This document shows positions 1-64,000 of a stretch of 64,000 bases of DNA, in pieces. Origin of the DNA: Desulfohalovibrio reitneri (GTDB lineage Bacteria > Desulfobacterota > Desulfovibrionia > Desulfovibrionales > Desulfovibrionaceae). The stretch is from the NCBI RefSeq assembly GCF_000711295.1, contig NZ_JOMJ01000003.1, positions 1,809,501 through 1,873,500 of the forward strand, given 5' to 3'. The notes below the pieces were generated by a model, which was not told the origin of the DNA, made no database searches, and saw only the letters and a list, made by a program, of their open reading frames with translations. The first letter of the stretch is position 1. Each line of letters begins with the position of its first letter. Made by a program: the position numbers and the translations under genes.

Positions 1-227
1 TCCAGACCGCCCAGCCAGTGCTCCAGCGGCCGCCAACGGGTGGCCAGAAGCAGCGCCCAGCACATGAGGGTGGTGGAGGTCAGTGAAGCGGCCTTGGCCG
101 GGTATTTCCAGGGGTTGTCGAACCAGTCCTGGTGCAGCCATTTGCCGGTCAGCCACACGGCCAGCACCAGCAGGGCTGTCAGGGCCGCCAGCCAGACGGC
201 CCGGTTGGATCGCGCATAGTTCCGCAT
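1..227 (-). CDS. Ferric-reductase-like transmembrane protein, N-terminal part
   Basis: The ATG is at 227 on the minus strand and the frame stays open to the left edge, so about 75 N-terminal residues are visible. After a basic start there is one hydrophobic helix (residues about 11-26), then a tryptophan-rich stretch (HQDWFDNPWKYPAKAAS), a second hydrophobic segment (LTSTTLMCWALLLATRW) and ending LEHWLGGLD. This pattern resembles the start of membrane ferric reductase-like oxidoreductases (COG4097-type haem/flavin proteins). The haem-binding histidines and flavin domain would lie outside the window, so the function is only suggested. It is followed 58 bp later by the antiporter gene in the same direction. 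Confidence 0.5.
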   Translation of the reverse strand, partial: MRNYARSNRAVWLAALTALLVLAVWLTGKWLHQDWFDNPWKYPAKAASLTSTTLMCWALLLATRWRPLEHWLGGL

Positions 228-285
228 TGTGGCAGGTGTACCGGCAATGCCGCTCTACGGCAAGGCGGTGGAGCCCCTCCCCCGC

Positions 286-1248
286 TCAGGCCGTGCCCAG
301 CAACACCAGGGTGTAGGCGATGTAGCCCATGAGCAGGAGTCCTCCCTCCATGCGGGTGATGCGTCCCAGCCCGCCAAAACGCCAGCCGAAGAGGAACAGC
401 GCCGCTGTAAACAGCATGACCGCGGAACCGTCGCGGGCCAGAAACTCCGGCGACAGCCCCAGCGGCTCGATGCCCCCGGCCAACCCCACCACCGCCAGGG
501 TGTTGAAGAGGTTGGAGCCCAGAACGTTGCCCAGCACCAGATCGCTCTCTCCCTTGCGCGCCGCTGCCAGGGAGGAGGCCAGCTCCGGCAGGGAGGTGCC
601 CACGGCCACGATGGTCAGGCCGATGATCAGTTCTCCCACGCCAAGGTAGCGGGCCGCCTCCACCGCGCCCCAGACCAGCACGCGCGAGCCGCCGATGAGC
701 AGGAGCAGCCCGGCCACAAGCCAGAACACCGCCCGGTTCAGCGGCATGCGCGTCAGGTTCTCCGCCTCCACGTCGTCGCGCAGGCTGTCGCCGCGCGAGC
801 GCAGCCCGGCGAGGATCGTCCAGGCCATGAGTCCGGCGAACACAAGCAGCAGCGCGGTTGCGTCCGCCCTGGTGAGGGCGTTGTTGTAGCCCAGGAGGAT
901 GAGGGCCAGGGCGGTGACGCCGAGGAGGATGGGAAGTTCCTTGCGCAGCACGCTGGAGTGCATGGTCAGCGGCCTGGCCAGAGCGGTGAGCCCCAGAATG
1001 AGGCCGATGTTGGCGATGTTGGAGCCGAAGCCGTTGCCCAGGGCCAAACCGGGATTGCCCTGGGAGGCGGCCAGGGCGGAGACCACTAGTTCCGGCGCGG
1101 AGGTGCCGAATCCCACCACCACCATGCCGATGAGCAGCGGCGACATGCCCGCGTGTCCAGCGGTGGCCGAAGCCCCGGCCACAAAGCGGTCCGCGCTGAA
1201 AACCAGGATGACGAGGCCCGCCAGGACGGCCACAAGCGGCAAGAACAT
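286..1248 (-). CDS. yrbG: Calcium/sodium antiporter, YrbG family
   Basis: A 320-residue inner-membrane protein of the K+-independent Na+/Ca2+ exchanger family (CaCA). It has the two inverted alpha-repeats: GFGTSAPEL at residues 46-54 followed by GNGFGSNIAN, and in the second half VAVGTSLPELASS followed by GNVLGSNLFN. The acidic residue of each repeat, which binds the cation in this family, is present. About ten hydrophobic segments are visible with a short hydrophilic loop in the middle. Length is normal for the family. It lies 31 bp downstream of the SLC13-type permease on the same strand, so the two may be co-transcribed. No regulatory site is visible. Confidence 0.9.
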   Translation of the reverse strand: MFLPLVAVLAGLVILVFSADRFVAGASATAGHAGMSPLLIGMVVVGFGTSAPELVVSALAASQGNPGLALGNGFGSNIANIGLILGLTALARPLTMHSSVLRKELPILLGVTALALILLGYNNALTRADATALLLVFAGLMAWTILAGLRSRGDSLRDDVEAENLTRMPLNRAVFWLVAGLLLLIGGSRVLVWGAVEAARYLGVGELIIGLTIVAVGTSLPELASSLAAARKGESDLVLGNVLGSNLFNTLAVVGLAGGIEPLGLSPEFLARDGSAVMLFTAALFLFGWRFGGLGRITRMEGGLLLMGYIAYTLVLLGTA

Positions 1249-1279
1249 GGAGCCTGCTCCGTTGCGTGTCTGTTGTGGT

Positions 1280-3073
1280 TCAGGAAACGGCCACGGCGTA
1301 CAGGGTCAGCAGGACAAGGAAGGCCAGGGAGAGCGGCGCGCCCGCCTTCATGAAGTCCGCGGCCCGGTAGCCGCCCGGCCCCATGTACAGGGCGTTGACC
1401 TGGTGGGTGGGCAGCATGAAGGAGTTGGAGGCCGCCAGGGCCACCACCAGGGCGGCTAGGCGCGGGTCCATGCCCAGGCCCGTGGCCATGTCCACGGCCA
1501 GGGGCACCAGCAGAACGGCCGCACCCACGTTGGAGACCACCAGGGTGAGCACCGTGGAGATGAGCCCCAGCAGGAAGAAGAACAGCCAGTCCGGCGGCTG
1601 CCCGGCCAGCCCCAACAGGGACGAGGCCAGCCAGGCCGCCGCGCCCGTGCGCTGCATGGCCACGCCCAGGGGGATGAGGCCCGCCAACAGAAAAACCGTG
1701 CGCCAGTCCACCCCCCTGTAGGCCTCCTCCATAGTCAGCACGCCTGTGAGCACCATGCCCAGCGCGCCCGTCATCAGGCTCACCGACAGCGGCAGGCCGG
1801 AGAAAATGACCAGCAGGGTGGCCAGGGCGAAGCAACTCACCGCGGCCAGGGCCTTGCGCGGGTGCAGCACCTCGAAGTCCAGCGATTGCACGAAGAGCAC
1901 GTCGCGCTTGGGCCGCATGGCCTTGAAGCTCTCCCACGCGCCGTGCATGAGCAGGGTGTCGCCCGGCCGCAGAACCATGCGGCCCAGCCCGGTGTAGTGC
2001 ACCTCCTCGCCCCGTGACAGCGCCAGGGGAGCCAGCCGGTGGCTGTGGCGGAAGCGCACCTGGGCCAGGGTCTTGCCCAGGAAGGCGGAGTGCGGCGAGA
2101 CCACCCCCTCGGCCACGCCCGCCAGGTCGCTGGAAAACTCCCTGGCCAGCTCGCGCGGCTCGCGCACGGTGAAGCCCAGGTCGTTGGCCAGTTCGGCGAA
2201 TTTCTCCTCCGTGCCGTAGGCCGCGCATACCGCGCCGGGGGGGATGTGCATCTCCCTGTCCGGCGGCAGGAGCACCCCGCTTTCCTCCCGCTCCCGCAGG
2301 GCCACCACGTGGATGTTGTAGACGTCGCAGAGGTCCATGACCCGCAGGGCGTTGCGCGCGTCCGCCGGATAGACCATCTCCCGCAAGGTGTTCAGTTCGG
2401 GGTAGAAATGCAGCGGGTCCACCTGCTCCCGCACTTCGCCGTCCTTGCTCTTGGGCAGCACCCACCCCATGAAGAGCATGAAGAAGAGGATGCCCCCGCC
2501 CATGAGCAGCAGCCCGGCCGGGGTGACGCTGAAGAGATTGAAGGGCGCCAGGTCGTACGGCCGCAGCAGGTCGTTGAGCATGATGAGGGGGCTGGAGCCC
2601 ACCAGCGTGACCGTGCCGCCCAAAATGGCCGCGAAGCCGATGGGCATGAGCATCTGCGAGATGGGGATGGCCGCCTGCCGCGAAAGCCGCTGGATGGCGG
2701 GCAAAAAGAGCGCGGCCGCGCCGATGTTCTGCATGAAGGAGGAGATGATTGCCACCGTGACCGAGAAGATGAGCACGATGCGCCGCTTGCGCCCCCCGGC
2801 CAGCCGCATGATGGGCCGCACGGTGCGGCTGATGATGCCGGTGTGGTCCAGCCCCCGGCCCATGATGATGACCGCGATGATGGACACCACCGCGTTGGAG
2901 GCCAGTCCCTGGAAGGTCTCGCGCGGCGGGATGAGGCCCAGGAAGGGCAGCGAGAGCATGGCCAGCACCGCCACCACGTCCACCCGCAGCCTGTCCGAAA
3001 GGAACAGCAGGACCACCACGGCCACAACGCCGAAGGTCAGAGCCATTTCGAAAGTGAACGAGGGATCGGACAT
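1280..3073 (-). CDS. SLC13 family permease with central TrkA-C (RCK_C) domains
   Basis: A 597-residue membrane protein of the ArsB/NhaD/SLC13 superfamily. The N-terminal half has about five hydrophobic helices including the conserved QNIGAAALFLPA and GGTVTLVGSSPLIM segments; the second half repeats the pattern with VSNVGAAVLLVPLA and ALAASNSFMLPTHQVN. Between them, residues about 205-370 are soluble and form two TrkA-C-like ligand-binding modules (VVALREREESGVLLPPD... and QVRFRHSHRLAPLALSRG...). Such proteins are usually called Na+/dicarboxylate or sulfate symporters; the substrate cannot be read from the sequence. Sulfate is an attractive guess for a sulfate reducer but remains inference. 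First gene of the leftmost minus-strand group. Confidence 0.85.
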   Translation of the reverse strand: MSDPSFTFEMALTFGVVAVVVLLFLSDRLRVDVVAVLAMLSLPFLGLIPPRETFQGLASNAVVSIIAVIIMGRGLDHTGIISRTVRPIMRLAGGRKRRIVLIFSVTVAIISSFMQNIGAAALFLPAIQRLSRQAAIPISQMLMPIGFAAILGGTVTLVGSSPLIMLNDLLRPYDLAPFNLFSVTPAGLLLMGGGILFFMLFMGWVLPKSKDGEVREQVDPLHFYPELNTLREMVYPADARNALRVMDLCDVYNIHVVALREREESGVLLPPDREMHIPPGAVCAAYGTEEKFAELANDLGFTVREPRELAREFSSDLAGVAEGVVSPHSAFLGKTLAQVRFRHSHRLAPLALSRGEEVHYTGLGRMVLRPGDTLLMHGAWESFKAMRPKRDVLFVQSLDFEVLHPRKALAAVSCFALATLLVIFSGLPLSVSLMTGALGMVLTGVLTMEEAYRGVDWRTVFLLAGLIPLGVAMQRTGAAAWLASSLLGLAGQPPDWLFFFLLGLISTVLTLVVSNVGAAVLLVPLAVDMATGLGMDPRLAALVVALAASNSFMLPTHQVNALYMGPGGYRAADFMKAGAPLSLAFLVLLTLYAVAVS

Positions 3074-3269
3074 GCGGATTCTCCCGCCCCCTGCATAGCA
3101 GAATCACCGAATGAAGCGAAGGGATGGGACGGGGACAGGGCGCGGGGCTGTTCCGCGCCGGGTCAATCGACGGGCGGGCCTTGTCCGGCGTCAGCCTGGT
3201 CCGCCGCATGGTATCTGTTATGACAAGGGGTTACGTGGAAAAAGCGTCAGCAACCCGACGTCTTGGGAA

Positions 3270-3653
3270 CTACTTTCCCTTCTTGCGCACTTCCACGCGG
3301 CTCGTGACCTTGGCGTAGTAGCCCGAGTCCTCGTCAACGCGCAGGGGCTCGCCTCGTATCTGCCCGATTTTATTTCCGATGACGTCCAGACGCTGCAACT
3401 GGCGCTGCTTGGCGCCCTCGTCGTCCAGGTGCTCCAGCAGGTCGCGGGATGTCTGGATGTCCCTGGAGGGGTCCTTGCTCTCGTCGATGTGGCCGGAGTT
3501 GCGGAGCACGGTGTAGGCCATGCGCAACTCCTCGGGAACGCGGAAATAGTCGTCGAGATTGAGGCGGCCGCGCTTGGGGAGATTGTCGAACTCGCCCCGC
3601 TTTTCGGCCTCGCTTATGCGTTCTTCGGCGATGGTCTGGATGGGATCAAACAT
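3270..3653 (-). CDS. DUF1992 (DnaJ C28-conserved domain) protein
   Basis: A 127-residue basic protein that matches the DUF1992 family, the conserved domain named from DnaJ homologue subfamily C member 28. The hallmark is the start IAEERISEAEKRGEFDNLP followed by GRLNLDD and an ELRMAYTVLRNSG segment. There is no J domain, as is usual for bacterial members. The molecular role is unknown. It stands alone between a GAF-SpoIIE phosphatase and the SLC13 permease, all on the minus strand, 72 bp after the phosphatase stop. No signal peptide, so it should be cytoplasmic. Confidence 0.8.
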   Translation of the reverse strand: MFDPIQTIAEERISEAEKRGEFDNLPKRGRLNLDDYFRVPEELRMAYTVLRNSGHIDESKDPSRDIQTSRDLLEHLDDEGAKQRQLQRLDVIGNKIGQIRGEPLRVDEDSGYYAKVTSRVEVRKKGK

Positions 3654-3725
3654 GATCTGGTCAAGCCGGGTTGCCTGCGGGAGCGCGCACCATGCGCCCT
3701 CCCGCGTTCACTCTCGATAGTGCGA

Positions 3726-5015
3726 TCAGCCGGGCTCGTTGGCAAGTCCCCGCCAGATTTCCAGCACGGTGAGGTCGTCGCGGGCCCTGTCTCCGCTTTG
3801 CCAGATACGGGCCCGCTCCACCAGTCCGGGACCGAAGGGCGGACGGCCGAGGTTGGCCGCGTGGGCCTGGATGCGATCCTCGCCGAACAACTCCCCCGCA
3901 TCGTTTCGTGCTTCGCTCACGCCGTCTGTGCAGAAAAGCAGGCTGTCACCCGTCTCAAGCCGCACGCTGGTCCGTCCGTATTCCTCATCCGGCCGCACAC
4001 CCAGCGGAATCCCCCTGATGCCCACGACCTCCGCGATCATGCCGTGCCGAAAATACAGCGGCGGAGCATGCCCGGCGGCGGCCAGTTCGCAGGAACCGAC
4101 GGACGGATGGTAGCGGGCCGCAGCCATGGTCACAAAAAGCGAACCGCGCAGCAGCTCATGCATGGACCGGTTCAGGGCAGCCAACAGGTCCGGCAGACCG
4201 CGTTCGGGACGTGCCTCGCTGCGGAACCGGGACCACAGCGCGGCCATGACCAGGGCTGCGGGCAGCCCCTTGCCCGCCACGTCCGCCACGTAGGCCAGCA
4301 GGCTGCCGTCGGCCAGGGAAATGCAGTCGTAGAGGTCGCCGCCAACCGAAACCGCTGGAATGGTAGCGGCGTAAACGTGGCTGTCGCCGGGAAGCTCGGG
4401 CAGGGTCGGCCAGAACTGGGTCTGGATGCGCGAGGCCGCGTCCAGCTGGGCCTGCATGCGCTCCTGTTCCAGCCGGTCCTCCAGCAGGCGGGAGCGGATG
4501 ATGGCCACCCCGGCCAGGTTGCCGAAGCTGGACAGGATTTCCAGGTCTTCATCGGTGAAGGCGGACTCGGCCTTGGGATTGATGACCTGCAGAACGCCGA
4601 GCAGCTCCTCGTCGTGCAGGATGGGCACGCAGAGTACGGAGCGGGTGACGAAGCCGGTCGACGAGTCCGCGCCGGTGAAGAAGCGGGGGTCGGAGGCCGC
4701 GTCAGCCACCAGGGCGGGCTGGCGGTTCTGGGCCACCCATCCGGCCAGGCCCTCGCCTGGCTTGAGGGCTATGTTGCGCTTGAGGACGTCCTCGGCCGCC
4801 CTGCCCAGAACGTCGTTGCGGGCGTGGGCGAACTCCAGCAGGTCGCGCCTGGGGTTGTACAGGAGGATGGCCGAGGCCTCGGCCTCCACCACTTCCTGGG
4901 CCAGGTCGAGCAGCTCTTCAAGGAGCTGGTGGCGGGAGTCCACCTCGGCCAGCCGCCAGGAGGCGGCGATGAGGTGCTTAAGCCGCCCCGCCAACCGCTC
5001 CGGGGCGGTGTTCAC
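3726..5015 (-). CDS. GAF domain plus SpoIIE/RsbU-type PP2C serine phosphatase
   Basis: A 429-residue cytoplasmic phosphatase. Residues about 20-175 form a GAF sensor domain (AEASAILLYNP, GLAGWVAQNRQPALV, VLCVPILHDEELLGVLQVIN). A short coiled linker (LLEDRLEQERMQAQLDAASRIQ) leads into a SpoIIE-type PP2C domain with the metal-binding aspartates in GGDLYD, ADVAGKG, FCTDGVSEARN and DDLT. RsbU-like enzymes of this type dephosphorylate anti-anti-sigma (STAS) proteins; no STAS or anti-sigma partner is present nearby. The start is GTG at 5015, overlapping the parB stop by 4 nt (GTGA), so translation is probably coupled to parB, an unusual link between chromosome partitioning and a partner-switch phosphatase. 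Confidence 0.87.
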   Translation of the reverse strand: MNTAPERLAGRLKHLIAASWRLAEVDSRHQLLEELLDLAQEVVEAEASAILLYNPRRDLLEFAHARNDVLGRAAEDVLKRNIALKPGEGLAGWVAQNRQPALVADAASDPRFFTGADSSTGFVTRSVLCVPILHDEELLGVLQVINPKAESAFTDEDLEILSSFGNLAGVAIIRSRLLEDRLEQERMQAQLDAASRIQTQFWPTLPELPGDSHVYAATIPAVSVGGDLYDCISLADGSLLAYVADVAGKGLPAALVMAALWSRFRSEARPERGLPDLLAALNRSMHELLRGSLFVTMAAARYHPSVGSCELAAAGHAPPLYFRHGMIAEVVGIRGIPLGVRPDEEYGRTSVRLETGDSLLFCTDGVSEARNDAGELFGEDRIQAHAANLGRPPFGPGLVERARIWQSGDRARDDLTVLEIWRGLANEPG

Positions 5016-5941
5016 TCCGCCTCCGCCATCCCGTCCGTCAACCGCTCCACCAGCTCGGCAAGTTGCTCCGGGGACTCGAAATAGAGGCTGATGCGCCCCT
5101 TCTCCCGGCTGCCCGAGGCGGTGGCCTTGACCCCCAGGGCCTGGGCGAGCTTGTCCGCGGCCTCGTCCAGCTGGGGGTCTTTTTCCTTTGGCGACGAGGA
5201 CTTGGGCGAGGAGCTGCGTACGCGCACGGTGGCCCCCTCCTCCGGCAAATCGCCCTCGGTGCGGTAGTAGGCGGCCTGGGCCTCGGCCTGGCGCACGGAG
5301 AGGCCGAGGTTCATGATGCGGTCCATGAGGGTTCGCTGGGCGTCGGGGTCGGTGACGGCCATGAGCGCCCGGGCGTGGCCAGCGGTCAGCCCGCCCTCCA
5401 GCATGTCGCCCTGCACGCTCTCCGGCAGGCTGAGCAGCCGCAGGGTGTTGGCCACGGCGGATCGGCTCTTGCCCACCCGCTGGGCCAGCTTCTCCTGGTT
5501 CAGGCTTAACCTTTGCTGCAATTCCTTAAGCCCGCGCGCCTCTTCAATGGGGTTGAGGTCTTCGCGTTGGAGGTTCTCGATAAGAGCGATGGCCAGTGCC
5601 TCGTTGTCGTCGAGGTCGCGTACCAGGGCGGGAATCTTGGTCAACCCGGCCATCTGGGTGGCGCGCCAGCGGCGCTCGCCCGCCACAAGTTCGTATTTGT
5701 CGCGGCCTTCCACCCGCCGCACCAGGATGGGCTGCAGCACGCCCTGATGGCGGATGGAGTTGGCCAGGTCGCGCAGCGCCTCCTGATCGAAGGAGCGGCG
5801 GGGCTGGGTGGGGTTGGGCTCCACCGACCGCACGGGCAGGCTGCGGACGTCGCCGCTGGCCTGGGATTCGACTTCCGTGTGGTCGGAATCGCCGCCGAGC
5901 AGCGCCTCCAGTCCTCTGCCGAGTCCTCGGGGTTCAGGCAT
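5012..5941 (-). CDS. parB: Chromosome partitioning protein ParB
   Basis: A 309-residue ParB/Spo0J protein. The N-terminal CTPase domain carries the conserved VAGERRWRA and ENLQREDLN motifs that bind CTP-Mg2+ and close the sliding clamp. A central helix-turn-helix (EKLAQRVGKSRSAVANTLRL) reads parS, and the C-terminal 60 residues after a charged, serine-rich linker form the dimerisation domain. ParB loads at parS, spreads, and stimulates the ParA ATPase. parA lies 550 bp upstream on the same strand, but an oppositely oriented zinc-ribbon gene sits between them, so parB probably has its own promoter. Three parS sites lie at 7282-7372. Confidence 0.95.
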   Translation of the reverse strand: MPEPRGLGRGLEALLGGDSDHTEVESQASGDVRSLPVRSVEPNPTQPRRSFDQEALRDLANSIRHQGVLQPILVRRVEGRDKYELVAGERRWRATQMAGLTKIPALVRDLDDNEALAIALIENLQREDLNPIEEARGLKELQQRLSLNQEKLAQRVGKSRSAVANTLRLLSLPESVQGDMLEGGLTAGHARALMAVTDPDAQRTLMDRIMNLGLSVRQAEAQAAYYRTEGDLPEEGATVRVRSSSPKSSSPKEKDPQLDEAADKLAQALGVKATASGSREKGRISLYFESPEQLAELVERLTDGMAEAE

Positions 5942-5994
5942 GTCGTGCTCCCTCCGCCTTGACAGATCGCGGCCAAGGCCTCATTTGAAATGGC

Positions 5995-6014
5995 GTCCCG
6001 GAGACCTCCGGGAC
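5995..6014 (+). promoter_or_regulatory. Stem-loop in the leader of the zinc-ribbon gene
   Basis: GTCCCGGA (5995-6002) and TCCGGGAC (6007-6014) form a perfect 8-bp hairpin with a GACC loop, 18 nt before the AAGGAG ribosome-binding site at 6033. It sits in the parB/zinc-ribbon divergent region. A TTGACA hexamer at 5959-5964 may be the -35 box of the plus-strand promoter, but no clear -10 box follows. It could be a leader structure or simply a GC-rich palindrome. Confidence 0.3.
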
Positions 6015-6044
6015 GGCTTTGCTACCAGAACCAAGGAGACGCCT

Positions 6045-6497
6045 GTGCAAGCGCCTGCCCTTTTTCTCTTCGACGATTCGGAAAACTTCCAGGGGGTGTT
6101 CATCAGCCCCGAGCTCTGGGAGAAGATCGAGCCGCACGTCCGGCCGCACCTTCCCTCGCGGCAAGCGGACCAGCCCGAGCCGGAACCCACCGAGCGACTG
6201 CAGGACTGGGACATGCTCACCCAGTATTGGGACTTCAACTACCCGGTCAACTACGAGGTGGAGTGCGGTCATTGCGGCGAGTCAACCTCCAACTGGCGGG
6301 AGGACGAACCGCGCAAGTTCCTGATGACCAGCGCCGGACTCGGCGGGCAGGTCACGTTCCACTGCCGCGCGTGCAAGTCCAGGATCATCAAGAAGCATTT
6401 CAAGGACAAGATCACCTCCGAGACCCAGCCTCACAAGGAAACCAAGGACCCGAAACTCAACGCCGTGTACCACGGCAACCGGGCCCACTTCACCTAG
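6045..6497 (+). CDS. Small zinc-ribbon protein encoded between parB and parA
   Basis: A 150-residue protein started here at GTG 6045, chosen because AAGGAG (6033-6038) is 6 nt upstream; the frame is open further upstream but overlaps parB antisense. It begins PALFLFDDSENFQGVFISPELW, has an acidic proline-rich middle, then a treble-clef or zinc-ribbon-like module with CxxC pairs at C74/C77 and C107/C110 (ECGHCG and FHCRACKSR), and a lysine-rich tail. It is probably a conserved Desulfovibrio-type protein of unknown role; nucleic-acid or protein binding is possible. Its last 4 bases overlap the last bases of parA on the other strand (convergent overlap), so transcription of the two genes must interfere or be co-ordinated. 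Confidence 0.7.
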   Translation: MQAPALFLFDDSENFQGVFISPELWEKIEPHVRPHLPSRQADQPEPEPTERLQDWDMLTQYWDFNYPVNYEVECGHCGESTSNWREDEPRKFLMTSAGLGGQVTFHCRACKSRIIKKHFKDKITSETQPHKETKDPKLNAVYHGNRAHFT

Positions 6498-7270
6498 GCC
6501 CTCCTCCCCGGAGGACGGCTGGCCACCTCCTGGGCCAGGGCCAAGTACGACGACGCGCCGGGCGAGCGGATGTCATAGGAGATGACGGGCTTGCCGAAGC
6601 TGGGCGCTTCCGAGAGGCGGACGTTGCGCGGGACCACCGTTTCGAACAGATGGTCCGGCAAAGTCCGCCTCACTTCGTTCTTCACTTGGCTGGAAAGCCG
6701 GTTGCGCTTGTCGTACATGGTCAGCACCACGCCGAGAAAACGTAAACTCGGGTTGAGCCGCTTTTTCACCAAGGTATATGTTTTCAGTAGCTGGGCGATT
6801 CCTTCCAGCGCGTAGTATTCGCACTGCAAGGGAACCATCAGCTCCGTGGCAGCGCACAACGCGTTGACCGTCAACAGACCGAGCGACGGCGGGCAGTCGA
6901 GAAAGATATAGTCATATTTGCCGGAAACGCTCTCGAGCATGTCGCGTAGATAAAATTCACGGCCGAGCTTGTCGGCCAGCTCCAGTTCCGCCCCTACGAG
7001 ATCCTGCGAGGACGGCAACAGGGAAAGATACGGCAGATCTGTGCCGCGAATGGCGTCTTGCACCCGCTCCGATTGAAAAAAGACATCATACAGACCAAGA
7101 TCACCTTCTTCGGGGTAGTAGCCGAGCCCGCTGGATGCGTTGGCCTGGGGATCGCAATCAACCAGCAGGACGTTTTTTTCCATGGCGGCCAGACAAGCCG
7201 CCAAGTTCACAGCCGTGGTGGTCTTACCCACCCCGCCCTTCTGGTTGGCAACGACAATCTGTCTGGTCAT
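6494..7270 (-). CDS. parA: Chromosome partitioning ATPase ParA
   Basis: A 258-residue Walker-type ATPase of the ParA/Soj family with the deviant Walker A motif KGGVGKTT (residues 11-18), Walker A' at VLLVDCDPQANASS, and Walker B at YIFLDCPPSLGLLTVNAL. The short N-terminus without a helix-turn-helix is typical of chromosomal (type Ib-like) ParA. Bound to the nucleoid as an ATP dimer, it moves ParB-parS complexes. Start ATG at 7270; three parS sites lie within 105 bp upstream, so ParB spreading from them could cover the parA promoter and repress it. The 3' end overlaps the convergent zinc-ribbon gene by 4 bp. Confidence 0.95.
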   Translation of the reverse strand: MTRQIVVANQKGGVGKTTTAVNLAACLAAMEKNVLLVDCDPQANASSGLGYYPEEGDLGLYDVFFQSERVQDAIRGTDLPYLSLLPSSQDLVGAELELADKLGREFYLRDMLESVSGKYDYIFLDCPPSLGLLTVNALCAATELMVPLQCEYYALEGIAQLLKTYTLVKKRLNPSLRFLGVVLTMYDKRNRLSSQVKNEVRRTLPDHLFETVVPRNVRLSEAPSFGKPVISYDIRSPGASSYLALAQEVASRPPGRRA

Positions 7271-7281
7271 GCAGCCTCCAT

Positions 7282-7297
7282 TGCTTCACGTGAAACA
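7282..7297. promoter_or_regulatory. parS site 1 (one mismatch)
   Basis: TGCTTCACGTGAAACA differs at one position from the perfect palindrome TGTTTCACGTGAAACA bound by chromosomal ParB proteins. It lies 12 bp upstream of the parA start codon, inside its probable leader or promoter, which fits autoregulation by ParB. Confidence 0.88.
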
Positions 7298-7318
7298 GGC
7301 ACGCGGTCTGCCCCAGGA

Positions 7319-7334
7319 TGTTTCACGTGAAACA
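7319..7334. promoter_or_regulatory. parS site 2 (perfect consensus)
   Basis: The 16 bases TGTTTCACGTGAAACA match the bacterial chromosomal parS consensus exactly. Centre-to-centre spacing is 37 bp from site 1 and 38 bp to site 3. Confidence 0.95.
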
Positions 7335-7356
7335 ATGGCCGCTCCCGGCCCATGGT

Positions 7357-7372
7357 TGTTTCACGTGAAACA
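7357..7372. promoter_or_regulatory. parS site 3 (perfect consensus)
   Basis: A second exact TGTTTCACGTGAAACA. The three sites form a parS cluster upstream of parA, which in other bacteria usually lies near the replication origin. No oriC or DnaA boxes were recognised in the window. Confidence 0.95.
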
Positions 7373-7440
7373 TGTGGTCACTGCGATTTGGCAATTGCTA
7401 CATGGAATCGAATGAAATGAAAAGACCTGGCAACACCACA

Positions 7441-7467
7441 AAAAAAGCCCGGGCCGAAGCCCGGGCT
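7441..7467 (-). terminator. Rho-independent terminator of the epimerase gene
   Basis: On the minus strand AGCCCGGGC-TTCG-GCCCGGGCT is followed by a run of six T. The stem is 9 bp with a stable TTCG tetraloop and begins 27 bp after the epimerase stop codon. It separates this gene from the parS/parA block. Confidence 0.93.
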
Positions 7468-7494
7468 GTTCATAAGTAGCGGAAGAACGCGCGG

Positions 7495-8502
7495 CTATTC
7501 AGAAAAGTACCAGCGGTACCACTCAACGAATTTTTTGATGCCATCTTCAATGGGTGTATCCGGCTTGAAGCCGACATCTTGCACCAGATCGTCAACATTG
7601 GCGAAGGTGGCGGGCACGTCTCCGGGCTGCATGTCCATGTAATTGCGGATGGCTTTTTTGCCCAACTCCTGCTCCAGGGCCCCGATGTACCGCTCAAGCT
7701 CCACCACGTTGTTGTTGCCGATGTTGTAGATGCGGTACGGCGCGGGAGATGTGCTGGGGTCGGGGTCTGCGCCGTCCCACTCGGGGTTGGGGGCGGCCTT
7801 GTTCATGACGACTCGCACCACGCCCTCGACGATGTCGTCGATGAAGGTGAAGTCTCGCTTCATCTTGCCGTGGTTGAATACGTTGATGGGCGTGCCTTCC
7901 AATATCCCCTTGGTGAAAAGGAAGAGCGCCATGTCCGGCCGACTCCAGGGGCCGTACACGGTAAAGAACCGCAAGCCGGTGCAAGGGATGCCGTAGAGGT
8001 AGGCGTAGCTGTGGGCCATCAGTTCGTTGGCCTTCTTGGAGGCAGCGTATAGGCTAATGGGATGGTCCACATTGTCGTGCACCGAGAAAGGCATAGTGGT
8101 GTTCAAGCCGTAGACAGAGCTGGAGGAGGCGAATACCAAGTGCCCCACCCCGCTGTGCCGGCAGCCCTCGAGGATGTGCAGGAACCCTGAAATATTTGAA
8201 TTCACATAGGATTTCGGGTTCTCCAGGGAGTAGCGCACCCCTGCCTGGGCTGCCAGGTTGACCACCGCGTCGAAGGAGTGGTCGCTGAAGAGCCGCTCCA
8301 TGGCGGCCTGGTCATTCATGTCCTCCTCAACCAGGGAGAAGCCCTCGCGGCCGTCGATCCGCTTGATGCGGTCGCGCTTGAGCTGAACGGAATAGTAGTC
8401 GGAGAAGCAGTCCAGACCCACAACCTCGTGGCCTTCATCCAGCAGTCTTCGAGAGAGGTGAAAGCCAATGAATCCGGCGGCTCCGGTGACGAGGATCTTC
8501 AT
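7495..8502 (-). CDS. NAD-dependent epimerase, UDP-glucuronate 4-epimerase type
   Basis: A 335-residue extended short-chain dehydrogenase. The Rossmann motif GAAGFIGFHL is at residues 7-16 when started at ATG 8502 (MKILVTG); an upstream in-frame ATG at 8547 would add 15 unconserved residues. The catalytic YxxxK is YAASKK, preceded by the SSSSVYG serine, and the VNSNISGFLHILEGC and RFFTVYGPWSRPDMALF segments are typical of UDP-glucuronate 4-epimerases (CapI/LpsL group) that make UDP-galacturonate for surface polysaccharide. The nucleotide sugar is inferred from family resemblance. It appears monocistronic, with its own terminator and a 130-bp gap to the slipin gene. Confidence 0.88.
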   Translation of the reverse strand: MKILVTGAAGFIGFHLSRRLLDEGHEVVGLDCFSDYYSVQLKRDRIKRIDGREGFSLVEEDMNDQAAMERLFSDHSFDAVVNLAAQAGVRYSLENPKSYVNSNISGFLHILEGCRHSGVGHLVFASSSSVYGLNTTMPFSVHDNVDHPISLYAASKKANELMAHSYAYLYGIPCTGLRFFTVYGPWSRPDMALFLFTKGILEGTPINVFNHGKMKRDFTFIDDIVEGVVRVVMNKAAPNPEWDGADPDPSTSPAPYRIYNIGNNNVVELERYIGALEQELGKKAIRNYMDMQPGDVPATFANVDDLVQDVGFKPDTPIEDGIKKFVEWYRWYFSE

Positions 8503-8631
8503 GCGCCGTCCTTGTGGCATTGTATTGGAGATGATTGCGGATTGCATCGGCCCGGACGTTCCCGCCCGGGCGCGCGTGCCGGATATAGCGAAAATGGACC
8601 AGGATGGCTACCCCGGGCGGGTCTCCGCGAG

Positions 8632-9396
8632 TTACGCCTTCTCCCCGTCCGTGTCTTTAGCCACGGCAGCCGCCAGCCGGAAGAACTCCAACGGGATGGG
8701 GATGACCGTGGAGGCATGGGAGTTCTGGCTCATCTCGTTCATGGTCTGCAGATAGCGCAGCTGCAGGGCCGCCGGATGGGCGGACATGATCTCCGCCGCT
8801 TCGGCCAGCCGGTTGGCCGCCTGGTATTCGCCCTCGGCGTTGATAACCTTGGCCCGGCGGTCGCGTTCCGCTTCGGCCTGCCGCGCCATGGCCCGCTGCA
8901 TTTCCTGGGGCAGGTCGATGTACTTCAACTCCACCGCCGTGACCTTGATGCCCCAGGGATCGGTGTGCTCGTCCAGAATGGACTGGACCTGCTGGTTTAC
9001 CTCCTCGCGCCGCGAAAGCAGGTCGTCCAGGTCCACCGAGCCGCAGACGCTGCGCAAGGTGGTCTGGGCCAATTGGGAGGTGGCGAACATGTAGTCCTCC
9101 ACTTCGATGATGGCCTTCACCGGGTCCACCACTCGGAAGTAGACCACCGCGTTGACCTTCACGCTGACGTTGTCGCGGGTGATGACGTCCTGATTGGGCA
9201 CGTCCATGGCGAGGATTCGCAGGGAGACGCGCAGCATGCGGTCCACAACGGGAATGAGGATGATGAGCCCCGGCCCCTTGGCCTTGATGACCCGCCCCAG
9301 GCGGAAAACCACGCCGCGCTCGTACTCGTTGAGCACCTTGATGGCGACGAACAGCAGCAGGATGACGACGGCCAGGATGGGCAGAAAGGTGGTCAT
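8632..9396 (-). CDS. Slipin (stomatin/prohibitin-family SPFH protein)
   Basis: A 254-residue SPFH-domain protein anchored by one N-terminal hydrophobic helix (residues about 4-20), then [14 protein letters not shown] and the SPFH body with [15 protein letters not shown], a long C-terminal coiled coil ([22 protein letters not shown]) and a hydrophobic tail [14 protein letters not shown]. Slipins form oligomeric membrane scaffolds. The start codon overlaps the nfeD stop by 4 nt (ATGA), the classic nfeD-slipin pairing; in archaea the NfeD protease is known to cut the hydrophobic C-terminal region of its stomatin partner. Confidence 0.92.
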
Positions 9397-10736
9397 GTCA
9401 GATTTTCCTTGTGGTTGGTTGCCGGCCGGACCACCAGCTTCAGACCGCTGGCCTCGGCCACCTCGACGACGGCCCCGGGTTCAAGGGCCTGGCCCGAGTC
9501 CGTCGTGGCGCTCCAAAGCTCGCCCCGCACCGAGACCTGCCCCGCGCCTTCCCGCCAGAAGCGGACCACGCCCAGCTCCCCCACCATGGCCTCCAGCCCG
9601 CCGGATGGCGCGGCCATGTGCGCCTTGGCCGCCAGAAACACGGCCAGGCCGAGCAACACGGCCAGCCCGCCTACGGTGACGGCGATGGTGGACAGGGGCA
9701 GGCGCGGCGTCCCGCCGGAGCCCTCCGGGAAAAGGATGATCGACCCCACCAGCAGGGCGGCCACGCCCGCCACGCTGAGCAGGCCGTAACTGGTGACGTG
9801 CACCTCCAGCAGGAACAGCACCAGCCCGAAGACCAGCAGGGCCAGTCCGGCCGCGCTGGTGGGCAGGATGGACAGGGCGTACAGCGCCAGCAGCAGGCAG
9901 AAGCCGCCCAGCACACCGGGAAAGATGGCCCCGGGGGAGGATAGCTCGAAGAAGAGTCCGGCCATGCCGCCCAGCAGCAGGAAATAGGCTATCTGCGGGT
10001 CCAGCAGCCAGGCCAGGGCCTTGTAGCGGAAGGAGGGCTCCAGGGGGATGATGCGCACGCTTTCCGGATCGAAGCGCAGCATCTCGCCGCCGAAGGGCAC
10101 CCCCTTGGCCGCCGCCTGCTCCAGCAGGTCGCGCGGGGAGTCGGCCACCATGTCGATGACCTTGAGCATGGCCGCCTCCTCCGCGGTGATGGAGACGGCT
10201 TCCTCAACCGCCTTCTCGTACCACTCCACGTTGCGCCCCCTGGACTCGGCCACACCGCGCACAAAGCTGAGGATGTCGTTCTTCACCTTGCGGGCCATGG
10301 TCTCGTCCATCTCCCCGCCGCCCACGGGCACGGGCGAGGCCGCGCCGATGGTGGTCTGCGGGGCCATGGCCGCCAGGGAGGACGCGGCCACCAGAAAGAC
10401 CCCGGCCGAGGCGGCGCGCGAGCCGGACGGGCCCACCCACACGGCCACCGGCACGGGCGAGCCCAGGATGCGCTGCACCATGTCGCGCATGGCCTTGGCC
10501 GTGCCGCCGGGGGTGTCAAGCTCCACCAACACCATGTCCGCCTCGCGCTCTGCCGCGGCAGCTATGGCCTGGCCCAGCAGGCCGTCCTGCGCAGGGCTGA
10601 TGCCGCCCTCGATGCGCACGGAAACCACCTCGAACGGCTCCCCTCCCGCCTTTCCGTCAGGCTGGGAAACGGCGGTACCAGCAGCCAGAAGCAGCAGTCC
10701 GGCCAGAAGCGCGGCCAGGGAAAGTTTGCCGACCAT
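9393..10736 (-). CDS. nfeD: NfeD-family membrane serine protease (ClpP class)
   Basis: A 447-residue long-form NfeD protein. A signal peptide ([20 protein letters not shown]) precedes a ClpP/crotonase-like protease domain with the nucleophile serine in [12 protein letters not shown] and a probable general-base lysine at KNDILSF, so it belongs to the Ser-Lys dyad group. About five membrane helices follow (from [17 protein letters not shown]), then a C-terminal OB-fold NfeD domain ([20 protein letters not shown]). It acts at the membrane in protein quality control with slipin, whose gene overlaps it. The start ATG at 10736 directly precedes the signal peptide. Confidence 0.92.
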
Positions 10737-10777
10737 ACAGCCTTTCTACCCCAGGGGCGGTGGCGCGGCAAGGGCTG

Positions 10778-11557
10778 TCAGGAAACGTCAGTGGAGATGG
10801 AGGACAGCGCCTGGAAGGTGGTGCGCATGGAGCTCACGTCCTGGTCCACCAGTTGAGCTGGGGAAGGCAGGAAAAGGATGTTCAGCCCCTGGAAGGTGAA
10901 GCGGCAGTGCCGGTAGGGGCGTTCCGGAAAGAGGATCATGGCCGCCCGCTTGCCGAATACCGCCAGGGTGTGGACGTTGGCGCGCGACGCGCCCCGCCAG
11001 AACAGCGCCGGCTTGGCCGTGGGCTGGCTGGCGGGGGAGTCGGCCCGGGGTTGGCTGACGGGCCAAAAGGTCGAGAAGCCCTTGGGCCAGGCCAGCTTGG
11101 TCAACAGCCTGCGCCAAATGTCGCCCCGCTCCCGGTTGGGCTCGCCGCCCAGGTCGCGGCACAGTTCGAAATAGGTGAATACCACCTTGGCGTTGGGATT
11201 AAGGCGTTGCAGATAGGTGTCCCAGGGAGCGGGCCAGGTCTGGTTCGCATCCGTCCGTGTTCCTTGCAGATAGGCCTGCATGGAGGGCGATCCGGAACGG
11301 TTTGCGGATAGTTGCGGATCAGGGGATTTCCGCGCCCTGTCCGGAGCGGCCTTGGCCTGGGTGGGCTGCCCACCGGGAGCGGGGCGCTCGGCTTGGCGCG
11401 CCTGTGGGGCGGGGCGTTGCTGGGACGCCCGCTGGCGCGCTTGCCTTGCGGGCTTGGGCGCGGGCCAGCCCTCCTCGCGGTAGAGAAAGCGCACGCCTTG
11501 CTCCAGCCACGGACGCAGGTGCTCGGGCAGGTCTAGAGAAGCGAAACGTGATCCCAT
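10778..11557 (-). CDS. Uncharacterised protein with proline/glutamine-rich N-terminal region
   Basis: Not recognised. Started at ATG 11557 (MGSRFASLDLPEHLRPWLEQ), it has 259 residues and overlaps the end of coaBC by 25 bp; an upstream ATG at 11596 would extend the overlap. Residues about 35-90 are a low-complexity Pro/Gln/Arg/Ala linker. The C-terminal half looks folded: FTYFELCRDLGGEPNRERGDIWRRLL, FWRGASRANVHTLAVFGKRAAM, then a hydrophobic segment and the QALSS tail. It has no signal peptide. The overlap suggests co-transcription and translational coupling with coaBC, but nothing ties it to coenzyme A synthesis. Confidence 0.6.
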   Translation of the reverse strand: MGSRFASLDLPEHLRPWLEQGVRFLYREEGWPAPKPARQARQRASQQRPAPQARQAERPAPGGQPTQAKAAPDRARKSPDPQLSANRSGSPSMQAYLQGTRTDANQTWPAPWDTYLQRLNPNAKVVFTYFELCRDLGGEPNRERGDIWRRLLTKLAWPKGFSTFWPVSQPRADSPASQPTAKPALFWRGASRANVHTLAVFGKRAAMILFPERPYRHCRFTFQGLNILFLPSPAQLVDQDVSSMRTTFQALSSISTDVS

Positions 11558-12747
11558 ATGCGCCAGGCAACCTCGGTCTTGGGCAGGCTGGGCCATTGCT
11601 CGACGCGGCCATGCCCGTCCACCAGAACCACGGCGTTGTCCGCCGAGCCGAAAGCGGAGACGGCGTTGCCCACCACCATGTCGCAGCCCTTGCGCTGGAG
11701 CTTGTCGCGCGCCCCGGCCGCAGGATCCCCGGACTCGGCGGCAAAACCGACCAGCTTCTGCCCCTCCCGGCGCGAACCGCCGAGGGAGGCCAGCACGTCG
11801 GGGTTGGCCTCCAGGGTGAGTTCCAGCTCGCTCCGCCCGGCCTTCTTCAGCTTGCCGCCCTCATGCGGACGGGGACGGAAGTCGGCCACGGCCGCGGCGC
11901 AGACGCCCACGTCCGCCTCGGGCCAGAGGTCGGTGGCCGCCTTGTGCATGTCGCGCGCCGTCTCCACGTCCACCCGGTCGATGCCCTCGGGCAGGCTCGG
12001 GCAGCCCGGACCGCACACGGCCGTCACCCGCGCCCCGCGCAGCCAGGCGGACACGGCCAGGGCCGCGCCCATGGTGCCGCTGGAGGGATTGGACCAGAAG
12101 CGGACCGGATCGAACCACTCCCGGGTGGGCCCCATGGTCAAAAGCACGCGGGTTCCGTCCAGGTCGCGGCTCGCCATGGCACGCAGGACGGTCCAGGCGA
12201 TGGCCTCCACCTCGGCCATACGGCCCGCTCCTTCCTCGCCGCAGGCCACCCCTCCGGCCACGGGGCCGACAAGGATGACGCCGCGCGAGGCCAGCTTGGC
12301 CACGTTCTCGCGGGTGGCCGGGGCGTCCCACATGCGGGGGTTCATGGCCGGGGCGGCCACCACCGGGCCGCCGAAGGCCAGGGCCTGGGCGGAAAGCATG
12401 TCGTCCGCCAGGCCGTGCGCCAGCTTGGCCAGCACGTTGGCCGTGGCCGGGGCGATGACCAGGCAGTCCGCGTTCTGGGCGGGCTCCAGGTGGCCGTAGA
12501 TGTCCGGCGCGGGTGGGTCGCCCGCCTCGGGATACATGGCTCCGTAGACCGGAGCCGCGCCCAGGGCCTCTAGGGAGAGGGGGGTGACGAAGCGGGAGGC
12601 GGCGCGGGTCAGGGTGGCGCCCACCGAAGCGCCCGCGCCAATTAGCTCCCGCACCAGGGAAGCCGCCTTGAGGCAGGCCACGCTGCCGCTGAGGCCCAGG
12701 TGGGCGCGGCGGCCGGTGAAGTGGCGGAAATCAGCCGGTCTGAGCAT
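11533..12747 (-). CDS. coaBC: Bifunctional phosphopantothenoylcysteine decarboxylase / phosphopantothenate-cysteine ligase
   Basis: A 404-residue Dfp protein that performs two successive steps of coenzyme A synthesis. The N-terminal flavoprotein domain (CoaC) has the FMN-binding GLSGSVACLKA start, the active-site histidine in YGHLEPAQNADCLVIAPATAN, the PAMN substrate motif and the catalytic cysteine in GGVACGEEGAGRM. The C-terminal ligase (CoaB) begins about residue 195 with VLLTMGPTREWFDPVRFWSN, and carries ADFRP and the catalytic-lysine region GGKLKKAG. Length is normal. It sits between a lipoprotein gene (7 bp upstream) and an overlapping unknown gene, all minus. Confidence 0.94.
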   Translation of the reverse strand: MLRPADFRHFTGRRAHLGLSGSVACLKAASLVRELIGAGASVGATLTRAASRFVTPLSLEALGAAPVYGAMYPEAGDPPAPDIYGHLEPAQNADCLVIAPATANVLAKLAHGLADDMLSAQALAFGGPVVAAPAMNPRMWDAPATRENVAKLASRGVILVGPVAGGVACGEEGAGRMAEVEAIAWTVLRAMASRDLDGTRVLLTMGPTREWFDPVRFWSNPSSGTMGAALAVSAWLRGARVTAVCGPGCPSLPEGIDRVDVETARDMHKAATDLWPEADVGVCAAAVADFRPRPHEGGKLKKAGRSELELTLEANPDVLASLGGSRREGQKLVGFAAESGDPAAGARDKLQRKGCDMVVGNAVSAFGSADNAVVLVDGHGRVEQWPSLPKTEVAWRIWDHVSLL

Positions 12748-12754
12748 GGGCTGG

Positions 12755-13276
12755 CTATTCGCCGAGGCTCTGCTCCTGCACGCCGCCGGGCATGGACTTG
12801 GAGCCGGAGCCGGAGGTTTTCAGGTCCACCAGCCAGACCTCGACGTGGGTGTTGGAGAAGGACTCGTCCGTGACCTTGATCATGCAGACCTTCTGGTACT
12901 TCTCGAATACCAGCACGGAGCGGTCGGACTTGAGGATGTTGACCATGCGCCAGTTGTCCTTCTCCATGTTCTTGATGAAGAAGTTGACCAAATCCAGATG
13001 CTCGATGTCGCCGTCGAAGATCTGGGAGCCGATCTTGAACTGCGGGGTCTCCATGACCACGGACTTGGAGTCGTCGTACTTGAGGTCCTTGTGGATGAGG
13101 ACGTCGTCGAAGTCGTAGTAGTAGTGGACCTCTTCGTACTGCTGCCTGCTCCCGTCCGGGGAGTCGGCGCCGCCTCCGCCGCCAGCTTCCGAGCCGCCGG
13201 TGCTCTTGAGGGATTCACAGCCCATCAGGCCGAGGCACAGAACCAGACAAATCGTCCACAGGATAGTCGCACGCAT
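12755..13276 (-). CDS. Small putative lipoprotein
   Basis: A 173-residue secreted lipoprotein when started at ATG 13276, which places a typical signal (MRATILWTICLVLCLGLMGC) with lipobox LMGC directly at the N-terminus; an upstream ATG at 13381 would add 35 unlikely residues. After a Gly/Ser-rich linker the body is acidic and tyrosine-rich (YEEVHYYYDFDDVLIHKDL) and has a compact domain (DIEHLDLVNFFIKNMEKDNWRMV, VCMIKVTDE). The domain resembles small periplasmic lipoproteins of Desulfovibrio of unknown role. It is divergent from queA, with about 125 bp between them, and reads toward coaBC. Confidence 0.72.
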   Translation of the reverse strand: MRATILWTICLVLCLGLMGCESLKSTGGSEAGGGGGADSPDGSRQQYEEVHYYYDFDDVLIHKDLKYDDSKSVVMETPQFKIGSQIFDGDIEHLDLVNFFIKNMEKDNWRMVNILKSDRSVLVFEKYQKVCMIKVTDESFSNTHVEVWLVDLKTSGSGSKSMPGGVQEQSLGE

Positions 13277-13402
13277 GGGGTCTTTTCTCCTTGCAACACA
13301 GGGGAATCGCCCGGATTTGCGCCCCGCGCCCGCTTGGGCTATGCAGGGCGTCCGCCTCCGGGCATTCAGCACGAGGTACACCTTTCAAGATCAAACCACA
13401 AG

Positions 13403-14530
13403 ATGTCCGCTTCCCACAACCACATGGACGAACATTCCGGCGCGGGTCCGACCCATCCCGACCTGCTGCTTTCCAGCTACGGCTTCGAGCTGCCCGAGGA
13501 GCAGATCGCCCAGCACCCGCCCCGGGAGCGCGGAGCCTCGCGGATCATGGTCCTGGACAGGCGGAGCGGCGAGACCTCGGAAGCCGCCTTCGCCGACCTG
13601 CCGGACCTGCTGCCGCCGGGCGCGCTGCTGGTGGCCAACGACTCGGCCGTGGTCCCGGCGCGGGTGGCCGGCACCCGGCCCACCGGCGGCCGGGTGGAGC
13701 TGCTGCTGCTCACCCCGCCTCCCCTGCTCCAGCCCGGGGAAACGGCCGACGGCTCCCGCACGGCCGAGGCCGAGGGACTGCTGAAGGCCTCCAAGCGCAT
13801 CCCCGAGGGCGAGGTGCTGACCTTCCCAGAGGGGCTGACCGCCGAGGTGCTGCGGCGCGGCGATTTCGGCCGCCACGCCCTGCGGCTCACCTGGCGAGGG
13901 GACCTGGGGGAGGTGCTCTCCCGGGCCGGGGCCGTGCCCCTGCCACCCTACATTCGCCGCGCCCCGGAGGACATGGACCGCGAGCGCTACCAGACCGTAT
14001 ACGCCGACGCCGCCCGGGCTGGCAGCGTGGCGGCCCCGACGGCCGGGCTGCACTTCACCCCGGACCTGCGGGAGCGGCTGGTGGAGGCGGGCTTCGGCTG
14101 GACCTCGGTGACGCTGTACGTGGGCTACGGTACCTTCTCCCCCATCCGGGTGGAGGATCTGCGGGAGCACCACATGCACGCCGAGTGGATCGAGGTAGGG
14201 CCGGAGACGGCCGAGGCCGTGGCCAGGGCCAAAGCGGAGGGCCGCCCGGTGGTGGCCGTAGGCACAACCTCCGCGCGGGTGCTGGAGGGCATGCATCAAG
14301 CCCTGGGGCATGTCGGCGCCTTCCGGGGCGAGACGGACATTTTCATGCGGCCGGGCTACGAGTTCAAGGTGGTGGACGGCCTGCTGACCAACTTCCATTT
14401 ACCTTTCTCAAGCCTTATACTACTAGTTTCTGCGTTCGCGGGGAGGCGGCGGATTCTGGAAACATACGCGCGGGCCGTGCGCTCGGGCTTCCGCTTTTTC
14501 TCCTACGGCGACGCCATGCTCATCAGATAG
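13403..14530 (+). CDS. queA: S-adenosylmethionine:tRNA ribosyltransferase-isomerase QueA
   Basis: A 375-residue enzyme that transfers and isomerises the ribosyl part of SAM onto 7-aminomethyl-7-deazaguanine in tRNA, giving epoxyqueuosine. Hallmarks are LLSSYGFELPEEQIAQHPPRER near the start, ALLVANDSAVVPAR, the PLPPYIRR motif, APTAGLHFTP, YVGYGTFSPIR, VGTTSARVLEG and TDIFMRPGYEFKVVDGLLTNFHLP. The first 17 residues are a non-conserved, histidine-containing tail; a start nearer LLSSYGF is possible. The 2-oxoacid:ferredoxin oxidoreductase operon begins 34 bp downstream in the same direction. Confidence 0.95.
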   Translation: MSASHNHMDEHSGAGPTHPDLLLSSYGFELPEEQIAQHPPRERGASRIMVLDRRSGETSEAAFADLPDLLPPGALLVANDSAVVPARVAGTRPTGGRVELLLLTPPPLLQPGETADGSRTAEAEGLLKASKRIPEGEVLTFPEGLTAEVLRRGDFGRHALRLTWRGDLGEVLSRAGAVPLPPYIRRAPEDMDRERYQTVYADAARAGSVAAPTAGLHFTPDLRERLVEAGFGWTSVTLYVGYGTFSPIRVEDLREHHMHAEWIEVGPETAEAVARAKAEGRPVVAVGTTSARVLEGMHQALGHVGAFRGETDIFMRPGYEFKVVDGLLTNFHLPFSSLILLVSAFAGRRRILETYARAVRSGFRFFSYGDAMLIR

Positions 14531-14564
14531 GCCCCGGCGGGGGCCGTTTCGTCAGGAGGACCGG

Positions 14565-14798
14565 ATGTCCCGCATCGAGATTCAGGAAGACCGCTGCAAA
14601 GGCTGCCTGCTGTGCACCGTGGCCTGTCCCGTCGACCTGCTGCGCCAGGCCGACCGCTTCAACGCCATGGGCTACAAGGTGGTCGAGGCGGACCCCGAGC
14701 GTCTGGAGGAATGCACCGGCTGCGCCGCCTGCGCCAAGCTGTGCCCGGACTGCTGCATCACCGTCTACCGCACCGCGAAGAAGGCAAAGGAGGGCTAG
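14565..14798 (+). CDS. 2-oxoacid:ferredoxin oxidoreductase delta subunit (2x[4Fe-4S] ferredoxin)
   Basis: A 77-residue dicluster ferredoxin with two cluster motifs, CKGCLLCTVACP and CTGCAACAKLCPDCC. It is the delta subunit of a four-subunit 2-oxoacid:ferredoxin oxidoreductase and shuttles electrons from the TPP-bearing subunit to soluble ferredoxin. AGGAGG ribosome-binding site at 14555-14560. The next gene (alpha) starts 1 bp after the stop codon, so this is the first gene of a tightly packed delta-alpha-beta-gamma operon; that order is common for KorDABC/VorDBAC enzymes. Confidence 0.9.
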   Translation: MSRIEIQEDRCKGCLLCTVACPVDLLRQADRFNAMGYKVVEADPERLEECTGCAACAKLCPDCCITVYRTAKKAKEG

Positions 14799-14799
14799 G

Positions 14800-15861
14800 A
14801 TGGCCGAGCGCATCTTCATCAAGGGCAACGAGGCCATCTCCCGGGGGGCCCTGGCCGCCGGGTGCCGCTGCTACTTCGGCTACCCCATCACCCCCCAGAA
14901 CGACATTCCCGAATTCCTCTCCACCGCCATGTGCGAGGCCGGAGGGGAGTTCGTGCAGGCCGAGAGCGAGGTGGCCGCGGCCAACATGCTGCTGGGCGCC
15001 GCCGCCTGCGGCGTGCGAGCCATGACCTCCTCCTCCTCGCCCGGCGTGTCGCTGAAGCAGGAGGCCATATCCTACCTGGCCGGGTCCCAGCTGCCCGCGG
15101 TCATCGTCAACATGAACCGGGGCGGACCCGGGCTGGGCGACATCGGCCCCTCCCAGGGCGACTACTTCCAGTCGGTCAAGGGCGGCGGCCACGGCGACTA
15201 CCGCACCCTGGTGCTGGCCCCGGCCACCTGCCAGGAAGCCTACGACCTGACCATCGACGCCTTCGATCTGGCTTTCAAGTACCGCAACCCGGTCATGATC
15301 CTGGGCGACGCCATCCTGGGCCAGATGAAGGAACCCATCACCCCCCGTGAGGACCGCGCCCCGGATCCGGACGAGGCCTCCGACTGGCGGCTGGACGGGG
15401 CCCAGGGCCGCGAGAAGCGGTTGCTGAAATCCCTCCACCTGGAAGAGGGCGCCCTGGCCGGGCACAACCGCGCCCTGGCCGCCAAATACGAGTCCATGGT
15501 CTCGGAAATCCGCTACGAGGAGTTCGAGACCGGGGACGCCGACCTGGTCATCTGCGCCTACGGCTCCATCGGCCGCATCGCCAAGAGCGCCGTGCGCGCC
15601 CTGCGGGCGGAGGGACACAAGGTGGGGCTGTTCCGGCCCATCACCCTCTACCCCTTCCCCACCGCCGTCCTGTCCAACCTGGCCGAGCAGGGCAAGCGGT
15701 TTTTGACCATCGAACACAACCTGGGCCAGATGGTTGAGGACGTCCGCCTGTCCGTGCTGCCCAAGTCGGACAGCGCCTTCTACGGCGTCATGCCCGGTGA
15801 ACTGCCCACGCCGGACCAGTTCCTGGAGCCCATCCGCAACCATCTCGGTCAGGGAGCGTAG
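14800..15861 (+). CDS. vorB: 2-oxoacid:ferredoxin oxidoreductase alpha subunit (VorB/KorA type)
   Basis: A 353-residue pyrimidine-binding subunit. It starts MAERIFIKGNEAISRGAL, followed by the conserved CRCYFGYPITPQNDIPEF, the ESEVAAANMLLGAAACG helix and TSSSSPGVSLKQE, all marks of the POR/KOR/VOR alpha family. Near the C-terminus are YGSIGRIAKSAVRALRAEG and LFRPITLYPFP of the domain II fold. Homologues are usually called 3-methyl-2-oxobutanoate (VorB) or 2-oxoglutarate (KorA) oxidoreductases; substrate cannot be decided from sequence alone, so the symbol is provisional. ATG overlaps an AGGATGG context immediately after the ferredoxin stop. Confidence 0.9.
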   Translation: MAERIFIKGNEAISRGALAAGCRCYFGYPITPQNDIPEFLSTAMCEAGGEFVQAESEVAAANMLLGAAACGVRAMTSSSSPGVSLKQEAISYLAGSQLPAVIVNMNRGGPGLGDIGPSQGDYFQSVKGGGHGDYRTLVLAPATCQEAYDLTIDAFDLAFKYRNPVMILGDAILGQMKEPITPREDRAPDPDEASDWRLDGAQGREKRLLKSLHLEEGALAGHNRALAAKYESMVSEIRYEEFETGDADLVICAYGSIGRIAKSAVRALRAEGHKVGLFRPITLYPFPTAVLSNLAEQGKRFLTIEHNLGQMVEDVRLSVLPKSDSAFYGVMPGELPTPDQFLEPIRNHLGQGA

Positions 15862-15863
15862 CC

Positions 15864-16625
15864 ATGACAGAGAAGACCGTCTTTTCCCGGCCCGAATCGG
15901 TCATCGACCGGGCCACCCACTATTGCCCAGGCTGCCAGCACGGCGTCATACACCGCTTGGTGGGCGAGGTGCTGGACGAGATGAAGCTCACGGAGAAGAC
16001 CATCCTGGCCAGCTCCATCGGCTGCTCCGTGTTCCTTTACAACTACCTGAACGTGGACGCCGTGGAGGCGCCCCACGGCCGCGCTCCCGCAGTGGCCACC
16101 GGAGTCAAGCGCGCCCGGCCGGACAACTTCGTGTTCGCCTACCAGGGCGACGGCGACCTGGCCTCCATCGGCCTGGCCGAGATCGTGCATGCGGCCAACC
16201 GGGGCGAGCGGCTGTCCATCGTCTTCGTCAACAACACGGTCTACGGCATGACTGGCGGCCAGATGGCCCCCACCACCCTGGCAGGGCAGAAGACCACCAC
16301 CTGCACCGCGGGCCGCTGCCCATCCAGCCAGGGAGCGCCCCTGCGCATGGCCGAGATGCTGGCTCCCCTGGAGGGTGTGGTCTACTGCGCCCGCACCGCG
16401 GTGGATACGGTCAAGCACCTGACCCAGGCCAAAAAGGCCATCCGCAAGGCGTTCGAGGTACAGGCAAAAGGGCAGGGGTTCGGCTTTGTCGAGCTTCTGG
16501 CCACCTGCCCCACCAACTGGCGGATGACTCCAACCAAGGCCAACGAACGCATCGCCGAGGAGATGATTCCGGTCTTCCCCCTGGGCGTGTACAAGGACGA
16601 GAGCCAAACCCGGGAGGCCTGCTGA
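15864..16625 (+). CDS. vorA: 2-oxoacid:ferredoxin oxidoreductase beta subunit (TPP-binding)
   Basis: A 253-residue subunit that binds thiamine diphosphate and the proximal cluster. CPGCQHG near residue 21 is the conserved cluster/TPP-domain cysteine motif, SSIGCSVF follows, and the TPP-Mg2+ motif is YQGDGDLASIGLAEIVHAANRG with FVNNTVYGMTGGQMAPTT. It couples oxidative decarboxylation of a branched-chain 2-oxoacid or 2-oxoglutarate to CoA and ferredoxin reduction. Only 2 bp separate it from the alpha gene, and its stop overlaps the gamma start (TGATG). Symbol provisional, as for the alpha subunit. Confidence 0.9.
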   Translation: MTEKTVFSRPESVIDRATHYCPGCQHGVIHRLVGEVLDEMKLTEKTILASSIGCSVFLYNYLNVDAVEAPHGRAPAVATGVKRARPDNFVFAYQGDGDLASIGLAEIVHAANRGERLSIVFVNNTVYGMTGGQMAPTTLAGQKTTTCTAGRCPSSQGAPLRMAEMLAPLEGVVYCARTAVDTVKHLTQAKKAIRKAFEVQAKGQGFGFVELLATCPTNWRMTPTKANERIAEEMIPVFPLGVYKDESQTREAC

Positions 16626-17176
16626 TGTATCAGGACTGCATCATCGCCGGATTCGGCGGCCAGGGCGTCATGCTCATCGGCAACCTGCTGGCCTACGCCG
16701 GCATGCACGCCGGGCTCAACGTGACCTACATCCCGGTCTACGGGCCGGAAATGCGCGGCGGCACGGCCAATTGCACCGTGGTCATCGCGGACGAGGACAT
16801 CGGTTCGCCCATCATCCTCTCGCCGGTGAGCTGCATCATCATGAACCGCCCCTCACTGGACAAGTTCCAGCCCCGGCTGCGGGACGGCGGGCTGGCGGTC
16901 ATCAACTCCTCCCTGGTGGACATGGAGCTGGCCGACAGCCAGCGCATAAAGGCCCTGGGTGTGCCCGCCAACGAGATCGCCGATACCATCGGCAACACCC
17001 GCATGGCCAACATGGTGGCCCTGGGGGCCTACGTGGAGGCCACGGGCGTGCTGCCCCTGGACTCGGTGGTGGACTCGCTGGAGCACGTCATCTCCGCCCA
17101 CTACTCCCATCTCATTCCCAAGAACGCCGAGGCGCTCAAGGCCGGGGCGGAACACGCCGCCAAGGTAGCCGCCTAG
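16625..17176 (+). CDS. 2-oxoacid:ferredoxin oxidoreductase gamma subunit
   Basis: A 183-residue gamma subunit. It opens with the family motif [21 protein letters not shown] and has [20 protein letters not shown] and a C-terminal helical region. It completes the delta-alpha-beta-gamma set and forms the CoA/ferredoxin interface in related enzymes. The ATG overlaps the beta stop by one base, which implies translational coupling. A strong stem-loop follows at 17226-17255. Confidence 0.92.
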
Positions 17177-17225
17177 CCGGAAAGACCGCATCGCCCGCAA
17201 CCGGGCGAACCGCCTTGCTTCACAG

Positions 17226-17255
17226 CGCCCCCTGGAACGGATGTTCCTGGGGGCG
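17226..17255 (+). terminator. Stem-loop after the oxidoreductase operon
   Basis: CGCCCCCTGGAAC (17226-17238) pairs with GTTCCTGGGGGCG (17243-17255) around a GGAT loop with one mismatch, about 50 bp after the gamma stop. No T-run follows, so it may be a 3'-end stabiliser or a weak terminator. The remaining 280 bp to the next gene hold no gene I can support. Confidence 0.5.
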
Positions 17256-17538
17256 TATCCCTTTGGAATATCAGGGAAAAACGCAAGAATGGCTTGCGGG
17301 AAGGGGAGAGAGAAAATCGAAAGGACGTATCGCGGCAAGCCCTTCGCCAAGCCTGCGGGCAAAGGCCTCGGCCAACAGGCCGGAATCATTCGAGAAAGAA
17401 GGAATAAAAAGCCTTTGCCGAGGGCGAAGAGTGGATTCGCCCCTCTCCAGGGAGCGTCACGGCCCTCTCTCACTCGTCGAAAACAAGTCCTTGACCAATT
17501 GAAACCGGCAAAGCCGGGAAGCGGTCTGGCCGGACCGC

Positions 17539-17778
17539 CTACCCTTTGGCCTTGCCTTTCTTGCCGAAACCGTCCTTGACGATGGCGGCGATGTTCTTGC
17601 CGAGGTCGTGTACGACCTTTTCCTCCAGGGTGGCGGCCGCCTTCTCTTGCCCTTGCGAACGGAGAAAGTCCACGCTCTCCAACTGAAAGACGTAGTCCTC
17701 GATGGCCCCCACCACCCTGGCCATGCTCAGCCCGCCAAGCTGCGGCGAGACACGGGCCGTTTTCATCAAGCGATCCAT
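17539..17778 (-). CDS. Small conserved-looking helical protein
   Basis: Not recognised. The 79-residue product from ATG 17778 (MDRLMKTARVSPQLGGLSM) has an AGGGAG ribosome-binding site about 9 nt upstream; a longer start at 17832 lacks one. The sequence is helical and charged with a lysine/glycine-rich tail (KDGFGKKGKAKG), no signal peptide. Codon use is like that of the surrounding GC-rich genes, unlike the AT-rich DNA on its 5' side, which supports it as a real gene. It is alone, reading toward the 3' end of the oxidoreductase operon. No function can be given. Confidence 0.55.
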   Translation of the reverse strand: MDRLMKTARVSPQLGGLSMARVVGAIEDYVFQLESVDFLRSQGQEKAAATLEEKVVHDLGKNIAAIVKDGFGKKGKAKG

Positions 17779-17832
17779 TTCGTATACTCCCTGTCCAATC
17801 AAAATATGCCGTAGGTCGAATTTTTGCTTCAT

Positions 17833-18958
17833 ATCCAGATGGAATGCAAGTCAACCTGGATTAGCCATATGCACAGAGCTTGGCGTAGAGCCCTATTGAG
17901 ACGACTCGAATACCAAAAAAGACTGGAATATCGCGAGGAATTATTTTCTAAAATTCGCTGGCTTGTACATATTTTAGATTGGAGGAAAAAGCGCTAATTT
18001 TGAGCCAAAATATGAAACCAGTAGTTCGGGTAATACATTCAAGCTAAGGAGGACGGGTAGCAGTGCACCGCACTTCCACTCCTGGTCTGTTTGGCTATCT
18101 ATTCAAGTCAATTCAGGTGGCTTGATGCGATGCATTTCATGTCTCGAACAGTTCAAATCCAAGCACGGAATTTGAGATGTTCCGGCGGCCACCCGGGCAC
18201 CCCTTCGTGACAATCCTCCACAGCGCCTAACCGATTTCAAAAAGAGGCAAATACTTATATAATTGATTAAACATGTAAAAATTACTCAAGCGAAGCATTC
18301 GGCATTTTTTATAAAAAGCCTAGACATAGGAAAAATACCCAAAAAAACAATCAAACTATGACTAAATTTTGTTATCAAATTTTTTAACATTACATTCCAA
18401 AATACGGTCTGGCATGGATTGAACATTTGCTGAATGAATCCAATTACAGTGAACCAAATAGCAAACCATACATGCTAACTCTTAGCTATCCTAACCGCAC
18501 TACAAATACATGCGGAAAACAGGCCAAAAAACAGTTCGCATGCTCGCCACAACCGTGGGGCAATCGGATGTACATGATTTAATTAGGCAATCAAATTTCA
18601 ACCTCATATAACCGACACTGCGTGGCATGATATGGATTAAAGATATCGCATCAGTATTCCCCTCATTTCCTGTTCCGATTTGCGGCAACTCGCGGGTTCG
18701 ACGAGGCCATTGACCGGTTCACGCATTCCTTCGCATCTTCGTCATTTTTCATCATTTCGGGGTACTCTTTCTCGTTTCCTGCAGGAGGCCGTATTTCAAA
18801 GGCAGAAGTGTCTGCGCTGAAACACGCCATGCGCAAGGTGCTACATTTACGCCGATTTGGCACAAAGCCCGTTTTCCGTCCATTCTGTCTTGTTATTACA
18901 CAAACAGCGCTCCTCCTTTGCCCTTGCCTCTTCACCAGCGCGGGCGCACAATGCATCC
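17833..18958. other. AT-rich intergenic region without supported genes
   Basis: About 1.1 kb whose composition contrasts sharply with its neighbours; the stretch 18241-18480 is dominated by A and T runs. Short open frames exist on the minus strand (18500-18688 and 18663-18956) but have no ribosome-binding site, no recognisable motif and atypical codon use, so they are not called. No tRNA, integrase remnant, terminal repeat or CRISPR-like repetition was seen. It could be the eroded remains of imported DNA or a large regulatory region for aroE. Confidence 0.7.
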
Positions 18959-19783
18959 ATGTTCGCCTACGCCGTCCCCCAACGACTCTGCGGCATCATC
19001 GGCCACCCCCTCGGGCACTCCCTCAGCCCCCTGCTGCACAACAAGGCCTTCGCCCTCCGTCAGCTCTCCTTCGTCTACATGGCCTGGCCGCTTGAACCAG
19101 AGAAGCTGGACGACTTCGTCACCGCCGTCCGCACACTGCCCATCACCGGCGTCAGCGTGACCATCCCCCACAAACAAGCCGTCATGGAACACCTCGACGG
19201 CATATCCAACCGCGCCCGGCGCGTCGGCGCGGTCAACACCCTGCATTGGCGCGACGACCGCCTCCTGGGCGAAAACACCGACGTCACCGGGTTCATGGAC
19301 TCCATCCACCATCTGGAAACCCCGCAAACCGCCCTGGTCCTCGGCGCGGGCGGCGCGGCCAGAGCCGCCGTGGCCGGACTCCAGGAACTCGGCGTGCCCA
19401 CCGTCCTCGTCTCCAACCGCACCGCCGAACGAGCCGAATCCATCAGCCGAGACCTCGGCTGCCGAACCGTCCCCTGGGACGACCGCCACACCACCGAGGC
19501 CACCCTCATCGTCAACGCCACCCCCCTGGGCATGACCGGCAAACACCTCGAGCTGTCACCCTACCCCGCCGACGCCTTCCACCCCGGCGTCACCGCCTGC
19601 GACCTCATCTACAACCCCGAACAAACCCGCTTCCTCCAGGACGCCCAAGCCGCCGGGGCCGAAACCGTCGGCGGACTTGAAATGTTCATCCGGCAAGCCG
19701 CCGAACAATTCCACCTCTGGACCACCGACCACATGGACCTCGAACACGCCCGCATCGTCGTCCGGGCCGCCCTGGAAAGCTGA
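18959..19783 (+). CDS. aroE: Shikimate dehydrogenase
   Basis: A 274-residue NADP-dependent enzyme reducing 3-dehydroshikimate to shikimate in aromatic amino-acid synthesis. Substrate-binding GHSLSP near residue 16, the catalytic lysine in VTIPHK, the aspartate in GENTDVTG, the NADP motif GAGGAARA, the SNRT phosphate-binding loop and the C-terminal GGLEMFIRQAAEQF are all present. Started at ATG 18959 (MFAYAVPQRLCGIIGHP); a longer open frame upstream lies in AT-rich sequence and is not conserved-looking. It is the first gene after the AT-rich island and stands alone. Confidence 0.94.
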   Translation: MFAYAVPQRLCGIIGHPLGHSLSPLLHNKAFALRQLSFVYMAWPLEPEKLDDFVTAVRTLPITGVSVTIPHKQAVMEHLDGISNRARRVGAVNTLHWRDDRLLGENTDVTGFMDSIHHLETPQTALVLGAGGAARAAVAGLQELGVPTVLVSNRTAERAESISRDLGCRTVPWDDRHTTEATLIVNATPLGMTGKHLELSPYPADAFHPGVTACDLIYNPEQTRFLQDAQAAGAETVGGLEMFIRQAAEQFHLWTTDHMDLEHARIVVRAALES

Positions 19784-20233
19784 GAAAAGACAGGGAAAAG
19801 CAAGAGGCCCCCGCATGTGGCCAGGAGATGGCAGTGCCCGGTTCCAATCTCCAGGTCCCCTCGAATCGCGCTCGTCCGGCCTCATGGCCGGATTTCCCGA
19901 CCAAAACCCATCCGTACGATGCAGCGGCGGGGGGACTTCCCTCGCTTGCCGTGCGTGGTCATTGCGCGGGAAACACTCCGGCGAAGCTGTGGATGCGTGA
20001 ACTGCTTCCCTTGCGCCATAGGATGCGGCCGTTTGGCCACTCGCGTGTAAAAGGCGGCATCGAGCCGCGATCCCCCGGCCGTATCGGCCCCGCTCCAAGG
20101 CCGAAGGGACCACGCGGTACAGGTTTGGGCCGGCAGAGCATTCGTCCTCCTATCCCGCCTTCTCCGTTCTTCCCGGTTCCATGCCGCGTTCAGGTGTGGT
20201 ATTCGGGGTGCCTGAAAGGTTGAAGGATTCGCC
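19784..20233. other. Intergenic region between aroE and a lipoprotein gene
   Basis: About 450 bp. It contains no open frame I can support, no strong terminator with a T-run, and no copy of the dispersed repeat. A GAAGGA ribosome-binding site for the following gene is at 20222-20227. Confidence 0.5.
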
Positions 20234-20740
20234 ATGCGTCGCCTCGTTTTTCTACTTCTCGTCCTGTTGCCGGTGCTGGCCGGTTGTTCGCGCATGTCCG
20301 TGGGACATATGCAGATGAACCCCTGGGTCATGGGACAGCAGCAGGAGGTTACGCTGAAGTACTGGCGGTTCGAGTATCGCATGGAGCCCAGAACCAACGG
20401 CGTGGACGGTTATCTGGTCACCGGCCGGGCCTATCCCGCGAAAGACGCGCTGCCCGGATGGGCGGACTGGATAGACGATCTGTGGCTGGGGGCCTACGTG
20501 GCCGATGCCGGCGGCGAGGTGCTGGCCCGCGACAGGCGGACCTACCTGCCCGGTCCGCTGGCCCTGGAGAAAGGGCTGCCGTTTTCCTTCGAGATGGACC
20601 CCGCTGACAGTGAACGCCCCCTGCGCATCACCTTCGGCTACCGCATGACCCTGGCCGACGGGCCGCCGGACGAAGCCGGGGCCAAGGTGGAGGACCGACG
20701 CCTGTTCTTCGGCAGCGAGACCGCTCTCTCATCCTACTGA
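20234..20740 (+). CDS. Small putative lipoprotein
   Basis: A 168-residue exported protein with a textbook lipoprotein signal (MRRLVFLLLVLLPVLAGC; lipobox LAGC, cysteine 18). The mature part is a single beta-rich domain with VTLKYWRFEYRMEP, GYLVTGRAYPAKDALPGW, AYVADAGGEVLARDRR and LRITFGYRM, resembling a small immunoglobulin-like or lipocalin-like sandwich, but no family is recognised. A GAAGGA ribosome-binding site lies 6 nt upstream. The next gene, a flavin reductase, follows after 25 bp in the same direction, so the two may be co-transcribed. Confidence 0.75.
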   Translation: MRRLVFLLLVLLPVLAGCSRMSVGHMQMNPWVMGQQQEVTLKYWRFEYRMEPRTNGVDGYLVTGRAYPAKDALPGWADWIDDLWLGAYVADAGGEVLARDRRTYLPGPLALEKGLPFSFEMDPADSERPLRITFGYRMTLADGPPDEAGAKVEDRRLFFGSETALSSY

Positions 20741-20765
20741 ACCCTGTTTTTCAGGAGATACCCCC

Positions 20766-21335
20766 ATGGAAAAGACCTCCCTCGGCGCCTCGCCGCTGAT
20801 TCTCCCCATGCCCGCGCTGCTGGTTGGCGCGCTGGTGGACGGCAAGCCCAACTTCATGGTGGCCGCCTGGGCCCAGGTGGCCTGCTCCAAGCCGCCCATG
20901 CTCTCGGTGGCCGTGCGCGAGGAGCGCCACACCATGCGCGGCATCCGCGAGAACGGCCAGTTTTCCCTGAACGTGCCCTCCACCGCCCTGGTGGAGGAGG
21001 CGGACGCCTGCGGCGTGGCCACCGGCGCCAAGACGGACAAGTCGGAGTTCTTCACCTCCGGCTACTCCGAGCTGGCCCCCAAGGCCCCCCTGGCCATGGA
21101 GTGCCCCATCAACGTTGCCCTGCACGTGGAGAAGTTCGTGGAGCTGGGCTCGCACACGCTGGTCATCGGCAATGTGAAGGAGACCCTGGCTTCCTCGTCA
21201 ATCCTCAAGGACGGGCTGCCCGACCCGGTGCTGGCCGACCCGCTGGTCTACCTGACCGGCGTGGCCAAGAGCTACGCCCGGGTGGGCGACATCGTGGGCG
21301 GGGCCTTCAAGGTGGGCCGCAAGCGGTTGGACTAG
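20766..21335 (+). CDS. Flavin reductase-like / flavoredoxin family protein
   Basis: A 189-residue FMN-binding split-barrel protein of the flavoredoxin group, common in Desulfovibrio, where such proteins are proposed to pass electrons in sulfur metabolism. It begins LGASPLILPMPALLVGALVDG, has the FMN-loop region MVAAWAQVACSKPPMLSVAVR and the NGQFSLNVPS strand, and ends with VYLTGVAKSYARVGDIVG. AGGAGA precedes the ATG. No signal peptide, so cytoplasmic. The physiological partner is unknown; the adjoining lipoprotein gives no clue. Confidence 0.85.
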   Translation: MEKTSLGASPLILPMPALLVGALVDGKPNFMVAAWAQVACSKPPMLSVAVREERHTMRGIRENGQFSLNVPSTALVEEADACGVATGAKTDKSEFFTSGYSELAPKAPLAMECPINVALHVEKFVELGSHTLVIGNVKETLASSSILKDGLPDPVLADPLVYLTGVAKSYARVGDIVGGAFKVGRKRLD

Positions 21336-21579
21336 CCTATCCGAAGCGGCCGCACCCCTGGTTCCCCCGGGAATGTTTCGGGCTTCCCCCGGCCCGCAAC
21401 CAAATCGTAGGAGCATCGTCACACACGGCTGACGTCCCGTAACGACCATCCCCCCGCACGGCGGGTACAAGGGCGGGCGTACGTCAATCGGCGCGAACAA
21501 GAAGCGCCGCGCGGGATGAGCAGCCATGAAGCAGCCGAACGAACGCCGAATACTCCGGGCACCGGCCCGGAACGCGCCC

Positions 21580-21629
21580 AAGCGGCGGGTGCTCCCCACA
21601 CACCACGGGAGCCCCGCCGCTTCGTTTTT
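21580..21629 (+). terminator. Strong intrinsic terminator just upstream of the PHP-glycosyltransferase gene
   Basis: AAGCGGCGGG (21580-21589) plus GCTCCC (21591-21596) pair with GGGAGC (21607-21612) plus CCCGCCGCTT (21613-21622), with a single bulged T, followed by CG and TTTTT. It lies 245 bp after the flavin reductase stop and only 27 bp before the next start codon, so it is as likely to be a leader (attenuation) terminator for the downstream gene as an end for the upstream one. Confidence 0.75.
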
Positions 21630-21656
21630 GCACTCTCCTACAAGCGAGGTTGGCGG

Positions 21657-24068
21657 ATGAAGGTCGATCCCCACGTCCATTCCAGGTTCTCCACCAGGCC
21701 CTCCCAGTGGATTCTGCAAAAACTCAACTGCCCGGAAAGCTTCACCGACCCCATGAAGCTCTACCGCACAGCCAAGCGGCTGGGCATGGACCTAGTCACC
21801 ATCTCCGACCACAACACCATCAACGGGGCATTGGAGATCGCCCATCTGGACGACGCCTTCATCTCCGTGGAAATCACCACCTACTTCCCCGAGGACGGCT
21901 GCAAGGCGCACGTCCTGGCCCTGGACATCGACGAGGACCAGTTCCGCGACATCCAGGCCGCGCGGGAGAACATCTTCGACCTTGTACCCTGCCTGCGCGA
22001 GCGCAACATCACCCACATCTGCGCCCACCCCCTCTTCGGAGTCAACGACCGCCTCACCGAGGACCACGTGGAACGGCTGCTGCTGCTCTTCAAGAACCTC
22101 GAGGTCAACGGCGCGCGGGACAACGCCCCCAACGAGGTGCTCAAGGGGCTGGCCGCCATGCTCACCCCGGAGATCATCGACCAGCTGACGGACAAGTGGA
22201 ACCTGGAGCCGGGCTATCCCGAGCCGTGGAAGAAGAACATCACCGGCGGCTCGGACGACCACTCCGCCCTGAACATCGCCCGCATCCACACCGAGGTGCC
22301 GGGCGCGGCCAGCCTGCGCGAATTCCTGGACGGCATCGAGCGGGGGAACTGCCGCCCCCTGGGCGAACCGGCCATCCCCGAGACCATGGCCCACAACCTC
22401 TACGCCATCGCCTACCAGTACTACAAAAACCGCTTCGGCCTGGAGAAATACGTCAACAAGGACATCTTCCTGCGGGTGGTGGACCGCTTTCTGGGCGCGG
22501 AGGAGACGCCCGCCCGCAAGTCCAGCCTCATCGACCGGTTCCAGGCCCACTGGTCCACCCGCCGCTACCTCAAGGGCGCGGGGTCCTCGGCCAAGGTGCA
22601 GGACATCTGCCGCCGCGAGGCCGCCCGGCTCATCCACGACGACGACAAATTGCGGGAAATCTCCAAGGGGGCCTCACTGCCCCGGGCCAAGGGCAAGCTC
22701 TGGTACCGCTTCACCGAGGGGGCCTCAAACAAGGTCCTCAGGCATTTCGCCAACACCATCCTGGGCCAGGCCTCCGGCGGCAACGTCTTCGACATCTTCC
22801 AGACCCTCGGCTCGGCCGGGGCGCTCTACACCCTGCTGGCCCCCTACTTCGTCTCCTACACCCTCTACGCCCAGGACCGCCGTTTCGCCCGGGCGGTTCA
22901 AGACCGCCTCTCCGGCAAGCCGCCGCGCCAGCGCCAGCCCAGGGTGGGCCACTTCACCGACACCTTCTACGAGGTCAACGGCGTGGCCAAGACCCTGCAA
23001 CGCTCCGTGGACCTGGCCCAGCGCACCGGCAAGGACCTGACCATGATCACCTGCAACCCCTCGCCGGAATACGACACCCGGCGGCCCGGCGTGCGGAACT
23101 TCCAGCCCATCGGCGTCTACGACCTGCCCGAGTATCCGCAGCTGCAGATCTTCTACCCACCCGTGCTGGACATGCTGCGCTTCGCCGGAAACAGCGACTT
23201 CACCCACATCCACTCGGCCACGCCCGGGCCCATCGGCCTCACCGCCCTGCTCATCGCCAAACTCTTCAAGTTACCCATCTACGGCACCTACCACACCCAA
23301 ATCCCCCAGTACGCCCGCAAACTCACCGGCGACTCCGGCATGGAGGACCTCACCTGGCGCTTCACCATCTGGTACTACTCCCAGATGGAGCGGGTCTACG
23401 CGCCCTCCAGGGCCACCGCGCGCGAACTGGAGGAACGCGGCCTGGCCCCGCACCGCATCCTCGTCTACCCGCGCGGCGTGGACACCGACCTCTACACCCC
23501 GGCCAAGCGCAACGGCTTCCTCAAAAAGCTGGGCGTGGAAAGCGGCGTTTCCTTCCTCTACGTGGGCCGTGTGTCCAAGGAAAAGAACCTCCACCTCCTT
23601 TCCAGCGCCTACAAGCGCCTCCTGGCCAGCGCGCCCGAGGCCAACCTGGTCATCGTGGGCGACGGCCCCTACCTGGAAGAGATGCAACGCGACCTGGCGG
23701 ACACTCCAACCCGCTTCACCGGCTGCCTGGACGGCGAGGACCTGGCCGCCTGCTACGCTTCGGCCGACGCCTTTGTCTTCCCATCGACCACCGACACCTT
23801 CGGCAACGTGGTCCTGGAAGCCCAGGCCTCAGGCCTGCCCGTCATCGTCACCGACTCCGGCGGCCCCATGGAGAACATGCTCCCGGGCGAAACCGGCCTC
23901 GTCACCCGCGCCGACGACCTCGACGCTCTCGTGGCGGCCATGCACACCATGGCCACCCAAACCGAAACACGCCGAAACATGGGCCGCAACGCCCGCCACG
24001 CCATGAACGGACGCTCCTTCGAAAAAGCCTTCAACCAAACCTGGGACTTCTACAAAAAAGCCGGCTGA
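21657..24068 (+). CDS. Fusion protein: PHP metallophosphoesterase domain + GT4-type glycosyltransferase
   Basis: An 803-residue protein from ATG 21657 (MKVDPHVHSRFSTRPSQWIL). Residues 1 to about 280 form a PHP domain with metal ligands in HVHS, SDHNT, HPLFG and GGSDDHS. A helical middle region (about 280-430) follows. From RVGHFTDTFYEVNGVAKTLQ onward the C-terminal half is a retaining GT-B glycosyltransferase of family 4, with YGTYHTQIPQY, FLYVGRVSKEKNLHLL, IVGDGPYLEEM and the EX7E-type FPSTTDTFGNVVLEAQASG. The GT4 part resembles alpha-mannosyl/glucosyltransferases that act on glycolipids; the PHP part could hydrolyse a phosphate on donor or product. Substrate unknown. Single-gene unit with a leader terminator upstream and a hairpin after it. 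Confidence 0.88.
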   Translation: MKVDPHVHSRFSTRPSQWILQKLNCPESFTDPMKLYRTAKRLGMDLVTISDHNTINGALEIAHLDDAFISVEITTYFPEDGCKAHVLALDIDEDQFRDIQAARENIFDLVPCLRERNITHICAHPLFGVNDRLTEDHVERLLLLFKNLEVNGARDNAPNEVLKGLAAMLTPEIIDQLTDKWNLEPGYPEPWKKNITGGSDDHSALNIARIHTEVPGAASLREFLDGIERGNCRPLGEPAIPETMAHNLYAIAYQYYKNRFGLEKYVNKDIFLRVVDRFLGAEETPARKSSLIDRFQAHWSTRRYLKGAGSSAKVQDICRREAARLIHDDDKLREISKGASLPRAKGKLWYRFTEGASNKVLRHFANTILGQASGGNVFDIFQTLGSAGALYTLLAPYFVSYTLYAQDRRFARAVQDRLSGKPPRQRQPRVGHFTDTFYEVNGVAKTLQRSVDLAQRTGKDLTMITCNPSPEYDTRRPGVRNFQPIGVYDLPEYPQLQIFYPPVLDMLRFAGNSDFTHIHSATPGPIGLTALLIAKLFKLPIYGTYHTQIPQYARKLTGDSGMEDLTWRFTIWYYSQMERVYAPSRATARELEERGLAPHRILVYPRGVDTDLYTPAKRNGFLKKLGVESGVSFLYVGRVSKEKNLHLLSSAYKRLLASAPEANLVIVGDGPYLEEMQRDLADTPTRFTGCLDGEDLAACYASADAFVFPSTTDTFGNVVLEAQASGLPVIVTDSGGPMENMLPGETGLVTRADDLDALVAAMHTMATQTETRRNMGRNARHAMNGRSFEKAFNQTWDFYKKAG

Positions 24069-24103
24069 CAGTTTCATATACCTCCTCCATCCACCTCCCG
24101 AGC

Positions 24104-24139
24104 GCGTGGCCGGGCGGCGATATCTCCGCCCGGCCACGC
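24104..24139 (+). terminator. Stem-loop terminator after the PHP-glycosyltransferase gene
   Basis: GCGTGGCCGGGCGG (24104-24117) pairs perfectly with CCGCCCGGCCACGC (24126-24139) around an 8-nt loop, 36 bp after the stop codon, followed by the weakly T-rich ATATCTTTA. Confidence 0.75.
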
Positions 24140-24180
24140 ATATCTTTATGGAAGGAGAAGAGAAAGGGAGGGAAGGGAAG

Positions 24181-24398
24181 ATTTCGCCCTGCGGGCGACC
24201 AGGGGGCGCGCAGCCCCCTGGACCCTGCGGCAAACTACCCTTGCATGTGTGTTCGCGGGATGGCGCTCGGTTGGACGCGGATAGGGGGCACTCCGGCGTA
24301 CCCGCCATTGCGGGGCTATCTCAGTTGGTAAAACCTGGCCCATTCGTTTAGCTAGCCATGCGTTGGACGCGGGATTGGATTGCTATTTCTACTAAGCG
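24181..24398 (+). repeat. Dispersed structured repeat, copy 1
   Basis: Begins ATTTCGCCCTGCGGGCGACC, whose TCGCCC/GGGCGA arms form a small hairpin, followed by CCAGGGGGC (24199-24207) pairing with GCCCCCTGG (24213-24221), then CCTGCGGCAAACTA and the conserved TTGCATGTGTGTTCGCGGGA. The 3' half varies more. The next copy starts 218 bp later in the same orientation. No protein is supported. Confidence 0.85.
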
Positions 24399-24620
24399 TT
24401 TCGCCCTGCGGGCGACCAGGGGGCTGCGCGCCCCCTGGACCCTGCGGCAAACTACCTTTGCATGTGTGTTCGCGGGATGGCGCTCGGTTGGACGCGGATA
24501 GGGGGCACTCCGGCGTACCCGTGATTGCTGGGCTGTCTCGCCCGGTAAAACCCCGCCCTGACCGTCTGGCCTCGGATGCGTTGGACAAGGGGATGCGTCC
24601 TTCGGGCTACCAGCGCGGTA
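24399..24620 (+). repeat. Dispersed structured repeat, copy 2
   Basis: Same order of parts as copy 1 and highly similar over the first 150 bp, including the hairpin and the TTTGCATGTGTGTTCGCGGG core near 24461; the 3' part diverges. The remaining 200 bp before the TetR gene hold no feature except a possible imperfect palindrome TGAAC-GGT-GTTTA at 24798-24810 that could be an operator. Confidence 0.85.
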
Positions 24621-24840
24621 AAAGCATTTCGCCTCCGGCGGCCAAGCGTAAAGCTCGGTCTTGGGCTGTGGTGCTTGCGGCCACCATCCATCCACGCCTC
24701 GCCTGCAACCTCTAATCCCTGTTCAGCCAATACCGGTTTCACGAGAGATCCGGGATTGGCAAGTTTTCTTGTTTTTTGGTGATTGATCGAATTCACTGAA
24801 CGGTGTTTACAACCTTGTGGGTGTTCCGTATGGGATGCTG

Positions 24841-25452
24841 ATGAAGACCACGAAGAGGCGCATGCGGGATCGGGAGCGGATGAGGCGGAAAATCCTGGAC
24901 GCTGCCTTGGCGTTGTTCGCCAAGGGGGGGATGAAGGCCCTGTCCATGCGCGGCATCGCCACGCGCATCGAGTACAGTCCGGGGACGATCTACAGGTATT
25001 TCGAGGACAAGTCCGCCATCGTGCGGGAGTTGTGCCTGCAGGGCTTTGAATTGTTCTATGAATCGGTGATGGCTCCGGTGGACCGGGGTGAATTCGACGG
25101 CATGGGGTGGGAGGCCAGGTGGCACCTGCAGGGCGAGGCGTATCTGCGGTTCGCCCGGCAATACCCGGACTACTACCACCTCATGTTCAACACGCCGGGA
25201 GTGCCCTGGATCGAGGACCCGGAATTGCCGCCCATGCGGGCATTCAACCGTCTGGTGGAGGATGTGGAGCGATCCATGGCCGAGGGCGGCCTGCCCCGCA
25301 GCGATGCCCGCACCACGGCCATCTCCATGTGGTCCGGCCTGCACGGCCTGGCCTCGCTGCGCATGAACGACAACCTGCGCATGGTGGAGCCGGATGAGGT
25401 GCCGGACTTGGTGCGCGGCGTCATCGACTACCTCATCGGCGTGGAGGCCTGA
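24841..25452 (+). CDS. TetR/AcrR-family transcriptional regulator of the RND pump
   Basis: About 203 residues from ATG 24841; an ATG at 24835 and a GTG at 24817 are in frame and none has a strong ribosome-binding site. The N-terminal helix-turn-helix is typical: KILDAALALFAKGGMKALSM, then IATRIEYSPGTIYRYFEDKSAI. The C-terminal ligand domain (FARQYPDYYHLMFNTPG, RTTAISMWSGLHGLASLR) resembles the TetR_C_33/WHG group. Its TGA overlaps the adaptor ATG (TGATG), so regulator, adaptor and pump form one operon, presumably autorepressed and induced by a pump substrate. Confidence 0.9.
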   Translation: MKTTKRRMRDRERMRRKILDAALALFAKGGMKALSMRGIATRIEYSPGTIYRYFEDKSAIVRELCLQGFELFYESVMAPVDRGEFDGMGWEARWHLQGEAYLRFARQYPDYYHLMFNTPGVPWIEDPELPPMRAFNRLVEDVERSMAEGGLPRSDARTTAISMWSGLHGLASLRMNDNLRMVEPDEVPDLVRGVIDYLIGVEA

Positions 25453-26504
25453 TGCGGAGGACGAGGAACCTTGTTCCGGCCGCGCTGCTGTGCGCGGTCT
25501 GCCTGGCGCTGTTCGCGGGCGGCGACGCCCTGGCGCGCGAACAGGCGCTACCCTCGTGGGTGGAGGGTGAGACCTTCTCGCCCCGTCCGGCAATGCGCCG
25601 CACCAGCCTGACCGGCTACACCCGCGCCCGCCGCGTCATGGACCTGACCAGCGAGGAGCAGGGCAGGGTGGCCGAGGTGACTGCCGACGTGGGCGAGGCC
25701 CTGCCCGAGGGAGGCGTGTTCGCCCGGCTGGACACCACCTTCATCAAGATTTCCCTGCGCCGCAACCTCGCGGAGCAAAAACGCGTGCAATCCAACCTGG
25801 AGTACCTCCGCAAGGAGGTGGCCCGCTATTCCGATCTGGTGCGGAAGGACCTCTCCGACCAGTCAAACCTGGACAGGCTGCATTCCGAGGCCTCGCAGGC
25901 CGAATACAACCTGCAGTCCCTGCGCCAGGACGAGGCCGAGCTGCGGGAGCGGCTGGAACGCTCCGTAGTGCGGGGGCACGAGGGCTGGAAGGTGGTCATG
26001 CGCGGCGTGGAGCCGGGCACCTGGGTGCGGACCGGCGATGTTCTTGGCCGCGCCGGGGACTACTCCACCCTGCTGGTGCCCTACGCCCTGTCCCCCCGCG
26101 AGTACCAGCGCCTCATGGGCATGGATTCAGCGCCCGGGCTGTATTTTCCCGACCTGGGCGAGGACGGGCTGCGGATCCAGTCCCGCATTGAGCGCGTTTC
26201 CCCGGAATTCGACCCCGAGACCCGCAAGATCAACGTAGATCTGGCCGTTTCGGGCTTGCCGCGCATGCGCGGAGGGCTGCGGGCCGAGTTGGAGCTGGAA
26301 ATGCCCGACCCATCCGGCACCATGCTGGTCCCGGCCGCCTCGGTCGTGGAGCGCTACGAGGAGCATTGGCTGCTGGGCGCGGACGGCCGGCGGGTGCAGG
26401 TTTTCCTGCTCGGCCCCGGGCCTGACCGCACCGTGCGCGTGCGGACCGAGAACGGCGGCCGCCTGACGCCGGACAGGTCGTTCCAGGTCCATCCGGAGTT
26501 CTAG
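25452..26504 (+). CDS. RND efflux periplasmic adaptor (HlyD/MFP family)
   Basis: A 350-residue membrane fusion protein with a cleavable signal peptide (VPAALLCAVCLALFAGGDALA) and no lipobox. The barrel-sandwich half-motif GRVAEVTADVGEALPEGGVFARL is followed by a two-strand coiled-coil hairpin (about residues 95-170: RRNLAEQKRVQSNLEYLRKEV ... SEASQAEYNLQSLRQDEAEL), a lipoyl return and beta-barrel (RIERVSPEFDPETRKINVDL) and a membrane-proximal domain ending MLVPAASVVERYEEHWLL. It bridges the RND pump, encoded 3 bp downstream, to an outer-membrane channel, which is not encoded here. Confidence 0.9.
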   Translation: MRRTRNLVPAALLCAVCLALFAGGDALAREQALPSWVEGETFSPRPAMRRTSLTGYTRARRVMDLTSEEQGRVAEVTADVGEALPEGGVFARLDTTFIKISLRRNLAEQKRVQSNLEYLRKEVARYSDLVRKDLSDQSNLDRLHSEASQAEYNLQSLRQDEAELRERLERSVVRGHEGWKVVMRGVEPGTWVRTGDVLGRAGDYSTLLVPYALSPREYQRLMGMDSAPGLYFPDLGEDGLRIQSRIERVSPEFDPETRKINVDLAVSGLPRMRGGLRAELELEMPDPSGTMLVPAASVVERYEEHWLLGADGRRVQVFLLGPGPDRTVRVRTENGGRLTPDRSFQVHPEF

Positions 26505-26507
26505 GCC

Positions 26508-29500
26508 GTGGCCTTCTTCCGCTTCTTCCTCCGCCAGGTCGTCCTGGTGAACCTGCTCTTCGTGCTGTGCATCATCGTGGGGGGCATCGCCCTCTTCGAC
26601 CTGCCCGTGGAGCGCTATCCCAATGTTTCCATGGGCAAGGTGCAGATCACCACCATCCTGCCCGGCGCCTCGCCCGACGACATTGAATCCCTGGTCACGC
26701 GGGAAATCGAGGAATCGCTGGAGGACCTGGAGCAGGTGGAGTTCATCCAGTCCGTCTCCCACCGCGAACGCTCCATGGTCACGGTGAAGTTCATCGACGA
26801 TTCGGACTACCAGGCGCTGTACGACGAGTTGCGCCTGAAGGTCCTGTCCAACATGAACGAGTTGCCCGACGGCATCGACCCGCCCACCTTCACCTACGTG
26901 GACGTCTCGGAGTGGCTGCCCGTGGTGGTGGTCAACCTGGTGGGTGACCGCTCCAACCGGGCGCTGTCCCTCATGGCCGAGGAGATGAAGCTGGAGCTTC
27001 GCCGCATCCCCGGCGTGGAGGAAGTGGAAATCCAGGGCGACTACACCCGCGAGTTCCACGTCACCCTGGACCCGCGCAGGCTGGACAAGTTCGGCGTGAC
27101 CTTCGACGAGGTGGCCGGGGCGCTGGAGGCGGCCAACCTCTCGGTGCCCGCGGGCGACTACGAGAACGATGGCGGGCAGTTCGTGGTGCGGGTGGACGAG
27201 CGCTTCCGCTCCCGCTCAGAAGTGGCCGGGACCGTCATCCGCCGCGACGGAGACGGCTCCTTCCTCACCGTGGGCGACGTCATGGCCGACGCCCGCATGG
27301 ACTACCGGGAGCCCTTCGTGGTCACTTCGGTCAACGGCCGCGACGCGGTGCGGATGACCGTCAAAAAGACCAGGGACGGCAACGCCCTGGACATCGTGCC
27401 CAAGGTGGAGGAGGTGGTGGAGCGCTTCCGGCCGGGCCTGGAGGGGGAAGGCGTGGACGTGGTCCTCACCCGCGACCAGCGGGTGCAGATAGACGACGCC
27501 GTGTCCACCCTGGGCAACAATCTGCTGCTGGGCATCCTGCTCGTCTTTCTCCTCATCTTCGCCTTCATGGGGCTGCGCAACGCCATCCTCACCGTGGTGG
27601 GCATCCCCTTCGCCTTCCTGGTGACCATGATCTTCATGTGGCTGGGCGGCTTCTCCCTCAACGAGATCACCCTTTTCTCCTTCGTCCTGGTCACGGGCAT
27701 CATCGTGGACGACGCCATCGTGGTCATCGAGAACATCTACCGCCACCTGCAGGAGGGCCTGTCCCTGCGCAAGGCTGCGGTGCGCGGTGCCTCCGAGGTG
27801 GCCGCTCCGGTTCTGGCGGCCACATCCACCACCGTGGCCGCCTTCATGCCCATGCTCATGATGAGCGGTTCCACCGGGGAGTTCTTCGCCCAGATCCCCA
27901 TAGCCGTCTCCGTGGCCATCGCCGCCTCCCTCTTCGAGTGCCTCATCGTGCTGCCACCGCACTTTGTGGACTGGCCCGGGGCCAAGTGGGCCCAGCGCGA
28001 GGCGGAGCAGCACTCCGGGGAGAAACGGCGCTGGATCATGCGCGTTCTCTCCCGCGCCACGGACCGCATCACCGCCTTCGTCACCCGCTTCCGCTTCACT
28101 TCCCTGGGGGTTGTCCTGGTGGCCTTCGTGGTGGCCATGGCCATGCTGGTACTGTCCATCACCGGCAAGGCGTCCTTCGTGCGCATCGAGTTCTTCCCGG
28201 AGGAGTACTACGTCTACTTCGTGGACGTGGAAGGACCCACCACCGCCTCCACCGAACAGACATCGGCCAAGCTCAAGCGGCTCTCCCGCGAAATCATGGA
28301 GGGGGACAAGGGGAGCGCCTGGGTCTCCGCCACCGCCCTGGCGGGCTTTTACACCGACGAGGACTACGAACAGGTATTCGGCTCCAACCTCGGCCACATC
28401 GCGGTGGAACTGCCCCGCAAGGCCCAGTGGCGCTTTCCGGACAATCCGGAAAACGACGTGGGCCGCCACCTGGACTACATGCGCGACAAGCTCGCCCCGC
28501 TGCAACAAGGCGGGTGGGACATCCGCGTGCGTCCGGAACCCGCCGGACCGCCCACGGGCAAGGACGTGACCATCCGCGTGGTGGGTCCCAACCCGGACAA
28601 CGTGGACGCCCTGACCAATGAGATGAAACGCTTCCTGCGTGAGGCGGACTTCAACCAGTACATGGTGGACCTGACCGACAACCGGGGACAGCCCACCCGG
28701 GTACTGCGCTTCCGCGTGGACGAGCGGCGGGCCAGGGAGTACGGCCTGACCACCGGCCGGGTGGCCACGCTGGCCGGGTCAATCCTGGACGGGAGGTTCG
28801 TGGGCGAGTTCCGGGCCGAGGACGAGGACGTGGACCTGCGCCTCAAGGTGGACGAGCGCTTCCTGCCCCAGCCCCAGCGCGCCCTGGACATCCCCCTGGT
28901 GCAGCACCCCTCGGGGCCGGTGCGCCTGGGCGACGTGGCCGAGTTGGCGACATACGAGGAGCCCAACAAGCTCAACCGCTACCAGAACAACCGGGCCATC
29001 ACCATCTCCGCCAACCTGGCGGAGGGCTCGCCCGTGTCCACGCCGGAAATCGTCAACGCCTGCCGGGAGCACTTCCAGAGCATAAAACAGGACTACTCCG
29101 GGGCGGAACTCTCCTTCGCCGGCGAATTCGAGTCCACCCAGCGCTCTTTCACCTCGCTTTTCTACGCCTTCGGCGTGGCCATCCTGACCATCTACCTCAT
29201 CCTGGCCACCCAGTTCCGCTCCTACCTGCAGCCGGCAATTATCCTCTCGGCCGTGGTCTTCTCCCTCATCGGCGTGGTCTTCGGCAAATTCCTCACTCAG
29301 GGCCTCTTCACCGTGAACTCCTTCATCGCCACCGTGGGCGTCACCGGCGTGGTGGTCAACGACTCCCTGGTGCTGGTGGACTTCATCAACCGGGGCTACC
29401 GCTCCGGCCTCTCCCGCAAGGAAGCCATCCGCGAAGGCATCCGCGTGCGGCTGCGGCCCATCCTGCTGACCACCCTGACCACCTCCCTGGGCCTGCTGCC

Positions 29501-29687
29501 CATGGCCATCGGCATCCCCACCTACTCCACCACCTGGGGCACAATGGCCTCCACCTTCGTCACCGGCCTCTTCACCGCCACCTTCCTGACCCTCTTCATC
29601 GTGCCCATCGAATGGGACCTCCTCATCGGCCTGGCCGAACGCTTCGGCTCCAAGACCAGAGGGGAGGAGCACGGCGACGAAACGTGA
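26508..29687 (+). CDS. RND-family efflux transporter permease
   Basis: A 1059-residue inner-membrane pump (AcrB/MexB fold), GTG start at 26508 directly after the adaptor stop. The N-terminal helix is followed by the porter domain (PLPGA-like TTILPGASPDDIESLVTREI), then helices TM2-TM6 from LGNNLLLGILLVFLLIFAFMG. The proton-relay acidic pair in TM4 is VLVTGIIVDDAIVVIENI. The second half repeats the pattern, with TVGVTGVVVNDSLVLVDFIN and RPILLTTLTTSLGLLPMAIG. The sequence groups more with the broad metal/drug HAE-1-like branch than with CusA; the substrate is unknown. Confidence 0.92.
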   Translation: MAFFRFFLRQVVLVNLLFVLCIIVGGIALFDLPVERYPNVSMGKVQITTILPGASPDDIESLVTREIEESLEDLEQVEFIQSVSHRERSMVTVKFIDDSDYQALYDELRLKVLSNMNELPDGIDPPTFTYVDVSEWLPVVVVNLVGDRSNRALSLMAEEMKLELRRIPGVEEVEIQGDYTREFHVTLDPRRLDKFGVTFDEVAGALEAANLSVPAGDYENDGGQFVVRVDERFRSRSEVAGTVIRRDGDGSFLTVGDVMADARMDYREPFVVTSVNGRDAVRMTVKKTRDGNALDIVPKVEEVVERFRPGLEGEGVDVVLTRDQRVQIDDAVSTLGNNLLLGILLVFLLIFAFMGLRNAILTVVGIPFAFLVTMIFMWLGGFSLNEITLFSFVLVTGIIVDDAIVVIENIYRHLQEGLSLRKAAVRGASEVAAPVLAATSTTVAAFMPMLMMSGSTGEFFAQIPIAVSVAIAASLFECLIVLPPHFVDWPGAKWAQREAEQHSGEKRRWIMRVLSRATDRITAFVTRFRFTSLGVVLVAFVVAMAMLVLSITGKASFVRIEFFPEEYYVYFVDVEGPTTASTEQTSAKLKRLSREIMEGDKGSAWVSATALAGFYTDEDYEQVFGSNLGHIAVELPRKAQWRFPDNPENDVGRHLDYMRDKLAPLQQGGWDIRVRPEPAGPPTGKDVTIRVVGPNPDNVDALTNEMKRFLREADFNQYMVDLTDNRGQPTRVLRFRVDERRAREYGLTTGRVATLAGSILDGRFVGEFRAEDEDVDLRLKVDERFLPQPQRALDIPLVQHPSGPVRLGDVAELATYEEPNKLNRYQNNRAITISANLAEGSPVSTPEIVNACREHFQSIKQDYSGAELSFAGEFESTQRSFTSLFYAFGVAILTIYLILATQFRSYLQPAIILSAVVFSLIGVVFGKFLTQGLFTVNSFIATVGVTGVVVNDSLVLVDFINRGYRSGLSRKEAIREGIRVRLRPILLTTLTTSLGLLPMAIGIPTYSTTWGTMASTFVTGLFTATFLTLFIVPIEWDLLIGLAERFGSKTRGEEHGDET

Positions 29688-29728
29688 AACCGGCGGTGAA
29701 CGGGCCGTACCCGTCCACCGCCGGTTTC
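29686..29728. terminator. Bidirectional stem-loop between the pump gene and the nif ferredoxin gene
   Basis: GAAACCGGCGGTG (29686-29698) pairs perfectly with CACCGCCGGTTTC (29716-29728), with further pairing inside. It overlaps the last two bases of the RND stop codon and lies between two convergent genes, so it can serve both. T-runs are weak on both sides. Confidence 0.65.
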
Positions 29729-29774
29729 CCCGTTTCGCTGGAGGAGCGCCGTGGTGCCGCTCCAACCATTCCCC

Positions 29775-30089
29775 CTACGCCTCGAACAGCAGGCGGTCCT
29801 CACAGGGTTCGTTGTCTTCGAGGGCGTCGAGGATTTCGTCCACGGTCTCTTCGGAGTCCACGGTCTTGTACCACCAGTTGTTGGGCTGGACGACCATGAC
29901 GGGGCCGTCGTCGCACTGCTTCATGCAGCCGGTGGTGGTGAGCAGGGCGTCGATGCCCCGGTCGAGGATTTCGGTTTCGATGTACTGGGCCAGGTCCACG
30001 GCGTCCTTTTTGTGGCAGACGCCTTTGGGTTCCCCTTTGGCGCGGAAGGAATTGCAGAGGAGGATGTGGTAGGTGGGCTTGGTGGCCAT
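29775..30089 (-). CDS. Thioredoxin-like [2Fe-2S] ferredoxin of the nif operon
   Basis: A 104-residue protein whose cysteines C12-x12-C25-x29-C55-x3-C59 match the thioredoxin-like [2Fe-2S] ferredoxins (Clostridium pasteurianum 2Fe-Fd, Azotobacter FeS protein I). The GCMKQCDDGPVMVVQPNNWW segment is characteristic. The clostridial homologue is known to interact with the MoFe protein, so a role in electron supply, protection or cluster handling of nitrogenase is plausible; which one is open. It is the last gene of the nif operon, 43 bp after the NifB-like gene, and ends at a bidirectional stem-loop. Confidence 0.88.
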   Translation of the reverse strand: MATKPTYHILLCNSFRAKGEPKGVCHKKDAVDLAQYIETEILDRGIDALLTTTGCMKQCDDGPVMVVQPNNWWYKTVDSEETVDEILDALEDNEPCEDRLLFEA

Positions 30090-30132
30090 GGGCGCTCCTT
30101 ATTTGGCTGGGTGTGAGGGTGGATGACGCGGG

Positions 30133-31260
30133 TCAGCGCATGGATTTGGGCAGTTTGCCCGCGTTGGGCGTAACGCCGAATACGCGGGCGGCGGCGGATT
30201 CGATGGGTCCGGGGGCGACCAGGACGGGCACGCCGTTGCGGCCCAGCACGCGGGCGGGGTTTTCCCCGGCCGAGGCCACCACCACGGCGCGGCAGTCGGC
30301 CAGGGTTTCGGCCAGGGTCTGCCAGCGCCGGTCGCCTCCGCCCCGGGGCGGGGCGGTCCGTTTTTCCCGCAGGGTGATCATGTTCTCCACCAGTTCGTAG
30401 ATGAGCAGGTGCTCGGCCTGCCCCAGGTGGGTGTCCACGGCCGAGGCGTCGGAGGAGGCCACGGCCAGGTGGGGTTTGGAGGCGTCGTAGAGGGTGGACT
30501 CGTCCGGGGCCAGGGGTTCCCGGCCGCTGTCGTGGGAGAAGTCCGGCTCCATGAGGTCGATGTGCCGCGCGGCCTCGGCCTTGGCCGTTTCCAGGGCTTC
30601 GGGGCCTGGATCGGCCTCGCCCTCGCCGGAGCGCGCCGGGTGGACGGCCATGGCGCTGGCCCCGCCCTCGGCGGCCCAGGCGGCCACTTCCCCGGCCTCG
30701 TCCTCGTTGACGCCCTTGGCCAGCACCATGTCCACCTTCACTGCGATGCCCGCCCCTGTCAGGGCGGCCAGGGCCTCGTCCTGGGCCCGAAGCAGCAGGG
30801 GGCAGGCCTCGTCCAGGTGCAGGTTGCGCTTGGCTGGGCGAATCCAGTTGTGGAAGGCGCGGCAGGTCTCGGCGCGGCGGGTGGACACGGCCAGCCCCAC
30901 CTGGCTCACCCCGGCGCTGGCCAGGTCCGTCGCCAGTTCGGCCGCGCCCAGGCCGCAGGTGAAGAGGGACACGGGCACGTCCGGATAGATGGCGCACAGG
31001 GCGCGCACGGTGTCCAGGGTGCGCTGCGGGTCGGCCAGGGGGTCGCCGGGTCCCACCAGGGAGAACACCGAGGGCGGGGCCCCCATGTTCACCGAGGCCT
31101 CGGCCAGGGCCACGGCCTGGCTTGGGGAGGCGGCCTCGCCGTCCGGCTCGTCCCGGGCCGCGTAGCGTGGCCCGGCCAGGGCGCGGACTCCCACGGGCAG
31201 CCGCAGGGGCCTGCGGGAGCAAGGCTTGGCGGTGGCGCACTGGTGGCGGGTGTCGGGCAT
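30133..31260 (-). CDS. NifB-like protein lacking radical-SAM cysteines, with C-terminal NifX-like domain
   Basis: A 375-residue protein in the nif operon. The body aligns with NifB: RPLRLPV at the usual GRIHLPV, SLVGPGDPLADPQRTLDTVRAL, ALTGAGIAVKVDMVLAKGVNED. But the place of the NifB motif ACNIQCNYC reads RALAGPRYA: all three SAM-cluster cysteines are replaced, and the only cysteines upstream are C8 and C14. The C-terminal 110 residues form an intact NifX-like domain (VDTHLGQAEHLLIYEL, CRAVVVASAGENPARVL). The frame is continuous, so this is not a simple frameshift. A cofactor-carrier, scaffold or regulatory role is inferred; a true NifB is expected elsewhere. Starts at ATG 31260 with AAAGGAAG upstream. 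Confidence 0.72.
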   Translation of the reverse strand: MPDTRHQCATAKPCSRRPLRLPVGVRALAGPRYAARDEPDGEAASPSQAVALAEASVNMGAPPSVFSLVGPGDPLADPQRTLDTVRALCAIYPDVPVSLFTCGLGAAELATDLASAGVSQVGLAVSTRRAETCRAFHNWIRPAKRNLHLDEACPLLLRAQDEALAALTGAGIAVKVDMVLAKGVNEDEAGEVAAWAAEGGASAMAVHPARSGEGEADPGPEALETAKAEAARHIDLMEPDFSHDSGREPLAPDESTLYDASKPHLAVASSDASAVDTHLGQAEHLLIYELVENMITLREKRTAPPRGGGDRRWQTLAETLADCRAVVVASAGENPARVLGRNGVPVLVAPGPIESAAARVFGVTPNAGKLPKSMR

Positions 31261-31299
31261 GGTTCTTCCTTTGGCGCGGGTGGTTTGCCTGGAAGGAGG

Positions 31300-31326
31300 G
31301 GGACGGCCCCGGCGCGGGGCCGTCCC
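31300..31326 (-). promoter_or_regulatory. Stem-loop between nifK and the NifB-like gene
   Basis: GGGACGGCCCC (31300-31310) and GGGGCCGTCCC (31316-31326) form an 11-bp perfect stem with a 5-nt loop inside the 77-bp gap. There is no T-run on the minus strand, so it is more likely an mRNA 3'-stabilising or processing element that keeps nifHDK transcripts abundant relative to the downstream genes than a full terminator. Confidence 0.55.
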
Positions 31327-31337
31327 GTTGGATGGCG

Positions 31338-32723
31338 TCAGTAGACCAGTTCGAAGGACTCCTCGGTGGAATCGCGGTCCATGCGGTCCAGCAGGGCGTT
31401 CAGGATCTGCTCCAGCAGCCGGATGCCGCCCTTGTAGCCCGCGGTGGGGAAGTACTGGTGGCCCTGGCGGTCCAGGATGGGGAAGCCGTGGCGCACCAGC
31501 GGAGTGTCCTCGTCGCGGGCGATGTACTTGCAGTAGGTGTTGCCCAGGACCAGATCCACGGGCTCGGCCTTCATCCACTGGTGCAGGTGGAAGAGGTCGC
31601 CGCCGGCCTTGACGTTGTAGGGCGCGTGCATGTCCGTGGCCTCCATGATCTCGTCGATGCGCTTCTGGAAGCGCTTGCCCGGCGTGCCGGTGACGATGTG
31701 CACGGGCAGCATGTCCACGGAGCGCATGAACTCCACCAGGGAGATGACCTGGTCCGGGTCCCCGGCGATGGCCACCTTCTTGTGGAAGAAGTACTGGTGC
31801 ATGTCGGAGATGAGGTCCACCAGCTGGCCGCGCTCGAAGTCGATCTCTCCGGGAACGTTGGCCCCGGCTATCTGGCGCAGGGCGTCGATGAAGCGGTCGG
31901 TGGCGGCCAAGCCGATGGGCAGGTCCAGCACCTTGCAGGGCACCTTGTACTCGCTGTCCAGGTAGCGGGCCGCTTCGGCCGATGCCCATTCGCCCAGGGC
32001 CAGGGTTCCGGCGGAGTCGGCCGTGGAGGCCAGCTCGTCCACTGTGACCCCGGCGTTGGGGAAGACGTCGTATTCCCCGGTGAGGGGGCCGTTGAGCACC
32101 CCGGAGGTGTCCGGGAAGAGGATGTGCTTCACGCCCATCAGCCCGGCCAGCCGCTTCAGCTCGGCCATGTCCGAGGGCTCCACGAAGCCGGGGATGATGT
32201 TGATCTTGCCGTTCTTCTGTCCGGTGCGCTTGGCCAGGCACTTGACCATGCCCTTGACCATGTTGGCGTAGCCGGTGACGTGCGAGCCCGCGTAGGACGG
32301 GGTGGGCGCGCCGATGACGGTCTTGCCCTCTGGGATCTTGCCGTCGCTGCGGGCCTTGTCAACGATCTGGTAGATGTCGTCGCCGATGGTCTCCGACAGG
32401 CAGGTAGTGTGCACCGCGATGACGTCGGGCTCATAGACGCTGAAGATGTTGACGATGGCCTGCAGGAGGTTGGCCTGGCCGCCGAACACGCTGGCTCCCT
32501 CGGTAAAGGAGGAGGTGGAGGCGACCACGGGCTCCTTGTAGTGCCTCGTCAGGGTGGAGCGGTGGTAGGCGCAGCAACCCTGGGAGCCGTGGGAGTGGGG
32601 CAGGCAGCCCTTGATGCCGAAGGCGGCGTACATGGCCCCGATGGGCTGGCACGTCTTGGCCGGGTTGATGGTCAGCGCCTTGCGCTCGATGAATTCCTCG
32701 GGTGTATGTCTGAGCAGGGTCAT
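31338..32723 (-). CDS. nifK: Nitrogenase molybdenum-iron protein beta chain
   Basis: A 461-residue NifK started at ATG 32723 (MTLLRHTPEEFIERKALTIN). The P-cluster cysteines are in PAKTCQPIGAM, GCCAYHRS and VHTTCLSETIGDD. The N-terminus is about 50 residues shorter than in Azotobacter, the same feature seen in Clostridium pasteurianum NifK, and pairs with the insertion-bearing NifD here. With NifD it forms the alpha2beta2 dinitrogenase; NifK mainly holds the P-cluster. It starts 17 bp after nifD. A longer frame to 32786 overlaps nifD and is not used. Confidence 0.97.
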   Translation of the reverse strand: MTLLRHTPEEFIERKALTINPAKTCQPIGAMYAAFGIKGCLPHSHGSQGCCAYHRSTLTRHYKEPVVASTSSFTEGASVFGGQANLLQAIVNIFSVYEPDVIAVHTTCLSETIGDDIYQIVDKARSDGKIPEGKTVIGAPTPSYAGSHVTGYANMVKGMVKCLAKRTGQKNGKINIIPGFVEPSDMAELKRLAGLMGVKHILFPDTSGVLNGPLTGEYDVFPNAGVTVDELASTADSAGTLALGEWASAEAARYLDSEYKVPCKVLDLPIGLAATDRFIDALRQIAGANVPGEIDFERGQLVDLISDMHQYFFHKKVAIAGDPDQVISLVEFMRSVDMLPVHIVTGTPGKRFQKRIDEIMEATDMHAPYNVKAGGDLFHLHQWMKAEPVDLVLGNTYCKYIARDEDTPLVRHGFPILDRQGHQYFPTAGYKGGIRLLEQILNALLDRMDRDSTEESFELVY

Positions 32724-32740
32724 GTCGTCGCTCCAGCCGG

Positions 32741-34399
32741 TTATTCCCAGACGTAGGAACCGGTCAGTTCGGGGTTTTCTTCCCAAGGGGCCTTCATGAA
32801 GGACCAGACCTTGGAGTTCACCAGGCGATCAATCTCGTGGTAGAAGTTCACCGCGCCCTCGAACCCGGCGTAGGGGCCGCCGGAGTCGTAGGAGTGCAGC
32901 TGCTTCATGGGCACGCCCATCTTCTGGATGGAGAACTTTTCCTTGATGCCGGCGCAGAAGAGATCCGGCTTGTAGATCTCCACCAGCCGTTCGGCCTCGT
33001 GCTGGTTGAGGTCGTCCACAGCCAGGGTGTCCTTCTCCATGTCGGCCATCATGCCCTCGTATTCCCTGAAGAACTCGCCGCTTTTCTCCAGCTCGGCCAT
33101 TTCCTCGGGCGACTTGCGCGGCTGGAAGCGGTGCTCGTCCGGGCAGACCTCCAGCTCCTCGATGTTGCGCGAGTCGGCGTCGATCTTAATGTCCGGGATG
33201 ACGCGGCGGCCCTCGTAGTCGTCGCGGTGGGCGAACTCGTACCCCGCGGCCTGGGTCTTCATGCCGATCTCTGCGAACAGCTCCTGGTAGTGGTGGGCCC
33301 GCGAGCCGCCCACGAAGAGCATGGCCGTCTTACCCTCGGTGCGGGGTCGCACCTCGTCGCGAGCCTTCTCCACGGCGGCCATCTCCTCGGCGATGACCTC
33401 CTCGACGCGGTCCTTCAGCTTCTTGTCGCCGAAGTACTCGGCGATTTTGCGCAGGGACTTGGCCGTGGCCTCGGCCCCAATGAAGTTCACCTTGATCCAG
33501 GGGATGCCGTACTTCTCCTCCATCATCTCGGCCACGTAGTTGATGGAGCGGTGGCACATGATGGCGTTGAGGTCGGCGGTGTGAGCCCGGGCGAACTGCT
33601 CGTAGGTGGAGTTGCCGGAGAAGGTGGAGACCAGGGTGATGCCGCATCGCTCCATGATGTCCTCGATGACGAAGGCATCGCCGCCTATGTTGTACTCGCC
33701 CAGGAGATTGATGCGGTATTCGCCCTCCACGCCCTTGTCCTGCTCGCCCACGACGTGGGTGAAGATCTGGTTGTTGGCGATATGGTGGCCCGCGGACTGG
33801 GAGACGCCCTTGTACCCCTCGCAGGAGAAGGCGAAGACGTTCACCGGGTTGTCCGGGTTCTGCTCATTGAGTTTCTTCTTCATCTCCCGAGCCACGGAGT
33901 GCACGTCGTCGCCGATAAGGCCCACCGGGCAGGTGGAAAAGACGGCGATGGCCTTGGGATGGAAGGCGTCGTAAGCCTCCTGGATGGCCTGGGCCAGCTT
34001 CTTCTCCCCGCCGAAAACGATGTCGTTCTCGTTCATGTCGGTGGAGAAGCTGTAGGTCATGTAGTTCTCTTTCTCGTCGCCCGTGGCGTCGGTCTGGTTG
34101 CGGCGGGTGAGCCAGGAGTAGAAACCGCAGCCGATGGGGCCGTGGGTGATGTTGACGATGTCACGGGTGGGCCCGAGGATGACGCCCTTGCAGCCGGCGT
34201 AGGTGCAGCCCCGCATGGTGATGATGCCGGGGATGGTGCGCACGTTGGCCGAGATCTCTGGCGGGGTCCTGCCCTGGCCCTCGTTGATCATGATCTGCTT
34301 GGCGCGCTTGCGGGCGACCTTGGGCGGGTACTTCTTGAGAAGCTCCTGCTTCACGTCGGTGGGGTCTATGGAGACCGCCTTCTTCTTCTTGACTGCCAT
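32741..34399 (-). CDS. nifD: Nitrogenase molybdenum-iron protein alpha chain
   Basis: A 552-residue NifD. P-cluster cysteines are in MRGCTYAGCKGV and GPIGCGFYS; FeMo-co ligands are the cysteine in IMCHRSINYV and the histidine of QLHSYDSGGPYAG. Active-site residues equivalent to Azotobacter V70, R96, Q191 and H195 are present (CKGV, LTRRN, GVSQSAGHH). It is about 60 residues longer than Azotobacter NifD, with an insertion around residues 380-440 (AHRDDYEGRRVIPDIKIDAD to MMADMEKDTL), the Clostridium-type form. Near the cofactor histidine, the Azotobacter WDYSGPYH is replaced by YDSGGPYA. nifI1-nifI2 precede it, as in archaeal and clostridial operons. Confidence 0.97.
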   Translation of the reverse strand: MAVKKKKAVSIDPTDVKQELLKKYPPKVARKRAKQIMINEGQGRTPPEISANVRTIPGIITMRGCTYAGCKGVILGPTRDIVNITHGPIGCGFYSWLTRRNQTDATGDEKENYMTYSFSTDMNENDIVFGGEKKLAQAIQEAYDAFHPKAIAVFSTCPVGLIGDDVHSVAREMKKKLNEQNPDNPVNVFAFSCEGYKGVSQSAGHHIANNQIFTHVVGEQDKGVEGEYRINLLGEYNIGGDAFVIEDIMERCGITLVSTFSGNSTYEQFARAHTADLNAIMCHRSINYVAEMMEEKYGIPWIKVNFIGAEATAKSLRKIAEYFGDKKLKDRVEEVIAEEMAAVEKARDEVRPRTEGKTAMLFVGGSRAHHYQELFAEIGMKTQAAGYEFAHRDDYEGRRVIPDIKIDADSRNIEELEVCPDEHRFQPRKSPEEMAELEKSGEFFREYEGMMADMEKDTLAVDDLNQHEAERLVEIYKPDLFCAGIKEKFSIQKMGVPMKQLHSYDSGGPYAGFEGAVNFYHEIDRLVNSKVWSFMKAPWEENPELTGSYVWE

Positions 34400-34429
34400 G
34401 AGTGGCTCCCTCGCGAGGATCGCGGTTGC

Positions 34430-34804
34430 TTACTGGATGGATTTGGTCCCGGTCTCGCCGGTGCGCACGCGCGCGGCGTCGGGGATGTCCATGACGAAGA
34501 CCTTGCCGTCACCGGGCCGTCCGGTCCTGTTGGTCTCGATGATGGTCTCCACCACGTCGCCGACCTCGTCGTCGGCCACCACCACGGTGACCATGCGCTT
34601 GGGGTAGAGGCGGCCCTTCTCGCCAAGCATCTCGGCGGCCTCCTCGATGCCGGACTCGGCACCCTCCAGCAGCTGGCTGTTGACCAGGCCCTTGCCCCGG
34701 CCCTGGCACTCCTGGGCGAAGAAGGCGTCCACGCCCGCTTCGGTCAGGGCCTTCTTGGTGCGGTTCATCCTGTCCATGCGGATGACGGCGATGATTTCCT
34801 TCAT
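34430..34804 (-). CDS. nifI2: PII-like nitrogenase regulator NifI2
   Basis: A 124-residue GlnB-family protein. It begins MKEIIAVIRMDRMNRTKKAL, has the ECQGRGKGL segment leading into a long T-loop and the C-terminal VVVADDEVGDVVETIIETNRTGRPGDGK typical of PII beta-strands and the nucleotide site. With NifI1 it forms a complex that binds dinitrogenase and blocks activity when 2-oxoglutarate is low (ammonium switch-off), as shown in methanogens. Its ATG overlaps the nifI1 stop by one base. Confidence 0.94.
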   Translation of the reverse strand: MKEIIAVIRMDRMNRTKKALTEAGVDAFFAQECQGRGKGLVNSQLLEGAESGIEEAAEMLGEKGRLYPKRMVTVVVADDEVGDVVETIIETNRTGRPGDGKVFVMDIPDAARVRTGETGTKSIQ

Positions 34805-35154
34805 CAGGCCACCTCCGCCGGCTCCGCGCCTTCCCGCACGCCGGAGGAAATGGTGTACATCTCCTCCACCGGGGCCACGAAGATCTTGCCGTCGCCGAAG
34901 GCGCCCTTGTCGCCGGAGCGGGCCGTTTCCATGATGGTCTTGATGACGAAGTCGCGGTCCTTCTCCTGGCCCACGATCATGAGCATGACCTTTGGGATCT
35001 CGTCGTAGGTGACTTCGCCGATCTTGATGCCGCGCTGCTTGCCGCGCCCGGCCACGGAGAACTTGGTCACGGCGGGATAGCCCGCGTCCATAAGGGCGGC
35101 CAGCACGTCGTCCGCTTTTTCTGGGCGCACGATGGCCCGGATCATGTTCAGCAT
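34804..35154 (-). CDS. nifI1: PII-like nitrogenase regulator NifI1
   Basis: A 116-residue GlnB-family protein between nifH and nifI2. It starts MLNMIRAIVRPEKADDVLAAL, has VAGRGKQRGIKIGEVTYDEIPKVMLM, where the short T-loop replaces the uridylylation loop of GlnB, and FGDGKIFVAPVEEMYTISSG. Location between nifH and nifD and pairing with NifI2 mark the NifI system for post-translational switch-off of nitrogenase. 27 bp separate it from nifH. Confidence 0.94.
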   Translation of the reverse strand: MLNMIRAIVRPEKADDVLAALMDAGYPAVTKFSVAGRGKQRGIKIGEVTYDEIPKVMLMIVGQEKDRDFVIKTIMETARSGDKGAFGDGKIFVAPVEEMYTISSGVREGAEPAEVA

Positions 35155-35181
35155 GGGTTTATCTCCTTGGTGGCTTCGGGG

Positions 35182-36165
<984 letters not shown>

Positions 36166-36302
36166 CTACACTTGTGAAAGGTCCGGGCCTACATTTTCGT
36201 AGCTTGTGTGCGTTGCGGCGGGCCAAAGCCCCCGGAATCCGGCGCGGGCCCGGATTTTGCTGCCTTCCCCGGCGACAAGCCTGGAAAAGGAGGGCCAACG
36301 GC

Positions 36303-37409
36303 ATGCTCATCGACACCACCCTGCGCGAGGGGGAACAGCGATACGGGGTCTACTTTGACGCGGAGGCCAAGCTGGCGCTTCTGGACAGCCTGCTGGCCGC
36401 TGGCGTGGAGGAAATCGAATGCGGTGTGGCCGGACGCTGCCCGGACACCCCCGGCCTGGTGGCCAGAGGCAGGGAGCGCGCCGGACAGGGGCAGGCCATA
36501 TCCGTATGGTGCCGGGCGGCCGAGGCGGACCTGGAGCTGGCCGCCTCCCTGCGGCCGGACCGCGTCTGCCTGGGCCTGCCCGTGGCAGACGCCCACCTGG
36601 AAAAGCGCTTGCGCATCTCCCGCGCTGGACTCGTGCACCGACTGGAAAGGCTGCTCATCCAGGCGGAGGAGTTGGGCGTGGCCTATCTGTCCGTGGGTCT
36701 GGAGGACGCCAGCCGGGCCGATCCGGAATTCGCCCTGGCCGTGGCGCGCGCGGCCCGCGACGGCGGCGCGCGGCGGGTGCGGCTCTCGGACACGGTGGGC
36801 GCGCTCTCCCCCCTGGAGACGGCGAGGCTGGTTGAGCGGTTCCGGAGCGAACTGCCCGGCCTGGACCTGGCCGTGCATTGCCACGACGATCTGGGCCTGG
36901 CCACGGCCAACGCCCTGACCGCCCTGGACAGCGGGGCGGACGCGGCCGACTGCGCCTGCCTGGGCCTGGGCGAACGGGCGGGAATCGCGGCCACGGAGCG
37001 GCTTGCCATGCGGCTGAACCTGGACGGACGCGGGGACTACGCCCTGGAGGCCATCACGAAGGCCTGCCGGGTGGCGGCCCGGTCCGCGGGAATGGAGGTG
37101 CCGGGCCACGCCCCGGTGGTGGGCGAGCGGCTTTTCTGGGTGGAGTCCGGGCTGCACGCGGACACAGCCGCAAAGGCCCCCGGCCTGCACGAACCGTGGG
37201 CTCCGGCCCTGACCGGCCACGCCCGCCGCGCCGCCGTGGGCAAAAAGAGCGGGAGGGCCGCGGTGCGCCGCAAGCTGGAGGAATTGGGCATGGCTCCGGA
37301 GGCGGAAGATCTGGAGCGGTTGACCTCGGAATTGCGGGACGAATCCTTGCGGATGGGCCGCGTTCTGGACGACGGAGAGGTGGCCCGGTTGGCCGCGAGA
37401 GCTTGCTGA
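36303..37409 (+). CDS. nifV: Homocitrate synthase NifV
   Basis: A 368-residue enzyme of the alpha-isopropylmalate synthase family, started at ATG 36303 (MLIDTTLREGEQRYGVYF) with AAGGAGG upstream. DTTLREGEQ and the metal-binding AVHCHDDLGLATANALTAL (HxH) are intact, and the C-terminal accessory region has the ESGLHADTAAK and AVGKKSGRAAV segments seen in NifV. It makes the homocitrate ligand of FeMo-co from acetyl-CoA and 2-oxoglutarate. Divergent from nifH, sharing a roughly 300-bp regulatory gap. NifV supports the view that this is a molybdenum nitrogenase with a standard homocitrate cofactor. Confidence 0.93.
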   Translation: MLIDTTLREGEQRYGVYFDAEAKLALLDSLLAAGVEEIECGVAGRCPDTPGLVARGRERAGQGQAISVWCRAAEADLELAASLRPDRVCLGLPVADAHLEKRLRISRAGLVHRLERLLIQAEELGVAYLSVGLEDASRADPEFALAVARAARDGGARRVRLSDTVGALSPLETARLVERFRSELPGLDLAVHCHDDLGLATANALTALDSGADAADCACLGLGERAGIAATERLAMRLNLDGRGDYALEAITKACRVAARSAGMEVPGHAPVVGERLFWVESGLHADTAAKAPGLHEPWAPALTGHARRAAVGKKSGRAAVRRKLEELGMAPEAEDLERLTSELRDESLRMGRVLDDGEVARLAARAC

Positions 37410-37428
37410 ACGAATTTACAGCGAGCCG

Positions 37429-37491
37429 AAAAAAGTGAAACCGGGGGCGGCCCGGCGTGCCATATGCTCCGCGTGGGCCACCCCCGGTTTC
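37429..37491 (-). terminator. Terminator downstream of the LpxR-like gene, shared with nifV
   Basis: GAAACCGGGGG (37437-37447) pairs with CCCCCGGTTTC (37481-37491), extended inside by GGCCC/GGGCC. Read on the minus strand it is followed by ACTTTTTT, a good T-run. nifV ends 28 bp before it, so it probably limits transcription from both sides. Confidence 0.75.
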
Positions 37492-37592
37492 GAGGGGAAG
37501 TGGGCGAAACCTACTCCACGTCCGAACAGGTATTCAATGGGGGAAAACCCCCATTTGCATGGTTTTGTGTCGCCGATGCGGCGATTTAGGGG

Positions 37593-37620
37593 AACTCCCT
37601 ACCTTCGACGGTAGGGAGTT
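37593..37620. terminator. 11-bp stem-loop 3' of the LpxR-like gene
   Basis: AACTCCCTACC (37593-37603) and GGTAGGGAGTT (37610-37620) form a perfect stem with a TTCGAC loop, starting 35 bp after the stop codon at 37655. A second GGTAGGGAG at 37631-37639 could compete for the left arm, so two alternative folds exist. There is no T-run, so its role is uncertain. Confidence 0.45.
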
Positions 37621-37654
37621 GGGCCTTCCTGGTAGGGAGCTTGCGGAGACGCGT

Positions 37655-38677
37655 TTAGAACGTCCAGCCGACGTTCACCGAGCCGAAACTCTGCCCTTCG
37701 TCCTGGCCGAAGAACTCCGGGGTGCGGTGGACGGCTTGGAAGGAGGCGAAGAGGTCGCCCAATCGCAGGCCCACGCCCGCGCTGAGGTCGGCCACGAAAT
37801 TCTTTTTGGGCACGGAGTGGCTGGACTCGAAGGTGTTGCCGTCCAGGAAAATGTTGCGGGCCACCGCCCGCCCGTCCGCCGTGGCGAAGAGGTAGAGGCT
37901 GAAGAAGGGGCGCGACTCCCCGGGCGCGACGTCCGCCGTCACCCCGGCCCCGGGGCGGATGCGGGAGGAGCCGAAGTCCGCGGGCAGGTTCCAGCCGAAG
38001 CGCGCTTCTGCCCCGGCGTTGGCGTAGGTCATGACGTTGCCCGCCGTGGCCCCGAAATGGGGCATGAAGGCCGCGCCCAGGCCGTCGCCGCCCACGCTCC
38101 ACAGCCGGTTGACCGCCAGGTAGGTCAGTATCAGCCCCAACTCGTTGTCCAGCTGGTTGTCCCAGCCCTTGGGGTCCGGGGAGTCCACCACTTTGTGCAC
38201 GAACTTCTGGGTGGGCTCGGCCAGGGAGGCCGGTCCCACCATGCCCGCCGAGGCCTCCACCGCGTGCAGCCACCGCGTGCTCTTGCGGTTGAGGGAGACC
38301 GCGCCGTACAGCCAACCCGCATAGGGCCGTTCGTCCTCGATGAGGTCCGGAGTGGTGATGTCCGTGGGGGTGTACATGTTCTGCCCGATGGACAGGCCGA
38401 CGTTGTAGCCGAACCCCTCCCGGTTGAGCCAGGGCAGACTCGCCAGCCACTCCCGCACGGACTGCGGCAGCCGCTCGTCATCGGCGTAGCTGGCCAGGTC
38501 GCCGGACAGCCAGGTCATGCGGACGGCGTTGGTGTAGTACTGGTCCGTGCCCGCGAAGATGTCGTTCTCCCAGTAGACCAGCAGCATGGAATCGGTCTCG
38601 GCGGCGCGCGCTGGCTGGGACAGAAGCAGGACGGCCAGGCAGGCAAGGAGCGGGAGTCGGGCGAGAAGGACGCGCAT
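37655..38677 (-). CDS. LpxR-family lipid A 3'-O-deacylase (DUF2219)
   Basis: A 340-residue outer-membrane protein with signal peptide (LPLLACLAVLLLSQPARAA). Family motifs are VYWENDIFAGTDQYYTNAVR, where N and D residues line the LpxR active site, and ERPYAGWLYGAVSLNR, followed by beta-barrel strands and the terminal aromatic residue (VNVGWTF, final Phe) expected for BAM substrates. LpxR removes the 3'-acyloxyacyl group from lipid A in some pathogens; in this bacterium it may tune the outer membrane. It is the last gene of its own unit, downstream of the M16 protease with a terminator between them. Confidence 0.88.
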   Translation of the reverse strand: MRVLLARLPLLACLAVLLLSQPARAAETDSMLLVYWENDIFAGTDQYYTNAVRMTWLSGDLASYADDERLPQSVREWLASLPWLNREGFGYNVGLSIGQNMYTPTDITTPDLIEDERPYAGWLYGAVSLNRKSTRWLHAVEASAGMVGPASLAEPTQKFVHKVVDSPDPKGWDNQLDNELGLILTYLAVNRLWSVGGDGLGAAFMPHFGATAGNVMTYANAGAEARFGWNLPADFGSSRIRPGAGVTADVAPGESRPFFSLYLFATADGRAVARNIFLDGNTFESSHSVPKKNFVADLSAGVGLRLGDLFASFQAVHRTPEFFGQDEGQSFGSVNVGWTF

Positions 38678-38701
38678 GCACAGGGTGTAGCTCCGGGCGG
38701 G

Positions 38702-38739
38702 GAAAAAGAAAAGGCGGCCGGGCCCAAAACCCGGCCGCC
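38702..38739 (-). terminator. Rho-independent terminator of the M16 protease gene
   Basis: On the minus strand GGCGGCCGGG-TTTTGGG-CCCGGCCGCC is followed by TTTTCTTTTT. A 10-bp GC-only stem starting 13 bp after the protease stop codon. Confidence 0.93.
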
Positions 38740-38752
38740 CGCGATGTTTCGC

Positions 38753-41674
38753 TTACAGGATGCGGAGCCGTTCCAGCTTGCGGCCGGTCTCCTCGATCTC
38801 TCCGGCGGCTTGCTCCGGGCCCATGACCACCACCCGTCCGTGCTCGGCCAGGGCGCGCGCGGCCTCGCCGAAGCGGCGGAAGTCCTCGTTGCCCAGCCGC
38901 AGCACGGCCTCGCGCTTCTCCTGCCGCCACTGGGGGGTGCGGCCGGTCAGCCTGCGGGTGAGGGAGATGAAGCCCTTGGCGTCGGGCAGGTGGTGGGCGT
39001 CGATCTCGCCGATGGCCCCGACCACCGCCTTGTCCAGCTCGGCCTTGTCCAGCTCCAGGGAGGCCAGCAGGTCGGCCGCGCCGTCGTACACCGCCAGGGT
39101 ATTGGCGGAGTTGGGGTCGCGGTAGGAGACCATGCCCAGGGTGCCCTCCACGTCGTCCAGGGCGCAAAAGGCGCCGTAGGCCCCGCCCTGCACGCGGATG
39201 CGGTCCCACAAATAGCCCATGCGCAGCCAGCGGGAGACGGCCATGGCCGCCGGGCCGGGGTCGATGCCCAGTTCGGCGTAATTGACCGCCTTGCCCACGT
39301 AGTTGACCGCGGCCGGGATGAGCAGGGCCTCGTCCTGGCCGTGCATGGGCGGCCGCTCCACCGCTTCGGCGGGGCCGAATCCCGGCAGCCCGGCCAGCAC
39401 GCCGTCCAGGTGCGGATCGAAGGCCGCCAGATCCTCGGCCGTGGCCGTGACGTTGGCCGCGCGGGCGGAGCGGGTCAGCAGGTGGTCGCGCACCGCCTCC
39501 AGGGAGCGGCGGATCTCCGGCCATTCATCCGGCAGGCGGGAGCACAGCTCGCGCAGGAAGAAGAGGTACTCCGCCCCGCTGGTGCGCTCGGCCAGCCGTC
39601 CGGCCCGCGTCAGCGAGCCGCGCAGCCGGTTCTGCACGAAGAGGTGCCCGGCCGGGGTGACGCGCTGCTCCAGCCTGGCCTTCTCCTCCAGGGCCATGCG
39701 GGTGAACCGCTCGGCGTCGGAGAAGTCGGCGCTGGTGAGCACCTCGGTCATGAGCTCGGCCATGTCCTGGGCCTTTTCCGAGGTGGCCTTGCCGCGCAGG
39801 AAGAACCAGGAGACCGGCGTTCCTTCCAGATCGGTGGAGTGCATCATGGCCGGGTCGATGCCGCCGGTCTTGGCGGCGATGGCCCGGGTCAGCTCGGTGA
39901 AGGAGCGCTTCTTGGTGCCCATCTCCACCAGGGCGCGGCCGAACAGCGGCAGCCAGGGCAGGTGCTTCTCGTCCATGCCGCTCAGGTCGAAGCCGGCGTC
40001 GAAGTAGACGATGCCCGCGGCGGGCTGCTCGTGGCGCATGACCAGCGCGCCGCGCTCTTCGCTCTCGGCAAAGGGGATCTCGCGGTTCTCCGGCGGCATG
40101 TCCTCCCGGCCCAGGGCGGGGATGCGGGCCAAGTCCGCCGGGTCGTCCGGCTTCTCCTGCTTCTCCCGCAGCTCGCGGGTTTCGGCCATGATGCGCTCCC
40201 GCTCGGCCTGGTCCATGCCCTCCAGTTCGCGGGCCAGCTCCTCCTTCTCCTCGCGCTCGCGCCTGGAGCCCAGCTCCGGGTCCGGGGCGAGGGTCAGCAG
40301 GCAGGCGTGAGGGTTTTCCAGGAACCAGCGCCGGATGAGGTTCTCGAACACCGGCTCGCCGTCGGCCAGCCGTTGCTTGAGGCGGCCAAGCGGCTCCTCG
40401 AAGGCCAGCATGGCCAGGGGGTCCCCGTCGTACAGCCAGGTGGTCAGGGAGCGCAGCCAAAGGGCAAGCCCGCGAGGGAAGGAGCCGGTGTTGGTCTCCC
40501 GCAGGTCGAACTCAATGGTATTCAGAGCGGCCTCGCGCACATCCTCGGGCACGCCGTTGTCCGCCAGGTCGCGCAGGGTGTCCGTGACGAGGCCTTGCAT
40601 GCGGCCAGCCGTGTCCTCCAGGCCGTCCGCCTTGATGCCCTTCAGCCCGATGGAGAAGTACATCTGGCGCAGCTCCTCCTCCAGTCCGATGCCCGCCAGG
40701 TCCTCGCCCAGGCCGGAGTCGATGAGGGCCTGGCGCAGGGGCGAGGAAGGCATGCCCACCAGCACCTCCTCCAGCACGCGCAGGGCAAGGTTCTCCTCTA
40801 CCTCGGCGGTCTCGCAGAGCAGCCAGCCCAGGGTGGCGTAGCCGCGCTCGTCCTCGCCGTCCTCGGAGCAGGCGTAGGTCTTGCGCTCCCTGCGCGGCTC
40901 GCTCCACCGCTGCTGCAGGGCCACCTCCGACTCCGGCTCCAGCGGGCCGAAGCCGTCAAGGTATTCCGCCAGGATGGACAGCCGCTCGTCCTCCTCCGGG
41001 CCGTCGCCGTGGAAAAGGAACCAGCAGTTGGCCGGGTGGTAGAAGGTCTCGTGGAACTCGCGGAACTGTTCGAAAGTCAGCTCCGGGATGGTCTTGGGAT
41101 TGCCGCCGGAATCAAGCCCGTAGGTCTGGTCCGGAAAGACCGCCTGCTGGGAGTATTCGTGCAGCAGGGAGTCGGGCGAGGAATAGGCACCCTTCATCTC
41201 GTTGTAGACCACCCCGCGCCGCTTCAGCGGGCCGTCCGGGTCGTCCAGCTCGTGATGCCAGCCCTCCTGCATGAAGATGTGGCGGGTGATGAGGGGATGG
41301 AAGGCGGCGTCCAGATAGACGTCCACCAGGTTGCGGAAGTCCTGGAGGTTGCAACTGGAAACCGGGTAGCAGGTCTTGTCCGGGAAGGTGAAGGCGTTGA
41401 GGAAGGTCTTCAGCGAGCCCTTGAGCAGCTCCACGAACGGTTCCTTGACCGGATACTTGCGGGAGCCGTTGAGCACGGAGTGCTCCAGGATGTGGGCCAC
41501 GCCGGTGGAGTCGCGCGGGGGGGTGCGGAAGGCCGCGCCGAAAACCTTGTTCTCGTCATCGTTGGCCAGGGAGAGCACGCGCGCCCCGGTCTTGTCATGC
41601 CGGTAGAGTCGTGCGACAGTCTGATATTCGGAAATCTCCTCCTCGCGGAGGAGGCTGAATCCATTGATCGCCAT
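38753..41674 (-). CDS. Presequence protease-like M16C zinc metallopeptidase
   Basis: A 973-residue insulinase-family protease of the PreP/falcilysin (M16C) group. The inverted zinc motif HxxEH is HILEHSVLNGSRKYP at about residue 62, with the distal glutamate downstream and the family FLNAFTFPDKTCYPVSSCN. Two homologous halves are joined by a charged helical hairpin (about 460-515: LEGMDQAERERIMAETRELREKQE). The C-terminal half has the R/Y residues used for substrate docking (GGAYGAFCALDDVEGTLGMVSYRDPNS). No signal peptide, so cytoplasmic peptide turnover is likely. Divergent from the SDR gene with only 41 bp between them. Confidence 0.93.
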   Translation of the reverse strand: MAINGFSLLREEEISEYQTVARLYRHDKTGARVLSLANDDENKVFGAAFRTPPRDSTGVAHILEHSVLNGSRKYPVKEPFVELLKGSLKTFLNAFTFPDKTCYPVSSCNLQDFRNLVDVYLDAAFHPLITRHIFMQEGWHHELDDPDGPLKRRGVVYNEMKGAYSSPDSLLHEYSQQAVFPDQTYGLDSGGNPKTIPELTFEQFREFHETFYHPANCWFLFHGDGPEEDERLSILAEYLDGFGPLEPESEVALQQRWSEPRRERKTYACSEDGEDERGYATLGWLLCETAEVEENLALRVLEEVLVGMPSSPLRQALIDSGLGEDLAGIGLEEELRQMYFSIGLKGIKADGLEDTAGRMQGLVTDTLRDLADNGVPEDVREAALNTIEFDLRETNTGSFPRGLALWLRSLTTWLYDGDPLAMLAFEEPLGRLKQRLADGEPVFENLIRRWFLENPHACLLTLAPDPELGSRREREEKEELARELEGMDQAERERIMAETRELREKQEKPDDPADLARIPALGREDMPPENREIPFAESEERGALVMRHEQPAAGIVYFDAGFDLSGMDEKHLPWLPLFGRALVEMGTKKRSFTELTRAIAAKTGGIDPAMMHSTDLEGTPVSWFFLRGKATSEKAQDMAELMTEVLTSADFSDAERFTRMALEEKARLEQRVTPAGHLFVQNRLRGSLTRAGRLAERTSGAEYLFFLRELCSRLPDEWPEIRRSLEAVRDHLLTRSARAANVTATAEDLAAFDPHLDGVLAGLPGFGPAEAVERPPMHGQDEALLIPAAVNYVGKAVNYAELGIDPGPAAMAVSRWLRMGYLWDRIRVQGGAYGAFCALDDVEGTLGMVSYRDPNSANTLAVYDGAADLLASLELDKAELDKAVVGAIGEIDAHHLPDAKGFISLTRRLTGRTPQWRQEKREAVLRLGNEDFRRFGEAARALAEHGRVVVMGPEQAAGEIEETGRKLERLRIL

Positions 41675-41715
41675 GCGGTCAAACTCCTTTCTGATTCGAT
41701 GCTTGGGAGGCGCAA

Positions 41716-42483
41716 ATGCCCTATGTAAAACAGAAGACCTTCGTTGTCACCGGAGCCTCGTCCGGAATCGGACGCGCCCTGGCCATCCGGTTGGCCGAGA
41801 GTGGGGCCTCGGTGGTGCTCAACGCGCGCCGCCAAGGCCTCCTGGAGGAGACCGAGGACGCCTGCGTGGAACACGGCGTGCGAGCCAACAGCGTGCCCGG
41901 CGACATCGCCGACCCGGACGTGGCCCGGCGGCTGGTGGACCGCGCCCTGGACTGCGGCGATTTCTCCGGCTTCTTCCACGTGGCCGGGGTCTTCTCCCCC
42001 GGCCCCTACCTGTGGGAGCTGGACGAGGCGGGCTTCGACGCCATCATGGACTCCAGCGTCAAGGGGGCCTGGTCCATGACCCGGGCCGCCGTGCCGCAAT
42101 TGATTAAGCGGCGGGGCGGGCTGGCCTGCTTCTTCGGCTCCGGCGCGGCGGAGATCGTACAGCCGGGCATCGGCGCCTACTGCGCGGCCAAGGCCGCGGA
42201 GGAGCATCTCTGCCGCCAGCTGGCGGCGGAGGCCCCGCGCGTGGCCGCCTTCGTCTACCGCCCGCACGTGGTGGAGACCCGCATGCAGGAGCAGGCTCGC
42301 GAGGCCCAGGGCGGCGCGGCCGAGGAGCTGCATAAGCTGTTCAGGAGCTGGAAGGAGGAGGGCCGCCTGATTACCCCGGAACAGGCCGCCCAGGGCGTGC
42401 TGGACCTCATCGGCGAGGACCCGGGGAAACTGACCGGAAAGACCTTCCGCTGGGGCGAAGGACAGGTGGGCGGAGAGGAATAG
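41716..42483 (+). CDS. SDR-family NAD(P)-dependent oxidoreductase
   Basis: A 255-residue classical short-chain dehydrogenase: cofactor motif TGASSGIGRALA near residue 12, NAG-equivalent HVAGVF, catalytic serine in FFGSGAAE and the active-site YCAAKAAEEHLC (YxxxK) with C-terminal HVVETRM. An arginine after the second strand (NARRQG) favours NADP. The substrate is unknown. It ends 3 bp before the convergent HAD gene and starts 41 bp from the M16 protease gene, which leaves a very small shared promoter region. Confidence 0.88.
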   Translation: MPYVKQKTFVVTGASSGIGRALAIRLAESGASVVLNARRQGLLEETEDACVEHGVRANSVPGDIADPDVARRLVDRALDCGDFSGFFHVAGVFSPGPYLWELDEAGFDAIMDSSVKGAWSMTRAAVPQLIKRRGGLACFFGSGAAEIVQPGIGAYCAAKAAEEHLCRQLAAEAPRVAAFVYRPHVVETRMQEQAREAQGGAAEELHKLFRSWKEEGRLITPEQAAQGVLDLIGEDPGKLTGKTFRWGEGQVGGEE

Positions 42484-42486
42484 CGG

Positions 42487-43161
42487 CTACGGCAGAAGCC
42501 CCTGGCCGCGTAGCAGATCGATGCAGGCGGCCGCGTCGGCGGCGGTGAAGCGCGCGCCCGCCTCGGCCAGGTCCGCCTCGCTCAGGCGACCCGAAGCCGC
42601 CCCGCAGGCGTCCATGCCCATGGCCCTCGCGGACTGGGCGTCCAGGGCGTGATCGCCCACCAGCACCGCGCGTCCCGGCTCCACCCCCAACCGTTCCAGC
42701 GCCAATCGCAGGTGCGCCGGGTCCGGCTTGGGCCGGGCCACGTCCTCCCGCGCCAGAAACACGTCCGCCTCCCGGGCCACGTCGGGAAACAGCTCGATCA
42801 CCGCCGGGGTGCAGTTGCGGGTCACGACTCCGGTCAACACGCCTCGCCCGCGCAAATCCGCCAGCAGACCCCGCGCGAAGGGAAACAGCCTCCCGGCCCG
42901 CGCCCCGGCCAGCTCCATGTCCATGATCAAAAACCGCCCCCGGGTGTGGAACTCGCGGGCCGTCTCGGCGTCATGCTCTGCCTCAACCGCTCCGGCCAGC
43001 TCGTCCAGCCGCTCCAGCACCGGACGGCCGTGGCCGTTGGGCGGCACCGGGTCCAGGTAGGCCCCTGCCAGGGCCTCCACCTTGCGGGCCATGAGGGGAA
43101 AATCCACCCTGGTCTCGGCCAGGGTGCCGTCGAAATCGAACAACACGGCGGTGTAGGGCAT
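42487..43161 (-). CDS. HAD-superfamily hydrolase (phosphoglycolate phosphatase-like)
   Basis: About 224 residues from ATG 43161 (MPYTAVLFDFDGTLAETRVD); ATGs at 43176 and 43179 are alternatives. The four HAD motifs are visible: DFDGTL, TRNCTPA (threonine), KPDPAHL (lysine) and VGDHALDAQSA. A small helical cap follows motif I. It resembles phosphoglycolate phosphatase or similar small-molecule phosphatases; the substrate cannot be assigned. Divergent from the flavoprotein gene, with about 100 bp between the starts. Confidence 0.86.
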   Translation of the reverse strand: MPYTAVLFDFDGTLAETRVDFPLMARKVEALAGAYLDPVPPNGHGRPVLERLDELAGAVEAEHDAETAREFHTRGRFLIMDMELAGARAGRLFPFARGLLADLRGRGVLTGVVTRNCTPAVIELFPDVAREADVFLAREDVARPKPDPAHLRLALERLGVEPGRAVLVGDHALDAQSARAMGMDACGAASGRLSEADLAEAGARFTAADAAACIDLLRGQGLLP

Positions 43162-43260
43162 CCCGTCCGCTTCCATCATTTCCGGGGTCCGGTCAAGAAC
43201 TGGCGAAAACCGCGCTCTTGGGGTACTCACTCCCGGAAAAACCGCAGCCGGACGATCCCC

Positions 43261-44403
43261 ATGCGCGACCTCATCATCGCCGGAGCCGGGCCAGCCGGAT
43301 CCGCCGCCGCCCTGGAAGCCGCCAAGCACGGCCTGGACGTGCTGCTCCTGGACAAGGATCCATTCCCCCGCCACAAACCCTGCGGCGGCGCACTCTCCTC
43401 CCAGACCCTGCGCCAGCTCGACCGGAACCTGCCCCCCGGACTGGCCAAACGATTCTTCACCGGCGGACGCCTGCGCTTCGCTGACAACGGCCGGCTCGAC
43501 CGCTCCATCGGCCAACAGGCCGGCGCCCTGGTCCTGCGCAGCGAGTTCGACGCCTGGATGGCCCAATGCGCCGCCGAGGCCGGAGCCGAGTTCCGCCACG
43601 GAGAACGCGTCCTCTCCCTGGAGGAGGACCTGCGCGGCGTCACCGTGCGCACCGCCAAGACCACCGAACGCGCCCGCATCGCCCTGGTGGCCGAAGGCGC
43701 CACCGGACGCCTCAAGCAGTTCGTCCGCCCGCCCGATCCGCCGGACGACCTCGTTTTCTGCGCCTGCGCCGACGTACCCGCCGACCAGGGCGCGGCCCGC
43801 GCGGGTGAACCCCTGCTGCTGCACTTCGGGGTGGCCCCCATCCTCTACGGCTGGGCCTTTCCACGCGAAGCCGACGCCTCCGTGGGCCTGGGCGAACTGG
43901 GCCGCAACCGCAAACGCCTCAAAAACGACTTCAACCGCTTCCTGCGCCTCAACAACATCCCCCAGCCGGAAACCGTGCAGGGGCACGTCATCCCCATGGG
44001 CGGCACTCCCCGGAAAATCGGCAAAGGCCGCGTCCTGCTGGCCGGAGACGCCGGAGGCTTCGCCGACGCCCTCCTCGGCGAGGGCATCTGCCACGCCGTG
44101 CGCACCGGCCAGGCCGCGGCCCACGCCTGCGCCGAGCACCTCCCCCGGGGGGAGGACCTCAACGTGGCCGCCACCCACACCAATCTCTGCGAACCCGTCC
44201 GCATCGAACTCCAACACGCCCTCAACCTGGTCAACGCCCTGCGCTACGCGCCCACCCCCCTCTTCCGCACCATGCTCACCCACCCGCCCACACTGGACGA
44301 ATACATCCGCATCCTGGCCGGACACCGCACCTACAAGCAGTTCAACACCAAGCTCAAACACGACCTGCCGCAACACATCCTGCGCGCCGTACTCGGGAAA
44401 TAG
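43261..44403 (+). CDS. Geranylgeranyl reductase-family FAD-dependent oxidoreductase
   Basis: A 380-residue flavoprotein. The FAD Rossmann motif GAGPAGSAAALEAAKHG is at the N-terminus, followed by the PCGGALS segment of the geranylgeranyl reductase family, and the second FAD motif is VLLAGDAGGFADALLGEGI with CHAVRTGQAA. Such enzymes saturate isoprenoid chains (archaeal lipids, menaquinone, chlorophyll phytol); in a menaquinone-using anaerobe, quinone-chain reduction is a reasonable guess but inference only. Single gene, ATG 43261. Confidence 0.88.
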   Translation: MRDLIIAGAGPAGSAAALEAAKHGLDVLLLDKDPFPRHKPCGGALSSQTLRQLDRNLPPGLAKRFFTGGRLRFADNGRLDRSIGQQAGALVLRSEFDAWMAQCAAEAGAEFRHGERVLSLEEDLRGVTVRTAKTTERARIALVAEGATGRLKQFVRPPDPPDDLVFCACADVPADQGAARAGEPLLLHFGVAPILYGWAFPREADASVGLGELGRNRKRLKNDFNRFLRLNNIPQPETVQGHVIPMGGTPRKIGKGRVLLAGDAGGFADALLGEGICHAVRTGQAAAHACAEHLPRGEDLNVAATHTNLCEPVRIELQHALNLVNALRYAPTPLFRTMLTHPPTLDEYIRILAGHRTYKQFNTKLKHDLPQHILRAVLGK

Positions 44404-44523
44404 GGCAGCGAGGCCCCGGCCGCGCGGCGAGACCGCCTGACGAATGGCGAGGGGAACGGAAGGCGGCAGGCTGGTGTTTGTTCAGGGCGGGGGAAGCCCA
44501 ATAGCCCCAGCCCCCTGCGCTCC

Positions 44524-47433
44524 TCACCATTCCACCGGCAGCCGCACCAGGCTTCCCGCCTTGTTGGTGAAGAGGAGGTGGCCGTGGGAGCGGCCGTGGA
44601 GGTAGAGGTCGCGGGTCACGGCCACGTCGGTTTTACAGTAGTCGATGATCCTGTCCACCAGCCCTTCTTTCCACCAGGCCAGGGATTGCAAACCGTCCGC
44701 GGTCTTGGCCGTGCCCAGGGTGGCCTGGGCCAGGCAGTCCAGGGAGAGGCGGTAGCCTAGGCGGGAGTGGACGTGGGCCAGCATGTCCAGGGTGGGCAGG
44801 GAGGCGTGGTCAAAGGGCGCGGCCCCGGTGAGGACCTTGTAGTCGAAGCGCTGGATGTTGAAGCCGACCACCAGATCCAGCTCGGCCAGCCGTTTCCAGA
44901 GGTCGACGATGCGGTCCTGTTCGAAGACGTGAAAGCCGTCGTCGCGGGAGTCGTAGAGCACGGCGCAGGCCACGCCCATGCGGTCCGCCCGGTGCCAGCC
45001 ACCGACTTCGGTGGCGGAACGTCTGGTCTCCACGTCGAGGACTCCGAATGCCTGCGGAGCGGGCTTTTCGGACGGAGAAGGGGCGTGGATGGTCGCTTCG
45101 TTGGGTTGTCGTTGTTGGGGGTTGCGGGCGGCCGCATCCCGGTGCGCCGGGGACTGGGGGTTGCTGTCCAGCCCTTCCGGCTGGGCGTTCCGCAAGGCCC
45201 GCAGCACGAAGAGGCAGGAGTCCTTGTCTATGGGCCGGTTGCCGGAGCCGCACTTGGGGGAGTGGACGCAGGAGGGGCAGCCCAGTTCGCATTCGCAGTC
45301 CGCCACCGCCCGCAGGGTGGTGTCCAGCAGCTCGTCCGCCATGAGGAAGGCCTGCCGGGTGAGGCCCACACCGCCGGGGTGGCCGTCGTAGATGAAGACT
45401 GCGGAACGGCCGATCTGCGGGTGCAGGGGGGTGGAGATGCCGCCCAGGTCGTCGCGGTCGGCCAGCACCAGCAGCGGCAGGATGCCGATGGCCGCGTGCT
45501 CCACGGCGTGGATGCCGCCCATGTAGTGGTGGCGGGCATCCTCGGCCTCCTGGTGCACGGCGCGCGGCAGGGCGAACCACAGCCCTTCCGTCTCGAAGGT
45601 CATGGGCGGCAGGTCCAGGGGCACGATGGTCAACAACCGCCCGTCGCGGGTGCGGCGTTTCTCGTAGCCGGTGATGGTCTCGGTGACGCGCAGCTTGCCC
45701 AGCCCCACGTCCGCGCCCCAGGCGGTTGTGGTGTCGTGGGTCTGGATGATCTCGGTGACTTTTTCCGAGCGGATGCGGGTGTAGTAGCCCACCCGCTCTT
45801 CCTTGACGATCACCTTGCGGCCGGGGATGTCCAGCTCGTCCACAACGAAAATGCGGCCTCGGTGGATGTACACCGCGCCGGGGTGGGTCTCCTTGAAGGC
45901 GCGTCCCTCGTCCACCTGCCCCACCACCGCGCCGTCCTTGCGCGTCTCGATGGTGTAGGTGGAGCCGGAGCCGCGCAGGTCCACCTCGCGGTGGGGGCGT
46001 TTGCGGCGGGAGTGGACCTCCGCGCCGTCCGCCGTGCGCAGCAGCCGCCCCTCGCGTTCCAATTCAGCCGCGCGCTGGGCCAGAGGCTCCTCGGCCAGGA
46101 ATGGCTCCTGGTCGCGCAGGGGCAGTTCGGCTGCGGCGCAATCCAGGTGGCGGGCCATGATCTGCGGATTATAGGGGTTGACCACGGCCTTTTCCGGCGG
46201 GCGGGCGAAGAAGTCCTGAGGGTGGCGCATGAAGTACTGGTCCAGGTTGTCCTCCCCCGCCACCAGGCAGACGCAGGACTCCTGGTTCTTGCGCCCCACC
46301 CGGCCGCCGCGCTGGAGGGTCTGCATGACCGTGCCGGGGTAGCCCACCAGGATGCAGACATCCAGGCCGCCGATGTCGATGCCCAGCTCCAGGGCGGAGG
46401 TGGAAACCACGGCCAGCAGCTCGCCCGAGGCCATGCGCGACTCGATCTCCCGCCGCTCCTCGGGCAGAAAGCCCGCGCGGTAGGCGCTTATCTTGTCCTT
46501 GAACTCCCCGGACTGCTCCGCCGCCCACATGGAGATGAGCTCGGTCATGCGGCGGGAGCGGGTGTAGACAATGGTCCGCTGGCCAAGCTCCAGCGACTGC
46601 CGCAGCAGCCGGATGGCCGCGGTGGAGGGCGACCCTTCCGGATTGACGAACAGGAAGTGGCGCTTGCCCTGGGGCGCGCCGGATTCGGCCACCGTGTCCA
46701 CGTTGAGGCCGGTGAGGTCCTCGCACAACTCGCCGGGGTTGCCCAGGGTGGCCGAGGAGAAGAGGAAGGCCGGGTCCGCGCCGTAGAAGCGGCAGACGCG
46801 GCGCAGGCGGCGGAAGACCATGGCCATGTGCGAGCCCATGACCCCCCGATAGGTGTGCGCCTCGTCCACCACCACGTGTGTCAGGGAGGCCAGCAGGGGG
46901 GCCCAGGAGGCGTGGTAGGGCAGAAGCGAGAGGTGGACCATCTCCGGGTTGGAGACCAGGAAATTGGGCGGCTCCTTGCGCATTTTGGCCCGGGCGTGGG
47001 ACTTGACGTCGCCGTCCAGCACCTCGGCGGTGATGGGGCGGCCCGTAGGCATGAGGGCGGCCGCCTTGCGGAAGGCCTGCAACTGGTCGCGTCCCAGGGC
47101 CTTGAGGGGGAACAGGGCCAGGGCGCAGGCGTCCGGGTTCTTGAGGCATTCCTCAAGGATGGGCAGGGTGTAGACCAGGGATTTGCCGCTGGCCGTGGGT
47201 GTGGAGGTGACCACGTGGCGGCCCATGCGGGCCAGGTCCATGGCCTCGGCCTGGTGGGAGTAGAGGCGGCCTATGCCCGCGGCCTCCATGCCGTGGGCCA
47301 GGGACTGCGGCCAGGGGCGGGCTGTCTCCGCGAAGCGGGGCGGCAGGGCGGGCAGCACCTCGTGGTGGGCCACCTGCGGCCCCAGGACCTCGGAGTCCTT
47401 GATCTCCGCCACGTAGCGGCTGACGGTGTTCAA
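44524..47433 (-). CDS. MrfA-MrfB fusion: DEAD-box helicase with DUF1998 and C-terminal exonuclease domain
   Basis: A 969-residue protein. Residues 1 to about 450 form a superfamily-2 helicase: Q-motif region YSHQAEAMDLA, Walker A TPTASGKS (78-85), DEAH box VVDEAHTYRG, SSATLG, then ALELGIDIGGLD and QRGGRVGRKNQ. Next comes an MrfA-type DUF1998 module with Zn-binding cysteines C713, C715, C719, C722 and C728 (CECELGCPSC). A Pro/Gln-rich linker (about 752-793) leads to a DnaQ/RNase-H-like nuclease with D800/E802 (LDVETR), D864 (QRFDYK) and D936 (YCKTDVAVT). In Bacillus subtilis MrfA and MrfB are separate partners that repair mitomycin adducts; here they are one chain. Likely DNA repair, cytoplasmic. 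Confidence 0.85.
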   Translation of the reverse strand: MNTVSRYVAEIKDSEVLGPQVAHHEVLPALPPRFAETARPWPQSLAHGMEAAGIGRLYSHQAEAMDLARMGRHVVTSTPTASGKSLVYTLPILEECLKNPDACALALFPLKALGRDQLQAFRKAAALMPTGRPITAEVLDGDVKSHARAKMRKEPPNFLVSNPEMVHLSLLPYHASWAPLLASLTHVVVDEAHTYRGVMGSHMAMVFRRLRRVCRFYGADPAFLFSSATLGNPGELCEDLTGLNVDTVAESGAPQGKRHFLFVNPEGSPSTAAIRLLRQSLELGQRTIVYTRSRRMTELISMWAAEQSGEFKDKISAYRAGFLPEERREIESRMASGELLAVVSTSALELGIDIGGLDVCILVGYPGTVMQTLQRGGRVGRKNQESCVCLVAGEDNLDQYFMRHPQDFFARPPEKAVVNPYNPQIMARHLDCAAAELPLRDQEPFLAEEPLAQRAAELEREGRLLRTADGAEVHSRRKRPHREVDLRGSGSTYTIETRKDGAVVGQVDEGRAFKETHPGAVYIHRGRIFVVDELDIPGRKVIVKEERVGYYTRIRSEKVTEIIQTHDTTTAWGADVGLGKLRVTETITGYEKRRTRDGRLLTIVPLDLPPMTFETEGLWFALPRAVHQEAEDARHHYMGGIHAVEHAAIGILPLLVLADRDDLGGISTPLHPQIGRSAVFIYDGHPGGVGLTRQAFLMADELLDTTLRAVADCECELGCPSCVHSPKCGSGNRPIDKDSCLFVLRALRNAQPEGLDSNPQSPAHRDAAARNPQQRQPNEATIHAPSPSEKPAPQAFGVLDVETRRSATEVGGWHRADRMGVACAVLYDSRDDGFHVFEQDRIVDLWKRLAELDLVVGFNIQRFDYKVLTGAAPFDHASLPTLDMLAHVHSRLGYRLSLDCLAQATLGTAKTADGLQSLAWWKEGLVDRIIDYCKTDVAVTRDLYLHGRSHGHLLFTNKAGSLVRLPVEW

Positions 47434-47440
47434 TGTCGCT

Positions 47441-48814
47441 CTAGTGTCCGGCGATGTTGTACTTCTTGAGCTTGTACTGGAGATTGGACTTGGAGACCCC
47501 CAGCATCTCGGCCGCCCGGGTCTGCACGAACTCCGAGCGCACCAGGGCGCGGCGGATCAGGGCGGACTCGATCTTCTCCATGGTGTCGGGCAGGTTGATG
47601 CGCTCCGGCAAGAGGTCCACGGCGCTCTTGTACTGGCTTTCCTCGTCGCGGATCTCCGGGGGCAGGTCGTCCACCTCGATGGTCTCGCGGTCGGCCAGCA
47701 CCACGCACCGCTCCATGACGTTCTCCAGCTGGCGCACGTTGCCCGGCCACTCGTAGGCCTGCAGATACTCCAGCGCCTCCGGGCTGAAGCCGCCGAACTT
47801 CTTTTGGTTCTCTGTGGCGTACACGTCCAGGAAATGGGAGGCCAGCAGGGGGATGTCCTCGCGCCGCTCGCGCAGGGGGGGCAGCTCGATCTGTATGACG
47901 TTGAGGCGGTAGTAGAGGTCTTCGCGGAATTCGCCGTTCTCCACCGCCTTGACCAGGTCCTTGTTGGTGGCCGCCACCACCCGGATGTCCACTTCCATGG
48001 ACCGCGAGCCGCCCACCCGCTCGAAGGTGCGCTCCTGCAGCACCCGCAGCAGCTTGACCTGCAGGTCGTGGGACAGTTCGCCTATCTCGTCCAGGAAGAG
48101 GGTGCCTTGATCGGCCATCTCGAAGCGGCCGCGCTTCTGGGCCACCGCGCCGGTGAAGCTGCCCTTCTCGTGGCCGAACAACTCCGACTCCAGCACGCCG
48201 GGGTTGAAGGCCATGCAGTTCACCGAGACGAAGGGGGACTCGTGGCGCGGGGAGGCGTAGTGGATGGCCCGGGCCACCAGCTCCTTGCCCGTGCCGGACT
48301 CGCCGGTGATGAGCACCGTGGACTTGGAGGGCGCCGCCCTGTCCACCATGTCCATAACCTTGGAGATGGCCCGCGATTTGCCGATGATCTTGTGCAGGCC
48401 GTAGCGGTCCTCCAGCGATTCACGCAGGAGGCGGTTCTGCCGTTGGGCGGCGGCGTACTGGCAGGCCTTGGAGACCGAGAGCAGCAGCTCCTCGTTGGAG
48501 AAGGGCTTGGTGATGTAGTCGTAGGCCCCGATCTTCATGGCCTCCACCGCGCCCTCGATGGAGCCGAAGGCGGTCATGATGAGCACCGGCACGTGGGGCA
48601 GGTCGCGCCGCACCCGTTCCAGCACCTCGCGGCCGGACAGCTTGGGCATCTTCATGTCGGTGATGACCACGTCCACCTCGGACTCGTCCAGAAACTGCAC
48701 CGCGGTCTCGGGGTCGTTGAGGGCGGTCACGTGGTAGCCCTTGTCCTGGAGAAGCGCCTCCAGGATGAGCAGGTAGTTCTGTTCGTCGTCGATGACGAGG
48801 ATGTGGTCTGCCAT
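47441..48814 (-). CDS. NtrC-family sigma-54-dependent response regulator
   Basis: A 457-residue regulator. The receiver domain (1-120) has [11 protein letters not shown], the phospho-acceptor aspartate in [13 protein letters not shown] and the conserved KPFSNEEL. The AAA+ domain has Walker A GESGTGKE, the sigma-54-contacting loop written GSFTGA (serine in place of the usual alanine), Walker [12 protein letters not shown] and the arginine-finger region [11 protein letters not shown] Fis-type helix-turn-helix ([20 protein letters not shown]) ends it. It activates RpoN promoters when phosphorylated by the kinase encoded 6 bp upstream. Its targets are unknown; mrfAB lies immediately downstream. 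Confidence 0.94.
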
Positions 48815-48820
48815 GCGGTC

Positions 48821-50272
48821 TTACGCTCCGGGAAAGACGACGGTGGCCCGCGCCCCGCCTTCGTAGTCGTTCTCCAGGTCCAGGCTGGCCCCGTGGCTCT
48901 GGAGGATGGTGTCGGTGATGGCCAGCCCCAGCCCGGTGCCGTGCTCCTTGGTGGTGAAGAAGGGGTCCTTGGCCTGCTCCAGCACCTCGTCCGGGAAGCC
49001 CGGCCCGGTGTCGCGCACCACCACGCTCACCCCGTCCTCGGCCCCGTGGGCCGCCACGGTGATGGTATGCTCTTGGCCGCCGCCGTCAAGTTCGGCCAGG
49101 GCGTCCAGGGAGTTGGCAACCAGATTGTAGAAGGCGCGGTAGAGCAGGTCGGAGTCGCCCTGGACCGTGAGGCCTTCGTCCAGATCCGTCTCCAGGGTCA
49201 CGCCGCGCTCGCGGGCGGTGGACTCCAAAAAGACCGCGACCTGGTTGAGGACGCGGGAGAGGTCCACCGGGTCCTGGCGCGGCTGGCGGGGCCTGGCGTA
49301 GTCCAGGAAGTCCCCAACCGTTCGGGAGAGGCGCTTGGACTCGTCGAAGATGGCTTGCAGGATGCGCACGTTGGCCGAGTCCGGGTTCTCCTCCCGCTTG
49401 AGCTTGGAGAGCAGCAGCTCGGCCGAGGAGCGGATGATGCCCAGGGGGTTGCGGATCTCGTGGGCCACCCCGGCCACCATGCGGCCCATGGAGGCCAGCT
49501 TCTCCGACTGCATCAGTTCCCGCTCCAGCTGCTCCTTCTCGCGGGCGCGCTCCGCGGCCATGCGGTCCGCCCGGCGCAGCACCACGATGATGACGAAGAA
49601 CAGCGCCAGGGAAGTGACGGTGGAGGAGAGGATGATGAGGCGCTCGAGATTGATGACCTTGCGGTAGTCCTCGGTGATGTCCTGGGTGATCTCAAGCGCG
49701 CCGGTGATGGGGCCGCGCGGGTCTGCGGGGTCCATGCGGCGGTCCGCCCGCAGGGAGTAGACCGTGCGCAGGATGACGCTCTGCGGCTTGAAATCGAAGG
49801 CGAACAGGGCCGTCCAGGAGGAGTAGCGGGAGACGAGCTCGTAGGAGTTCTGCCCTTCCTCCAGGGCGCGCTCCACGGACTGCCCGGCCATTTCCAGGTC
49901 GCCCACCTCTCCCTCATCCAGGGAGAAGGCCACGTCGCGCTGGAAGCCGTAGATGCGCAGGTCCAGCACGTTGAAGGAATGGATGGTGGTCTTGACCACC
50001 TTCTCCAACTGCTCGTACTGGCGCTCGTCGTCCAGGTCGATCTCCCCGAAGCCCATGACCGTGGGCAGGGTGAAGCGCTGGAATATCTGGTGGTTGAGGT
50101 TTTCCGCCAGCAGCAGGGCGTACTGTTCCTGCTTTTCCAGCAGCGACCGCCGGGCGTAGTCCGCCAGAAAGACGGCCAGCACCAGGTTGGTGCCCAGGAT
50201 GATGACGAAGATGCTCCAGGACAGGAGCTTGGCCGCGTGAAAGGGCCCGGAGGAAGCGCTCTCCCTGCTCAT
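48821..50272 (-). CDS. Sensor histidine kinase of an NtrB-like two-component system
   Basis: A 483-residue membrane kinase: TM1 at about residues 16-38, a periplasmic sensor domain of about 160 residues (LNHQIFQRFTLPTVMGFGE ... PRGPITGALEITQDITEDY), TM2 at about 215-235, a short coiled coil, then HisKA with phospho-acceptor histidine in VAGVAHEIRNPLG, and an HATPase_c domain with NLVANSLDAL (N box), VRDTGPGFP (G1) and FTTKEHGTGLGLAI. The signal is unknown. The receiver-AAA regulator starts 6 bp downstream and aspC ends 12 bp upstream, so they are probably one operon. Confidence 0.93.
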   Translation of the reverse strand: MSRESASSGPFHAAKLLSWSIFVIILGTNLVLAVFLADYARRSLLEKQEQYALLLAENLNHQIFQRFTLPTVMGFGEIDLDDERQYEQLEKVVKTTIHSFNVLDLRIYGFQRDVAFSLDEGEVGDLEMAGQSVERALEEGQNSYELVSRYSSWTALFAFDFKPQSVILRTVYSLRADRRMDPADPRGPITGALEITQDITEDYRKVINLERLIILSSTVTSLALFFVIIVVLRRADRMAAERAREKEQLERELMQSEKLASMGRMVAGVAHEIRNPLGIIRSSAELLLSKLKREENPDSANVRILQAIFDESKRLSRTVGDFLDYARPRQPRQDPVDLSRVLNQVAVFLESTARERGVTLETDLDEGLTVQGDSDLLYRAFYNLVANSLDALAELDGGGQEHTITVAAHGAEDGVSVVVRDTGPGFPDEVLEQAKDPFFTTKEHGTGLGLAITDTILQSHGASLDLENDYEGGARATVVFPGA

Positions 50273-50284
50273 GGCCTCCGCCGG

Positions 50285-51460
50285 TCAGCTCCCCAGCAGC
50301 ACGCGGCCAACCGCCGCGAGGCTCTTTTCCAGCACGTCGTCGGCCACGGCGAAGGAGACGCGGATGCAGCCGTCGTCGCCGAAGGCGGAGCCGGGCACCA
50401 GGGCCACCTGGGCCTCGTCCAGCACCTTGGCGCAGGCGGCCTGGGAGTCGGCCATGCCCTCGCGGTACATGGCGGAGATGTCCGGGAATACGTAAAAGGC
50501 GCCCTCGGGACGGGGGCAGACCGCGCCCTTCCAGCCGGAGATGATGCCCACTGCCAGGTCGCGGCGGCGGGCGAAGGCCTCGCGCATTTCGTCCACCAGG
50601 TCCCAGGGGCCGGTGAAGGCGGCCAGGGCGGCGTGCTGGGCGATGGAGCAGACGTTGGAGGTGGACTGCCCCTGGATCTTGGAGACGGCCTTGACCAGGT
50701 CGGCGTGGGCCAGGGCAAAGCCCACCCGCCAGCCGGTCATGGCGAAGGTCTTGGACAGCGCGCCCACGATGGCGATGTGCTCCGGCGCCTTTTGCCACCA
50801 GGGGGCGAAGGTGCCGTGCTCCGCCGGGGGGAAGACCAAGCGGTCGTAGACCTCGTCGGCGACGACAAAGACGTTCCGCTTCACGGCCCACTCAGCGATG
50901 GCGTCCACCTCGGCCTGGGAGTAGACCGCGCCCGTTGGGTTGGAGGGCGAGTTGAAGACGAGCATCTTGGTGCGGGGGGACAGGCCGCGCTCCAGGTCGT
51001 CCACCGTGACCTTGAATCCGGCCTCGGCCGTGGCGCGCACCTGCACGCAGGAGGCCCCGCACATGGCGGCCATGTCCGGGTAGGACACCCAATAGGGCGT
51101 GGGCAGCAGCACCTCGTCGCCCTCTTCCAGCAGGGCGAACATGAGGTTGAACAGGGCCTGCTTGCCGCCGTTGGTGACGATGGCGTTCTCCCGCTCGGCT
51201 GACGCGCCGTAGAAGCGCTCGAAGTAGCGGGCCACCTGGTCGCGCAGTTCGGGCAGGCCGGGCACCGGGGTGTAGCGGGTCTTGCCCGCGTCCATGGCCT
51301 GCTTGGCGGCTTCCTTGACGTGGTCCGGGGTGTCGAAGTCCGGTTCGCCCACGGCCAGGGAGACAACGTCGCGCCCCTCGGCGCGCAGGGCCTGGGTCTT
51401 GGCGTTGATGGCCAGGGTGGCGGAGGGCTGGATGCGGGAAAGGCGGCTGGCGAGTCGCAT
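50285..51460 (-). CDS. aspC: Pyridoxal-phosphate aspartate/aromatic aminotransferase
   Basis: A 391-residue class-I aminotransferase. It opens RLSRIQPSATLAINAKTQAL, with SLAVGEPDFDTPDHVKEAA, the PLP phosphate site in NGGKQALFN, the NSPSNPTGAVYSQ motif (asparagine), VADEVYDRLVF (aspartate), the Schiff-base lysine in GALSKTFAMTGWRVG, and the C-terminal arginine in VSFAVADD. It belongs to the subgroup I-gamma typical of thermophilic and anaerobic aspartate aminotransferases; some members also act on prephenate or aromatic substrates. It heads the kinase-regulator-mrfAB run and is divergent from the glycosyltransferase gene. Confidence 0.92.
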   Translation of the reverse strand: MRLASRLSRIQPSATLAINAKTQALRAEGRDVVSLAVGEPDFDTPDHVKEAAKQAMDAGKTRYTPVPGLPELRDQVARYFERFYGASAERENAIVTNGGKQALFNLMFALLEEGDEVLLPTPYWVSYPDMAAMCGASCVQVRATAEAGFKVTVDDLERGLSPRTKMLVFNSPSNPTGAVYSQAEVDAIAEWAVKRNVFVVADEVYDRLVFPPAEHGTFAPWWQKAPEHIAIVGALSKTFAMTGWRVGFALAHADLVKAVSKIQGQSTSNVCSIAQHAALAAFTGPWDLVDEMREAFARRRDLAVGIISGWKGAVCPRPEGAFYVFPDISAMYREGMADSQAACAKVLDEAQVALVPGSAFGDDGCIRVSFAVADDVLEKSLAAVGRVLLGS

Positions 51461-51599
51461 GACGGGAACCCTTGGGTTGCGGGTCTTGCGGGGTTGTGGC
51501 TGTTTCCTTGTGAAGCTGGGCTTGTGTAGAACACTTTCCGCCGGACGGCAACAGCCCCGCCCGTTGCCAAGCTCCGGGGGAGGCCGTACCATAGCGCCC

Positions 51600-53192
51600 A
51601 TGCCCGCTTCCCCCCATTTGCTCGATGCCCTGGCCGCCCGGCTGCCCGTGTGGGTCTTTGGCGCCGAGGAACCCCGCGCCCAACTGGCCCTGGTGCGAGC
51701 CATGCGCGCCCTGGCCCAATCCCCGGAAATGCGCGGCCTGGGGCTGACCGGCGCGGCCGACGGCTTGGCCTGGTGGGCCTGGCAGCGGCGGCCATGGCGG
51801 CCCGAGGCGGCTGAACTTCTCACCGACGGCCCGGCGGCTGGGCTTGCCCGGGACTGCCAGCCCGAACCCCCCGGCGCGCGGTCCGACCTGGAAGAGGCCC
51901 TGGAAGCGGCCGACGTGCGGCTGCTGACCCGCGCCCTCATCCCGGCTGTTCGGGAAAGCGGCCCCGGCCCCTTGCTGCGCGCCTGGCCCCTGCTGCTGGC
52001 CCTGGAGGAAACCCCGGCCGCCCGCGCCCTGCTGGACGAGACCCCCTTCCCTGCGGAAGCCGAGCCCATGGCCGCCCGGCTGCGGGCGGAGTGGGCCGCC
52101 CTGTGCCTGCCTCCGGAAGAGGCTTTGCCCGTGGTGCGGGAGTGCACCCACCCCGCCTTCGACCCCTGGCGGCGCTGGCTGGAGGCCCATTTGCTGCGCG
52201 GCCTGGGCGAGCGGGACAAGGCCGCCGATCTGACCGAATCCCTGTGCCGCGACCTGCCGGGACACCCCCATTTTCCCCACCTGCTGCACGAGCTGCGCTT
52301 CCCGCGCCGGGCTCCGGCCTCCCTGGCGGACGGCGACGCCGCGGCCGTGCTGCTCTACTGCTGGAACAAGGCGGAACTGCTCTCCCAGACCCTGGACGCC
52401 CTGGCCGCGTGCGAGCTCGGCGAAGCCCACGTGGCCCTGCTGGACAACGGCTCCACCGACGACACCTGGGAGGTCATGAACCGCTTCGCCCGGCGGCTCG
52501 GCCCGGACCGGGTCACGCTGGTGCAACTGCCGGTCAACGTGGGCGCGCCCGCGGCCCGCAACTGGCTGCTCTCCCTGCCCGAGGTCCGCGCCCGCCGCTT
52601 CGCCGCCTTTCTGGACGACGACGTGCTTCCCCCCGAGGACTGGCTGCCCAAACTGCTGGCCGCGGCCCGCGACAACCCGGACGCCTCGGCCATCGGCTGC
52701 CGCATTGTGGCCGCCACGCCGCCGGCCAGCCTGCAATCCGCGGACTACCACCTCTTTTCGCCACGGCCAGACGCGGGCGAGGAGCGCATCGCCGTGTTCG
52801 ACAATGCCTCGGGCCAACCTGACCTGGGGCTGTTCACATACGCCCGACCCTGCCTCTCCGTGTCCGGCTGCTGCCACCTGCTGCGCACCAGCGCCCTGGA
52901 GGAAACCGGCCGCTTCGACGTGCGCTTCACCCCCACCCAGTTCGACGACCTGGAACGCGACATGCGCGCCTGCCTGGCCGGGCAGCCCGCCTTCTTCGAG
53001 GGCTCCCTGGCCGTGCCCCACGTGGGCCACTCCTCCCTGGCCAAATCGCAAAGCCCCACCGCCGTGGGCAACGTGCTGGGCAACCGCGTCAAGCTGGAAG
53101 GCCTCTTCACCGACCAGCAGCTCCGCGACCTGGCCGAGGACGACATGCGGCGCGCCTGGGCCGACCTGCGAAAGAAACTCGACGAGCTATGA
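51600..53192 (+). CDS. Glycosyltransferase family 2 protein with long N-terminal helical region
   Basis: A 530-residue protein from ATG 51600. The first roughly 240 residues are leucine- and alanine-rich helices resembling a TPR-like or scaffold region. The GT2 (GT-A) domain starts at AAVLLYCWNKAELLSQTLDAL with VALLDNGSTDDTWEV, VGAPAARNWLLSLPE, then the DXD metal motif within FLDDDVLPPEDW, and CCHLLRTSALEETGRFD. It transfers a sugar from a nucleotide donor; the acceptor is unknown, but the layout (helical N-terminus, GT2) recalls flagellin or surface-polysaccharide modifiers. It overlaps the next gene by 4 bp. Confidence 0.85.
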   Translation: MPASPHLLDALAARLPVWVFGAEEPRAQLALVRAMRALAQSPEMRGLGLTGAADGLAWWAWQRRPWRPEAAELLTDGPAAGLARDCQPEPPGARSDLEEALEAADVRLLTRALIPAVRESGPGPLLRAWPLLLALEETPAARALLDETPFPAEAEPMAARLRAEWAALCLPPEEALPVVRECTHPAFDPWRRWLEAHLLRGLGERDKAADLTESLCRDLPGHPHFPHLLHELRFPRRAPASLADGDAAAVLLYCWNKAELLSQTLDALAACELGEAHVALLDNGSTDDTWEVMNRFARRLGPDRVTLVQLPVNVGAPAARNWLLSLPEVRARRFAAFLDDDVLPPEDWLPKLLAAARDNPDASAIGCRIVAATPPASLQSADYHLFSPRPDAGEERIAVFDNASGQPDLGLFTYARPCLSVSGCCHLLRTSALEETGRFDVRFTPTQFDDLERDMRACLAGQPAFFEGSLAVPHVGHSSLAKSQSPTAVGNVLGNRVKLEGLFTDQQLRDLAEDDMRRAWADLRKKLDEL

Positions 53193-53566
53193 CCGCCAGC
53201 GACCGCCAGGCCCACCACCTCGTATTCGTCTACGGCACCCTGCGGCGGGGCTTCCACAACCACCCCCTGCTGGTCCAGGCCGAGTTCCTGGGAACCGCCA
53301 CCACCAAACACCGCTACGCCCTCCATCTGGAGGACGTGCCCTACCTCTATCCGCACAATCCCGTCAGCCGCGTGCGCGGGGAACTCTACCGCGTCACCGA
53401 AACCACCCTCCGCGAACTCGACCTGCTGGAAGAACACCCCAACGTTTACAAACGCGAACCAGCCCCAGTCCTCGTGGACTCGGGCCACAAAACCACAGCC
53501 TGGGTCTACTTCTTCCCCAAACCACAAGGAAAACTCATTGAGCACGGCGACTTCGCCAAGGCGTAG
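53189..53566 (+). CDS. Gamma-glutamylcyclotransferase (AIG2-like) family protein
   Basis: A 125-residue protein with the family start LVFVYGTLRRGFHNHPLL, the acidic catalytic region around LDLLEEHPNVYKR, and WVYFF. Such proteins cleave gamma-glutamyl-amines or remain uncharacterised (YtfP-like); the exact substrate is not predictable. The ATG overlaps the glycosyltransferase stop by 4 nt (ATGA), so both are translated from one transcript. A long perfect stem-loop follows at 53630. Confidence 0.88.
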   Translation: MTASDRQAHHLVFVYGTLRRGFHNHPLLVQAEFLGTATTKHRYALHLEDVPYLYPHNPVSRVRGELYRVTETTLRELDLLEEHPNVYKREPAPVLVDSGHKTTAWVYFFPKPQGKLIEHGDFAKA

Positions 53567-53629
53567 GAAGAGGGGGGTATGTGGAAGGGAATGCGAGGTG
53601 GCAGCCGGGGGGTGAGAGTTCAGGGCATT

Positions 53630-53677
53630 GGGGGAGGAAGGGAACCACTTTTTCAAAAGTGGTTCCCTTCCTCCCCC
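53630..53677. terminator. 23-bp perfect inverted repeat, probable bidirectional terminator
   Basis: The left arm 53630-53652 (GGGGGAGGAAGGGAACC followed by ACTTTT) is exactly complementary to 53655-53677, with a 2-nt TC loop. The inner arm contains TTTT, so transcription in either direction meets a stem ending in a T-run. It lies 63 bp after the gamma-glutamylcyclotransferase-like gene. A GC-rich motif TCGCTCGCTTCGCTCGGGGG lies at 53710-53729; its inverse recurs near 63156. Confidence 0.7.
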
Positions 53678-53758
53678 AAGCTCCCTCCATCCTTCCACAA
53701 AACTCTTTATCGCTCGCTTCGCTCGGGGGCGAGGAGCGAATACGTTGTAGCCAGGGGG

Positions 53759-54004
53759 CCACAGCCCAATTTCGCGTCCCACGCATGGGCAGCCAAACGG
53801 CGTAGCGGATTCCCTGGTAGACGCGTTCACCAACCGCAGGTGCGCCGGGGTGCTCCCGCCTATCCCCCTGACGCGCGCCCACCCGCGAATACACATGCAA
53901 AGTGAGTTTGCCGCAGGGTCCAGGGGGCGCGCAGCCCCCTGGTCGCCTGAAGGGCGAAATCTTTTCTCCGTGAATAAAGGATGGTCGGCGGGGTAGCCGA
54001 GAAA
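53759..54004 (-). repeat. Dispersed structured repeat, tandem copy 3
   Basis: First unit of a tandem array with a period of exactly 246 bp. In the reading direction of the family it is on the minus strand: CCAGGGGGCTGCGCGCCCCCTGG-like stem at about 53929-53951 and the core CCCGCGAATACACATGCAAA at 53882. The 5' half holds GCGTCCCACGCATGGGCAGC. Confidence 0.88.
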
Positions 54005-54250
54005 CCACAGCCCAATTTCGCGTCCCACGCATGGGCAGCCAAACGGCGTAGCGGATTCCCTGGTAGATGCGTTCACCAACCGCAGGTGCGCCGGGGTGCT
54101 CCCGCCTATCCCCCTGACGCGCGCCCACCCGCGAATACACATGCAAAGTGAGTTTGCCGCAGGGTCCAGGGGGCGCGCAGCCCCCTGGTCGCCTGAAGGG
54201 CGAAATCTTTTCTCCGTGAATAAAGGATGGTCGGCGGGGTAGCCGAGAAA
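54005..54250 (-). repeat. Dispersed structured repeat, tandem copy 4
   Basis: Second 246-bp unit, differing from the first only at a few positions (for example GTAGATGCG instead of GTAGACGCG). The near identity points to a recent duplication. 246 is a multiple of three, so spurious open frames run through the array on the minus strand; they are not genes. Confidence 0.88.
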
Positions 54251-54454
54251 CCACAGCCCAATTTCGCGTCCCACGCATGGGCAGCCAAACGGCGTAGCGG
54301 ATTCCCTGGTAGACGCGTTCACCAACTACAGGTGCGCCGGGGTGCTCCCGCCTATCCCCCTGACGCGCGCCCACCCGCGAATACACATGCAAAGTGAGTT
54401 TGCCGCAGGGTCCAGGGGGCGCGCAGCCCCCTGGTCGCCTGAAGGGCGAAATCC
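54251..54454 (-). repeat. Dispersed structured repeat, tandem copy 5 (3'-truncated)
   Basis: Third unit, ending after GCGAAATC where the sequence departs into the malate synthase leader. It carries two changes (ACCAACTACAG) not seen in the other two. The array ends about 95 bp before the malate synthase start. Confidence 0.85.
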
Positions 54455-54550
54455 TCCCCCCTTCCGGTCCGATTGCGTTGCAATTGGGCTGTGCTATTGT
54501 CCGCCCAATTGATGGGCAGGTAGCAAACCGCAACCGGACAGGAGCTCGAG

Positions 54551-56719
54551 ATGGAATACGTTCAGGAAGCCGGACTGCAGGTGGCCAAGCCGCTGCATGA
54601 TGTCATCGCCAAGGCCGCCCCGCACACCGGGGTGGAGGCCGGGACATTCTGGCTGGAGTTGGAGAAGCTGGTGGCCGAGTTGGGGCCGCGCAACCTGGAG
54701 CTTTTGCGCAAGCGCGACGCCATCCAGGAGAAGCTGGACCGGTTCCATCGCGAGAATCCCGGCCGCCCGGACACGGCCAACTACAAGACGTTTCTCCAGG
54801 AAATCGGCTACCTAGCGCCCGAGGGCGAGGATTTCGAGATAGACAACGGCCGGGTGGATCCGGAGATCAGCCATGTGGCCGGTCCGCAGCTTGTGGTGCC
54901 CATCACCAACGAGCGGTACGTGCTCAACGCGGCCAACGCCCGCTGGGGCAGCCTGTACGACGCCCTGTACGGCTCCGACGTGCTGCCCGAGCAGACCGGC
55001 CTGGAGAAGGGGCCGGAGTACAATCCCGCCCGTGGCCAGCGGGTGATGCAGCACGCCACCGTTTTCCTCAACCGGGCGGTGCCTTTGGAGGACGCGGACC
55101 ACGCCGACGCGACCGCCTACGCTGTGGAGAACGGGCACTTGGTGGCCAAGCTGTCCAGCGGCTCCACCGCCGCTTTGGCCGATCCAGCCCAGTTCGCGGG
55201 CCACCAGGGCGGCGATGCCGAGCCATCGGCAATTCTGCTGCGCAACAACGGCCTGCACATGGAGTTGTCCATCGACCGCGAGGATCCCGTGGGCAAGGCG
55301 CACCCCGCCGGTGTGCGCGATGTCGTCCTGGAGTCCGCCGTGACCACCATCCTCGATCTGGAGGACTCGGTGTCCGTGGTGGACGCCCACGACAAGGCCC
55401 ACGCCTACGACAACCTGGCCGGGCTGCTGCGCGGCGATCTGGAAACCACCTTCCCCAAGGGCGGCGAGACCGTAACTCGCCGCCTGCACGGCGATCGCGA
55501 ATACACCGCCCCGGACGGCTCCACCCTCACCCTTTCCGGCCGTTCCCTGATGCTGGTGCGCAACGTGGGCTCGCTGCTCTTCACAGACGCGGTCATCGGC
55601 CCGGACGGCTATGAGATTTCCGAAACCATCCTCGACGCCCTGGCCACGGCTTACATCTCCCTCATCGACGTGCGCGGCAACGGCCGCTACACCAACAGCG
55701 CCGAGGGCAACGTCTACATCGTCAAGCCCAAGATGCACGGCCCCGAGGAGACCGCCTTCGCTTGCCAGCTCTTCGCCCGCGTGGAGCAGGCCCTGGGCCT
55801 GGACGAGGGCGCCCTCAAGATCGGGGTCATGGACGAGGAGCGGCGCACCACGCTCAACCTCAAGGAGTGCGTGCGGCAGGCCCGCGACCGCATCATCTTC
55901 ATCAACACCGGTTTCCTGGACCGCACCGGCGACGAGATCCACTCCGTGATGGAGGCCGGGCCCATGGTGCGCAAGGCGGCCATGAAGGCCGAGCCCTGGA
56001 TCAAGGCCTACGAGGACTGGAACGTGGACGTGGGCCTGGCCTGCGGTTTCAAGGGCCGCGCCCAGATCGGCAAGGGCATGTGGCCCAAGCCCGCCAAGAT
56101 GCGGGAGATGGTGGAGACCAAGATGGAGCACCCCCTGGCCGGTGCGGACTGCGCCTGGGTGCCTTCGCCGACCGCCGCCACCCTGCACGCCACCCACTAT
56201 CACCAGGTGGACGTGGCCGAAGTGCAGGACGGGCTGGCCGGGCGGCGCCGGGCCGAGCTCGACGACCTGCTCGACGTGCCCGTGCTCCAGGAGACCCTCT
56301 CCGTTGACCAGATCCAGGAGGAGCTGGACCTCAACGCCCAGTCCATCCTGGGCTACGTGGTGCGCTGGGTGGAGCAGGGCATTGGCTGCTCCACCGTGCC
56401 GGACCTCTCCGACACCGGCCTCATGGAGGACCGCGCCACCCTGCGCATCTCCAGCCAACACATGGCCAACTGGCTCCACCACGGGCTCGTGACCCATGAG
56501 CAGGTGGAGGAAACCCTGCGCCGCATGGCCGGAGTGGTGGACCGCCAAAACGAGGGCGACCCCAACTACCAGCCAATGGCCGACGACCCCGACAACAGCG
56601 TGGCCTTCAAGGCGGCCCGCGACCTCGTCCTCAAGGGACGCGTCCAGCCCAACGGCTACACCGAGCCCATTCTCCACACCCGCCGCCTGGTAGCCAAAAA
56701 GAAGTTCGGCATCCGGTAA
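54551..56719 (+). CDS. glcB: Malate synthase G
   Basis: A 722-residue enzyme condensing glyoxylate and acetyl-CoA to malate. It has the isoform-G signature [17 protein letters not shown], the acidic loop [20 protein letters not shown], the glutamate in [37 protein letters not shown], and the CoA/catalytic region [21 protein letters not shown] with the oxidation-sensitive cysteine of the family. An AGGAG ribosome-binding site lies 6 nt upstream. No isocitrate lyase is present in the window; the enzyme may serve glyoxylate or glycolate use. Flanked on both sides by the dispersed repeat and ended by a strong terminator. Confidence 0.95.
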
Positions 56720-56740
56720 AACGAACCACGACAACAATAC

Positions 56741-56775
56741 AAAAGGCCCGGCCGCTTGGAGCGGCCGGGCCTTTT
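56741..56775. terminator. Rho-independent terminator of malate synthase G
   Basis: AAAAGGCCCGGCCGC (56741-56755) and GCGGCCGGGCCTTTT (56761-56775) form a perfect 15-bp stem with a TTGGA loop, 22 bp after the stop codon. A- and T-runs flank it, so it can also stop transcripts from the convergent MFS gene. Confidence 0.95.
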
Positions 56776-56800
56776 CTGTGGAGGGGTAGGACGGGGGAAG

Positions 56801-57022
56801 ATTTCGCCCTTCGGGCGACCAGGGGGCTGCGCGCCCCCTGGACCCTGCGGCAAAGTAACTTTGCATGTGTGTTCGCGGGATGGAGCGCGTCAGGGGGATG
56901 TGCGGGAGTACTCCGGCGAACAGGCGATTGTTCGGCTATCTCGCCCGGTAGAACCCCGCCCTGGCCGTCTGGCTTCAGATGCCATGGACGCGAAATGTAG
57001 CTGTTGTTCTCCAGCTACCACG
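56801..57022 (+). repeat. Dispersed structured repeat, copy 6
   Basis: ATTTCGCCCTTCGGGCGACC at 56801 starts the unit; the TTCG-looped small hairpin, the CCAGGGGGC/GCCCCCTGG stem, the TTTGCATGTGTGTTCGCGGG core (56860) and the 3' GGACGCGAAAT and CCAGCTACC motifs are all present. It lies between malate synthase and the convergent MFS gene. Confidence 0.85.
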
Positions 57023-57062
57023 TGCGAATGTTTTCTGACATATGCAAGAAAACACTCGCTTT

Positions 57063-58328
57063 TCATCTCGTCGCTTGCTTCTTCGCCTTGCCCAGCAGGG
57101 GGATGAGCAGAGCGGCCCCCAGCAGGGCGGAGGCGGCGGCGGCCATGCAGACCCAGGCGTAGCCAAGGTATTCGGCGAGCAACCCGGCGGTGAGGGCGGA
57201 GAGGACGGAGCCGATAGCTGTGGTGGCGTTGAAGATACCCACGGCGGTGCCTTCCTCCAGGGTGGAGAGTTGGGCGGCTCCGGAGGTTCCGGCCACGATG
57301 AGGGGCGACCAGGCCACGGGCAGAAGCAGGAAGGCGACCGGCGCCAGCCAGGCGGTGTTCGCGGGCTGGATGAAGGCCAGCACGGCCATGGAGGCCACCG
57401 AAGCCAGGGTCATGAGAGTGCCGATGAGGACGACGCCGACGTCGCCGATCTTTTCTCCCAGCGTGCCCGAGGGGGCGTAGGCGAATACGCCGATGAGGGC
57501 GGCCAGTGCGTAGTAGAGGGAGGAAAGCCCGGCGTCGATGCCGTAGGCGGAGCGCATGAGCAGGGGATAGAGATTGTACATCAGCCAGGTTCCGAACATG
57601 GTGCAGAACCAGGAAGCGATGTAGACGCCGTATGGCGTGCAGGCGTGTCGGACCAGAGCGATGAGATTTTTTGTCAGCGAGGCTTGGTAGTGGTGGATCA
57701 TCCAGCCCAGTGCTCGGTGCGGGGCCTTGCTGCGGCGCATGTGCTGGTGCAGGTGCGGCTTGGGCCGATGCCGGGCGGCCTTGGTGGCCGGCAGGCCCTG
57801 CCTGCCGAACCACACCCCTGGCAGCATGAGCGCCGCGGAGATGAGCAGGCCGACCTGCGGCACGGCCTGCAGCAGAGCGGCCAGACCCAGGCCCACGGCC
57901 TGTCCCGCGCCGTAGAAGGTCTGCAGCCAGCCGATGCGCGGGTCCCACTCCTCCTTGGGCTTGAACTCCACGATGAACATGGCCGCCACCGTGTTGGTGG
58001 CCGCCGAGCCCATGCCCTGCAAGAATGCCAATGCGAACCAGAAGCCAAGCGAGGTGAGCTCCGGGAACAGCGCCAGCCCAAGCGCCAGCAGGCCGTAGCC
58101 CAGGAAGTACACCAGCTTGTAGGCCCGCGCCTTGTCCGTCAGCGTCCCCAGCAGCGGGGCCATGAGCTGGCCCACGTAGAAGCAGGCCACCACGGCTCCG
58201 GCCTCGGCGTCGCCAAGCGCGTTGCCCACCACCAAGGGCAGCAGGATCGGGGCCACGCCCAGAACAACCGCGCCCTGAAAGGCGTAGCCGATGTACCACT
58301 TTTCGGAATACCGCCGCCAACCAGCCAT
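57063..58328 (-). CDS. Major facilitator superfamily transporter
   Basis: A 421-residue protein with about twelve hydrophobic segments and a cytoplasmic loop in the middle rich in histidine and basic residues (HRPKPHLHQHMRRSKAPH, about residues 195-215). The MFS loop 2-3 signature appears as GTLTDKARAYKLVYFLGYG. The N-terminal half also shows GMGSAATNTVAAMFIVEF. Family members include drug and sugar-phosphate exporters; no substrate can be assigned. ATG 58328. Both flanks hold the dispersed repeat, and no partner gene is linked. Confidence 0.85.
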   Translation of the reverse strand: MAGWRRYSEKWYIGYAFQGAVVLGVAPILLPLVVGNALGDAEAGAVVACFYVGQLMAPLLGTLTDKARAYKLVYFLGYGLLALGLALFPELTSLGFWFALAFLQGMGSAATNTVAAMFIVEFKPKEEWDPRIGWLQTFYGAGQAVGLGLAALLQAVPQVGLLISAALMLPGVWFGRQGLPATKAARHRPKPHLHQHMRRSKAPHRALGWMIHHYQASLTKNLIALVRHACTPYGVYIASWFCTMFGTWLMYNLYPLLMRSAYGIDAGLSSLYYALAALIGVFAYAPSGTLGEKIGDVGVVLIGTLMTLASVASMAVLAFIQPANTAWLAPVAFLLLPVAWSPLIVAGTSGAAQLSTLEEGTAVGIFNATTAIGSVLSALTAGLLAEYLGYAWVCMAAAASALLGAALLIPLLGKAKKQATR

Positions 58329-58439
58329 GCGAAAACCCCCTTGCGGTGACAGACCGCGCGAGCCTAGCGCATGCGCATGGCGGGAACAAGGAGGGTCTTA
58401 AAACACGCGGCTTGAAGAGAGCGTCCCGATTCATCTTCC

Positions 58440-58608
58440 GGACATATGCGGACGGGATTCCCCGGAGGGCCGGGCACCGCAATGGCCTGTTCGCCGGAGT
58501 GCTCCCGCATATCCCCCTGACGCGCACCATCCCGCGAACACGCATGCAAAGTGAGTTTGCCGCGGTCCAGCGCCGCGCAGGCCCTGGTCGCCCGCAGAGC
58601 GAAATCCT
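58440..58608 (-). repeat. Dispersed structured repeat, copy 7 (degenerate)
   Basis: The minus-oriented core CCCGCGAACACGCATGCAAA is at 58531 followed by GTGAGTTTGCCGC, but the central stem is worn: GCGCCGCGCAGGCCC lacks the long C-run. The distal part (CGGAGTGCTCCCGCATATCC) is recognisable. Confidence 0.75.
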
Positions 58609-58680
58609 TCCCTCCTTGGGAATGGAAGGTGGCTGGCGAGGGTAGGAAGGTCAGGGCAGTGGGATAGGCAGGAAGTAGCC

Positions 58681-58949
58681 GGTGAACAGCAGCCCAGTTT
58701 CGCGTCCCACGCATGTGACGCGAAACGGCCAGGGCGAGGTTTTACCGAGTTGGGTAAAGCCCAACAAACATGGATACGCCGTAGCACTCCATTTCCGCGC
58801 TCCACCGCGCACCATCCCGCGAACACGCATGCAAAGTGAGTTTGCCGCGGGTCCAGGGCCGCGCAGGTCCTGGTCGCCCGCAGGGCGAAACGCTCTCGCC
58901 GCAGTGTCCAGGAGGCACGCAGCCCCCTGGACACTGCGGCGAAATCTTC
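58681..58949 (-). repeat. Dispersed structured repeat, copy 8 with duplicated stem
   Basis: Contains GTCCCACGCATGTGACGCG near 58704, the core CCCGCGAACACGCATGCAAA at 58816, a worn central stem, and then an additional stem block (GTCCAGGAGGCACGCAGCCCCCTGGACAC at about 58907-58934). It fills most of the gap between the MFS promoter side and the AsmA-like gene. Confidence 0.75.
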
Positions 58950-58954
58950 CTTTC

Positions 58955-59713
58955 CTACTGCATCAAGCCTTCGAGGGATTCCTTGATGCCTTTGGAGCCT
59001 TCCTCGAGTTGTTTCTGGGTGCCTTCCTGGAATTGTTGCGCGCCCTTTTCCAGGGCTTCCTGGACGGCCTCTCCGGCGTTGGAGGCGGCGCTGGTCACGC
59101 TTTTTTGCACGGCGGCCATGATTTGGGAGAGGACTTCGGCGGGCGAGGCGCCGCCCTTGTCTTCGCCTATGTTGGTGAGGTGGATTTCCGGCAGGTTGAC
59201 GGTGGCGCTGCGTTCACCCAGGGCGCGCAGGGCGAGGGTGGCTTGCGCGCCGGTGATGCGCAGGTCGCGGATGATGACCTTCTTGCCGGATTGTTGCTGC
59301 TCGCCGGTCTGCTGTCCCCCGCTGGGCGCGGCGGATTTGGCGTTTTGCAGCAGGCGGTCGAGGTTGGAGCCCTGGTCCCCGGTTTCCAGCAGGATGGCGG
59401 GATCGGTGATGCGGACCTGTTCGACAATGATGGTGTCGGAGAGGATGGAGCCGATGTCCACGCCCACGGCGGCGCTGCCGAGCCGGATGGCGGACTTGTC
59501 GGAAAAGCCTTCGGGGTTGGCCACGGTCAGGCCGTTGATTTCGCCGCTGCCGGAGAAGAGGGAGAGGGAGGCCCCGTCCAGGGCGACGGCGGTTTTGAGG
59601 GTTTTGGAGCCCACGGTTTCCACGCCGCGCTCCACGATGGTGTTGAGCTGGAAGTAGAGCACCAGCACGGCGGCGACAACAATGACTGCGATGACAGCGA
59701 GGATTTTTTTCAT
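58955..59713 (-). CDS. AsmA-like (AsmA/TamB-superfamily) protein
   Basis: A 252-residue protein with one N-terminal transmembrane anchor (ILAVIAVIVVAAVLVLYFQL) and a periplasmic part. The LNTIVERGVETVGSKTLKTAVALDGASL and GEINGLTVANPEGF repeats are typical of AsmA/DUF748 beta-structure, and DNLDRLLQN-like SNLDRLLQNAKSA follows. A Gln/Gly-rich linker and a long helical C-terminus (VQEALEKGAQQFQEGTQKQL) close it. AsmA-like proteins support lipid transport to the outer membrane; this short one has no assigned role. Divergent from lgt with about 90 bp between the starts. Confidence 0.8.
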   Translation of the reverse strand: MKKILAVIAVIVVAAVLVLYFQLNTIVERGVETVGSKTLKTAVALDGASLSLFSGSGEINGLTVANPEGFSDKSAIRLGSAAVGVDIGSILSDTIIVEQVRITDPAILLETGDQGSNLDRLLQNAKSAAPSGGQQTGEQQQSGKKVIIRDLRITGAQATLALRALGERSATVNLPEIHLTNIGEDKGGASPAEVLSQIMAAVQKSVTSAASNAGEAVQEALEKGAQQFQEGTQKQLEEGSKGIKESLEGLMQ

Positions 59714-59805
59714 GGCGCTTCGGCTCCTTGCACGGCTTGTGGTTGCTGCCCATCAAGGATAGGACCATGCGACGGGTTTTATCACGCTGACAAAGTTTTC
59801 GCTAT

Positions 59806-60612
59806 ATGCTGTTGCATCCCGGCATAGACCCTGTGGCCATTGATCTGGGGCCGATTTCCGTGCGCTGGTACGGCCTGATGTACGTGCTGGGCTTCGCCGC
59901 CGCCTGGCTGCTGGGCAGGTGGCGGGCCAGGCGGCCGTGGTCGGTGGTCGATCCCCGCGAGATGGAGGATTTGGTCTGGTACCTGGTGCTGGGCCTGATG
60001 ATCGGCGCCAGGGTGGGCTACATGCTCTTCTACGACCTGCCCGGGCTGCTGGCCGATCCGTTGAGCATGTTCGCGGTCTGGCGCGGGGGGATGTCCTTCC
60101 ACGGCGGGCTTTTGGGCGTGGTGGCGGCCATGCTGTTTTTCGCTTGGCGGCGGGAGAAGCCCTTCTTCGGGCTGACGGACTTCATCTGCCCGCTGGCCCC
60201 CATCGGTCTGGGCCTTGGCCGCGTGGGCAACTTCATCAACGCGGAGCTGTGGGGCAGGCCCACGGACATGCCCTGGGGGGTGATCTTCCCCGACCCCCGG
60301 GCGGGCATGGTGCCCCGCCATCCCTCCCAGCTGTACGAGGCTTTTTTGGAGGGGCTGCTGCTGTTCGCGGTGCTGTGGGCCTACTCCGCCAAGCCCCGCG
60401 CCAGGGGAACGGTGTCCGGGCTGTTTTTGCTGCTCTACGGGTGTTTTCGGTTCCTGGTGGAGTTCTTCCGTACACCGGACCCGCAACTTGGCTTCCTGGC
60501 CTTCGGCTGGCTGACCATGGGGCAGCTGCTGTCCACGCCCATGATTCTGGGCGGGGTGGCGCTCATCTGGTGGGGTCTGCGCCGGGCGGCCGGACACCGG
60601 GGCGAAGGCTGA
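59806..60612 (+). CDS. lgt: Prolipoprotein diacylglyceryl transferase
   Basis: A 268-residue inner-membrane enzyme with about seven helices that transfers diacylglycerol from phosphatidylglycerol to the lipobox cysteine of prolipoproteins, needed for the lipoproteins encoded at 12.8 and 20.2 kb among others. Motifs: the conserved [31 protein letters not shown] (catalytic histidine region), the Lgt signature [28 protein letters not shown] and [14 protein letters not shown]. Length is standard. The CCA-like HD gene follows 100 bp downstream. Confidence 0.96.
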
Positions 60613-60712
60613 AACGCTTCTGTTTCCCGTCCGCTTCTGCTAGAACGTTTCGCGCGCCCCGGTTTGGGGCTCCCGAGAATTGAACCAGACCCGCCCAGCG
60701 AGGTGATACGGC

Positions 60713-62032
60713 ATGACCCAGCCCTACAAGGACGCGGTTTCCATCTGCAAGACCATCCTGCGCAACGGCTACGACGCCTACGTCATCAACGCCCGTTTCC
60801 AGCAGGAGCTTGAACGCGACCTCAGCGAGAACGAGGTCGACATCGCCACGGACATGGACGCGGACGAGCTGATGAAGATCTTCCCCAACGTGTCCCAATC
60901 CTCCCAGCGCGGCGAGAAGGCCGTGATGACGGAAGGCGGTGTGACCATCCGCTTCTACCCCGCCTACAACGTGGAGGCGGCCCACCCGGAGACCATCCTC
61001 ACCTGCGCCACCCCGCGCATTTTGCGGCGCATGGAGGAACGCCAGGAGATGTCCTCTTCCCTGGCCTGCCCCTACGTGCGCCACGCCGAGGACGCCCACG
61101 AGGGGTTCGCGGACATGAACGAGGGCCGAATCCGCCTGGTTGGCGCGCCGTCCGAAACGCTCAAGAGAAACCTGCTTTTCGGGCTGCGGGCCCTGCGCTT
61201 CGCGGCCAACTACAACCTGCCCATCGAGCAGAACACCTGGGTGGCCATCATCCGCTCCGCCCAGCGCATCCTGGACTACACCGCCGTCACCGATGTCATG
61301 GACGAGTGGCGCAAGGTGGAGGCCGAGGCCATGTGGAAGTTCGTGGACCTGCTCATGGAGTCGCAGCTTCTGCACGGCCTGCTGCCGGAAATCGCCGCCC
61401 TCTCGCGCCTCAAGCACATCCGCAACGAGTCCGGCGAGGAGGAGACGGTGCTGACCCACGTGCTGGAGGTAATGCGCCACTACCCCGAGGAACTGCCCTA
61501 CGACTGGTACGGGGTCATGGCCTGCCTGCTGCACGATGTGGGCAAGCTCTTCACCGCAGAATACTACGACGGCAAGTGGCACTTCCACCAGCACCACCGC
61601 ATCGGCGCGCAGGTGGCCCGCAAGATTCTGGGACGGCTCAGGATGCCACCCAACGAGGTGGACCTTATCTGCCACCTGGTGCGCCACCACATGCGCTTCC
61701 AGTACATGCTCACCGAGCGCGGCGCGCGGCGCTTCAAAGCCCTGGACGAGTACCCCCGCCTCATCGAGATGGCCAGGGCGGACACCAAGGCGCGCGGCGG
61801 CAACTACACCAACTTCAACCACAACCTCAAAATGCTGGAAAAGGCCGAAACGCCGGAAGAGATGAGCGAACCGCTGCTCAACGGCAACGAAATCATGGAG
61901 TTCACCGGGCTCAAGCCCGGCCCGGCCATCGGCATCATCCGCGAGGCCCTGCTCCAGGCCCAGGTGGAGGGCAAGGTCACCAGCGTGCCCGAGGCGGTGG
62001 ACTTTGTGCTGGCCTACAAGGAAGCCATGTAG
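60713..62032 (+). CDS. CCA-adding-enzyme-like protein with degenerate nucleotidyltransferase site and intact HD domain
   Basis: A 439-residue protein. The N-terminus matches class II CCA-adding/poly(A) polymerases in layout (KTILRNGYDAYVI ... EVDIATDMDADELMKIF ... FGLRALRFAANYNLPI), but the catalytic GGxVRD is replaced by NARFQQ and the first aspartate of the DxD pair by glutamate (EVD), so nucleotide transfer is unlikely. Residues about 245-360 form an intact HD domain: THVLEVMRHYP, LLHDVGKLFTAEYY, FHQHHRIGAQVARKIL, CHLVRHHMRF. It may be a phosphohydrolase on tRNA ends, nucleotides or cyclic phosphates. AGCGAGGTGA upstream; a terminator follows. Confidence 0.8.
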   Translation: MTQPYKDAVSICKTILRNGYDAYVINARFQQELERDLSENEVDIATDMDADELMKIFPNVSQSSQRGEKAVMTEGGVTIRFYPAYNVEAAHPETILTCATPRILRRMEERQEMSSSLACPYVRHAEDAHEGFADMNEGRIRLVGAPSETLKRNLLFGLRALRFAANYNLPIEQNTWVAIIRSAQRILDYTAVTDVMDEWRKVEAEAMWKFVDLLMESQLLHGLLPEIAALSRLKHIRNESGEEETVLTHVLEVMRHYPEELPYDWYGVMACLLHDVGKLFTAEYYDGKWHFHQHHRIGAQVARKILGRLRMPPNEVDLICHLVRHHMRFQYMLTERGARRFKALDEYPRLIEMARADTKARGGNYTNFNHNLKMLEKAETPEEMSEPLLNGNEIMEFTGLKPGPAIGIIREALLQAQVEGKVTSVPEAVDFVLAYKEAM

Positions 62033-62058
62033 CTTCCACAGGACATTGCGCAATCATC

Positions 62059-62092
62059 CGGCCCGTCGCGTGCAAACGCGGCGGGCCGTTTT
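62059..62092 (+). terminator. Rho-independent terminator after the CCA-like gene
   Basis: CGGCCCGTCGCGT (62059-62071) pairs with ACGCGGCGGGCCG (62076-62088), including one T-G pair, around a GCAA tetraloop, then TTTT. It ends at the last bases of the convergent endonuclease gene. Confidence 0.92.
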
Positions 62093-62964
62093 CATCGCCC
62101 TTCGGGCCTGGTTCGCAGCAGCGACCGCAGGGCGGCGATCCCCCTGCGGTCGTCCTCCAGGTCCTCGTCCTTGGGCGTTTCCAGCACCACCGGCAGGCCG
62201 TCCAGCGCCGGGTGGTTCACCAGCAGACCAAATCCCTCCAGGCCGATCTCCCCCTCACCGATGTGGGCATGGCGGTCCTTGTTCGACCCCATTTCCCGCA
62301 AGGAGTCGTTGGCATGCACGAACCGCAGCCGCTCAAGCCCCACGTGCTCCCGCACCTCGGCCAGCAACCCCTCCAGCCCTTCGGCCGCGCGCAGGTCGTA
62401 CCCCGCGGCGAAGGCGTGGGCCGTGTCCAGGCATATCCCCAGCCTCTCCGAACACCGCGAGGTGGCGATGATCGCACCAAGCTCCCGGGGCGTGGACCCC
62501 AGGGCACTGCCCTGACCGGCCGTGTTCTCCAACAAGACCGCAACACCCTCGGGAGCCGCCTCCAGCACCTTGTCCAGCCCGGCGGCCACACGCTCCACCC
62601 CGGCCTCGGCGCCGCTGCCCGTATGCGCGCCCGGATGCAACACCACGTACGGCACGCCCAGCTTGACGCACCGCGCCGCCTCCTCGGCCAGCGCGGCCAC
62701 GCTCTTGCCCCACAACTCGTCCTTGGGCGAGGCCAGGTTGATGAGATACGAGGCGTGCGAGGCCATCCGCTCCGCAGGCCGCCCCCATTCCGCCAGGGCG
62801 GCCCGGAACCTGTCCGATTCCGCGTCCTCCACCGGCTTGGCCAGCCACTGCCGCTGGTTCCGCGTGAACAGCTGCAGCGACTCCCCGTCAACCGAACGGA
62901 TCCGCTCGAAAACCCGTTCCAGTCCACCCCCAGCCGGCATGTGCGCTCCAAAATACGGTCCCAT
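62092..62964 (-). CDS. nfo: Endonuclease IV (deoxyribonuclease IV)
   Basis: A 290-residue TIM-barrel AP endonuclease from ATG 62964 (MGPYFGAHMPAGGGLERVFE); an in-frame ATG at 63069 would add 35 residues from repeat-derived sequence. The trinuclear zinc ligands are in GAHMPAGG, YVVLHPGAHTGS, VLLENTAGQGS, CLDTAHAFAAGYD, FVHANDSLREMGSNKDRHAHIGEG and VVLETP. It incises DNA 5' of abasic sites and processes oxidised ends. Convergent with the CCA-like gene, separated by a terminator. Confidence 0.94.
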   Translation of the reverse strand: MGPYFGAHMPAGGGLERVFERIRSVDGESLQLFTRNQRQWLAKPVEDAESDRFRAALAEWGRPAERMASHASYLINLASPKDELWGKSVAALAEEAARCVKLGVPYVVLHPGAHTGSGAEAGVERVAAGLDKVLEAAPEGVAVLLENTAGQGSALGSTPRELGAIIATSRCSERLGICLDTAHAFAAGYDLRAAEGLEGLLAEVREHVGLERLRFVHANDSLREMGSNKDRHAHIGEGEIGLEGFGLLVNHPALDGLPVVLETPKDEDLEDDRRGIAALRSLLRTRPEGR

Positions 62965-63015
62965 GGAGGGAGGCAATAGAGGATTTCGAACTTGGATGCC
63001 AGGGAGAAAGAGGGG

Positions 63016-63135
63016 AAGATTTCGCCTTCGGCGACGCGGCGACTGCGGAATTCGAACCCCCGGCGGCACCCCGCTCTGACTGTTTGTCTCCAGATACGTA
63101 GGACGCGAAATGCAGTTGTTGCTCTCCGGCTACCA
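63016..63135 (+). repeat. Degenerate remnant of the dispersed repeat (copy 9)
   Basis: GAAGATTTCGCC followed by TTCGGCGA recalls the 5' hairpin of the family, and GGACGCGAAATGCAGTTGTTGCTCTCCGGCTACC matches the 3' end of copy 6 with few changes (shown here in two parts: GGACGCGAAATGCAG and CTCTCCGGCTACC). The central stem and the TTTGCATGTG core are absent. It lies between the endonuclease gene and the transposase, in the 250 bp that otherwise hold no gene. Confidence 0.65.
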
Positions 63136-63198
63136 CGTGTCCGCACCACACCCCCGAGCGAAGCGAGCGATATAAAAATTTCGGAAAAGGAGGGTGAG

Positions 63199-64000
63199 TG
63201 TACTGCCCCCGGTTTAGCAAGCCTTTTTTAAGAGAGTCCGCGAGTTGATCAGTTCCTGCTCGGTTGTCACCGGGGTTTTATACCCCAGCGCCGAGTGCAG
63301 GTAGCCTTGGTTGTATTCTTCGATCCAGGAGCCCAAGGCTTGGCAAAAGGCCGTCGGGCTACGCCATTCATTAATCCAGACCAGCTCTTCCTTCATGGTG
63401 CGCATGAAGCGCTCGGTGTCGGCATTGCCTTTTGGGTTGTTGTAGCTGGTGAAGGCGAGTTTGATGTCCATGACGCGGCAAGCCTTCATGAAGCTCGCCG
63501 AGGTCGGCTGGCAGCCGTTGTCGGCCATGAGATGAAGACCGCCGTCGCGCACGCCTTCGGGGAACTGCCTGCCGACAGCCGCGTTGAGCGCCGAGAGCCA
63601 ATGCCACGCCTTGGCCTGGTCGCCGGCGTAATGGCCGACGACCTTCTTGGTGCGCCAATCAAGCACAATGACCACGTACAGCCAGCCGTAGCCGTCAATC
63701 TTGATTTTGGTCATGTCGATACCCCACCACTCGTTGGGTCGCGTGGGCCGGGGCTTGACGCCGGTCGGCCTGCGTTTGGCCTTGAGTCGCAGGTTGGGCT
63801 TCACCGTGAGGTCATGCTCGCTCATGAGCCGGTAGACGCGATTTTTGCCGACGACTACGCCGTCCACGAAGCGCAGAAACGCCCAGACCCGACGGTATCC
63901 CCAGAACGGATGGTCGGCCTTGATGCCGCGAATGCGGGCCAGGAGGTCGGCGTTGCGCTCGGCGACCTTTGCATATGGTCCACGCTTCATCCGAACGGCC
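63199..64000 (-). mobile_element. IS3-type insertion sequence, one end inside the window
   Basis: TGTACTGCCCCCGG at 63199 has the TG start usual for IS3-family inverted repeats and lies 15 bp beyond the transposase stop codon. The other end and the upstream orfA are to the right of the window, so the element is only partly seen and target duplication cannot be tested. The end is inferred by position and sequence alone. Confidence 0.6.
63214..63990 (-). CDS. IS3-family transposase OrfB (DDE integrase core)
   Basis: About 258 residues; the frame continues to the window edge, so the true product may start farther right or through a programmed frameshift from orfA. An HTH_21-type N-terminal segment (IRGIKADHPFWGYRRVWAFL) leads into an integrase core with the DDE residues in WWGIDMTKIKID, LMADNGCQPTS and NPKGNADTERFMRTMKEEL. 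The conserved EYNQGYLHSALGYKTP follows at the end. The reading frame is intact, so the element may still be mobile. Confidence 0.9.
   Translation of the reverse strand: MKRGPYAKVAERNADLLARIRGIKADHPFWGYRRVWAFLRFVDGVVVGKNRVYRLMSEHDLTVKPNLRLKAKRRPTGVKPRPTRPNEWWGIDMTKIKIDGYGWLYVVIVLDWRTKKVVGHYAGDQAKAWHWLSALNAAVGRQFPEGVRDGGLHLMADNGCQPTSASFMKACRVMDIKLAFTSYNNPKGNADTERFMRTMKEELVWINEWRSPTAFCQALGSWIEEYNQGYLHSALGYKTPVTTEQELINSRTLLKKAC

Follow-up and report, generated by a model that had tools for sequence, protein, structure and literature searches.

A cysteine-less NifB barrel joined to a NifX-like domain in the nif operons of Desulfobacterota, a probable nitrogenase cofactor carrier

Bacterial NifB of the two-domain type (TIGR01290) joins a radical-SAM barrel to a C-terminal NifX-like domain. 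Five residues hold its fused 8Fe K-cluster, namely an N-terminal cysteine, a histidine and a cysteine of the barrel and two C-terminal cysteines (PMC9692996), and its SAM is gated by a flexible loop bearing a cysteine and a glutamate (PMC9692996, PMC7145814). In the NifEN-NifX structure, H35 of NifX ligates NifB-co, and the C-terminal tail of NifX, a helix, binds NifE (PMC13128457). NafY combines an all-helical N-terminal domain, which has no relation to NifB and binds apo-NifDK, with a core that binds FeMo-co, the ligand H121 lying within a His-Phe-Gly motif (PMC8496260). Both NafY and NifY bind the cofactor-less MoFe protein ahead of insertion (PMC6016461).

The protein described here is encoded in a 64,000-nt stretch of Desulfohalovibrio reitneri contig NZ_JOMJ01000003.1 (the window, in which coordinates given without a prefix are positions). 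We have coined the name CLB, for cysteine-less NifB, for the product of 30133-31260 (-). Like NifB, it has the radical-SAM barrel fold and a C-terminal NifX-like domain, and its barrel groups beside bacterial NifB in the tree; unlike NifB, it lacks CxxxCxxC, the gate loop and CxxC, and scores far under the TIGR01290 cut-off. With NifX it shares the NifX fold and a histidine equivalent to H35; it differs from NifX in its extra NifB barrel, a short basic tail and a low TIGR02663 score. With NafY and NifY it shares a two-domain plan, an N-terminal module followed by a cofactor-binding core, the module in this case being the barrel rather than the helical domain of NafY.

While the parts of CLB are known, we found no description in the open-access literature of a NifB barrel without cysteines combined with a NifX-like domain, in agreement with an earlier note on this DNA, which could not tie the protein to a described one. 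The NifB survey of Arragain et al. (2017) excluded 28% of 'NifB' entries, mostly without Cx3Cx2C and supposed to be NifX (PMC5715403). Like CLB, these set-aside entries have a NifX domain and no radical-SAM motif, and they may include CLB members; they were taken there as misannotated NifX, with neither barrel nor synteny nor conservation described.

The gene and its operon

The features of the locus, with their basis where applicable, are the following.

30133..31260, minus strand: CLB, cysteine-less NifB barrel plus NifX-like domain, 375 aa (open frame, profile matches, structure model)
30565..31206, minus strand: degenerate radical-SAM (NifB-type) barrel, residues 19-232 (AlphaFold, Foldseek)
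31159..31182, minus strand: former CxxxCxxC site, residues 27-34, ALAGPRYA (alignment)
31039..31053, minus strand: GPGDP motif, residues 70-74, retained family-wide (conservation count)
30835..30846, minus strand: family-specific motif W139-I-R-P142 (conservation count)
30178..30471, minus strand: NifX-like domain (PF02579 fold), residues 264-361 (profile match, AlphaFold, Foldseek)
30427..30429, minus strand: H278, aligned with NifX H35 and with the His-Phe-Gly motif of NafY H121 (alignment)
29775..30089, minus strand: thioredoxin-like [2Fe-2S] ferredoxin gene, constant downstream neighbour
31338..32786, minus strand: nifK, constant upstream neighbour
32741..34399, minus strand: nifD
34430..34804, minus strand: nifI2 (PII-type regulator)
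34804..35154, minus strand: nifI1 (PII-type regulator)
35182..36009, minus strand: nifH
36159..37409, plus strand: nifV-like homocitrate synthase gene, divergent (TIGR02660, 2e-87, below cut-off)

As the earlier note had it, the frame is intact, running uninterrupted from 31260 to 30133 (-) with an ATG start preceded by AGGAAG, and its G+C by codon position (0.76/0.55/0.92) is what a coding frame shows. The gene begins 77 bases after nifK and ends 43 bases before the ferredoxin gene. The genes run nifH-I1-I2-D-K-CLB-Fdx, nifV pointing the other way; nifY, too, is encoded together with the nitrogenase structural genes. The sigma-54-type pattern gave chance-level matches only, none of them close to nif.

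What the barrel has kept and lost

AlphaFold models CLB with confidence (pLDDT 87.1, pTM 0.73) as two domains: residues 19-232 or thereabouts make up a barrel and residues 264-361 a NifX fold, and the linker at 242-256 is of low confidence. The top Foldseek matches are the NifB structures 7bi7, 7jma, 7jmb and 6y1x (TM 0.73-0.92 on the target), and 9ian, the NifX of the NifEN-NifX complex, is also found. The TIGR01290 profile matches residues 44-209 (9e-30) at 103.7 bits, its cut-off being 343.65; the PF04055 (radical SAM) score falls under its cut-off.

In the MAFFT alignment, the three radical-SAM cysteines fall on A27, P31 and A34 of RALAGPRYA, so that all three have indeed been lost. The loss extends further than was first described: the SAM-gate loop that follows CxxxCxxC in NifB, with its ExRP motif, is deleted, T136 of TxTxN is replaced, and the CxxC of CxxCRxDAxG is absent. 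In the cluster pocket, too, both K1 ligands are replaced, H43 by Arg and C129 by Ser (MaNifB numbers), and the K2 cysteines have gone with the CxxC, leaving at most the first cysteine of the K-cluster ligands. With most cluster ligands gone and ∼32% identity to the NifB of its own genome, the remainder of the protein was generously called well kept. The barrel is descended from NifB, and the missing radical-SAM cysteines and gate loop show, by sequence, that its SAM chemistry is lost.

A second, cysteine-complete nifB was sought in the genome and found at C3:1446823-1448007, its product having a NifX-like tail of its own. It belongs to a nifE-nifN-nifB group at C3:1444079-1448092 (L040), ∼390 kb from nifHDK-CLB. 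This gene rules out CLB as the only NifB of the genome, in which nifH, D, K, E, N and B are thus all present even with CLB set aside. In most relatives, unlike the window genome, nifE-nifN-nifB is contiguous with nifHDK-CLB; in G090 and G139 it lies on other contigs or far off, and their CLBs are degenerate like that of the window.

Distribution, descent and selection

A contig scan with the window protein alone as query confirmed no relative, and query P0001 matched 114 of the order's 199 genomes, some of the matches being true NifB. A profile was then built from 20 relatives, and the best 80 named contigs of a larger number were used. These come from Desulfovibrionaceae, Desulfobulbaceae, Desulfocapsaceae, Desulfurivibrionaceae, cable bacteria, Desulfarculaceae and others. 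The cysteine-less form is present in every one of the 80, with nifK upstream in 76 and the ferredoxin gene downstream in 77, several of the exceptions being contig ends. The 131 distinct CLB relatives within Desulfobacterota lie nearly all in the same slot, which is fixed between nifK and the ferredoxin gene, as had been supposed. Neighbourhoods of 19 kb show nifV(-) / nifH-I1-I2-D-K-CLB-Fdx-E-N-B as a recurring arrangement in Desulfovibrionaceae. The CLB-ferredoxin pair stands apart from nifK in L129 and L151 (Candidatus Electronema / Electrothrix) and in L125.

Cysteines occur at the three radical-SAM positions in 0, 4 and 14 of the 131 proteins, never two together, and the gating loop is deleted in almost all. 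Since at most one of the three cysteines survives in any of the 131, a sequencing error concealing the motif, which the earlier note had considered, is excluded, and a frameshift likewise; the loss is common to the nif loci of Desulfovibrionales and well beyond them. Retained across the family in the CLB barrel are GPG(D), W139-x-R141-P142, Q160 and N185. The R and P of W-x-R-P stand at 100% in the 131 proteins, NifB having mostly D at the P position.

The cluster ligands are kept unevenly. In two alignments of the 53 order-level CLBs, the first cysteine is present in 50-51, the histidine in 40, the barrel cysteine in 39 and one C-terminal cysteine in 43-45, a Trp replacing one K2 cysteine in most; four of the five K-cluster ligands are all kept in 35 of the 53. 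The CLB of Pseudodesulfovibrio pelocollis (L082) is one that retains the pocket. In the wider set, just 3 of 78 relatives keep all four, which rules out the K-pocket as a universal conserved feature, a reading that the order-level set had suggested. The 35 proteins that keep four ligands, despite having neither the radical-SAM cysteines nor the gate loop, would suit a barrel acting as a cluster-holding site that stores or receives an 8Fe K- or L-cluster and forms a two-site carrier with the NifX domain. We think this unlikely, given the 3 of 78, the window copy with at most its first ligand, the few independent K-ligand changes on the tree and the Trp in place of a K2 cysteine. Likewise rather doubtful is an undescribed family of NifB-derived pseudoenzymes, their radical-SAM site and SAM gate cut out, that in the Desulfovibrionaceae clade kept the 8Fe pocket and would hold NifB-co on the barrel and pass it via the NifX domain.

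The barrel tree places 33 cysteine-less proteins together in a single clade (99/93) next to NifB. The slot protein of G093 (L057:9026-10234 (-)) keeps CxxxCxxC and the loop cysteine, but two of its K1 ligands are replaced, one Cys by Thr and another by Phe, a loss pattern opposite to that of CLB. It joins the CLB clade in the barrel tree (100/96) and is possibly an intermediate. Because the AU test leaves its place unfixed, we make no claim that the radical-SAM cysteines were lost only once, a history to which the barrel tree points.

In six genomes of a related family, f4 (loci L074, L192, L193, L194, L198 and L199), a stand-alone NifX-like protein of ∼113 aa lies between nifK and the ferredoxin gene. 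The C-domain tree, of 108 columns only, groups the CLB domains with those of G093 and f4 (100/99), separate from the NifB tails. The C-terminus is thus NifX-like, as noted before, but its affinity is with the stand-alone proteins of the slot and not with NifB's own NifX-like tail. As the f4 proteins are nested in the CLB grade with moderate support (87/81), this tree favours loss of the barrel over its gain. The presence of a stand-alone protein in the slot, and its grouping with the CLB C-domains, suggest that the lasting function of the slot is NifX-like. A stand-alone NifB-type C-terminal (NifX-like) domain of ∼148 aa is also encoded near nifV at L196:10039-10497 (-), in G559.

The plasmid records gave, among the matches listed, annotated NifB or radical-SAM proteins. 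The one Nitratidesulfovibrio plasmid region examined has a cysteine-complete NifB and an empty CLB slot; in this region (L191, Nitratidesulfovibrio vulgaris plasmid pDsulf-L2-1), the ferredoxin gene directly follows nifK; this may explain how CLB went unnoticed in a species that has been studied so much. The slot is also empty in G009 and G010.

Values of dN/dS were taken from close CLB pairs of other genomes, the window gene being without a close relative and its genus comprising one genome. They range over 0.08-0.50 in the leading 70% of the protein. In the C-terminal part most lie at 0.04-0.35, and this is exceeded only within a group of five near-identical genomes, between which changes are few; the NifB proteins of the genomes compared give 0.03-0.24. 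Both CLB domains thus show purifying selection in these pairs. The earlier proposal of selection on a non-catalytic role holds in the relatives, where dN/dS is well under 1.

Long barrel branches, the further ligand loss in the window lineage and the commonness of long open frames in this G+C-rich window could be taken as signs of a decaying NifB duplicate with no function of its own. The 131 homologues in the same slot across several families, the low dN/dS of close pairs, the invariant residues specific to the family and the codon-position G+C of the window gene make this very improbable indeed. Purifying selection on the barrel after catalysis was lost, with W-x-R-P and the other invariant barrel residues, is what one would expect of a pseudoenzyme that partners NifB, NifEN or the substrates of these and adjusts the flux of NifB-co, the NifX domain being secondary. 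We regard such a partner of NifB as distinctly improbable: the slot protein of f4 has no barrel at all, conservation is highest in the NifX domain, and the matched NifB structures are not known to need a partner barrel.

The NifX-like domain and a proposed carrier role

PF02579 matches CLB residues 272-360 with 51.2 bits (cut-off 26.3), whereas the NifX equivalog profile TIGR02663 gives only 22.4 bits against its cut-off of 112. This is the best-conserved part of the CLB family, with H278, R312-W313 and D322-C323 invariant. The alignment of H278 with NifX H35 accords with an intact C-terminus, and the residue is retained in 53 of 53 order-level relatives, a set found without an HLG-containing pattern; its conservation is best judged on these, because one scan pattern of the wider profile search contained the HLG motif. 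The C-terminal tail is basic and of ∼12 residues, and the NifE-binding tail of NifX is absent. Three further PF02579 proteins of the genome were viewed in 3-kb pieces, and one has Arg instead of His.

CLB is probably a cofactor carrier, because it lacks NifB chemistry but has an intact cofactor-binding domain. We consider it fairly probable, judging from the sequence, that it is a pseudoenzyme chaperone of the NifX/NifY/NafY type for NifB-co or FeMo-co, with a dead NifB barrel. Binding of NifB-co or FeMo-co would take place through H278, and the barrel may be kept as a docking or shielding module, as in the NafY plan. Most likely CLB would take the cluster from NifEN (or NifB) and give it to apo-NifDK, in the manner of NifY or NafY; in the other direction, it would bring NifB-co to NifEN, as NifX does. 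We lean only slightly to apo-NifDK as the partner, on account of the position behind nifK and the lack of a NifX-type NifE-binding tail.

In most Desulfovibrionaceae relatives, the barrel, with four 8Fe-cluster ligands, may itself hold a cluster; the window lineage has lost most of these ligands. Since the NifB body is poorly kept here and most cluster ligands are lost, the window barrel itself probably does not hold NifB-co. Of the roles put forward in the earlier note, non-catalytic binding or carrying of the cofactor would fit best, the histidine being kept in all. Counting against a carrier are the role of the barrel, which the carrier model alone does not explain, and the low TIGR02663 score (22 bits versus 112).

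The transit of the fragile 8Fe precursor and of FeMo-co among NifB, NifEN and NifDK is a matter of active study and an obstacle to nitrogenase engineering. Surveys of diazotrophy can easily miscount proteins of the CLB type as NifB or as radical-SAM enzymes. A NifB barrel without SAM chemistry, long kept in evolution, separates the holding and hand-over of the cluster from its making, and CLB could be used to test making, holding and hand-over step by step.
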